A DNA stretch of 32,786 nucleotides from contig JADGHN010000003.1 of assembly GCA_019683875.1 (NCBI GenBank), positions 1 through 32,786 of the forward strand, written 5' to 3'. The notes under the pieces were generated by a model. That model saw only the letters and a list, made by a program, of their open reading frames with translations, ran no database searches and was not told the origin of the DNA. Made by a program: the position numbers and the translations under genes. Every line of letters starts with the position of its first letter. Within the stretch, counting starts at the first letter, position 1. This document shows positions 1 to 32,786 of this stretch, piece after piece. The DNA is from Clostridia bacterium (GTDB taxonomy: Bacteria; Bacillota; Sulfobacillia; RBS10-35; Bu92).

Positions 1-49
1 CCGCGGGGTACAGCGTGGCCTGCAGAAACGCCTGTCTCAACCGTCTCAT
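1..49 (-). CDS. Start of a downstream gene cut by the window edge
   Basis: An ATG on the minus strand at 49-47 overlaps the stop codon of the flavin oxidoreductase gene (ATGA arrangement) and opens a frame that runs off the left edge. The visible peptide is MRRLRQAFLQATLYPA. The four-base overlap is the same coupling seen elsewhere in the window, which is the main support. There is no strong ribosome site of its own, so translation would rely on coupling. Sixteen residues are too few to name a family; the basic N-terminus followed by apolar residues could precede a membrane segment, but that is a guess. Confidence 0.4.
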   Translation of the reverse strand, partial: MRRLRQAFLQATLYPA

Positions 50-1080
50 GTCTCGCGGCTCGCGGCCGCGGCGTCCGCCGCGCCCGCGAACATCGGCGCC
101 ACCTGCCGCGCGAAGCGTTCCAGCGACGCGCGCACGAGATCCGCGCTCAGCCCGCCGAAACTCGCCAGGAGCAGAACGAGCGACACGCCCATCGCCCGCG
201 CGCTCTCCACGCGCCGCGCCACCTGGGCCGCGTCCCCAAACCACACGAAGTCCCGCGATATGGGCGTTCCCTCATACCGCGCGCCCGGCGCCCGCCGCGT
301 GTCCAGATACAGGCGCAGCGCGTCCTCGGCGGCCGCGTACGCGGGATCGTCCGGACCCTGCCACGGGACCTCGCCCACGAACGCGTGGCAGGCGATGCCC
401 ACGCGCCCCTCGCCCGGGTGGCCGCCTTCCTCGCGCCCCCGCCGGTATTCCGACAGCAGCCGGGCGAGGTCCGCGTCGCCGGCCAGGCGGATGTACGGCA
501 CGCAGATGACGTCGTGGCCGGCGCGACCGACGAACGGCGCCGGCTCGGGCCGCGTGATGCCGAGCCAGATCGGCGGGTGCGGCGCCTGCACGGGCAGGAC
601 GTTCAGGCGGGCGCCGTCGACGCGCCAGTACCGGCCTTCGTGCCGCACGACCTCGCCGCGCCACGCCCGCCGGATCACGGCCAGGCTCTCTTCGAACCTC
701 TCCCGCTTCTCGTCTGTGTTCAGCCCGAAGCCGACGAACTCGTGCGCGAGGTACCCGCTGCCCACGCCGAACTCCAGGCGGCCGCCGGAGACGGCGTCGA
801 CAAACGCGTAGTCTTCGGCGATGCGCATGGGGTGCTGTAGAGGAAGCACGGCCACGGCCGCGCCCAGGCGCACGCGGCGGGCGCGCTGCGCCGCCGCGGC
901 GAGGAACGCGGCCGGCGACGGCGACACGCCGTAATCGGAGAAGTGGTGCTCCGCGACCCAGACTTCGAGGTCCAGGGCGTCGCAGAATTCCGCCAGGTCC
1001 AGTGCCTCTTGAAGAAAGCGGGCGCGGTCCGGAGAGCGCCCGGGGTAGTAGTCCATCGTGAGGAAGATGCCGAAGCGCAT
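46..1080 (-). CDS. LLM-class flavin-dependent oxidoreductase (luciferase-like monooxygenase family)
   Basis: A 344-residue bacterial-luciferase-like enzyme expected to use reduced FMN or F420 for oxidation of an unidentified substrate in the cytoplasm. The N-terminus MRFGIFLTMDYYPG, the WVAEHHF motif at residues 41-47 and the segments VSGGRLEFGVGSGY, FEESLAVIRRAW and APHPPIWLG are hallmarks of the TIM-barrel family, and the length is typical. The reading frame stays open far upstream, but the ATG at 1080 is preceded by an AAGGGAAGGG ribosome site and begins exactly where the first beta strand of the family begins. It is transcribed away from fabF across a 120-bp gap and is coupled by ATGA to the next gene. 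The substrate cannot be read from sequence. Family assignment is secure. Confidence 0.9.
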   Translation of the reverse strand: MRFGIFLTMDYYPGRSPDRARFLQEALDLAEFCDALDLEVWVAEHHFSDYGVSPSPAAFLAAAAQRARRVRLGAAVAVLPLQHPMRIAEDYAFVDAVSGGRLEFGVGSGYLAHEFVGFGLNTDEKRERFEESLAVIRRAWRGEVVRHEGRYWRVDGARLNVLPVQAPHPPIWLGITRPEPAPFVGRAGHDVICVPYIRLAGDADLARLLSEYRRGREEGGHPGEGRVGIACHAFVGEVPWQGPDDPAYAAAEDALRLYLDTRRAPGARYEGTPISRDFVWFGDAAQVARRVESARAMGVSLVLLLASFGGLSADLVRASLERFARQVAPMFAGAADAAAASRET

Positions 1081-1111
1081 GGTGCCCTTCCCTTGCCCAG
1101 AACCTACTGGC

Positions 1112-1143
1112 ACGATACCACAGTTTCCGGCCACGCAGGAAAC
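1112..1143 (-). promoter_or_regulatory. Extended -10 and inverted repeat upstream of the flavin oxidoreductase
   Basis: On the minus strand TGGTATCGT (plus 1120-1112) is an extended -10 with hexamer TATCGT, predicting a start near 1105 and a 25-base leader carrying the ribosome site. Just upstream lies a perfect inverted repeat, GTTTCC and GGAAAC separated by nine bases (1123-1143), covering the -35 area, which is where repressor operators are usual. No good -35 hexamer is seen. Both calls come from pattern reading only. Confidence 0.35.
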
Positions 1144-1200
1144 CGGACGCCATGCCGGAATAAGTACGCGGCAACGACAGCCGTGATCGAGGTGACGTCG

Positions 1201-2439
1201 TTGACGCCGACGATCCAACGGGTGGTGATCACCGGGGTCGGCGCCGTGACGCCGTTCGGCGTCGGCGCGGACACGTTCTGGCAGGGCCTGCGGGCGGGCC
1301 GGTCCGCCGTGCGCCGCCTCGACGGACCCGAATGGGAGGACCTGCCCACGCGCATCGGCGCCGTGGTGCCGGACTTCAACCCGGAGGATCATCTGGACGC
1401 CCGGACCGCGCGCCGAACGGCGCGGTTCGGCCAGTTCGCTGTGGCCGCCGCGCGGGAGGCGGTGCTCAAGGCCGGGCTGGACGTGGAACGCGAAGCCGGC
1501 GAGATCGGCGTCGTATTGGGCACGGCCGGCGGCCTCTTCAGCGCGGGGTACCAGGAGCGGCTTCTGGCCGAGAGGGGCCCGAAACGCGTCGACCCGCTCT
1601 TCGTCACGCGCCAGGGTCCGCACATGGCCTCGGCGCGCGTCGCACGGGAACTGGGCCTGCGCGGGCCGAACACCACGGTGAACAGCGCGTGCGCCAGCGG
1701 GGCGGACGCCATCGGGCAGGCGCTCAACCTCGTCCGCCTCGGGCAAGCGCCCGTCGTCCTCGCGGGCGGCAGCGAGGCCATCACCCACCCGGTGACGATC
1801 GCCTCGCTGGGCATTGTCGGCGCCCTCTCCCAGCGCAACGACGAGCCGGAACGCGCTTCGCGCCCGTTCGACCTTCACCGCGACGGCTTCGTGCTCGGGG
1901 AAGGGGCCGGGATTCTGGTCCTGGAGAGCGAGGCGCACGCCGTGGCGCGCGGCGCCCCCATCCTGGCCGAACTCGCCGGCGCCGGCTGGTCCTTCGACGC
2001 CACGGACGACACGGCGCCGGACGCGGAAGGTCAGGCCCTGGCGATGGCGCGCGCCCTGCGGGACGCCGGTTGCCGTCCGGACGACGTCGATTGGATCAAG
2101 GCGCACGGCACCTCCACCCCGCTCAACGACCGGACGGAGACGGCCGCCATCAAGCGCGTCTTCGGCGAGCGCGCATACGGCGTGGCGGTGAGCTCCATGA
2201 AGTCCATGATCGGTCACGCCGCGTCGGCCTCCGGCGCCGTGGAGGCCGTCGGAGCGGTCCTGGCGCTCCTCCACCAGACGATCCCGCCGACGATCAATTA
2301 CGAGACGCCGGACCCGGACTGCGACCTGGACTACGTGCCCAACGAGGCGCGTCCCGCGAGGATCCGGACGGTCTTGATCAACGCCTTCGGTTTGGGGGGC
2401 CAGAATGCCTCGCTCGTCATTCGAGCCTACGAACCCTAG
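1201..2439 (+). CDS. fabF: Beta-ketoacyl-ACP synthase II
   Basis: Condensing enzyme of type II fatty acid synthesis: decarboxylative condensation of malonyl-ACP with acyl-ACP, in the cytosol. The 412-residue product has the usual length. The Cys-His-His triad is intact: C164 in NSACASGAD, H302 in KAHGTSTPLND and H339 in SMIGHAAS, with the conserved K334 and the C-terminal NAFGLGGQNASLV motif. The open frame extends further upstream, but the TTG at 1201 is chosen because GAGGTGA (1189-1195) sits five bases before it and the protein then starts TPTIQRVVITGVGAVTP as expected; GTG codons at 1183 and 1192 have no ribosome site. The last 35 bases overlap the next gene. The usual neighbours fabD, fabG and acpP are absent here. 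Confidence 0.96.
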   Translation: MTPTIQRVVITGVGAVTPFGVGADTFWQGLRAGRSAVRRLDGPEWEDLPTRIGAVVPDFNPEDHLDARTARRTARFGQFAVAAAREAVLKAGLDVEREAGEIGVVLGTAGGLFSAGYQERLLAERGPKRVDPLFVTRQGPHMASARVARELGLRGPNTTVNSACASGADAIGQALNLVRLGQAPVVLAGGSEAITHPVTIASLGIVGALSQRNDEPERASRPFDLHRDGFVLGEGAGILVLESEAHAVARGAPILAELAGAGWSFDATDDTAPDAEGQALAMARALRDAGCRPDDVDWIKAHGTSTPLNDRTETAAIKRVFGERAYGVAVSSMKSMIGHAASASGAVEAVGAVLALLHQTIPPTINYETPDPDCDLDYVPNEARPARIRTVLINAFGLGGQNASLVIRAYEP

Positions 2440-3454
2440 CGCCGGGCCGTCCCGCCCCGTGCGCGTGGCCGTCGACGCCATGGGCGGCGACCACGCGCCG
2501 GCGGAGCCGGTGCGCGGCGCCCTGGAGGCCGTGCGCCGCGCCGGCGGGCAGCTGGAGGTGCTGCTCGTCGGCCGTGAGCCGGAGGTGCACGCGGAGCTGG
2601 AGCGGGCCGGCGGCGCCCCGGCAGGCGTGCGCGTCGTCCACGCGCCGCACGTCGTCCCCGACGGCGGCCACCCCGCGGCCTTCATGCGCGCTCACCCGGA
2701 CAACAGCATCAGCGTGGCGGCGCGGCTGGCGGCCGAAGGAGAGGCCGACGCCACCCTGTCCGTCGGTCACACGGGCGGCTGCGTCGTGGCGGCCAGCTGG
2801 CACATGGGGCTCCTCCCGGGCATCGACCGGCCCACGGCCGGCGTTCACTTTCCGTTCGCGCCGAAGACGGTGCTGCTGGACCTCGGCCTGAACCCGGAGC
2901 CGAAGCCGCACCAGCTCTTCCAGTTCGCCGTCCTCGGCGCCGCCTACGCGCGGATCATGCTCGACGTGCCACAGCCGACGGTCGCCCTGCTGTCCAACGG
3001 CACCGAGCCGGGCAAGGGCACCGACACCGTCCGCCGCGCGTACGAGCTCCTCAAGCGCAGCCACCTCCGCTTCGCCGGCTACGTGGAAGGGATCGACGTG
3101 GTCGCGAACAAGGTGAACGTCATCGTCACGGACGGGTTTACCGGCAACGTGATGATCAAGTTCCTCGAGGGGCTCAGCATGTGGATCGGCGACCGCATCC
3201 GGCAGCTGGCGGACCACGCCGCCCTGTCGCAGCTCAGGTCCCTCCTTTCCGACCTCGACCGCATGACGGACGTCACGCAGGGCGTCGACGGCATCGCCGT
3301 GCTCGGCGTCAACGGCATCTTCGTCCCCGGCCACGGCCGGGCGCGCGCGTCCGCGATCGCCAACCTCATCCTCGGTGCCGTGCGCATGGTCCGGCGCGAT
3401 TTCGTGAACCAGGTCCGGCAGGAACTGCTCCGGGCGACGGACGCGCTGGCCTGA
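2405..3454 (+). CDS. plsX: PlsX-family phosphate acyltransferase, divergent
   Basis: PlsX converts acyl-ACP and phosphate to acyl-phosphate, the donor for PlsY in phospholipid synthesis. The frame starts at ATG 2405, six bases after a G-rich stretch inside fabF; GTG 2459 is an alternative nearer the conserved VAVDAMGGDHAP start. The length of 349 residues is normal. VAVDAMGGDHAPAEPV, GIDRPTAG, LLDLGLNPEPKPH and VIVTDGFTGNVMIKFLEG establish the family. Several otherwise conserved spots differ: the usual SAGNTGA loop reads SVGHTGG with H122, LLDVGAN reads LLDLGLN, LLNxGxE reads LLSNGTE, and the C-terminal GGAxLLG region reads VDGIAVLG. It may be a functional variant or a paralogue with altered chemistry. 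The 35-base overlap with fabF implies translational coupling. Confidence 0.85.
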   Translation: MPRSSFEPTNPSAGPSRPVRVAVDAMGGDHAPAEPVRGALEAVRRAGGQLEVLLVGREPEVHAELERAGGAPAGVRVVHAPHVVPDGGHPAAFMRAHPDNSISVAARLAAEGEADATLSVGHTGGCVVAASWHMGLLPGIDRPTAGVHFPFAPKTVLLDLGLNPEPKPHQLFQFAVLGAAYARIMLDVPQPTVALLSNGTEPGKGTDTVRRAYELLKRSHLRFAGYVEGIDVVANKVNVIVTDGFTGNVMIKFLEGLSMWIGDRIRQLADHAALSQLRSLLSDLDRMTDVTQGVDGIAVLGVNGIFVPGHGRARASAIANLILGAVRMVRRDFVNQVRQELLRATDALA

Positions 3455-3499
3455 CCGCGGTCCCCACGCCCATTGACCGCCTCCCCCCGGCCCCGGAAA

Positions 3500-3508
3500 T
3501 GCTAGGCT
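3500..3508 (+). promoter_or_regulatory. Possible extended -10 before the transketolase genes
   Basis: TGCTAGGCT lies 20 bases before the GTG start of the transketolase gene and has the TGnTAnnnT form seen at other starts in this window. TTGACC at 3473-3478 is too far away (24-base spacer) to serve as its -35. The genes could equally be read through from plsX, which ends only 73 bases upstream. Confidence 0.25.
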
Positions 3509-3527
3509 AGGACGGGAAGGTGGTCAC

Positions 3528-4412
3528 GTGACGACGACTCACGCCACGGTCGACCTCGACCGTTTGCGCGACCGCGCGCGCGAGCTGCGCCGGACGCTCC
3601 TGCAGATGATCGCCGAAGCCGGCTCGGGCCACCCGGGCGGGTCTCTCTCGGCGGCCGACATCGTTGCGGCCCTGTACTTTCACGAGCTTCGTCACGATCC
3701 TCGGCGTCCCGATTGGCCCGACCGGGACCGCTTCATCCTCAGCAAGGGCCACGCCGTGCCGGTGCTGTACGCGGCGCTGGCGGAATGCGGCTACTTCGAC
3801 CGGAACCTCCTGCACACGCTGCGCCGGCTTGGGAGCCCCCTGCAGGGCCACCCCTCCGTGCGCGACCTGCCCGCGGTGGAGGCCTCGACCGGCTCGCTCG
3901 GCCAGGGACTGTCCATCGGCGTCGGCGAGGCGCTCGCCGGCCGGCTGGACCGGCGGGACTACCGCGTCTTCGTCATGCTGGGCGACGGCGAGTGCGACGA
4001 GGGCCAGGTCTGGGAGGCGGCGATGAGCGCCGCGCACTACGGGCTGTCCAACCTCGTCGCCATCGTCGATGCGAACGGCTTCCAGCTTGACGGGGCGACG
4101 GGCGAGATCATGGACCTCGGGCGGCTTGAGGAGAAGTGGGCCGCGTTCGGCTGGGACGCGGTCACCATCGACGGCCACGACATGGCGCAAGTCGTGCAGG
4201 CGCTCGCGGTGCCGCGCCCCGACTGGTCCGGCGCGTCCGCGCCCGGGCGGCCGGCCTCCGCGCGCCGGCCGCGCGCGATCATCGCCCGCACCGTCAAGGG
4301 CAAGGGCGTGTCCTTCATGGAGAACAACAACGAATTCCACGGCCGCGCGCCGACGGCCGAGGAACTGGCACGGGCACTGGCCGAGCTCGATGAGGGAGGT
4401 GCCGCTCGATGA
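3528..4412 (+). CDS. Transketolase, N-terminal subunit (thiamine diphosphate binding)
   Basis: The first half of a split transketolase, which transfers two-carbon ketol units in the non-oxidative pentose phosphate pathway. The 294-residue protein carries SGHPGG with H35, SKGHA, STGSLGQGLSIGVG and the ThDP/Mg motif GDGECDEGQ (from residue 152) through N183 in NGFQLDG. The GTG start at 3528 follows GGGAAGGTGG with good spacing. The stop overlaps the start of the second subunit by four bases (ATGA), so the two halves should be made in equal amounts. Split transketolases are common in archaea, Thermotogae and many Bacillota. Annotation as a 1-deoxyxylulose-5-phosphate synthase half is less likely because DXS is a single long chain. 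Confidence 0.93.
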   Translation: MTTTHATVDLDRLRDRARELRRTLLQMIAEAGSGHPGGSLSAADIVAALYFHELRHDPRRPDWPDRDRFILSKGHAVPVLYAALAECGYFDRNLLHTLRRLGSPLQGHPSVRDLPAVEASTGSLGQGLSIGVGEALAGRLDRRDYRVFVMLGDGECDEGQVWEAAMSAAHYGLSNLVAIVDANGFQLDGATGEIMDLGRLEEKWAAFGWDAVTIDGHDMAQVVQALAVPRPDWSGASAPGRPASARRPRAIIARTVKGKGVSFMENNNEFHGRAPTAEELARALAELDEGGAAR

Positions 4413-5359
4413 CGCGTCCGCTGGGACTCGCCACGCGTGAAGCGTACGGCCTCGCCCTGGCGGAGCTGGGACGCGAGCGCCCGGAGATCGTCGTCCTCGA
4501 CGGCGACCTCTCCAAGTCGACGATGACCAAGTACTTCGCCAAGGAGTTCCCCGACCGCTTCTTCAACATGGGCATCGCGGAGGCGAACATGGTCGGCGTG
4601 GCGGCGGGCCTCGCCCGTTGCGGCAAGATCCCGTTCGTCTCCAGCTTCGCGGCCTTCCTCATGTGCAAGGGCTTCGACCAGATGCGCGTCTCCGTGGCGT
4701 ACTCGGAGCTGAACGTGAAGTTCGTCGGCAGCCACGGCGGCATCAGCATCGGGGAGGACGGCGTGTCGCAGCAGAGCGTCGAGGACGTGGCGCTGGCGCG
4801 GGCGCTGCCCGGCTTCGCCGTCTTCGTGCCGGCCGACGAGCACGCCACCCGCGCCGTGGTGCGCGCGGCCGCGGACCATCCGGGGCCGTGCTACGTGCGC
4901 GTGGGGCGGCCCAAGGCGCCCGTCGTCTACCCGGACGGGTGCGAGTTCCGCGTGGGCCGCGCCATCCGGCTGCGTGACGGCGGCGACATGACGATCGTCG
5001 CCAACGGGTTGATGGTGGCGGCCGCGCTGGACGCGGCCGAGGCCCTCGCCCGCGAGGGCGTCGAGGCGCGCGTCCTGGACATGGCATCCGTGAAGCCCCT
5101 CGACGAGGACGCCCTTGAGGCGGCGGCGCGGGAGACGGGCGCCATCGTCGTGGCGGAGGAGCACCTGCTCGCAGGAGGGTTGGGCAGCGCCGTCGCGATG
5201 AGCGTTGCGAGCCGCCACCCGGTGCCGATGGGCTTCGTCGGCCTGGACGACACGTACGCCGAGTCCGGCAAACCGGAGGAGCTGCTGGCCAAGTACGGGC
5301 TCACCGCGGAACGCATCGCGGAGGAGGCGCGGCGCGTGCTCGCCCGCGCGCGTCGCTGA
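4409..5359 (+). CDS. Transketolase, C-terminal subunit (pyrimidine-binding half)
   Basis: A partner of the preceding gene, supplying the pyrimidine-binding and C-terminal domains. The 316-residue protein starts at ATG 4409 after GGGAGGTG. It shows LDGDLSKST, FNMGIAEANMVGVAAGLA with the catalytic Glu58 that activates ThDP, GSHGGISIGEDGVSQQ and a C-terminal transketolase domain with VVAEEHLLAGGLGSAVA. The length matches stand-alone C-terminal subunits. An intrinsic terminator follows eight bases after the stop, so this is the last gene of the transcription unit. Confidence 0.93.
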   Translation: MTRPLGLATREAYGLALAELGRERPEIVVLDGDLSKSTMTKYFAKEFPDRFFNMGIAEANMVGVAAGLARCGKIPFVSSFAAFLMCKGFDQMRVSVAYSELNVKFVGSHGGISIGEDGVSQQSVEDVALARALPGFAVFVPADEHATRAVVRAAADHPGPCYVRVGRPKAPVVYPDGCEFRVGRAIRLRDGGDMTIVANGLMVAAALDAAEALAREGVEARVLDMASVKPLDEDALEAAARETGAIVVAEEHLLAGGLGSAVAMSVASRHPVPMGFVGLDDTYAESGKPEELLAKYGLTAERIAEEARRVLARARR

Positions 5360-5366
5360 GCATCGC

Positions 5367-5401
5367 AAGGGGAATGGCCGCCCGCCATTCCCCTTCTCTT
5401 T
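5367..5401 (+). terminator. Rho-independent terminator of the transketolase unit
   Basis: An 11-bp perfect stem, AAGGGGAATGG (5367-5377) pairing with CCATTCCCCTT (5385-5395) around a seven-base loop, is followed by CTCTTT. It ends the plus-strand unit from fabF or transketolase. The last T residues touch the stop codon of the opposing 114-aa gene. Confidence 0.9.
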
Positions 5402-5744
5402 ATGCGCGCGGATCGCCCAAGCGCAGGCTGCCGGCCTGGTCAATGCCGGCCCGGATCTCCCCCACGTTCCTCCATTGCGTGTCGTCCCAGCGCTGCACGT
5501 GGATGACGGCGGGGCTGTTCTTCTCCCACTCGTTCTCCAGGTAGAGCACGAAGCGCAATCCGTGCCGGTCCAGGATCCGCGGGTACTCCTTCACGTTCAG
5601 GAGGTCGTGGAGCAGCGCGCCTGCGGCCGCGCGCGCCTCGTCCTCGGTCAGCCGAAGCGGGCGATGGTCGCCGTCGTTCGCACCGGCCAGCAGCGCCGCG
5701 GCCAGCGACCGCACCACCCGCTCGTCGAATACCTGCTGCGACAT
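5400..5744 (-). CDS. Uncharacterised 114-residue protein
   Basis: I do not recognise a family. ATG 5744 is preceded by GGGGTGGGA, a usable ribosome site, and codon use matches the neighbours. The frame remains open upstream to 5939, but that part reads through the repeat-containing leader and looks non-coding. The product is soluble, with an acidic, helix-prone first half (FDERVVRSLAAALLAGANDGDHRPLRLTED pattern, quoted in part) and a second half rich in aromatic residues: FVLYLENEWEK, AVIHVQRWDD, WRNVGEIRAG. No signal peptide, membrane helix or metal motif is seen. It is flanked by a terminator downstream and a possible operator overlapping its promoter. Expression is plausible; function is unknown. 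Confidence 0.7.
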   Translation of the reverse strand: MSQQVFDERVVRSLAAALLAGANDGDHRPLRLTEDEARAAAGALLHDLLNVKEYPRILDRHGLRFVLYLENEWEKNSPAVIHVQRWDDTQWRNVGEIRAGIDQAGSLRLGDPRA

Positions 5745-5753
5745 CGCGTCCCA

Positions 5754-5777
5754 CCCCGTACGGGGATTGTACCCCGT
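5754..5777 (-). promoter_or_regulatory. -10-like TACAAT framed by ACGGGG/CCCCGT repeats
   Basis: Reading the minus strand from 5777 to 5754 gives ACGGGG, TACAAT, CCCCGT, ACGGGG. TACAAT matches five of six bases of the sigma-A -10 and is framed by perfect six-base inverted arms. The third copy of ACGGGG runs into the ribosome site (GGGGTGGG) of the 114-aa gene. Either the dyad is an operator over the -10, or, if transcription starts further upstream, arm 2 can pair with arm 1 or arm 3 and open or close the ribosome site. No matching -35 was found. Confidence 0.4.
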
Positions 5778-5925
5778 CGAACCGGCGCCGCCGGGGGGCG
5801 GTGTGCCCTGACCGTGTCCAACCCGGAGGCGGCCGGAAGGGAAATCGTTCCATGCGACGAAGTCAAGCGCCTGAATGCCAACGTCCCGGGGATACGCCGC
5901 GCATCCCCCATTGGGGAGAATTCGC

Positions 5926-7221
5926 GTGCTCGATCCCACGCCCGCCGGTCCGCCACGCGCGTCCGAAGCTGACGGCCTCCGCCATCATGCCGATTTCAAC
6001 CGGCTCTGGTTCGCCCAGTCGGTCTCCGTGATCGGCTCGCAGGTCACCGGACTGGCCCTGCCGCTCACCGCCGTCCTTGTCCTTCACGCCACCCCCTGGC
6101 AAATGGGCGTGCTCTCCGCGGCCGGCAGCGTGCCGTGGCTGCTGTTGGCGCTCGTCGTCGGCGTGTGGGTGGACCGCCTGCGCCGCCGGCCGGTGCTGAT
6201 CGCCGCCGACATCGGCCGCGCCGTCCTCGTCGCGTCCGTGCCCGTGGCGGCCGCGACGGGCCACCTCAGCATGGCGCACCTGTACCTGGTCGCGTTCGGG
6301 GCAGGCGTCCTCACCGTCTTCTTTGACCTGGCGCACCAGGCGTACCTGCCCATGCTCGTCGAGCGGCGGCACGTCGTGGAAGGCAACGCCAAGCTGCAGA
6401 TGTCCAACGCCCTGTCGCTGCTCGTGGGCCCGGGCCTCGCGGGCGTGCTCGTCCAGGCGTTGACAGCGCCCATCGCCCTGCTCGTCGACGCCCTTTCCTT
6501 CCTCGTTTCGGCGCTCGCGCTCGGCCTCATCCGGCGGCCGGAGCCGGCCGCTCCGCCCGCGCAGCGCGGCCTCGGGGCGGACGTCGTCGAGGGGCTGCGT
6601 TTCGTCTTCGGTCAGCCGGTCCTCAGGGCGCTCGTCGGCTATGCCGCGACCAGCAACTTCGTCTCGAACATGGTGATGACCATCCTGGTCCTCTACGTCA
6701 CGCGCGTCCTGGGTCTGTCGGCGCTCGAGATGGGCGCGGCCATCTCCTTCGGAGCCCTGGGCGGGATCGCCGGCGCGATGCAGGTCCGGCGCCTGGCCGG
6801 GCGCCTCGGCGTGGGACGCGCCCTGATCGCCGTCTCCCTGCTCGACACCCTGGGCACCTGGGCGGCCGTGCTGGCGGACGGGCCTCACTGGCTGCGCCTC
6901 GCGGTGTTCGCCGCGGCGGCGTTCGGCGTCCTCTTCTCCACCGCGGCGTCGAACACGCTGACCGTCAGCCTGCGCCAGACGCTCACCCCGGACTCCTTTC
7001 TGGGACGGATGACGGCGACGGTGAGGTTCGTGATCTGGGGCGTCAATCCGCTCGCCGCGCTGGTCGGCGGCGCGCTCGGCGAGTGGCTTGGGCTGCGCCA
7101 CACGATGGCGCTGTCCGCCGTGCTTTCGCTGGCTGTGTTGCCGTGGATCTACTTCTCCCCGCTTCGCGGCATGGCCGAGAGTCCGGCCCCGCCCGCCGGA
7201 CAGGTTCCGGCGTCGACGTAG
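5926..7221 (+). CDS. MFS transporter, EntS/MFS_3-like exporter
   Basis: An inner-membrane major facilitator protein of 431 residues, with about 12 hydrophobic segments. It has the family opening FNRLWFAQSVSVIGSQVTGLALPL and motif A at residues 79-91 (GVWVDRLRRRPVL) between helices 2 and 3. FFDLAHQAYLPMLVERRHVVEGNAKLQ and LTPDSFLGRMTATVRFVIWG are typical of the EntS-like exporters often annotated for macrolide or siderophore export. GTG 5926 is chosen over ATG 5875 because GGGGAGA precedes it by six bases while the ATG has no ribosome site. The site lies in a CCCCATTGGGG hairpin, which might restrict translation. The gene ends in convergence with the inositol operon. The substrate is unknown. 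Confidence 0.9.
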   Translation: MLDPTPAGPPRASEADGLRHHADFNRLWFAQSVSVIGSQVTGLALPLTAVLVLHATPWQMGVLSAAGSVPWLLLALVVGVWVDRLRRRPVLIAADIGRAVLVASVPVAAATGHLSMAHLYLVAFGAGVLTVFFDLAHQAYLPMLVERRHVVEGNAKLQMSNALSLLVGPGLAGVLVQALTAPIALLVDALSFLVSALALGLIRRPEPAAPPAQRGLGADVVEGLRFVFGQPVLRALVGYAATSNFVSNMVMTILVLYVTRVLGLSALEMGAAISFGALGGIAGAMQVRRLAGRLGVGRALIAVSLLDTLGTWAAVLADGPHWLRLAVFAAAAFGVLFSTAASNTLTVSLRQTLTPDSFLGRMTATVRFVIWGVNPLAALVGGALGEWLGLRHTMALSAVLSLAVLPWIYFSPLRGMAESPAPPAGQVPAST

Positions 7222-7257
7222 GCCCCCACGCTGGCGCGCGCCTGCCGCCCGCACGCC

Positions 7258-8670
7258 TCACGGGGCGCGCCGCGCCTGGAGCGCCCGGTACCCCCACGCC
7301 AGCCGGCCGAGGGCCAGGGCGTGGGTCAGCACCGCAAGAAGGACCAGGGCCACCCACGGGACGGCCAGCAGCCCGCCGACGAAAACGACGAAGCAGCGGC
7401 CGTCGCGGTTCGCCGGGATCCAGCGCAGCCAGGCGGGGTCGTCCGCCAGCGGGTCGTAGCGGCGGCTCGCCTCCACCTGCCCGAGCAGGCGCATGCGGTC
7501 CTTCATCAGCGCGGACAGCGGCATGCCGGCCAGCGCCGCCAGCCCGGCCCACCACACGGCGGCCGGCGCCGCGCTCGCAAGACCCCAGCCCGGCGCGTCC
7601 GGCGCGAGCGCGCCGGCCATCAGGCCGGCGACGAGCACGGCGTCCGCGTACCGGTCGAGCACGGTGTCGAGAAAGGCGCCCGCCGGGCGCTGCGCCAACC
7701 GGAGCCGCGCGAGTTCCCCGTCGACGCCGTCGATGACGGACGACAGCTGCACGAGCACGCCGCCCAGCGCGGGGTGTCCCGCCGCGAAGGCTGCCGCCGC
7801 GAGGCCCATCAGCACGAAGGCGATGGCCGTCACGGCGTCAGGCGTCACCCGCGTGCCTCCAAGCGCGCGCGTGACGAGGCGGGACAGCGGGCGGTTCAAG
7901 TGCCGGGCGACGGGGCCGTCGCCGCCGGACGCGGTGGCGTGCGCCAGTAGGCGGGCGGCCGCGGCCCGCGCCGCCGGCGCGTCGTCCACGTCCACCCACC
8001 ACCCGCGCTCCAGCGGCACCGCGAGGAGGCGCCCTCGCTCCGCGAGCCGCGCGGCCGCCGCCGTCAGCGTGACCTCTCCTCCCCCGGATTCCCGGTCGAT
8101 CGCCGCGAGCGCGTCGAGGAGACCGTCCGAACCGACGAACACGCCGGCGTCCACGCCGTCGAACGCCTCCAGGCCCTTGCCGATGGCCTCGATGCGGTCG
8201 CCTCGCCGCCGCACGCGCGTCGCCTCGTCGAGATCGAAGACGTCCTCGAGTCGCCCGTCCACGAGGAGGAGAGCGGCTCCCTCGCCGAGCTCGGCCCACC
8301 GGGCGCGAGCCGCCTCCGCGGCGCAGCGCGCCACCTCCGGGTCCATGACGTGATCCGCCATGACGAGCAAAAAGGGTTCGCCGCGGAGGAGGGGCGCGGC
8401 CGCGAGAAGACTCGCGCCGTTGCCGCGCCGCCACCCGTCCGCGCGAACCCACCGCGCCCCCTCGCCGAGCGCGCGCTCAAGCCGTGACCGGACCTGGTCG
8501 GACGCGTACCCGGTGACGATGACGAGTTCCTCGCACCCGGCGGACCGCAGGCATCGCGCGGCCCGCTCCAGCAACGTCAGGCCGAAGAGCGGGTACAGGG
8601 GCTTGGGCATGCCGCCGGCGACCGGCCGAAGGCGGCTCCCTTCGCCGGCGGCGAGGATCGCGCCCTTCAT
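7258..8670 (-). CDS. Bifunctional inositol-1-phosphate cytidylyltransferase / CDP-inositol:inositol-1-phosphate transferase (DIPP synthase)
   Basis: A 470-residue fusion. Residues 1 to about 245 form a nucleotidyltransferase: LAAGEGSRLRP (6-16), MPKPLYP (21-27) and MADH (104-107), predicted to make CDP-inositol from CTP and inositol-1-phosphate. Residues from about 255 form a membrane CDP-alcohol phosphotransferase with N-terminal LNRPLSRLVTRAL and the exact motif D317-G-x2-A321-R322-x8-G331-x3-D335-x3-D339, followed by several hydrophobic helices. This fusion is the known IPCT-DIPPS enzyme that makes phosphorylated di-myo-inositol-phosphate in Archaeoglobus, Thermotogales and Rubrobacter. 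The adjacent upstream inositol-1-phosphate synthase supplies the substrate. The start at 8670 is 14 bases from that gene's stop. No dedicated DIPP phosphatase is in the window. A phospholipid role cannot be excluded, but normal phosphatidylinositol synthases lack the cytidylyltransferase half. Confidence 0.88.
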   Translation of the reverse strand: MKGAILAAGEGSRLRPVAGGMPKPLYPLFGLTLLERAARCLRSAGCEELVIVTGYASDQVRSRLERALGEGARWVRADGWRRGNGASLLAAAPLLRGEPFLLVMADHVMDPEVARCAAEAARARWAELGEGAALLLVDGRLEDVFDLDEATRVRRRGDRIEAIGKGLEAFDGVDAGVFVGSDGLLDALAAIDRESGGGEVTLTAAAARLAERGRLLAVPLERGWWVDVDDAPAARAAAARLLAHATASGGDGPVARHLNRPLSRLVTRALGGTRVTPDAVTAIAFVLMGLAAAAFAAGHPALGGVLVQLSSVIDGVDGELARLRLAQRPAGAFLDTVLDRYADAVLVAGLMAGALAPDAPGWGLASAAPAAVWWAGLAALAGMPLSALMKDRMRLLGQVEASRRYDPLADDPAWLRWIPANRDGRCFVVFVGGLLAVPWVALVLLAVLTHALALGRLAWGYRALQARRAP

Positions 8671-8684
8671 CGCGCCACGCCCCG

Positions 8685-9824
8685 TCAGTCGGCGCTCGCG
8701 TGAGCGACGAGGTCCTCGGCCGGCGCGTCGTCCGTCGCCTCGCCGCGGATGAACGCCTCCATGAGCCGGCGCGCCTCATAGTCCGGGTACTGGACGGGCG
8801 GCGACTTCATGAGGTACGCCGAGACGGGCTTGATCGGGCCGGCGAGCCCGCGGTCCAGGGCGAGCTTCGCGCAACGCACGGCGTCGATCATGACGCCCGC
8901 GCTGTTCGGCGAGTCCATGACGGACAGCCGCAGCTCCAGCTCGATGGGCTGGTCGCCGAAACCGCGGCCCTCCATGCGGATCATGCACACCTTGTTGTCC
9001 TCGAGCCACGGGACGTAGTCGCTGGGCCCGATGTGGATGCGCTCGTCCGCCAACGGCGTTTCGAGCTGGGACTGTACCGACTGCGTCTTGGACTTCTTCT
9101 TGCTCTTCAGCCGCGAGTGGTTGAGCATGTTGAGGAAGTCGGTGTTGCCGCCGAAGTTGAGCTGGTACGTGCGCTCGAGGCGGACGCCGCGCTCCTCGAA
9201 AAGCCGCGTCAGCACGCGGTGCACGATCGTGGCGCCGACCTGGCTCTTGATGTCGTCGCCGATCACCGGCAGGCCCTTCCGGCGGAAGCGCTCGCCCCAC
9301 TGCGGCGACGACGCGATGAACACCGGGATGGCGTTCACGAACGCCACGCCCGCCTCCAGAGCCGCTTCGGCATAGGCGCGCGTCGCCTGCTCCGAGCCGA
9401 CGGGCAGGTAGTTCACCAGCACGTCGGCGCGCGTCTCCTTCAGCACGCGGGCGACGTCCACGGGAGAGGCGTCCGCCACCTTGAAGGTGCGGTCCTCCGG
9501 GTAGTCGCGCATGTGGTCGCTGAAGCCGTCGAGCACGGGCCCCATCTGAACGGTGACGGGGATCTCAGGAAGCTCCTGGAACACGGGCGTGCAGTTCGGC
9601 CGCGCCATCAGCGCCTCGTGCAGCGGACGGCCGACCTTGCGCGCGTCGATGTCGAAGGCCGCGACAAATTCGATGTCCTGCGGCCGGTAGCCGCCGATCG
9701 ACGCGTGCATCAGCCCGGACAGTTCGTCCGCGCGCTTTGGATCCGAGTAGTAGTGGACGCCTTGCACAAGCGAACTGGCACAGTTGCCGACACCGGCCAG
9801 GGCCACACGAACCTTGCCTGGCAT
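8685..9824 (-). CDS. ino1: Inositol-3-phosphate (myo-inositol-1-phosphate) synthase
   Basis: Converts glucose-6-phosphate to L-myo-inositol-1-phosphate with bound NAD. The 379-residue protein is of the short archaeal/actinobacterial type. It has the Rossmann motif [13 protein letters not shown] (11-23), [64 protein letters not shown] with the Lys-rich [12 protein letters not shown] segment, and [20 protein letters not shown] 9824 follows GGGAGGTGG with eight-base spacing; the longer open frame to 10040 covers the promoter and is not coding. It is the first gene of a two-gene operon with the IPCT-DIPPS fusion, which directs its product to DIP rather than only to phosphatidylinositol or mycothiol. 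Confidence 0.95.
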
Positions 9825-9861
9825 GATCGATCCACCTCCCAGACGCGGGGCGCCCTCCAAA

Positions 9862-9895
9862 GGGACGCGACGCACCGGCCGGCGATGCGCGTCCC
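9862..9895 (-). promoter_or_regulatory. Hairpin in the ino1 leader
   Basis: Perfect arms GGGACGCG (9862-9869) and CGCGTCCC (9888-9895) enclose an 18-base region containing the palindrome CCGGCCGG, so the predicted 165-base leader of the inositol operon holds a very stable stem. It ends 21 bases before the ribosome site. No U-run follows, so it is not an intrinsic terminator. Its role, if any, is unknown. Confidence 0.45.
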
Positions 9896-9996
9896 ATCCG
9901 GACGGCGTCCCCGGTATTGAGATTGAAGCGAGCATCCAGACAACGGCTTTCAGATATGGATATGCGGCTCGAGCCGACAGGGCAACCTGCACGTTC

Positions 9997-10025
9997 AGTA
10001 TAGCAAACCCAGGAGAAAATGGCAA
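9997..10025 (-). promoter_or_regulatory. Sigma-A promoter of the inositol/DIP operon
   Basis: On the minus strand TTGCCA (plus 10025-10020) and TATACT (plus 10002-9997) are separated by exactly 17 bases. Each hexamer matches consensus at five of six positions, and TGC precedes the -10, making it an extended -10. Transcription should start near 9990, giving a leader of about 165 bases before ATG 9824. This is the best promoter in the window. Confidence 0.8.
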
Positions 10026-10034
10026 CCGCACCCG

Positions 10035-10051
10035 ATACACATCTAGTGTAT
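10035..10051. promoter_or_regulatory. 17-bp palindromic operator candidate at the DIP promoter
   Basis: ATACAC and GTGTAT form a perfect inverted repeat with a five-base spacer (ATCTA), centred about 53 bp upstream of the predicted transcription start and nine bp upstream of the -35. That is a classic position for an activator and possible for a repressor. The sequence is AT-rich against a very GC-rich background. The protein that would bind is not in the window as far as I can tell. Confidence 0.5.
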
Positions 10052-10081
10052 AAGAATCTACTTACGTTAATAGGTAATCCT

Positions 10082-10107
10082 ATGCATCCCAGGAAACATA
10101 TATGCAT
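10082..10107. repeat. Paired ATGCAT sites 20 bp apart
   Basis: ATGCAT occurs at 10082-10087 and again at 10102-10107, exactly 20 bp (about two helical turns) apart; the second is inside the larger palindrome ATATGCATAT (10100-10109). Both lie in the AT-rich island between the kor terminator and the DIP promoter. Rare AT-rich palindromes in helical phase suggest a protein-binding array, but chance is possible. Confidence 0.35.
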
Positions 10108-10116
10108 ATTTGGAGC

Positions 10117-10153
10117 AAAAAAAATGCGCGCGGCCCCGGGATGGGGCCGCGCG
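10117..10153 (-). terminator. Rho-independent terminator of the korAB unit
   Basis: On the minus strand an 11-bp perfect GC stem (plus 10143-10153 with 10127-10137, five-base loop) is followed by CATTTTTTTT. It lies 23 bases after the korB stop and insulates the inositol promoter from read-through. Confidence 0.93.
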
Positions 10154-10176
10154 TCCCTCCGCAAGCGTTCCGCGCA

Positions 10177-11043
10177 TCACTTGAACTCGGCGAGCAGCGC
10201 CTCGAAGTCCTTCTCGCTGATCGTCCAGTCCTGCTTCACGATCGGCTCCTCGCGGAAGCCGGGAATCGCGTCCTCGAAGGACGGCCCCTCCTGGCGGTAG
10301 ATGACGCCGGTGAGGAGCGCCTCGTGCTCGATCACGGCCTGGAGCGCCTTCGTCCGGTCGGTCGGGTCGTAGCCCTCGATGTCGTCGACCTTCTTGAGGT
10401 TCGCCCGGTAGAAGTCGTACGTGTTCACCCTGTTGTAGGTGACGCACGGGCTGATCACGTTCACAAGGGAGAAGCCCTTGTGCTCGATCGCCTGCTTGAT
10501 CAGCTCGATCAGCTGCGGCTGCCACCCCGAGAAGCCCTGGGCGACGAAGCCGCACCCCGACGCGATGGCCAGCTCCAGCGGGCGCACGGGGTGCTCGATG
10601 TTGCCGCTGGGCGTGCTCTTGGTCTTGAAGCCCGGGTCGCTCGTCGGCGACACCTGGCCCTTCGTCAGCCCGTAGATGTGGTTGTCCATGACCACGTACG
10701 TGATGTCGACGTTGCGGCGCAGGGCGTGCATGAAGTGGCCCATGCCGATCGCATAGCCGTCGCCGTCGCCGCCTGCGGCGATCACCGTGAGCGAGCGGTT
10801 GGCGAGCTTGAGCCCCGTGGCCACCGGCAGCGTGCGGCCGTGGGTCGTGTGGATGTTGTAGCAGTTGATGTAGTTGCCGATCTTGCCGGAGCAGCCGATG
10901 CCCGCGACGATCGCGACCTCCTCGGGACGCCGCTGAAGGTCCAGGAGCGCCTTCTGCAGCGCCGCGAGCACGCCGAAGTCGCCGCAGCCCGGGCACCACC
11001 ACGACTTTTCGTTGGTGCGGTAATCCGCCAGCGTCAGCGCCAT
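10177..11043 (-). CDS. korB: 2-oxoacid:ferredoxin oxidoreductase, beta subunit
   Basis: The ThDP and iron-sulfur subunit of a two-subunit 2-oxoacid:ferredoxin oxidoreductase: oxidative decarboxylation of 2-oxoglutarate, pyruvate or related acids to acyl-CoA with ferredoxin as acceptor. The 288-residue product shows C17 and C20 (WCPGCGDFG), C51 (GIGCSGKIG) and C200 (SPCVTYN), the four ligands expected for one 4Fe-4S cluster, plus the ThDP motif GDGDG (92-96) continuing to VMDNHIYGLTKGQ. Its ATG at 11043 shares one base with the alpha-subunit stop (TGATG), so the two are coupled. The short length and missing ferredoxin domain are as in Sulfolobus-type and KorAB enzymes. Substrate choice is not decided by these motifs. 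Confidence 0.93.
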   Translation of the reverse strand: MALTLADYRTNEKSWWCPGCGDFGVLAALQKALLDLQRRPEEVAIVAGIGCSGKIGNYINCYNIHTTHGRTLPVATGLKLANRSLTVIAAGGDGDGYAIGMGHFMHALRRNVDITYVVMDNHIYGLTKGQVSPTSDPGFKTKSTPSGNIEHPVRPLELAIASGCGFVAQGFSGWQPQLIELIKQAIEHKGFSLVNVISPCVTYNRVNTYDFYRANLKKVDDIEGYDPTDRTKALQAVIEHEALLTGVIYRQEGPSFEDAIPGFREEPIVKQDWTISEKDFEALLAEFK

Positions 11044-12773
11044 CAGCCCATCACCTCGGTCGAGCGAACGTACAGTTCGCGGGGTAGGAACGGCAAGCCG
11101 TTGTACTTCAACGCCGACTCCATCTTGTGGTGGTAGCCGATCTTCATCTGGATCAGCTGGCGCAGCTGGCCGGTGGCGTTCTGCTCCACGACGAGCACCT
11201 TCTTCGCCGCGTCCAGCCGCGGCGCGATCTCGTCGACCGGCAGCGGCCACAGCCGCTTGACGAGCAGGAAGCCGGCCTTGACGCCGTCCTTCTCCAAAAG
11301 CTCCATGGTTTCCGTGATCGCGCCGAAGGTGCTGCCGAAGGAAACGAACAGCAGGTCGGGATTCTCGGCGCCGAAGTACCGCGTCCCGTTGCCCTTCAGC
11401 CCCTGGAGCTTGCGCGCGCGCTTATCCATCTGCCGCACGCGGTTGTCCGGATTTTCCGTGACCTTCCCCGTCGGCGCGTGCTCCACGCCGGTGGCCAGGT
11501 ACTGGCCGTTCTTCATGCCCGGCAGGGAGCGGGGCGAGATGCCGCTTTCCGTGACGGCGTAGCGCTGGAACGAGCCGGCCGGCACGGCGGCGAGCGCTTC
11601 CTCGCTCACGATCTCGCCGCGGTCGATCCGCACCTTCGAGAGGTCCAGCGGGTCGATCACCGTCTGCCTTGACAGGCCGACCATGAGGTCGGATGCGATG
11701 ATCACCGGGCACTGGTACCGGTCCGCGAGGTTGAACGCCTCGACCGTGTCGTAGAAGCAGTCCTCCACGGTGGCCGGCGCCAGCACGATGCGCGGCGAGT
11801 CGCCGTGGGTGCCGAAGATCATGGCCATGATGTCGCTCTGCTCCACCTTGGTGGGCATGCCGGTCGAGGGGCCGGCGCGTTGGACGTCGACGATCACGAT
11901 CGGAATCTCCGCCGCGGCGGCGAGGCCGATGGCCTCCTGCATCAGCGAGAATCCCGGGCCGGCGGTGGCGGTCATCGCCCGGGCGCCCGCGAAGCCGGCG
12001 CCGATCAGCGACGTGATGGACGCGATCTCGTCCTCCGCCTGGATGACGACGCCGCCGAACTTCGGGAAGACCTTGACGAGGTACTCCATGACGTCGGACG
12101 CCGGCGTGATCGGGTAGGCCGCCATGAAACGGCAGCCGGCCGCGACGGCGCCCAACGCGACGGCGTCGTTGCCCATGAGCATCGGCCGGGCCACGCCGTC
12201 GCCGTCCGCGACGTCGAAGTGGATGCCGTCAAGATGGTCCTTGGCGTAGTTGTAGCCGTCCTCCAGAGCCTTGATGTTCTGCCGGACGACCTCCTCACCC
12301 TTGCGGCCCCAGCGCTCGCGGATCAGGTCGTGGAAGGCCGAAACCTTCAGGCCGAGCACGTACGCGCTGGCCCCGATGGCCACGACGTTCCGCATGAGCT
12401 GGTTGCCGTTGTCCTGGGCGATCTGCGTGAGCGGGATGTCCAGAAGGCGCGCGCGGATGCCGTCCGGCAGCTTGGGATTGAAGTGGCTGTCCGCGACGAT
12501 CACGCCGTCCGGAACGACTTCCGTGGCGTTGAGGTCGATCGATTCCTGGTCGAACGCGACGAGGATCTGCAGGTCCTCGTTCGGCGTGCGAATTGGCCGC
12601 GTGCTGACGCGCACACGATAGTTCGTGTGGCCGCCCTTGATGCGGCTGGAGAACACGCGGTAGCCGTGGACGAAGTACCCCTGACGCGCGAGCACGGTGG
12701 CGAGGATGTCACCGGAGCTCTCGATGCCTTCGCCCTGTTGTCCGCCGACCTTCCAGGCAAATTCTTGCAGCAC
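11043..12773 (-). CDS. korA: 2-oxoacid:ferredoxin oxidoreductase, fused gamma-alpha subunit
   Basis: The large partner of KorB. The 576-residue chain is a natural fusion: residues 1 to about 190 are the gamma domain (VGGQQGEGIESSGDILA, SSRIKGGHTNYRVRV) and the rest is the alpha domain with YPITPASDVMEYL, EDEIASITSLIGAGFAGARAMTATAGPGFSLMQE (in two parts) and PSTGMPTKVEQSD, the usual substrate and CoA-side segments. GTG 12773 is selected because GGAGGGA precedes it at eight bases and the protein begins at the conserved gamma core. It is the first gene of the unit and is transcribed away from the NAD-linked 2-oxoacid dehydrogenase genes. It is likely KorA, but branched-chain 2-oxoacid or pyruvate use is possible. 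Confidence 0.93.
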   Translation of the reverse strand: MLQEFAWKVGGQQGEGIESSGDILATVLARQGYFVHGYRVFSSRIKGGHTNYRVRVSTRPIRTPNEDLQILVAFDQESIDLNATEVVPDGVIVADSHFNPKLPDGIRARLLDIPLTQIAQDNGNQLMRNVVAIGASAYVLGLKVSAFHDLIRERWGRKGEEVVRQNIKALEDGYNYAKDHLDGIHFDVADGDGVARPMLMGNDAVALGAVAAGCRFMAAYPITPASDVMEYLVKVFPKFGGVVIQAEDEIASITSLIGAGFAGARAMTATAGPGFSLMQEAIGLAAAAEIPIVIVDVQRAGPSTGMPTKVEQSDIMAMIFGTHGDSPRIVLAPATVEDCFYDTVEAFNLADRYQCPVIIASDLMVGLSRQTVIDPLDLSKVRIDRGEIVSEEALAAVPAGSFQRYAVTESGISPRSLPGMKNGQYLATGVEHAPTGKVTENPDNRVRQMDKRARKLQGLKGNGTRYFGAENPDLLFVSFGSTFGAITETMELLEKDGVKAGFLLVKRLWPLPVDEIAPRLDAAKKVLVVEQNATGQLRQLIQMKIGYHHKMESALKYNGLPFLPRELYVRSTEVMG

Positions 12774-13045
12774 CGTCGATTCCCTCCACCGGGCCGTGTG
12801 GCACGCGACCCTTTCTAAATACTACTCCGCGGAGCTCGTGATTGGAATAACAACTGCCGAAACAGCCCATCAGATCAAGACATTTCGTCTCTTGACACCT
12901 GACCGGCGCGCACATCGCCTTTCGTTTCGAAATCCGCCGCAACTGGACGCTCCATTTCCATCCGCGGGGAATCGCCCGCGCACATGAATGCGCAGCGCAG
13001 GTTTTGCCCTCGATTTGACGAAGCGTACCCATCAAGAGGGGGCCG
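12774..13045. promoter_or_regulatory. Divergent regulatory region between korA and the E1-alpha gene
   Basis: 272 bases without a gene. It holds an inverted repeat TCAAGA and TCTTGA (12875-12880, 12890-12895, nine-base spacer), a perfect TTGACA (12892-12897) overlapping its right arm but with no convincing -10 at 17 bases, and a 10-bp palindrome CTCCGCGGAG near 12825-12834. On the minus strand TTCCAA-17-TAGTAT is a weak candidate for korA. The plus-strand gene has a GAGGGGG ribosome site. Shared control of both units from here is likely, though I cannot place exact start points. Confidence 0.4.
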
Positions 13046-14128
13046 ATGAAGTTGGAACTCCTTCGCGTGGTGGACACCGGCGGCCGTCCGGTCCGCGACG
13101 TCCCCTGCGGGGATGACGAAGCCCGCGCGCTGCTCCAGCAGATGATCTTTTTGCGGACGTTCGACGAGCGCGCCGTCGCCCTTCAGCGCCAGGGGCGGAT
13201 CGGCACGTACGCGCCTTACCAGGGCCTTGAGGCGTGCCAGGCCGCGGCTGCGTTCGCTTTGCAGAAAGAGGACTGGCTCCTCCCCACGTACCGCGACCAC
13301 GGCGCCGCCATGGTCCACGGCCTGCCCGTCGAGGAGGCGCTCGCCTACTGGGCCGGACGCGTGGAGTCCTACCGCGCCCCCGAGGGCGTGAACGTGTTCC
13401 CGCCGGCCGTGCCCATCGCCACGCAGATCCCCCATGCGGCCGGCATCGGCTGGGGGATGCGCCTCGCCGGCTCCAGGGCGGCCGTGCTGTGCTTCTTCGG
13501 CGACGGCGCCACCAGCGAGGGCGACTTTCACGAGGGCGTCAACTTCGCCGGCGTGTACCGCTCGCCCGTCGTCTTTTTCTGCCAGAACAACGGGTACGCC
13601 ATCAGCGTCCCCTTCTCCCGGCAGACGGCGGCCGCGTCGATCGCCGTGAGGGCGGCGGGCTATGGCATCGCCGGCGAGCGCGTCGACGGCAACGACGCCC
13701 TCGCCGTGCTCGACGCCGTGCGGCGTGCGCTGGCGCGCGCCCGCGAGGGCGGGGGCCCGACCTTGATCGAAGCCGTGACGTACCGTGTGGGACCGCACAC
13801 CACGTCGGACGATCCTTCCCGGTATCGCGACCCGGATGAGGCGTCGCGGCTGAACCTCGGGGATCCGATCGAGCGGCTGCGCCGGTACCTGTCCGCCCGC
13901 GGCGCGTGGAGCGACGAGGACGAGGGGGCCGCCCGGGAGGCGGCGAGGGCGCGCGTGGCCGCGGCCGTCCAGGCCGTGGAGGCCATGGCCCCGCCGGACC
14001 CGGCCGACATCTTCAACCACGTGTACGGCGCCGAACCGGCCTTCTTCCAGGAGCAGCGCCGGCGGTTCCTCGCTGAACTGGGACGTGGCGCCGCGGCATC
14101 GCGTGAGACGATGGAGGGCGGCCGGTGA
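13046..14128 (+). CDS. 2-oxoacid dehydrogenase E1 component, alpha subunit
   Basis: The ThDP-binding half of E1 of the pyruvate or branched-chain 2-oxoacid dehydrogenase complex. The 360-residue protein begins at ATG 13046 five bases after GAGGGGG. FLRTFDERAVALQRQGRIGTYAPYQGLEA (in two parts), YRDHGAAMVHG, the motif GDGATSEGDFHEG starting at residue 152 and QNNGYAISVP complete the cofactor site. The loop YRVGPHTTSDDPSRYRDPDE resembles both pyruvate and branched-chain enzymes. Adjacent leucine dehydrogenase and acyl-CoA genes favour branched-chain 2-oxoacids, but pyruvate is not excluded. Its stop shares one base with the next start (TGATG). Confidence 0.93.
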   Translation: MKLELLRVVDTGGRPVRDVPCGDDEARALLQQMIFLRTFDERAVALQRQGRIGTYAPYQGLEACQAAAAFALQKEDWLLPTYRDHGAAMVHGLPVEEALAYWAGRVESYRAPEGVNVFPPAVPIATQIPHAAGIGWGMRLAGSRAAVLCFFGDGATSEGDFHEGVNFAGVYRSPVVFFCQNNGYAISVPFSRQTAAASIAVRAAGYGIAGERVDGNDALAVLDAVRRALARAREGGGPTLIEAVTYRVGPHTTSDDPSRYRDPDEASRLNLGDPIERLRRYLSARGAWSDEDEGAAREAARARVAAAVQAVEAMAPPDPADIFNHVYGAEPAFFQEQRRRFLAELGRGAAASRETMEGGR

Positions 14129-15138
14129 TGTCCGGAACACGGAGCGCGGCGGCGAGCCGCGAGCTCACTCTCCTGCAGGCGATCACGGAAGCCATGGCGA
14201 TCGCGCTGGAGCGCGACCCAAAGGTCCTCGTGCTCGGCGAGGACGTCGGCCGGAACGGCGGCGTGTTCCGCGCCACGGACGGCCTGCAGGCCCGATTCGG
14301 CGAGGAGCGCGTCGTGGACACCCCGCTGGCCGAGTCGGGCATCGTGGGCGCGGCCATCGGGCTGGCCACGTACGGGTTCCGGCCGATCGCCGAGATCCAG
14401 TTTATGGGATTCCTCTACCCGGCCCTCGACCAGCTCATCTCGCACGCGTCGCGACTGCGCGCCCGCTCCCGTGGGCGCTACGCGGCGCCCGTCGTGGTGC
14501 GCATGCCGTACGGCGGCGGCGTGCGCGCGCCGGAGCTGCACTCGGAGAGCGCGGAGGCGCACGTCGCGCACACGCCGGGGCTGAAGCTGGTCGTGCCGAG
14601 CACGCCGGCGGACGCCAAGGGTCTCCTCCTCGCGGCGGTCGAGGAGCCCGACCCGGTCATCGTGATGGAGCCGATGCGGCTCTACCGCTCCGTGCGCGGC
14701 CACGTGCCGGAAGGGCACTACACGACGCCCATCGGACAGGCGCGCGTCGTGCGGGAGGGCGACGATGCTGTGGTGTTCTGCTGGGGCGCGATGGTGCCGC
14801 CTGCGCTGCAGGCGGCGCGCCTCGCGCAAGAGCGGGATGGCCGGTCGGTGGCCGTCGTCGACCTGCGCTCGCTGGCGCCCCTGGACCGCGCTGCCATCGG
14901 CGAGTGGGCCCGGCGCACCGGCCGCGTGGTCGTCGCGCACGAGGCTCCGCTCACGGCAGGGCTCGGTGCGGAAGTCGTGGCCGTCGTCAACGAGGAGGCG
15001 TTCTGGTACCTTGAGGCGCCGCCCGCGCGCGTCACCGGGCCCGACGCGCCCTTTCCGTACTTCTCCCTGGAAGACTGGTACCTGCCGGACGCGGAGCGGA
15101 TCTACCGCGCCATCGCGGACGTGGTGCGCGCCGTCTAG
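14128..15138 (+). CDS. 2-oxoacid dehydrogenase E1 component, beta subunit
   Basis: The 336-residue partner of the preceding subunit, supplying the catalytic Glu region and the transketolase C-terminal domain. TLLQAITEAMAIALERD, LGEDVGRNGGVFRATDGL, DTPLAESGIVGAAIGLA, EIQFMGFLYPALDQL, RMPYGGGVRAPELHSES and VVAHEAPLTAGLGAEV are characteristic, and the length is standard. GTG 14125 and ATG 14128 are both possible; the ATG is preferred because it gives the common TGATG coupling and nine-base spacing from GGAGGG. The HSES segment in place of the frequent HSQS is a conservative change. Confidence 0.94.
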   Translation: MSGTRSAAASRELTLLQAITEAMAIALERDPKVLVLGEDVGRNGGVFRATDGLQARFGEERVVDTPLAESGIVGAAIGLATYGFRPIAEIQFMGFLYPALDQLISHASRLRARSRGRYAAPVVVRMPYGGGVRAPELHSESAEAHVAHTPGLKLVVPSTPADAKGLLLAAVEEPDPVIVMEPMRLYRSVRGHVPEGHYTTPIGQARVVREGDDAVVFCWGAMVPPALQAARLAQERDGRSVAVVDLRSLAPLDRAAIGEWARRTGRVVVAHEAPLTAGLGAEVVAVVNEEAFWYLEAPPARVTGPDAPFPYFSLEDWYLPDAERIYRAIADVVRAV

Positions 15139-15204
15139 GCCGGGCGGGCGCGTGTCCCGGAAGACGGCGCGCGCCGCCGTTCACAGTGAAACGGGGGTCG
15201 TCGA

Positions 15205-16569
15205 ATGGAGTTCCGCCTGCCCGACCTGGGCGAAGGCATGGCCGAAGCGGAGATCGTGCGCTGGCTCGTCAAGGAGGGCGAGCGGGTCGGCGAGGACGAG
15301 CCGCTCGTGGAGGTGGAGACCGACAAGGCCCTCGTGCAGATCCCGTCGCCGGCGGCCGGTCGTCTCGCGCGCCAGGGCGCGCCGGAGGGGGCCCGCCTGG
15401 CCGTCGGCGAGGTGCTGGCGGTGATCGAGACGGAGGCCGGCGAGACGGACGCCGGGGAGCGTGCGGCGCGCGCCGCGGGGACGCCGGCGGCAGCCGGCGC
15501 TGAACGGCAGGCGGCGGCGGAGGCGCCCGCGCCCGCGCCCGATTCCCCGGACGCCGGCGCCATCGTGGGCAACCTCGACCGCCCGGGCACCCTGCTGGTC
15601 GAGGACGTGCCCGCGTCATCCCCCAGCCCGCGCCGGCGCGCGCCGGCGTCGCCCGCCACGCGCCGCCTGGCACGGGAACTGGGCGTCGACCTCGCCCGGC
15701 TGCACGGCACCGGGCCGGGCGGTCGCGTGACGGCGGAGGACGTCCGCACCGCCGCGGCCGCGGCGCGTGCGGGCGCGGCGGCAGCTCGGCCGGCGGCCGC
15801 CGCGGCGGCGCCCATGCCGCCGCTCCCGCCCGCGTTCGGGCAGCGCCTGCCGCTCCGAGGGCTGCGGCGGCGCATCGCCGAGCACATGTCCCGGGCCCAC
15901 CGCCTCGTGCCGCAGGTCACGCACGTCGAGGAAATCGACGTGACCGAGCTGGTGCGCCTGCGCAAGAGCCTGAACGAGTGGCTTGCCCTGGAGCGCGAGC
16001 GCGGCGGTGCGCACGGACTGCCGGAGCGCCTCAGCTACCTGCCGTTCGTCGCGGCGGCCGCCGTGCAGGCGCTGCGCCGCCACCCGACGCTCAACGCCTC
16101 GCTGGACGAGGAACGGGAGGAAATCGTCGTCCACCCGCACATCCACCTCGGCATCGCCGTCGACACGCCGGACGGCCTCCTCGTGCCCGTCCTGAGGCAC
16201 GCCGAGCGAATGACGGTCGCGGATTTCGCCGCCCGCCTCCCGGCGCTGGCCGCGGGCGCGCGCGCCCGCACGCTGGCGCCCGAGGAGCTTCGCGGCAGCA
16301 CGTTCACGATCACCAGCGCCGGATCGATCGGCGGCCTCTTCGCCACGCCGATCGTGAACCACCCCGAGGTCGCGATTCTCGGCGTGCACCGGATCGTGGC
16401 GCGGCCGGCCGTCGTCGACGGGAAGATCGAGGTACGGGACATGATGTACGTGTCGTTGTCGTTCGACCATCGCGTGCTCGACGGCGCCGAGGCCGCGCGT
16501 TTCACCAACGACCTCGCGGACATTCTCAGCCGGCCCGCGGCGCTGCTGTGGCCGCGGCCGACCGCCTAG
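15205..16569 (+). CDS. Dihydrolipoamide acyltransferase (E2) of the 2-oxoacid dehydrogenase complex
   Basis: The 454-residue core enzyme that moves the acyl group from lipoate to CoA. Domains in order: one lipoyl domain with the modified lysine K41 in VETDKALVQIPSP; an Ala/Pro-rich linker; a peripheral-subunit-binding domain at about 148-180 (ATRRLARELGVDLARLHGTGPGGRVTAEDV in two parts); a second Ala/Pro linker; and the catalytic domain ending in H422-R-V-L-D426-G, the acetyltransferase signature. ATG 15205 follows GGGGGT. A 66-base gap separates it from E1-beta. No E3 dihydrolipoamide dehydrogenase gene follows, so E3 must be encoded elsewhere. Confidence 0.95.
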   Translation: MEFRLPDLGEGMAEAEIVRWLVKEGERVGEDEPLVEVETDKALVQIPSPAAGRLARQGAPEGARLAVGEVLAVIETEAGETDAGERAARAAGTPAAAGAERQAAAEAPAPAPDSPDAGAIVGNLDRPGTLLVEDVPASSPSPRRRAPASPATRRLARELGVDLARLHGTGPGGRVTAEDVRTAAAAARAGAAAARPAAAAAAPMPPLPPAFGQRLPLRGLRRRIAEHMSRAHRLVPQVTHVEEIDVTELVRLRKSLNEWLALERERGGAHGLPERLSYLPFVAAAAVQALRRHPTLNASLDEEREEIVVHPHIHLGIAVDTPDGLLVPVLRHAERMTVADFAARLPALAAGARARTLAPEELRGSTFTITSAGSIGGLFATPIVNHPEVAILGVHRIVARPAVVDGKIEVRDMMYVSLSFDHRVLDGAEAARFTNDLADILSRPAALLWPRPTA

Positions 16570-16580
16570 GGAGGCTCGCC

Positions 16581-16964
16581 ATGCCTGCGCCGCGCTGCAC
16601 GGAGGTCTCGCTGGACGCCGCGCCGCCGGAGGTTCGCGAGGCGGCAAAGCGACATCTCGGCGAGCCCGGGCTTCACCGCGTGGCGACCCGCGCCGGCACG
16701 TACTGGCTCGTGTGCCTCGGCGCGCAGCCCACCGCCGGTCACCGGCTGACGTTGGGCAGCGTCGAGCCAGCGGGCGAGCGCTGGAGCGTGCGAATCCGCC
16801 ACGAGCCGCCCGCGCCGGGCGCCGCGCACGCGCAGGTCATCACCTATCCCCACCTGCTGTTTCACGTCGACCAGGACGAGGTGGACGTGCTGCTCGAGGA
16901 ACCCGCGGGAACGCGGCGCCTCTCCCCGGCACCCGTGGGCGACGGCGAGGCGGACAACGCCTGA
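16581..16964 (+). CDS. Small protein with a PrcB-like C-terminal domain
   Basis: A 127-residue protein starting at ATG 16581, six bases after GGGAGG, and 11 bases after the E2 stop, so it belongs to the dehydrogenase operon. YWLVCLGAQPTAGHRLTL, VRIRHEPPAPGAAHAQVITYP and LLFHVDQDEVDVLLEE match the pattern of the PrcB C-terminal domain (known from a spirochaete protease-complex subunit): a GxxPTxG loop, a central P.PG turn and a TYP-h-h-h strand. There is no signal peptide or membrane helix, unlike many family members that are exported. Its role beside E2 is unknown. Family assignment is from motif memory and moderately sure. Confidence 0.65.
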   Translation: MPAPRCTEVSLDAAPPEVREAAKRHLGEPGLHRVATRAGTYWLVCLGAQPTAGHRLTLGSVEPAGERWSVRIRHEPPAPGAAHAQVITYPHLLFHVDQDEVDVLLEEPAGTRRLSPAPVGDGEADNA

Positions 16965-16976
16965 CGGCCGCGCCCG

Positions 16977-18053
16977 TCACTGCGGCGTCCGAATCCGCTT
17001 GAGGCGGAACGTGCGCTCGATCCGCTCCTCCACAAGCCGGTCGGCGGCCTCGCTCGTGGGGATGCCGAGCTCCGCCGAGCGCTGGAAGATCGCGAGAAGG
17101 ATGTCGTAGATCGCCCTCGTCTTGTGCCGCACGCGCTCCGGATTGGGCCCGCGCGGGTGAAGCTCGTCGGCGACCTGGATCAGGCCGCCGGCGTTGATGA
17201 TGTAGTCCGGCGCGTAGAGAATGCCGCGCCGGTGCAGCTCGCGCCCGTGGCGCTCCTCCGCCAGCTGGTTGTTCGCGGAGCCGGCGACGGCGCGGCACCT
17301 GAGGCGCGGGATCGTCTCGTCGTTGAGGACGCCGCCCAGCGCGCAGGGAGCGAAGATATCGCACGGCACGGCGAAGATCGCGTCCGGGTCGACGACCTCC
17401 GCCCCCGTCTCCGCCGCGACCCGCTCCACGGCCTCCCCGTCGACGTCCGTGACGACGAGCCGGGCACCCGCCTCCGCCAGTTCCCTCGCGAGCTTGGCGC
17501 CCACCTTGCCCACGCCCTGGATGGCCACAGTCCGGCCGGCAAGATCGTCCGCGCCCCAGAGATGGCGCGCCACGGCGCGCATGCCCATGTACACGCCGTA
17601 CGCCGTCGGCACGGAGCTGTCGCCGGAGCCGCCGTACTCCTGCGGTAGGCCCACGATGTACCGGCTCTCCCGCGCGCTGTGCACGAAGTCTTCCGGGTAG
17701 GTGCCGACGTCCGTGCCCGTGTAGAGCCGGCCGCGCAGCCCCTCGACAAAGCGCCCGAGCGCGCGCATCAGCTCGGGCGTCTTGTCGCGGTGCGGATCGC
17801 CGATCACCACGCACTTGGCACCGCCGAAGTCGACGTCGACGGCGGTCGACTTGTAGGTCATGCCCCGCGAGAGGCGCAGCGCGTCCGTGAGCGCCGCCTC
17901 CTCGTTGGGGTACGGCAGCATGCGGGTCCCGCCCAGCCCGGGCCCGCGCGTCGTGTCGTGGAACGCGATGATCGCCTTCAGGCCGGTGTCGGGGTCGTGA
18001 CAAAAGACGACCTGCTCGTGACCCATCTCCTCCATGCGTTCAAAGACGCCCAT
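16977..18053 (-). CDS. Leucine (branched-chain amino acid) dehydrogenase
   Basis: NAD-dependent reversible deamination of Leu, Val and Ile to 2-oxoacids. The 358-residue protein aligns without gaps at the N-terminus with Bacillus leucine dehydrogenases: GLGGTRMLPY (39-48), K68 in MTYKSTAV and catalytic K80 in FGGAKCVVIGDP. The NAD domain has TVAIQGVGKVGAKLA, followed by CALGGVLNDETIP, AVAGSANNQLAE and YAPDYIINAGGLI. The motif just before K80 reads GGAK where GGGK is usual. The start at 18053 has GGAGGGTG inside the end of the upstream aldehyde dehydrogenase gene, three bases away. Phenylalanine or valine dehydrogenase activity cannot be excluded by sequence alone. It converges on the 2-oxoacid dehydrogenase operon. 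Confidence 0.9.
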   Translation of the reverse strand: MGVFERMEEMGHEQVVFCHDPDTGLKAIIAFHDTTRGPGLGGTRMLPYPNEEAALTDALRLSRGMTYKSTAVDVDFGGAKCVVIGDPHRDKTPELMRALGRFVEGLRGRLYTGTDVGTYPEDFVHSARESRYIVGLPQEYGGSGDSSVPTAYGVYMGMRAVARHLWGADDLAGRTVAIQGVGKVGAKLARELAEAGARLVVTDVDGEAVERVAAETGAEVVDPDAIFAVPCDIFAPCALGGVLNDETIPRLRCRAVAGSANNQLAEERHGRELHRRGILYAPDYIINAGGLIQVADELHPRGPNPERVRHKTRAIYDILLAIFQRSAELGIPTSEAADRLVEERIERTFRLKRIRTPQ

Positions 18054-18056
18054 GCC

Positions 18057-19523
18057 TCACACCCTCCAGGGTTGGACCGGCCGGCTGCTGGTGAGCACCG
18101 TGACGCTCTTCACTTCCGTGTAGAGCTCCAGCGCTTCGAGGCCGAGCTCGCGGCCGAAGCCGGACTGCTTGTAGCCCCCGAACGCCTGGCCCGGGAAGGC
18201 GGTGAACGGGTGGTTGACGGTGACGACGCCCGCGCGGAGCGCGGCCGCCACCCGGTGCGCGCGTGCGGCGTCCTGCGTCCAGACGGTCGCGGCCAGGCCG
18301 TAGCGCGTGCGGTTGGCCTGGGCGATGGCGTCGGCCTCGTCCTCGAACGGGATGATCGCCACGACGGGGCCGAAGATCTCCTCCTGGGCGACCGTCATGT
18401 CGTTCGTGACGTCCGCGAGCACGGTGGGCCGGTAGAAGTGGCCGCGGGCCAGCGCCGGATCCTCCGGCCGCCCGCCGCCGGTCGCCAGGCGGGCGCCCTC
18501 CTCCACGCCTTTCCGCACGTACCCGTCGACCCGCTTCCAGTGGGCCTCGCTGATCAGCGCGCCGATGTGCGTCTCCGGGTTCATCGGGTCCCCGACCTTC
18601 AGCTTCGCGGCCTTTTCCGTGAAGGCGGCGACGAACGCGTCGTAGCGGGACTTCTCGACGAAAATGCGGGAGCGCGCCTCGCAGGATTCGCCGCCGGACG
18701 TGAAGATCGCCCACAGCGAGCCCTGTACGGCGGCGTCGAAGTCGGCGTCGGCAAAGACGATGTTCGGCGACTTGCCGCCGAGCTCCAGGGACACCCGCTT
18801 GATGCCGTCCGCGGCGAGCTTCATGATCTCCCGGCCGGTGGCCGTCTCGCCGGTGAAGGCGACCTTGTCGACGCCGGGGTGCGCGGCGAGGTAGGCGCCG
18901 ATCGTCGACCCCGGACCCGTGACGATGTTCACCACGCCGTCGGGGATGCCGGCTTCCTGGATCAGCTCGCCGAGGCGTAGGGCGGTGAGCGGCGTGGCGC
19001 TCGCGGGTTTCAACACGACGGTGCAGCCGGCGGCGAGCGCCGGCGCGAGCTTCCAGGCGGTCATCATCAGCGGGTAGTTCCACGGCACGATCTGCGCGCA
19101 GACCCCGACGGGCTCCCGCAGCGTGTAGTGCAGGAGGTACGGCGCGGCCGGCGTGGTGTGGCCGAAGATCTTGTCCGCCGCGCCAGCGAAGTACTCGAAG
19201 TCCTCGATCGCCTGGTTGACCTCTCCCTGCACCCCGGTGATCGCCTTGCCATCGTTCTGCACTTCGAGCTTGACGAGCTCGTCGAAGTGGTCGCGCATCA
19301 GCTGGGCGAGCTTCCACAGCGCCCGCGCGCGGGCCGACGGCCGCGCGCTCCACTTGCCCTCGAACGCCGCGCGCGCCGCGGCGACGGCGCGGTCGACGTC
19401 CTCCTGCGTGGCCTGCGCGACATGGGCGATCGTCTCGCCGGTGGCCGGGTTGAAGGTGGGAAACGTCTCGCCGCCCGAGCCCTCCGCCCACTGCCCGCCG
19501 ATCCACATCTTCTTGACGTCCAT
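18057..19523 (-). CDS. NAD(P)-dependent aldehyde dehydrogenase
   Basis: Oxidises an aldehyde to its acid. The 488-residue chain is a complete class-I type aldehyde dehydrogenase. WIGGQWAEG opens the fold; PWNYPLMMTAWKLAPALAAGCTVVLKPA (in two parts), FTGETATG, the general base E247 in SLELGGKSPN and the nucleophile C281 in GGESCEAR are intact, and EEIFGPVV and NHPFTAFPGQAFGGYKQSGFGRELG (in two parts) close it. The start at 19523 is the only sensible Met, with a G-rich site before it. Operon position between leucine dehydrogenase and thiolase suggests an aldehyde from amino-acid or acyl-CoA catabolism. The exact substrate is unknown. Confidence 0.93.
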   Translation of the reverse strand: MDVKKMWIGGQWAEGSGGETFPTFNPATGETIAHVAQATQEDVDRAVAAARAAFEGKWSARPSARARALWKLAQLMRDHFDELVKLEVQNDGKAITGVQGEVNQAIEDFEYFAGAADKIFGHTTPAAPYLLHYTLREPVGVCAQIVPWNYPLMMTAWKLAPALAAGCTVVLKPASATPLTALRLGELIQEAGIPDGVVNIVTGPGSTIGAYLAAHPGVDKVAFTGETATGREIMKLAADGIKRVSLELGGKSPNIVFADADFDAAVQGSLWAIFTSGGESCEARSRIFVEKSRYDAFVAAFTEKAAKLKVGDPMNPETHIGALISEAHWKRVDGYVRKGVEEGARLATGGGRPEDPALARGHFYRPTVLADVTNDMTVAQEEIFGPVVAIIPFEDEADAIAQANRTRYGLAATVWTQDAARAHRVAAALRAGVVTVNHPFTAFPGQAFGGYKQSGFGRELGLEALELYTEVKSVTVLTSSRPVQPWRV

Positions 19524-19538
19524 CCTGCGACCCCCTTG

Positions 19539-20752
<1,214 letters not shown>

Positions 20753-20756
<4 letters not shown>

Positions 20757-21538
20757 CGCCGTTCGAACCTCGGCGCCCGCTTCTCGACGAACGCCGCCAT
20801 GCCCTCGTGATGGTCGCGGCTGCGGCCGGCGGCCTCCTGAAGCTGCGCCTCGTACTCCAGGGCTTCCTCAAGCGTGTGCGTCGCGCCGTACTCCATCGCC
20901 CGCTTGATGAGGCCGATGCTGTAGGGTCCGCGCGCGAGCTGCGCGGCCCACGCGCGCGCCTGCTCCATGAGTTCCTCCTGCGGCACGACGCGGTGGAAGA
21001 CGCCGAGCTGCAGCGCCTCCTCCGCCGTGATGCGCCGGCCCGTGAGGGCCCACTCCATGGCGCGGGAGAAGCCGACCATGCGCGTCAGGAAGTACGTCGC
21101 GCCCGAGTCCGGCACGAGGCCGACGTTCACGAACGCCTCGACCAGCGACGCCTGCTCCGAGGCGATGCGCAGGTCCGCGGCCAGCGCCAGGCTGGCGCCG
21201 GCGCCTGCGGCCACGCCGTTGACGGCGGCCAGCACCGGCTTGGGCAGCGACTTCAGCGCGAGAATGATCGGGTTGTACCGCCGGCGAAGGACGTCGCCCA
21301 GGTTGGCCCTGCCCTGCTCCACGGCTTCCAGCTGGCCCTTCAGGTCCTCCCCGGCGCAGAAGGCGCGTCCCGCGCCGGTGAGGAGCACCGCCCCGACCGA
21401 TTCGTCCTTGCCCGCCTGGCGGATGCGGTCCAGAAGCGCGAAGCCGAGCTCGTCGTTGACGGCGTTCAGGACCTCCGGCCGGTTCAAGGTGATGACGGCG
21501 ACGCCGTCTTCCACCTGGTAGAGGACCGTGTCCGACAT
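20753..21538 (-). CDS. Enoyl-CoA hydratase/isomerase, PaaG-like
   Basis: A crotonase-fold enzyme of 261 residues acting on an acyl-CoA thioester. The oxyanion hole is formed by CAGEDL (61-66) and [20 protein letters not shown]. It lacks the second hydratase glutamate and instead has D144 in [17 protein letters not shown], together with [22 protein letters not shown]. This pattern matches PaaG, the 1,2-epoxyphenylacetyl-CoA (oxepin-CoA forming) isomerase, and related delta3-delta2 isomerases. The start at 21538 follows AAGGGGAAC. The stop overlaps the thiolase start, so the two should be co-translated. A general unsaturated-acyl isomerase role is an equal alternative. Confidence 0.87.
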
Positions 21539-21551
21539 ACCGTTCCCCTTT

Positions 21552-22352
21552 CTACCGGCCGCGGAACTGCGGCGGCCGTTTTTCCATGAAGGCGCGCATG
21601 CCCTCTTTCTGGTCTTCCGTCGCGAAGAGGAGGTAGAAGTTGCGGCGTTCGTACGCGAGGCCCTCGGTGAGCGTCGTCTCGAACGCGCGGTTGACGGCGT
21701 CCTTTCCCAGGCGGACGGCCAGCGGGGGCCGCTCGGCGATGCGCTGCGCCAGCCGCAGCGCCTCGTCGAGCAGCACCTCCGGAGCCACCACGCGGCTGAC
21801 GAGGCCGAGTTCGAGCGCGCGGCGCGCGGGGATCGGGTCGCCGGTGAGGATCATCTCCATGGCCGCCGACTTGCCCACGGCGCGCGTAAGGCGCTGCGTG
21901 CCGCCGGCGCCCGGGATCACGCCGATGGCGATTTCCGGCTGGCCGAAGGTGGCCGTCTCCGCGGCGATGATGATGTCGCACATCATCGCCAGCTCGCAGC
22001 CGCCTCCCAGCGCGAACCCGTTGACGGCCGCGATGATCGGCTTGTGGATGAGGCGGATGGCGTCCCACGTGGCGAAGCGGTCCTCGAGCTCCATGTCCAC
22101 GACGGTCCGCTCGGCCATCTCCTTGATGTCGGCGCCGGCCGCGAACGCCCGTCCGTTGCCGGTCAGCACGATGGCGCGGACGGCGTCGTCCTGGTCGAGG
22201 CGGCGGAGCGCGTCCAGCAGCTCCTCCATGAGCTGCGCGTTCAGGGCGTTCAGCGCCTGCGGCCGGTTCAGCCGCACGAGGGCGACGGCGCCGCGGTCTT
22301 CAACCTGGATCGTCTGGTACGTGCGATGCCAAGCCCGTTCGGGCTCGCTCAT
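21552..22352 (-). CDS. Enoyl-CoA hydratase, PaaF/crotonase type
   Basis: The 266-residue hydratase adds water to trans-2-enoyl-CoA. Both catalytic glutamates are present with the usual 20-residue spacing: E120 in ALGGGCELAMMCD and E140 in FGQPEIAIGVIPGAGGTQRL. The oxyanion segment AAGADIKEM is at 71-79. ATG 22352 follows GGAGGG. It lies 13 bases upstream of the PaaG-like gene, giving a hydratase-isomerase-thiolase set in one operon. Confidence 0.93.
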   Translation of the reverse strand: MSEPERAWHRTYQTIQVEDRGAVALVRLNRPQALNALNAQLMEELLDALRRLDQDDAVRAIVLTGNGRAFAAGADIKEMAERTVVDMELEDRFATWDAIRLIHKPIIAAVNGFALGGGCELAMMCDIIIAAETATFGQPEIAIGVIPGAGGTQRLTRAVGKSAAMEMILTGDPIPARRALELGLVSRVVAPEVLLDEALRLAQRIAERPPLAVRLGKDAVNRAFETTLTEGLAYERRNFYLLFATEDQKEGMRAFMEKRPPQFRGR

Positions 22353-22368
22353 GTTGAGTCCCTCCAGC

Positions 22369-22674
22369 CTACTCGTCCACTTCGGCGATCGACATGGAAA
22401 CGATGCCCTTGGCGAACGACATGAGGTTCTTCGCGGCTTCCCGCGACGGTTCCGAGGCCATGGAGGCGTTCAAGGCGTCCATCGAGTCGAAGTACAGCTC
22501 GGCCATGCGGTAGTACGGAGGGTCTCCGCCGCCCGGGACGCCGGTGAAACGGGAGAGCTCCATGCGGCGCAGGCCGGGCATCTGCCGCGCCAACGGCAGG
22601 TGCGTTTCCCGGTAGAGGCGCTCGAATTCTTCGGGGTCCTCGGGCCGCTTGAACATCACGACGAGCTTGACCAC
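22369..22674 (-). CDS. EthD-domain protein
   Basis: A 101-residue dimeric alpha/beta-barrel-type protein. VKLVVMFKRPEDPEEFERLYRETHLPLARQMPGL (in two parts), then YYRMAELYFDSMDALNASMASEPSREAAKN fit the EthD/DUF1330-like ferredoxin fold, which is often found next to catabolic oxidoreductases with unclear function. The start is taken as GTG 22674, after GGCGGAG; the frame is open well upstream but that part has no domain-like sequence and overlaps the methyltransferase gene. It is the first gene of the catabolic operon. A role in substrate handling is only an inference. Confidence 0.83.
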   Translation of the reverse strand: MVKLVVMFKRPEDPEEFERLYRETHLPLARQMPGLRRMELSRFTGVPGGGDPPYYRMAELYFDSMDALNASMASEPSREAAKNLMSFAKGIVSMSIAEVDE

Positions 22675-22841
22675 GCGTGGCTCCGCCTTTCCGCTGGGAA
22701 CTGGGAATGGCACGCGAACGGCACCTGTCCGCGCCCATGAGCCGGTTGCAGGCACCGCGGCAACTGACTTCGACACCGGCGGCGTTCGACCTTCTCGCTT
22801 CTGGGCGGGGCAGGCGGTGGACGGCGCGCGGGAGCTGCGCC

Positions 22842-24068
22842 TTAGGCGTCCCAGCGCGGCCCGAAGGGCAGGCGTCGAACCGCAGGCGGGTACAACTGAA
22901 CGTGGTAGACGTGCTCCGCGCGTGTGGAGGTCCACGAGAAGAGCGGCGGCCGGCCGGCCGCGACAGGCTCGGACGCTGCGTCTTCGCCGGCCGGGCGCAC
23001 GGTCACGCGGAAACGCTCCAGCGGCGGCCGGCCCGCGCGCACCCAGCGTTCGATGGCGTCCTCGAGCTCCGCGACCGGCGGGCGCGGGCCCCACACGCGG
23101 ATGCCGCCGTCGCGGCCGAGGGCGACGCCGCTCGCCGCATCGCGGACAACCCCCGCCAGTTCCGGCGGGTGGGCGAAAAACGACCTCTCGCCGAACGCCA
23201 GCGCGAGCCAGAACCTGAGGCCGCGCCAACCCACGGCATCGGGCCGCCCGCGAAGCGCGACGCAACAGCGGTCGGCAAACGCGGCCACGGCGCGCTCCCA
23301 GGCGGCGCGCTGGCCGGCGGCGTCCAGGGCCGGCGCGGCGACTCGCGTTCCGGCGCGCGCTTCGACCGCGCCTTCCGCGCGCAGTCCGGGCGGCGCCGGC
23401 GCCGGCGCGGCGTCGCCGTCCAGCCAGGCGACGGCCTGCCATCCGAACGGCCGGCGCTCCAGCACGGCGACGAGCGACTGCAGCGGCGATGCCAGCGCGA
23501 GCGGCAGGGCCAGGCGACCGCGCTGCGGCACCCGCGCGTCCCATGAGGCGGGGAAGTCGGCCACCGCGCCCTGCACGAGGATGCGGTCGACGTCCGGTCC
23601 CGAGGGGAGCAGGTGCCACGCGTCGTCGTCCAGGACGCGGACGTCCGAGCCGATCGACGCCAACCGGCGCCGCACCCACTCGCGCGCTGCGGCGTCGGGC
23701 TCCAGCACGTACACCGTTCCGGCCGGGCCGACGAGCGTTTCCAGCAGGGCCGCGGCGTACCCGGAACCGGCGCCGACGACCAAGACCGCCTGGCCCGGGG
23801 CGACTTCCAGCGTCTCGATCACGCGAGCCAGTTGCGACGGGCGCGACGCCGTCGCAAGGCGCGCGCCGGCCGCGTCGCGGATGGTCAGCGGCACGTCGCG
23901 ATAGGCATACGGCGCGAGAGAGGCCGGCAGGAAGACGTGCCTTGGCACGTACGCGAACGCGCGCGCCACCGGCTGGCTGCGCAGCGCGCCGCTCGCGATC
24001 ATGCGGCGGACGAGGGCGTACCGCTCGCGCCGGTACGCCCGCAGGGCGTCATGCGGGACCGTGGCCAT
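22842..24068 (-). CDS. Protein-L-isoaspartate O-methyltransferase-like protein with long C-terminal extension
   Basis: Residues 1 to about 210 form a SAM-dependent methyltransferase of the PCMT family: VPRHVFLP (41-48), AYRDVPLTI (55-63) and SAM motif I VLVVGAGSGYAAALLE (95-110). The usual TISQP substrate signature is changed to TASRPSQLARVIE, and the post-I acidic residue is in VLEPDA. The remaining 190 residues have no family that I recognise and contain WRGLRFWLALAFGERSFFAHPPE and LFSWTSTRAEHVYHVQLYPP. The total of 408 is about twice that of a canonical Pcm. ATG 24068 follows GGGAGGGGG. It could repair isoaspartyl damage, or modify a dedicated peptide or protein as PCMT relatives in RiPP clusters do, but no precursor gene is visible. 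Confidence 0.85.
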   Translation of the reverse strand: MATVPHDALRAYRRERYALVRRMIASGALRSQPVARAFAYVPRHVFLPASLAPYAYRDVPLTIRDAAGARLATASRPSQLARVIETLEVAPGQAVLVVGAGSGYAAALLETLVGPAGTVYVLEPDAAAREWVRRRLASIGSDVRVLDDDAWHLLPSGPDVDRILVQGAVADFPASWDARVPQRGRLALPLALASPLQSLVAVLERRPFGWQAVAWLDGDAAPAPAPPGLRAEGAVEARAGTRVAAPALDAAGQRAAWERAVAAFADRCCVALRGRPDAVGWRGLRFWLALAFGERSFFAHPPELAGVVRDAASGVALGRDGGIRVWGPRPPVAELEDAIERWVRAGRPPLERFRVTVRPAGEDAASEPVAAGRPPLFSWTSTRAEHVYHVQLYPPAVRRLPFGPRWDA

Positions 24069-24377
24069 CGCCCCCTCCCAGCGCGCGATCCATCCGACCA
24101 CGCAAGTTCCCACGGCGCCCGGCCCGACCAGGCGCCGGAGACAATGACTCAACCAGGATAGCAAGCTCCGCCGGCTTCCGCGACACCGCCCGGGGGTTCC
24201 GGCCAGGCGCCTGAAGGGCGTCCATGGATCGGGCGATCATGGAGCCGCGAAACCACGGGAACCACGCGTCGACGGCGCCGTCGGGAATCCGCGCGGCCGC
24301 GCCGGGATCCTGCGCGCGCGCCCCCCGTTCCCACGGCCCGTCACTTCTGTTTTGATCGTATTGAGGGGGTCCAGCGA
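24069..24377. other. Gene-free divergent region
   Basis: 309 bases between the methyltransferase and NamA starts. Apart from the extended -10 for the methyltransferase at 24155-24163 and the GAGGGGG ribosome site at 24363-24369, I see GC-rich sequence without tRNA, terminator or convincing small gene. A minus-strand open frame here (24049-24387) lacks a ribosome site and domain features. Confidence 0.5.
24155..24163 (-). promoter_or_regulatory. Extended -10 for the methyltransferase gene
   Basis: The minus strand reads TGCTATCCT (plus 24163-24155), an extended -10 with TATCCT. It predicts a start near 24148 and a leader of about 80 bases. No -35 matching consensus lies 16-18 bases upstream. 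Confidence 0.4.
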
Positions 24378-25415
24378 TTGGCGTCACTCTTCGAACCCTT
24401 CCGACTGCGCGGACTGGAACTCCGGAATCGCATCGTGATGTCGCCCATGTGCATGTATACCGCGGCGGACGACGGCATGCCGACCGACTGGCACTTCGTG
24501 CACTACGGGTCGCGCGCCGTGGGCGGCGTCGGCCTCGTCATGATCGAGGCGACGGCCGTGGAGGCGCGCGGCCGCATCACGCGACAGGACCTGGGCATCT
24601 GGAGCGACGACCACATCCCCGCGTTCCGGCGGATCGTCGACTTCGTCCACCGGGCCGGGGCGGCCATCGGCATCCAGTTGGCGCACGCGGGGCGCAAATC
24701 CTTCCCCGACAACCCGGACGCGCTGGCGCCGGTCGCGGAGCCGTTCCCGGGCAAGGGTCCCATGCCGCGCGCGATGACGGAGCGCGACATCGCCACGGTG
24801 ACGGAGGCGTTCGCCGCCGCCGCGCGGCGCGCGAAGGAAGCCGGCTTCGACGTCATCGAGATCCACGGCGCGCACGGGTACCTGCTGCACGAGTTCACCA
24901 CCCCGCTCGTCAACCGTCGCGACGACGCGTATGGCGGCGGCCTCGACGGCCGGCTGCGCTTCCCGCTTGAGGTGGTGCGCGCGTGCCGCGCCGCGTGGGG
25001 CGACGACGCGCCGATCTTCTACCGCGTCTCGGCGACGGACTGGGCGCCGGGCGGCCTGGACGGGGATGCGACGGTCGAGATCGCCCGCCGCCTCGCCGCG
25101 GCGGGGGTCGACCTCGTCGACTGCTCCAGCGGGGGCGCCACGCCCGCGGCGCCGGCGCGCGCCTATCCTGGCTATCAGGTCGAGTTCGCGCGCCGCGTGC
25201 GGCGCGAGGCGGGCGTGCCCACCGCCGCGGTGGGTCTGATCACGGAGCCCGAGTTCGCGGAGGCTCTGGTGGCGGAAGGCAGCTGCGATCTGGTCTTCCT
25301 GGGGCGGGAGCTGCTGCGGGACCCGTACTGGCCGCGCCGGGCGGCGCTCCGGTTGGGCGTCGACGTGGACTGGCCGCGCCAGTACCTGCGCGCCAAGCCG
25401 GGACGGGCGGGCTGA
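24378..25415 (+). CDS. namA: NADPH dehydrogenase NamA/YqjM-type old yellow enzyme
   Basis: FMN-dependent ene-reductase of 345 residues that reduces activated C=C bonds of enones and nitro compounds. The thermophilic-like/YqjM subclass is identified by C25 and Y27 in MSPMCMY (the redox-sensing Cys near FMN), QLAHAGRKS (100-108), and the substrate-binding pair H163 and H166 in EIHGAHGYLLHEF. The terminal FMN segment VGLITEPEFAEALV and LVFLGRELLRDPYWP is present. The TTG start at 24378 follows GAGGGGG, and MASLFEPFRLRGLELRNRIV aligns with the family start. The usual YGGSxENR reads YGGGLDGR, a mild departure. A small membrane protein follows four bases later. Confidence 0.94.
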   Translation: MASLFEPFRLRGLELRNRIVMSPMCMYTAADDGMPTDWHFVHYGSRAVGGVGLVMIEATAVEARGRITRQDLGIWSDDHIPAFRRIVDFVHRAGAAIGIQLAHAGRKSFPDNPDALAPVAEPFPGKGPMPRAMTERDIATVTEAFAAAARRAKEAGFDVIEIHGAHGYLLHEFTTPLVNRRDDAYGGGLDGRLRFPLEVVRACRAAWGDDAPIFYRVSATDWAPGGLDGDATVEIARRLAAAGVDLVDCSSGGATPAAPARAYPGYQVEFARRVRREAGVPTAAVGLITEPEFAEALVAEGSCDLVFLGRELLRDPYWPRRAALRLGVDVDWPRQYLRAKPGRAG

Positions 25416-25419
25416 GGCC

Positions 25420-25878
25420 ATGGCGCCCCCCGCGCGCCGCATCTCGGGAGAGGCCCGGTCGCCCCGCACGCGCGCGGCGGGCGCTGCCGCGTGGGCCCAC
25501 CGGTGGTTCGCCGCGCTGCTCGGCGCGGCCGCCGCGAGCGGGCTGCCCCTGCGCCTGCTGACCGCCGCGCAGCGAGCCGGCTGGCCGTGGTTGGGCGCCG
25601 GGCACGAGTGGCTCGGCTTCCTCGCGGGACTGCCGCTCGTCCCCACATGGACGCGTCACCGTACGGCGTTCGCGCGCGGCCGCGGCAGGGCGGACGGCTT
25701 CGCCCTGAGCGGGACGCTTGCCGCCGTCGCCGCCGTCCTTGCGTGGGTGTCCGGATTGGCGCTGGAACTGCCCCGGACGGCTCCGCCATGGCTCGCGCCG
25801 TTCCACGGCCTCTGCGGCATCGTCGCCGCCGGTGCGGCGTTGATGCACGTGCTCACGGCCTGGACGCGAGACGCGTAG
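25420..25878 (+). CDS. Small membrane protein with heme-ligand-like histidines (DUF4405-like)
   Basis: A 152-residue protein with a basic N-terminus and about four hydrophobic segments (roughly 27-50, 62-78, 94-114, 126-148). Histidines fall at membrane positions near H27 (AWAHRW), H61 (GHEWLG), H129 (FHGLCG) and H142 (LMHVLTA), the spacing expected of four-helix b-type cytochromes such as DUF4405/cytochrome b561 relatives. Recognition is by pattern only. It starts four bases after namA and is probably co-transcribed, so an electron-transfer link is possible but unproven. Confidence 0.6.
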   Translation: MAPPARRISGEARSPRTRAAGAAAWAHRWFAALLGAAAASGLPLRLLTAAQRAGWPWLGAGHEWLGFLAGLPLVPTWTRHRTAFARGRGRADGFALSGTLAAVAAVLAWVSGLALELPRTAPPWLAPFHGLCGIVAAGAALMHVLTAWTRDA

Positions 25879-25917
25879 TCCCGGCACCCGTGGCAGCGGG
25901 CATCCCGGCCGCGGCGC

Positions 25918-26685
25918 TCACTTTCCCCGCATGAACTGCGTCCGGAGCGTGTCGACCTCCTTGATGAGGGCCTGCGCGTCCCGCGCCACGGCCGCCGCGT
26001 CCTTCGCCTCCGCGTCCCGGGAAATGGCGGCGAGGCGCCGTTCGATCTCCCCGTGGTTGTCGGGGCGCTTCGCGTTGGCGATGGGGTGGAACGACAGCCA
26101 GATCCCGTCCAGCGCGCCGACTTCCGCCTCGACGGCCCGCCACTCGCCCGCCCTGGCGTCGAGCATGGCCGCGCGGGCCTGGAAGTCCATCATCGGGATC
26201 TGCGGCGGCGTCGTCATCTGGAAGAGGTTCATGAACGCGGCGCCGTACCCCGTCAGGGCGTTCGCATTGCCCGCGGCCGCTTCCGCGTCGCGCTTCGCGG
26301 CCGCCTCGCCGGTCTTTTCGACGACCCGGTCGACGCGCTTCAACAGCGACTCGTCGACATGCCGGCGGGCCACCTCGCGGCGGACGGCGGGCCAATCCGC
26401 CTTGACCCTGGCGAAGTTCGCGTCGACCTTCGCCCACTCGCCCGCCAGCGCCGCGTTCACGAGGCTCTCCGCCTGGCTCTCCATGTCCAGCAGTTCCTTG
26501 GGCGCCCACGGCATCTGCCCGGCGTTCTGCGCCACGTTCCTGCCGATCTCGGACGCGTTCGGCACGGAGCCCGGCTTCCCCGGCTTGAGCCGGGCCGCGG
26601 CGCTGCACCCCGCCAGCATCACGGCCGCCGCGAGGATCGCGACCGCCGTGGCCCGCGCCAGCGTTTGACGGTCACGGATGACCAT
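25918..26685 (-). CDS. Uncharacterised lipoprotein, helical
   Basis: A 255-residue secreted lipoprotein. The N-terminus has basic residues, a hydrophobic stretch and lipobox LAGC with C27 as the acylated residue, so it should be anchored on the outer face of the cytoplasmic membrane. The rest is charged, Ala-rich and helical, with two similar halves: a W-K-VDANFARVKADWPAVRREVA pattern at about 84-104 and a RAGEWRAVEAEVGALDGIW pattern at about 177-196. An internal-repeat helical bundle of unknown function is suggested. ATG 26685 follows GGGAGG. Iron-transport or sensor domains such as EfeO are possible remote relatives, but I could not recognise their motifs. Confidence 0.8.
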   Translation of the reverse strand: MVIRDRQTLARATAVAILAAAVMLAGCSAAARLKPGKPGSVPNASEIGRNVAQNAGQMPWAPKELLDMESQAESLVNAALAGEWAKVDANFARVKADWPAVRREVARRHVDESLLKRVDRVVEKTGEAAAKRDAEAAAGNANALTGYGAAFMNLFQMTTPPQIPMMDFQARAAMLDARAGEWRAVEAEVGALDGIWLSFHPIANAKRPDNHGEIERRLAAISRDAEAKDAAAVARDAQALIKEVDTLRTQFMRGK

Positions 26686-26792
26686 CGCCTCCCTATCCGG
26701 GAGTAAGATGGCCGTCCGGGCCCGCGTCTAATCGAGCCTCACCCGGGTGCCGCCGCCGCGGGGCCGGCACACCGCGCGGCCGGGCGGTCGAG

Positions 26793-28184
26793 TCAAGCCC
26801 GCCCGGGCGACATCGCCTCCGCCAGCGCCGCCCAGTAGCGCGCGAGCGTGCGCAGGCCGAGGTCGAAGTTCTCCAGCGTGAAGAACTCGTTCGGCGCGTG
26901 GAAGTTCTCGTCCGGCAGGCCGAAGCCCAGCAGCACGACCGGCGCGCCGAGACGCTCGCGGAAGGTCTGCACGATGGGGATCGAGCCTCCCATGCGAATG
27001 AAGTCGGCCGGCTGGCCGTACGTCTCCTGAAGCGTCTGGGCAGCCGCGCGCACGGCCGGGTGGTCCAGCGGCACGATCGACGCCGGGCTGCCCGCGCCCC
27101 TTTCGATCGTGAGCTCGACCGCGCGCGGCGCGCGGGCTCGGAGGTGCTGCTCGATCGCGTCGAGCACCTTCTCCGGGTCCTGGTCGGGCACAAGGCGGCA
27201 GCTGATCTTCGCCGACGCCCAGGACGGCACGATGGTTTTCCCGCCCTCCCCCTGAAACCCGCCGCTGATGCCGTTGAACTCCAGCGTGGGGCGCGCCCAG
27301 ACGCGCTCCAGGGTGGTGTACCCCGGCTCCCCGAAGAGCGCGGGGACGCCCAGCTGGCGCCGGTAGGCCTCCTCGTCGAAGGGAAGGCGCGCGAAGGCGT
27401 CCCGCTCTTCCGCCGACAGCGGACGGACGTCGTCGTAGAAGCCGGGCACGGCCACGCGGCCGTCTGCATCGTGCAGGCTGGCAAGAAGCGCCACGAGGGC
27501 CTGGATGGGGTTCAGCACGGAGCCGCCATAAAGGCCGGAGTGCAGGTCGCTGGCCGGACCCTGCACGCGCACTTCCATGGACGCGATGCCGCGCAGCCCG
27601 TAGCAGACGGCCGGACGTCCCGCGGCGAACATCGGCGTGTCACTGACGACGACGACATCCGCCGCCAGGCGGTCACGGTTCCGCTCCACGTACGCGTCCA
27701 AGTGGCGGCTGCCCACCTCCTCCTCGCCTTCGACGAGGAACTTGACGTTGACCGGCAGCCGTCCCGTCTCCTCGAGCCAAGCTTCGACGGCCAGGACGTG
27801 CATGAACGTCTGGCCCTTGTCGTCGCTGGCGCCGCGCGCGTACAGGCGGCCGTCGCGGATCTGCGGCTCGAAGGGCGGCGTCGTCCACAGCGACTCCGGA
27901 TCGACCGGTTGCACGTCGTAGTGGCCGTAGATGAGCACCGTCGGCGCGCCGGGCGCGTGGAGCCAGTCGCCGACGACGACCGGGTGGCCGCCGGTCTCCT
28001 CGACCGCCACGTGCTCGAGCCCCGCCCGGCGCAGGCGGTCCGCCAGCCATTCGGCCGCGCGGCGGACGTCGGCACGATGGGTGGAGAGCGCGCTGATGCT
28101 GGGGATGCGCAGGAACTCCATGAGTTCGGCCAGGTGGCGGTCGCGCCTGGCCGCGAAATGGCGTTCGACGTCGAAGGTCTGCAT
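26793..28184 (-). CDS. M20-family dipeptidase/peptidase (PepV/CNDP-like)
   Basis: A zinc-dependent cytosolic peptidase of 463 residues. Metal ligands are visible: H88 in YGHYDVQP with D90, D121 in ARGASDDKG, the Glu pair in VEGEEEVGS (152-159), a dipeptidase-type lid domain with SDLHSGLYGGSVLNP, and the last His in GLPDENFHAPNEFF. The SDDKG and SDLHSGLYGG signatures mark the subfamily of cytosolic nonspecific dipeptidases (carnosine dipeptidase 2-like). ATG 28184 follows AAAGGAGG by eight bases. It is transcribed in the same direction as hflX, with a 48-base gap, and may share its transcript. Confidence 0.93.
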   Translation of the reverse strand: MQTFDVERHFAARRDRHLAELMEFLRIPSISALSTHRADVRRAAEWLADRLRRAGLEHVAVEETGGHPVVVGDWLHAPGAPTVLIYGHYDVQPVDPESLWTTPPFEPQIRDGRLYARGASDDKGQTFMHVLAVEAWLEETGRLPVNVKFLVEGEEEVGSRHLDAYVERNRDRLAADVVVVSDTPMFAAGRPAVCYGLRGIASMEVRVQGPASDLHSGLYGGSVLNPIQALVALLASLHDADGRVAVPGFYDDVRPLSAEERDAFARLPFDEEAYRRQLGVPALFGEPGYTTLERVWARPTLEFNGISGGFQGEGGKTIVPSWASAKISCRLVPDQDPEKVLDAIEQHLRARAPRAVELTIERGAGSPASIVPLDHPAVRAAAQTLQETYGQPADFIRMGGSIPIVQTFRERLGAPVVLLGFGLPDENFHAPNEFFTLENFDLGLRTLARYWAALAEAMSPGRA

Positions 28185-28232
28185 GCCATCGGCCTCCTTC
28201 GAAAGGTCGGGAACGCGGGTCGCCCCGCGGAA

Positions 28233-29483
28233 TCAGCCGCGCGTGGCCGGCGACCCGGCGAGGGCGCGCGCCACGCGACGGGCCGTCGCCTCGTCGCAGC
28301 GGGCCACGACGCGGACGCCCGCGTCCGTGTACTCCTCCCGTTCCACGCGGCCCGCCTGTCGCAGCCAGTCGAGCACGCGCAGCCGGTCGTACGGGACGAG
28401 CCACGCCTCGGTCCGCTCCTGGCGGGCGAGGAGCGCGGCGGCCGCCGCACCCAGCTCGGCCAGGCCCTCCCCCGTGCGGGCCGAGACGGGCACGCCCTCC
28501 GGGACGCGGCGCGCGGCCTCGGCGGCGCCGCCGGGCAGGCGGTCGATCTGGTTGAGGGCCACGAGGCGGGGCACGTCGCCAGCCCCGATTTCGTCCAGCA
28601 CGTCTTCGACGGCGGACATCCGCTGCTCCCACCCGTCCCGGCTGATGTCGACCACGTGCAGGAGCAGGTCGGCCAGCGCCGCCTCTTCCAGCGTGGCGCG
28701 GAAGGCGGCGACGAGCGAATGCGGCAGGTCGTGGATGAAGCCGACGGTGTCCGTCAGGATGACGGCGCGGCCGCCGAGTTCCGCCCGGCGCGACGTGGGG
28801 TCCAGGGTGGCGAAGAGCGCGTCTTCCGCGTGAACGCCGGCCCCCGTGAGGGCGTTGAAGAGCGTCGACTTGCCCGCGTTGGTGTACCCGACGAGCGCCA
28901 CCATCGGCAACTCGAGGCGCGCGCGTCCGGCCCGCAGCACCGTCCGGTGGCGCCGCACGGCCTCGATCTCCCGTTCCAGGGCGCGGATGCGCTCGCGCAG
29001 GCGGCGCCGGTCCGCTTCGAGCTTCGTCTCTCCAGGTCCCCGCGTGCCGATGCCGCCGCCGAGGCGGGACAGCGCCCGCCCCATGCCGGCCAGGCGCGGC
29101 AGGAGATAGCGGAGCTGGGCCAGTTCCACCTGCAGCGCGCCTTCACGCGAGCGGGCCCGCTGCGCGAAGATGTCGAGCACGAGTTGCGTGCGATCCAGCA
29201 CCACGGTGTCGAGGGCGCGTTCCAGGTTGCGCTGCTGGGCGGGCGTCAGTTCCGGCGCGACGATGACGAGCGTGGCGCCCGCGCGCTCGAGTTCCGCCCT
29301 CACTTCCTCCACCTTGCCGCGTCCGATCAGCGTCGCCGGATCGGCCTGCGGCCGGCTCTGCACGACGACGCCGGCGACCTCCGCGCCCGCGCTGCGCGCG
29401 AGGGACGCGAGCTCGTCCGCCTCGTCCTGCGCCGTCCAGCCGTCGCGCCGCCGGTGGGCGACGACGAGCAACGCCCGTTCCAT
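28233..29483 (-). CDS. hflX: Ribosome-associated GTPase HflX
   Basis: A GTPase that splits or rescues stalled 70S ribosomes under heat and other stress. The 416-residue product has the N-terminal HflX domain (GRGKVEEVRAELE, PAQQRNLERAL, DRTQLVLDIFAQRARSREGALQVELAQL in parts), the linker GRALSRLGGGIGTRGPGETKLE with its Gly-rich turn, and the G domain: G1 GYTNAGKS, G3 DTVGF, G4 NQID, with SARTG as the G5 region. The start ATG at 29483 has GAGGGA six bases upstream. The gene is read divergently from the phosphoesterase gene through an overlapping -10. Confidence 0.96.
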   Translation of the reverse strand: MERALLVVAHRRRDGWTAQDEADELASLARSAGAEVAGVVVQSRPQADPATLIGRGKVEEVRAELERAGATLVIVAPELTPAQQRNLERALDTVVLDRTQLVLDIFAQRARSREGALQVELAQLRYLLPRLAGMGRALSRLGGGIGTRGPGETKLEADRRRLRERIRALEREIEAVRRHRTVLRAGRARLELPMVALVGYTNAGKSTLFNALTGAGVHAEDALFATLDPTSRRAELGGRAVILTDTVGFIHDLPHSLVAAFRATLEEAALADLLLHVVDISRDGWEQRMSAVEDVLDEIGAGDVPRLVALNQIDRLPGGAAEAARRVPEGVPVSARTGEGLAELGAAAAALLARQERTEAWLVPYDRLRVLDWLRQAGRVEREEYTDAGVRVVARCDEATARRVARALAGSPATRG

Positions 29484-29506
29484 CCGGCATCCCTCGCATG
29501 CGTCGA

Positions 29507-29516
29507 ATGGTATCAT
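29507..29516. promoter_or_regulatory. Bidirectional extended -10 (hflX and phosphoesterase)
   Basis: ATGGTATCAT is nearly its own reverse complement. Plus strand: TGGTATCAT (29508-29516), hexamer TATCAT, five of six matches, start predicted at 29523-29524. Minus strand: TGATACCAT, hexamer TACCAT (29512-29507), start near 29500, leaving a 17-base leader with the hflX ribosome site. One element could therefore launch both genes in opposite directions. Confidence 0.55.
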
Positions 29517-29523
29517 GGCTGCC

Positions 29524-30069
29524 ATGAAGGCGCTCGTGCTGTCGGACACGCACCTGCCGGCGCGAGGCTCCGACCTGCCCGCCATCGTCTACCGGGCCCT
29601 GTCCGCGCTCGGTCCCGGAGACCTCATCCTGCACGCGGGCGACCTCGTCGCCGCCGACGTGCTCACCGTCCTTGAGGCGTTCGCCCCCGTGCATGCCGTG
29701 CGGGGCAACGTCGACGGTCCCGACGTGTGGCCGCTCCTCCCGGAAAAACGGGTGGTGGCGCTGGGTTCCTTCCGCGTGGGCCTGGTGCACGGCCACGCGG
29801 GCCCCGGGCGCGACACGCCCGACCGCGCCTTCCGCGCCTTTGCGAGCCAGGAACGCCACGTCCACGCCGTCGTCTTCGGCCACAGCCACGAACCGCACCG
29901 CGCCACGCGCGAAGGCTGCCTCATGTTCAATCCCGGCTCGCCCACGGACCGCCGCCGCGCGCCGCACTTCTCCTTCGGCTGGCTATGGCCCGAAGGTGGC
30001 CAACTGCGGGCGGAACACGTCTTCTTCGATCGGCCGGACGAGACGCCCTTCATCCCTCCCGGGTCTTGA
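29524..30069 (+). CDS. Metallophosphoesterase, MJ0936/YfcE type
   Basis: A phosphodiesterase of the calcineurin-like fold with two metal ions. Motifs in order: LSDTHLP (D and H ligands, start of protein), LILHAGDLV, VRGNVDGP (GNxD), VHGHAGPG, VVFGHSHEPH and FNPGSPTDRRR. The 181-residue length agrees with the family (165-190). ATG 29524 gives KALVLSDTH directly after Met; ATG 29515 is three codons earlier. Neither has a ribosome site, but ATG 29524 lies seven bases after the TATCAT -10, so the message may be leaderless. The 3' end overlaps the opposing UDG gene by 20 bases. Confidence 0.92.
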   Translation: MKALVLSDTHLPARGSDLPAIVYRALSALGPGDLILHAGDLVAADVLTVLEAFAPVHAVRGNVDGPDVWPLLPEKRVVALGSFRVGLVHGHAGPGRDTPDRAFRAFASQERHVHAVVFGHSHEPHRATREGCLMFNPGSPTDRRRAPHFSFGWLWPEGGQLRAEHVFFDRPDETPFIPPGS

Positions 30070-30817
30070 GGCGCCGCGGCGTCTCCGCGGGCGGGGACGT
30101 CGCGGCGTCGTCCTCCGCCAGGATCTCGCGCGCCAGCGCGAAGACGCGGTCGAACATCTCTTCCGTGAGCCGCCCGGTCTGCGTGTTCTGTTGCGACGGG
30201 TGATACGACGTGACAAGGACGGGCAGCCCGGGGCCGAGGTCGTGGCGCCGCGCGTGGCCGAAGACCACGGGCGCGGGCCGCGCGCCCATCTCTCGCAGGA
30301 GGCCGAGGAACGCGTCCGTGCCGAACCGGCCCAGGGCGACGACAACACGCACGCGCCGGAGCAGCTGCGCCTCCCTCAGCATGAAGCCCCGGCACCGCAG
30401 GAGCTCCTCGCGCGAGGGCCGGTTGTCCGGCGGTGCGCACCGCACCGGCGAGCTGACAAAGGCGTCCCGGAGTTGGAGGCCGTCGTCCCGCGACACGCTG
30501 GTCGGCTGGTTCGCGAACCCTGCACGATGGAGGGCACGAAAGAGCCACTCCCCGGAGCGGTCGCCGGTGAACATCCGACCGGTCCGGTTCGCCCCGTGCG
30601 CCGCCGGCGCGAGCCCGACGATCCACAGGCGCGCCTCGGGATCCCCGAAGCCCGGCACCGGCTTGCCCCAGTAGGTCTCGTCCCGGTACATCCGCCGCTT
30701 TTCCCGCGCGACCCGTTCCCGGTGCTCCACGAGCCGCGGGCACGCGCGGCACCGGATGATGTCCTCCTCCAGCTGCGCCCACGCCGCCGCGCGCGCGTCA
30801 TCGTCCTGCCTGGACAT
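30050..30817 (-). CDS. Uracil-DNA glycosylase, family 5 (UDGb)
   Basis: Removes uracil, and in this family also hypoxanthine and xanthine, from DNA. The 255-residue protein has C23, C26, C127 and C142 placed as the 4Fe-4S ligands of family 4/5 enzymes. Motif 1 GLAPAAHGANRTGR (69-81 region) and motif 2 SYHPSQQNTQTGRL (204-217 region) are those of family 5, in which the usual catalytic polar residue of motif 1 is missing. ATG 30817 follows GAGGTG by seven bases. UDGb is known from Thermus, Pyrobaculum and actinobacteria, in keeping with a thermophilic or high-GC host. Confidence 0.9.
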   Translation of the reverse strand: MSRQDDDARAAAWAQLEEDIIRCRACPRLVEHRERVAREKRRMYRDETYWGKPVPGFGDPEARLWIVGLAPAAHGANRTGRMFTGDRSGEWLFRALHRAGFANQPTSVSRDDGLQLRDAFVSSPVRCAPPDNRPSREELLRCRGFMLREAQLLRRVRVVVALGRFGTDAFLGLLREMGARPAPVVFGHARRHDLGPGLPVLVTSYHPSQQNTQTGRLTEEMFDRVFALAREILAEDDAATSPPAETPRRLKTREG

Positions 30818-30842
30818 TCCGTTGCACCTCGCCGTGAACAGG

Positions 30843-30873
30843 CTCGCCCCCCGCGAGACCCCCATAGCATGGG
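30843..30873. promoter_or_regulatory. Two inverted repeats before cysH
   Basis: CTCGC-N5-GCGAG (30843-30857) and CCCAT-AGC-ATGGG (30861-30873) lie in the 92-bp gap between the udg and cysH starts. TAGCAT (30865-30870) in the second is a possible -10, so a repressor at the dyad could control cysH-sat. No good -35 was found. Confidence 0.35.
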
Positions 30874-30909
30874 AGAGACGCGAGACCACTCAACGAGGAG
30901 GATGAGGCG

Positions 30910-31614
30910 TTGGCCACACGAGACGTCGAGTGGACGGCGGCGCGGCTGGCGGATGAAGCCGAGCGCCTGGAGACCGCGCCGGCGGAAGAGATCGTCCGCT
31001 GGGCGATGGAACAATTCCACCCGGATATCGTACTCGCCTGCAGTTTCGGGGCGGAAGACGTCGTGCTGCTGGACATGATGTGCCGCGTGCAACCGGGCGC
31101 AAAGGCCTTCTATCTGGACACCGGCCTCCACTTCCCCGAAACGTACGCGGTGCGGGACCGGATCGCCGCGCGTTATCCCGTCGAACTCATCCAGGTGCTG
31201 CCGGACTTGACCGTGGAGGAGCAGGCGCAGCGCTACGGCCCCCGCCTGTGGGAGCGCGACCCCGACGCATGCTGCCGCATGCGCAAAGTCGAGCCGCTTG
31301 AACGGGTGCTGAAGGGTTACCGCGCGTGGATCACGGGCATCCGGCGCGAGCAGGCGCCGACGCGCGCGCGGGCGAAGCCCGTGGAGTGGGACGCGAAGTT
31401 CGGGCTCGTGAAGGTCAACCCGCTCGTGCGTTGGACGTACAAGGACGTCTGGAACTACATCGCCAGGCACGACGTGCCGTACAACGAGCTCCACGACCGC
31501 GGCTACCCGAGCATCGGCTGCTTCCCGTGCACGACGCCCGTGGGCGAGGGCGAAGACCCCCGCAGCGGCCGCTGGCGGGGCAAGGGCAAGCTGGAGTGTG
31601 GACTTCATGCGTAA
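30910..31614 (+). CDS. cysH: Adenylyl-sulfate (APS) reductase, assimilatory, iron-sulfur type
   Basis: Reduces APS to sulfite with thioredoxin-type donors in cysteine synthesis. The 234-residue protein contains C121-C122 (DACCRMRK) and C204, C207 (SIGCFPCT), the CC...CxxC cluster ligands that separate APS reductases from cluster-free PAPS reductases, and the catalytic C230 in the C-terminal LECGLH tail. SFGAEDVVLL is the nucleotide loop, and ITGIRREQAPTRA with VNPLVRWTYKDVWNYI completes the family. The TTG start at 30910 has AGGAGG nine bases upstream. Its end overlaps sat, and no cysC (APS kinase) is present, in line with direct use of APS. Confidence 0.95.
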   Translation: MATRDVEWTAARLADEAERLETAPAEEIVRWAMEQFHPDIVLACSFGAEDVVLLDMMCRVQPGAKAFYLDTGLHFPETYAVRDRIAARYPVELIQVLPDLTVEEQAQRYGPRLWERDPDACCRMRKVEPLERVLKGYRAWITGIRREQAPTRARAKPVEWDAKFGLVKVNPLVRWTYKDVWNYIARHDVPYNELHDRGYPSIGCFPCTTPVGEGEDPRSGRWRGKGKLECGLHA

Positions 31615-32785
31615 GGCGGACACGCGATTGCATGCCCCCGGCCCCATCGCGCCGTACGGCGGTCTCCTTGTGCAGCGCGTCCTCAAGGGAGAAGAGGCTC
31701 GACAGGCCCTGGAGGAGGCCCGCCGCCTGCGGCGCCTGCGCCTGCCGGCGCACGCCGTGGCGGACTTGGAGCTCATCGCCGTCGGCGCGTACAGCCCTCT
31801 CGAAGGCTTCATGGGCCCAGAGGACTACCGCTCCGTCCTTCAAGGGATGCAGTTGGCGAGCGGCCTCCCGTGGACGATCCCCGTCACCCTCGCGGTCGAC
31901 GCGGGCGAGGCGCCGGACGAGGGCGAGACCGTGGCCCTGTGCGAACCGTCCGGCGCGGTGATCGGCCTCATGCACGTCGAGCACGTCTTCCGCTACGACA
32001 AGAGGGCCGAGGCGCGCGCCGTGTTCGGGACCGCGGAGGAGCGTCACCCGGGCGTGGCACGCCTCTACGCCCAGGGCGACGTGCTCGTGGGCGGGCCGGT
32101 GTGGCTGGCGAAGCGGCCTCAGCCTGCCTTTCCGCAGTACCACCTCGACCCCCTGGACACGCGCAGGATCTTCCAGGAGCGCGGCTGGCGGCGGGTCGTG
32201 GCCTTCCAGACGCGAAACCCGGTGCACCGCGCGCATGAATACATCCAGAAGTGCGCCCTGGAAATCTGCGACGGGCTGCTTCTGCACCCGCTGGTCGGCG
32301 CCACCAAGGAGGACGACGTCCCTGCCGACGTGCGCTTCCGCACGTACGAGGCCCTGCTGGACCGGTACTATCCGCGCGAGCGGGTGGTCCTCGCCGCCTA
32401 CCCGGCCGCGATGCGCTACGCCGGGCCGCGTGAGGCCGTCCACCATGCGATCGTGCGGCGCAACTACGGGTGCACGCACATCGTGATCGGCCGCGACCAC
32501 GCGGGCGTCGGCCGCTACTACGGCACGTACGACGCGCAGAAGATCTTCGACCGCCTCCCGCCCGAGTTGCTGGGCATCGAACCGCTGCGGTTCGAGCACG
32601 CGTTCTACTGCCGGGTGTGCGGCAGCATGGCGACGACGCGCACCTGTCCGCACGGCGACGAGGACCACGTGCAACTGAGCGGCACGCGCGTGAGGGAGAT
32701 GCTGTCCCGCGGCGAGTGCCCGCCCCCCGAATTCTCCCGCCCCGAAGTGGCCCAGCTTCTGGTGGAGGCCTACCGCAAGTCGTGA
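31607..32785 (+). CDS. sat: Sulfate adenylyltransferase (ATP sulfurylase)
   Basis: Makes APS from ATP and sulfate, the substrate of the preceding gene. The 392-residue homomeric enzyme has the ATP motif QTRNPVHRAH (201-210), HPLVGATKEDDVP, AMRYAGPREAVHHAIVR, GRDHAGVGRYYGTY (295-308) and a zinc site C335, C338, C347, H349 found in the thermophile and bacterial forms. No APS-kinase domain is fused at the C-terminus. ATG 31607 is chosen over GTG 31598 because GGAG lies 10 bases upstream of it. It overlaps cysH by eight bases. The stop is one base from the right edge. Confidence 0.95.
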   Translation: MRKADTRLHAPGPIAPYGGLLVQRVLKGEEARQALEEARRLRRLRLPAHAVADLELIAVGAYSPLEGFMGPEDYRSVLQGMQLASGLPWTIPVTLAVDAGEAPDEGETVALCEPSGAVIGLMHVEHVFRYDKRAEARAVFGTAEERHPGVARLYAQGDVLVGGPVWLAKRPQPAFPQYHLDPLDTRRIFQERGWRRVVAFQTRNPVHRAHEYIQKCALEICDGLLLHPLVGATKEDDVPADVRFRTYEALLDRYYPRERVVLAAYPAAMRYAGPREAVHHAIVRRNYGCTHIVIGRDHAGVGRYYGTYDAQKIFDRLPPELLGIEPLRFEHAFYCRVCGSMATTRTCPHGDEDHVQLSGTRVREMLSRGECPPPEFSRPEVAQLLVEAYRKS

Positions 32786-32786
32786 C

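Follow-up and report, generated by a model that had tools for sequence, protein, structure and literature searches.

Putative di-myo-inositol phosphate synthesis genes in a probable thermophile related to Thermaerobacter

Di-myo-inositol phosphate (DIP), a protective solute known chiefly from hyperthermophiles, has been described as nearly exclusive to organisms that grow at high temperature (PMC8397731, PMC3505630). Deep-sea ammonia-oxidising archaea have been named as the first case of its genes outside organisms that grow above 55 C (PMC8397731). The window analyzed here, a stretch of 32,786 nt, is one entire contig of a 1.87-Mb MAG (95.5% complete) and carries a gene for myo-inositol-1-phosphate synthase (INO1) followed by a gene for a cytidylyltransferase fused to a CDP-alcohol phosphotransferase. 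This locus raises the question of what the two proteins make. We consider it likely, with a probability of about 0.8, that the two genes are transcribed together as one unit and encode the core of DIP synthesis, and that DIP acts as a protective solute.

Under this reading, INO1 would convert glucose-6-phosphate into L-myo-inositol-1-phosphate, and the N-terminal domain of the fusion would use CTP to turn inositol-1-phosphate into CDP-inositol. The membrane domain would transfer the inositol-phosphate moiety onto another molecule of inositol-1-phosphate, with phosphorylated DIP (DIPP) and CMP as the products. The terminal phosphate of DIPP would be removed by a phosphatase encoded elsewhere, most likely an inositol-monophosphatase/HisN-like enzyme on contig C25, and DIP would protect a thermophile of the Thermaerobacter group as a solute that responds to heat and salt.

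The INO1-fusion gene pair

INO1 (379 aa) is located at 8685..9824 on the minus strand and the fusion gene (470 aa) at 7258..8670 on the same strand, and the gap from the INO1 stop to the fusion start is exactly 14 nt (8671..8684, minus strand), the spacing given in a preliminary description of this DNA. The upstream protein matches Inos-1-P_synth (PF01658) at 7.4e-37 and is the only PF01658 protein encoded in the genome. The fusion has Pfam matches to NTP_transf_3/NTP_transferase at residues 1-230 and to CDP-OH_P_transf at residues 275-353, as well as a full-length NCBIfam DIPPS match at 1.3e-61. The sequence has a GC content of 71% and overlapping open reading frames are numerous; chance frames are ruled out by the INO1 Pfam match and the full-length DIPPS match. 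The INO1 ATG at 9824 is preceded by GGAGGTGG, a strong ribosome-binding site, which makes the longer INO1 frame from 10040 in a mechanical list of open reading frames unneeded. The gene order, including the upstream 2-oxoacid oxidoreductase gene, is kept in the same-genus MAG Bu92, and an assembly artefact is thus excluded.

Two other features of the window were observed in passing. Transketolase is encoded by two adjacent genes, one for the N-terminal and one for the C-terminal half, at 3528-5359 on the plus strand. A run of genes at 16977-23679 on the minus strand, comprising Glu/Leu/Phe/Val-dehydrogenase-like, aldehyde dehydrogenase, thiolase, two enoyl-CoA hydratase and EthD-domain genes, looks like a catabolic operon.

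Among 399 genomes sampled across the phylum Bacillota, the fusion is present in 28. INO1 lies directly upstream of it in all 27 distinct loci examined, in 26 as an open reading frame and in one (G122) as a tblastn match. When the fusion was used as a single-protein query, the matches were limited to two close relatives and to two loci of Sphingomonas, and a full-length fusion was not found in the plasmid collection searched. The fixed neighborhood bears on whether INO1 might serve another inositol use (mycothiol or PI) with the fusion beside it incidentally. The best fit of INO1 is indeed to the actinobacterial mycothiol-type model TIGR03450, but its 493 bits fall short of the cut-off of 638. 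The best MshC match in the host genome likewise scores 311 bits, where the model requires 485, and it is probably a cysteinyl-tRNA synthetase, because all 14 control genomes match too. With both scores below their cut-offs and INO1 adjoining the fusion in every locus examined, we rejected a mycothiol use of INO1, and such a separate role is highly improbable.

Identity of the fusion protein

The identity of the fusion is indicated by Pfam, NCBIfam, a PDB profile search, and invariant catalytic and acceptor-site residues. In the PDB search, for which the profile was built from 23 family members, the solved structure that best matches the family along its whole length is that of the Archaeoglobus fulgidus IPCT-DIPPS (4mnd, E = 5e-85). 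The preliminary description had recognized an IPCT-DIPPS fusion, and this result bears it out. With the same profile, AF2299 (4o6m) comes second at 8e-53, via the membrane domain alone, and the PIP synthases are far weaker than 4mnd (9e-20). The N-terminal IPCT domain (about residues 1-242; 7945..8670, minus strand) was delimited by alignment with 2xme and by invariant columns. It is nearest to 2xme, the A. fulgidus IPCT (5.9e-42), followed by 4jd0 (2.2e-31), which we take to be the T. maritima IPCT, whereas MurU (8hhd, 2.8e-21) and other sugar nucleotidyltransferases are weaker. The IPCT motifs LAAGEGSRLR, GNGAS, MADHV, EATRV, IGKGL, VDAGVF, and WWVDVDD are found, and the invariant columns are present. 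The C-terminal CDP-alcohol phosphotransferase domain (about residues 251-470; 7261..7920, minus strand) was delimited by alignment and invariant residues. An AlphaFold model of the fusion, built with three sequences, had a mean pLDDT of 56, too low for a fold search.

The best NCBIfam match is the Thermococcales DIPPS model NF041135, which covers residues 1-451 with 209 bits against a cut-off of 580. This cut-off was set for Thermococcales, and none of 14 control genomes passes it, though Thermotoga maritima gives a match; having missed the curated cut-off, the fusion sits outside this Thermococcales-restricted subfamily. It shares with the IPCT-DIPPS proteins of A. fulgidus (4mnd, 2xme) and Thermococcales (NF041135) the domain order, a full-length alignment, the catalytic and IPCT motifs, and the acceptor-site arginines. 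It differs from them in extra membrane-domain loop residues, in its bacterial high-GC lineage, and in having INO1 fixed directly upstream.

When the membrane domain was searched alone, AF2299 was the closest solved structure (2e-50), nearer than AfDIPPS (3e-34), although the N-terminal cytidylyltransferase-like domain of AF2299 fails to align with the IPCT domain of the fusion. A. fulgidus accumulates glycerophosphoinositol, and AF2299 has been shown to accommodate CDP-glycerol. Both points would fit a fusion whose product, in place of or in addition to DIP, is another inositol phosphodiester solute, such as glycerophospho-myo-inositol or a mixed solute. Against this, the lower AfDIPPS score can be explained by its long branch (2.1 changes per column). 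Furthermore, donor and acceptor are both likely to be inositol-derived, because the motifs of the IPCT domain, which would supply CDP-inositol, are conserved and INO1 is always adjacent. We regard such a product as unlikely.

Placement of the fusion among phospholipid synthases had been named beforehand as an outcome that would refute the DIP reading, and this placement did not emerge. In the membrane-domain tree, which was built without Rubrobacter, Aquifex, or Thermococcus sequences, the window fusion groups with the fusions of the Thermaerobacter class, and the PIP synthases lie outside on a separate branch with 100/100 support. AfDIPPS and AF2299 pair inside the ingroup, an unsure position given long branches.

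Catalytic residues and the acceptor

The membrane domain carries DGVDGELAR-x8-GAFLDTVLDR and NRDGR. The D-G-x2-A-R-x8-G-x3-D-x3-D motif reported earlier is complete (D314-G-V-D317-G318-E-L-A321-R322-x8-G331-x3-D335-x3-D339), and its eight residues are invariant in 23 of 23 sequences. Equally invariant are R340, R425, and R456, which by sequence homology align with MtPIPS R94, R155, and R195. These three arginines of MtPIPS have been assigned to binding the phosphate of the inositol-phosphate acceptor, and R155 and R195 correspond to R153 and R191 in Renibacterium numbering (PMC4634129, PMC6506517). The mycobacterial and Renibacterium PIP synthases thus share the CDP-alcohol phosphotransferase motif and the inositol-phosphate arginines with the fusion; they differ in using a CDP-diacylglycerol donor and in having no IPCT domain. 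Judged from these residues, the acceptor is most likely an inositol phosphate and the donor is most likely CDP-inositol made by the same chain.

The same residues bear on a lipid product, in which CDP-inositol from the N-terminal domain would be transferred to diacylglycerol. The fusion enzyme is a membrane protein, and an NTP transferase and a CDP-alcohol phosphotransferase next to MIPS have been proposed for a lipid route in the alternative cluster of Bacteroides vulgatus/Prevotella. However, invariant arginines for an acceptor phosphate would be superfluous with a neutral lipid acceptor. Eukaryotic lipid-acceptor enzymes of this family, CEPT1 among them, have three to four extra C-terminal helices that are absent in the fusion, whose membrane domain ends where DIPPS ends, and CEPT1, the best lipid-acceptor match to the membrane domain, reaches only E = 0.07. 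In addition, a HAD hydrolase family was not seen among the shared neighbors. Because the CDP-alcohol phosphotransferase motif and the inositol-phosphate arginines are invariant in the 23 sequences, we favor inositol phosphate as the acceptor, and synthesis of an inositol phospholipid appears very unlikely.

A candidate two-gene transcription unit

A sigma-70 type promoter (TTGCCA-17-TATACT, with TG before the -10 element) was found upstream of INO1 at 9997..10025 on the minus strand, with one occurrence against 0.1 expected in shuffled sequences, and comparable sites are present at -181 in Bu92 and at -203 in ZC4RG18. The upstream 2-oxoacid:acceptor oxidoreductase genes end in an intrinsic terminator at 10127..10153 (minus strand), in which a T run comes after 11 G-C pairs. 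The terminator pattern is loose (one found against 1.4 expected), and the argument rests on its position and stem strength. With a promoter of its own that recurs in similar form in Bu92 and ZC4RG18, and with a terminator behind the upstream genes, the INO1-DIPPS pair makes most sense as a separate two-gene unit, whose leader would measure about 170 nt.

Within the leader, a 36-nt element at 9909..9944 (minus strand) differs at one position from its counterpart in Bu92, around which the leader has otherwise diverged. In the host and in Bu92 it occurs once per genome, only upstream of INO1, and it is possibly a cis-regulatory element. A search of the leader against Rfam gave matches far below the gathering scores, and the leader fold was unremarkable (z = -1.8).

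Host lineage and growth temperature

The closest named relatives of the host are the Bacillota bacterium MAGs Bu92 (same genus) and ZC4RG18. Fusion-bearing relatives include Thermaerobacter marianensis, which has an optimum of 75 C, requires sea salts, and has a genome of 2,844,696 bp, and Thermacetogenium phaeum, with an optimum of 58 C and a genome of 2,939,057 bp; four genomes of one genus in the same class as the host, that of T. marianensis among them, measure 2.8-3.0 Mb. The 16S GC content is 63.7-64.7% in genomes of the genus Thermaerobacter; Bu92, represented by a partial 16S, has 65.1%. A 16S gene was sought in the host genome and not found. The two thermophilic relatives and the 16S GC of Bu92 and Thermaerobacter lend indirect support to the earlier suggestion that the host, an uncultured relative of Thermaerobacter, is thermophilic. 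The fusion genes alone are no proof of thermophily, since DIPPS-related genes are reported in non-thermophilic ammonia-oxidising archaea (PMC8397731). Two temperature gauges were set aside: IVYWREL values from the open reading frames of about 20 kb placed T. marianensis near 20 C, and the GC content of SRP RNA tracks genome GC too closely.

Among known DIP producers, Rubrobacter xylanophilus is a thermophilic bacterium of a different phylum; at 60 C it holds 33 mM DIP in ultrafiltrate (PMC3505630). A study of hyperthermophilic compost places Thermaerobacter among the most active taxa and lists trehalose, ectoine, and other compounds, and its main text does not mention an inositol solute (PMC12625702). 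A search of the open literature, with most subscription papers outside its reach, found no paper linking di-myo-inositol with Thermaerobacter. The locus appears to be a new lineage for an already known pathway, and DIP genes in relatives of Thermaerobacter suggest that cultivable aerobic thermophiles make a solute that has been overlooked.

The DIPP phosphatase step

The preliminary description had stated that a DIPP phosphatase gene does not adjoin the pair, which is correct for the host genome, but relatives do carry an adjacent gene for a PHP (HisJ-family) phosphatase-like protein. Outside the Thermaerobacter group, 20 loci could be judged from their contigs. Two of them, G031 and G111 of a single genus, have no such neighbor, and in the other 18 the gene lies beside the pair. 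Examples are L076:10588-11520, L070:11749-12645, L072:7926-8825, and L057:10006-10974, with 14 further loci. In 7 genomes the gene lies upstream of the pair and reads in the same direction, in 11 it lies downstream and is convergent, and it is the sole widely shared flanking gene besides INO1. The protein, about 290 aa long, has conserved histidines and aspartates and belongs to the HisJ subfamily, scoring 142 bits with TIGR01856 (cut-off 90). The PHP tree places the pair-adjacent genes in two separate subclades, each corresponding to one of the arrangements. Most of these genomes have a second PHP copy, which lies in a large clade distinct from both subclades. Some genomes without a detected fusion (G400, G011) also contain members of these PHP groups.

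None of nine loci in the Thermaerobacter group has an adjacent PHP gene, and a search of the host genome at 1e-15 with the PHP profile, for which 15 of the loci had served as the training set, gave no match. We tentatively suggest from this gene neighborhood, at somewhat less than even odds, that the PHP/HisJ-family protein beside INO1-DIPPS is a dedicated DIPP phosphatase, that its two subclades became linked to the pair separately, and that the Thermaerobacter group uses a different, unlinked phosphatase. The conserved PHP neighbor is, to our knowledge, the first genome-context candidate for this step, and as a candidate for a reaction usually ascribed to a general inositol monophosphatase it is the part of most specialist interest. 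A published reconstruction assigns the step to inositol monophosphatase (PMC8397731).

A phosphatase elsewhere in the genome had been proposed as a check, and the search returned one PF00459 gene in the host genome, on contig C25. Its product scores similarly with the HisN (158 bits) and inositol monophosphatase (150 bits) models and stays below both cut-offs. Since a PHP histidinol phosphatase was not detected in the host genome, the enzyme may take part in histidine synthesis, in DIP synthesis, or in both pathways.

Related genes outside the pair

The only other PF01066 match in the host genome (L056:1304-1600, G000 contig C112) has a histidine in place of the fourth aspartate of the motif, and the PF01066 search did not find an ordinary PgsA. 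A DIPPS relative in another genome (L019, G119 C71:3689-5032) contains an in-frame TAA within the match, which reflects either a match that extends beyond the gene end, decay of the copy, or a mistake in the assembly. In Sphingomonas parva and S. deserti (L036:5009-6708; L037:5015-6708), an IPCT-like gene, 38-40% identical to the IPCT domain of the window, overlaps a separate CDP-alcohol phosphotransferase gene head to head, and this gene pair is possibly a CDP-inositol route to inositol lipids.

Follow-up and report, generated by a model that had tools for sequence, protein, structure and literature searches.

The question raised by this locus is how a gene pair predicted for the synthesis of di-myo-inositol phosphate (DIP) is expressed, and whether its control lies with a DNA-binding protein upstream of the promoter or with the RNA leader downstream of it. 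The locus is on the minus strand of a 32,786-nt stretch (the window) of a source genome (G000) of 1.87 Mb in 202 contigs, and the site under study extends from the terminator of an upstream oxidoreductase gene pair to the start of the first DIP gene. The growth temperature was roughly estimated at 54 C from the amino-acid composition of 19 window genes.

The two genes encode homologues of inositol-3-phosphate synthase (IPS; ATG at 9824-9822, SD GGAGG) and of bifunctional IPCT/DIPPS; the best solved relative of the latter is 4mnd (E 5e-40), in which cytidylyltransferase and phosphotransferase are fused, likewise in the window homologue. Both enzymes missed the NCBIfam equivalog cut-offs (IPS, 494 vs 638 bits; IPCT/DIPPS, 209 vs 580 bits), the models for both being derived from other lineages; measured by the Thermococcales model, the IPCT/DIPPS of the window is divergent. 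The same two enzyme types are encoded, also as neighbours, among the DIP genes of Archaeoglobus and Thermococcales, and IPS adjoins IPCT/DIPPS in ten genomes of the class, so the pair fits a DIP operon as judged by homology and gene order, in agreement with the earlier note made on this DNA. Elsewhere in the window, an 879-aa ORF (46-2685, minus strand) matched luciferase-like monooxygenase over residues 536-779 only; its start is probably over-extended.

The earlier note had described an AT-rich patch in front of this operon with a near-consensus promoter, a palindromic dyad and two ATGCAT palindromes, and the minus strand does contain every one of them (Table 1). Positions 9990-10110 have a GC content of 0.397, the lowest of any 121-nt stretch in the window; the second-lowest trough, ahead of the kor genes at about 12812, has 0.488. 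The promoter has 10/12 consensus matches, a 17-nt spacer and TG one base before the -10 hexamer, nothing unusual for a bacterial housekeeping (sigma-70-type) extended -10 promoter, and a score this good occurs with P=0.10 in dinucleotide shuffles of the patch. Independent support comes from the conservation of its position and spacing, for which it is the sole case among the listed elements: the one same-genus relative in the genome collection (G001) carries TTGCCA-17-TACACT at the aligned position in the same extended -10 context, and a member of another family of the class (G144) carries TTGCCT-17-TATACT about 200 nt before IPS. By eye, but without passing the automatic filter, TTGAGC-17-TAGACT (G004) and the extended -10 TGGTATAAT (G143) were found in similar places. 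On this comparison of sequences the promoter is considered real, as had been claimed. Transcription would then start near 9990, giving a leader of about 166 nt, and the upstream AT-rich patch would, in our view, be promoter-proximal DNA under little sequence constraint.

Within 700 nt upstream of IPS in G053, G034, G145 and G147 (L040, L041, L054, L055), no recognisable sigma-70-type promoter was found, in contrast to the window, G001 and G144.

Table 1. Features of the DIP locus in the window, in the order in which the minus strand is read.
Feature	Positions	Strand	Remarks
Terminator-like hairpin of upstream 2-oxoacid:ferredoxin oxidoreductase genes	10127-10153	-	
Two ATGCAT palindromes, 20 bp apart	10082-10087 and 10102-10107		Near chance
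Perfect 6-N5-6 dyad, ATACAC-N5-GTGTAT	10035-10051		About -53 from the putative start near 9990
Promoter TTGCCA-17-TATACT, extended -10	9997-10025	-	TTGCCA, 10025-10020; TATACT, 10002-9997
Perfect 12-bp palindrome CGGCTCGAGCCG	9965-9976		About +15 to +26; 12/12 kept in G001
38-nt leader block (predicted 5' arm)	9909-9946	-	37/38 identical to G001; predicted pairing with SD/start region
Variable GC-rich inner hairpin of leader	9850-9908	-	Folding prediction
Predicted 3' arm (SD, ATG, first IPS codons)	9812-9841	-	Identity with G001; predicted pairing
IPS homologue	8685-9824	-	TIGR03450, E 2.3e-148, below cut-off; Pfam PF01658
Bifunctional IPCT/DIPPS homologue	7258-8670	-	NF041135 over full length, below cut-off

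For control of this promoter, the earlier note had suggested that a dimeric transcription factor on the dyad, with the ATGCAT pair as a second, phased site, induces expression. The dyad is indeed perfect and its placement suits an activator; however, at least one perfect 6+6 dyad arises with P=0.25 in dinucleotide shuffles of the patch, in which the probability of a repeated 6-mer palindrome is 0.105. A search for the dyad at other sites of the source genome, as the note had recommended, returned no second copy with up to one mismatch, and its lack of conservation in related genomes, by which the note itself would have given up the idea, is seen in G001, the one same-genus genome compared: no copy with up to three mismatches occurs in the 18 kb around its operon, the stretch that holds both the dyad and the ATGCAT pair is mostly 20-50% identical, and identity around the dyad itself is 35-50%. 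The best argument left for the dimeric factor is that G001 has an imperfect dyad of its own, GAATG-N6-CATTC, unrelated in sequence but almost equally far from the -35; we regard this as chance. The window genes gave no match to a regulator family; three ORFs had no Pfam match when scanned. Being at chance level, in single copy and without conservation, the dyad was rejected as an operator and is probably incidental; the ATGCAT pair, close to what chance would give in DNA of this AT content, was rejected as a second site; and induction by a dimeric factor is considered very improbable. The wider suggestion of regulated DIP gene expression stays plausible, with the conserved candidate for it being the RNA leader that follows the promoter and not the dyad; the conserved leader with predicted occlusion of the start site is a better lead than the operator.

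Three parts of the region past the promoter are conserved between the window and G001: the CGGCTCGAGCCG palindrome, the 38-nt block and the start region of IPS. As a neutral reference, 68/127 four-fold degenerate sites of IPS are identical (54%), and at this rate the identity of the 38-nt block would be expected at a given position with a probability of about 1.6e-9. From the SD through the ATG into IPS codon 5, 29/29 bases are identical, including the rare codon CCA (7/296 proline codons in 13 window genes). Positions of the block predicted to be unpaired are no less conserved than the paired ones. An N-terminal extension of IPS was rejected as the reason for the conservation of the block, the block-ATG spacing differing from that of G001 by a non-multiple of three and the in-block ATG having no SD before it; a repeated element was rejected as well, with matches to the block at this locus only in the 61 genomes searched. 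Between palindrome and block, the window has about 16 nt with a CATATC-CATATC repeat (9949-9964) that are absent from G001.

These blocks might act as DNA, with a repressor binding to the CGGCTCGAGCCG palindrome past the start site and perhaps also to the 38-nt block. The palindrome is perfect and is kept whole in G001 at an equal distance from the promoter, it is a possible operator or small RNA hairpin, and the 38-nt block contains a TCAATC-TCAATA direct repeat; the G004 leader, too, has a perfect palindrome of its own near the presumed start. However, CGGCTCGAGCCG is not common to other genera, its other exact copies in G001 were linked to no regulon, and both the length of 38 nt and conservation reaching codon 4 are atypical of operators, so we hold repression at these blocks to be quite unlikely. 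The palindrome of G004 (L039) is likewise of 12 bp, GGTTCCGGAACC; in both genera the palindrome follows closely on the presumed start, and the two sequences are unrelated.

In the predicted fold, the 38-nt block forms a helix with the SD, the ATG and the first codons that has single mismatches and bulges and encloses the variable GC-rich hairpin. Single-sequence folding z-scores of the window and G001 leaders were -4.39 and -2.83, and that of the window leader was the lowest of 650 window segments, in a scan that advanced by 100 nt, shuffled each segment 12 times, divided by a fixed sd of 4.3 and used an offset chosen to place one segment on the leader. The strength of the block-to-start duplex was reached by 59/5000 shuffles for the window and 394/5000 for G001; a duplex energy test of the whole leader against shuffles was not significant for either, and the two-sequence consensus energy was reached by 68/1000 column shuffles. 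Between the two genomes, the inner hairpin has two pairs changed on both sides with pairing kept, and the outer helix is invariant, with no covariation. The pairing level of the leader was attained at none of 15 further gene starts of the window (lowest shuffle count, 11/80).

The start region was also examined for pairing with the leader in other genomes of the collection. Of the measures, tried in the order duplex energy, block duplex and partition function, the last gave pairing above that of shuffled leaders at p 0.018 (G000), 0.0055 (G001) and 0.0042 (G143), values that are not fully free of choice since this was the third measure tried. Pairing leaned the same way in G004 (p 0.074), G144 (0.086) and G147 (0.075), and gave p 0.14-0.40 in G053, G034 and G145, which belong to one genus; for these three and for G147 the leader start was set at -150, as no promoter had been found there. 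Combined by Fisher's method with G001 left out, eight leaders, not wholly independent because three share one genus, gave p 2e-4, and G000, G144, G143 and G004 alone gave 3e-4. The occluding sequences differ between lineages, and the feature, if real, is therefore kept as a function and not as a sequence. For the IPS leader of G143 (L053), a strong and independent occlusion helix is predicted in which GTCACCTTTTTTC pairs with GAGAAAGGGTGAC to cover the SD.

A structure without regulatory role would be expected if GC-rich leaders simply fold readily, or if the hairpin merely stabilises the mRNA. The DNA is GC-rich, several of the tests are marginal, and the Thermaerobacter leaders tested for start-region pairing did not show the feature; against this, two separate, mutually complementary blocks show conservation well in excess of the neutral rate, and the z-score of the leader stood lowest in the window scan, so that we consider a non-regulatory structure unlikely.

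We tentatively favour, at somewhat less than an even chance, the reading that the DIP operon is expressed via the conserved promoter and that its translation is gated by a leader that occludes the start region, with heat as the leading candidate for a trigger. The promoter would yield an mRNA for IPS and IPCT/DIPPS, in the leader of which the 38-nt segment would pair imperfectly with the SD, the start codon and the first IPS codons; the folded helix would close off translation initiation, and its opening would allow translation to start. The conserved arms and their predicted pairing speak for translational control and not for a DNA-binding protein. Among triggers, raised temperature seems the most plausible, since DIP protects against heat and, in Thermococcus and Pyrococcus, accumulates under heat and osmotic stress (PMC4473059).

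We infer regulation by the leader, and heat as its trigger, and the step to heat is a weak one because the predicted melting curve stays shallow to 80 C: from 37 to 80 C the computed opening of the AUG rises from 0.34 to 0.73 in the window and stays below 0.15 in G001, and the SD changes little. Opening could instead be brought about by a ligand, by a protein or with the help of the ribosome. A riboswitch, or a switch bound by a protein, answering an inositol compound, an ion or a regulator instead of temperature, would be in line with this shallow melting and with the equal conservation of unpaired and paired block positions; yet the leader has no Rfam match and is confined to one genus, unlike most riboswitches, and we judge such a switch improbable.

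The leader was also compared with known RNA families. No match at gathering score was obtained with Rfam covariance models, but weak sub-threshold matches only, and assignment to ROSE, FourU or another Rfam leader family was rejected on these grounds. A covariance model of the leader, searched against 154 genomes of the class, gave convincing matches only at the two source loci, there on both strands, owing to the near self-complementarity of the element; the remaining matches had E values of at least 0.6. In a library with few subscription journals, no title found for the regulation of DIP or for thermophile RNA thermometers described such a leader, and bacterial control of DIP synthesis was hardly described in the literature searched. 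A more far-reaching version of the proposal, that this RNA leader is of a kind not described before, is restricted to the genus and has sequence-unrelated functional analogues in related thermophiles, and that heat opens its long mismatched helix for translation of the DIP operon, is rather doubtful.

Should the prediction hold, the thermoprotectant operon of a presumed thermophile would be governed by an RNA switch; the analysis also draws attention away from an operator that is probably a product of chance. The function of the leader rests on prediction, and among known systems it is possibly thermometer-like. It differs from the RNA thermometers (ROSE, FourU and other SD-sequestering leaders) in that it has no Rfam counterpart and is restricted in sequence to one genus, and in that its predicted helix is much longer and more stable, with shallow predicted melting. 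In common with them, the SD and the start codon of the folded window leader are, in the prediction, covered by an imperfect, mismatched helix formed with the leader.
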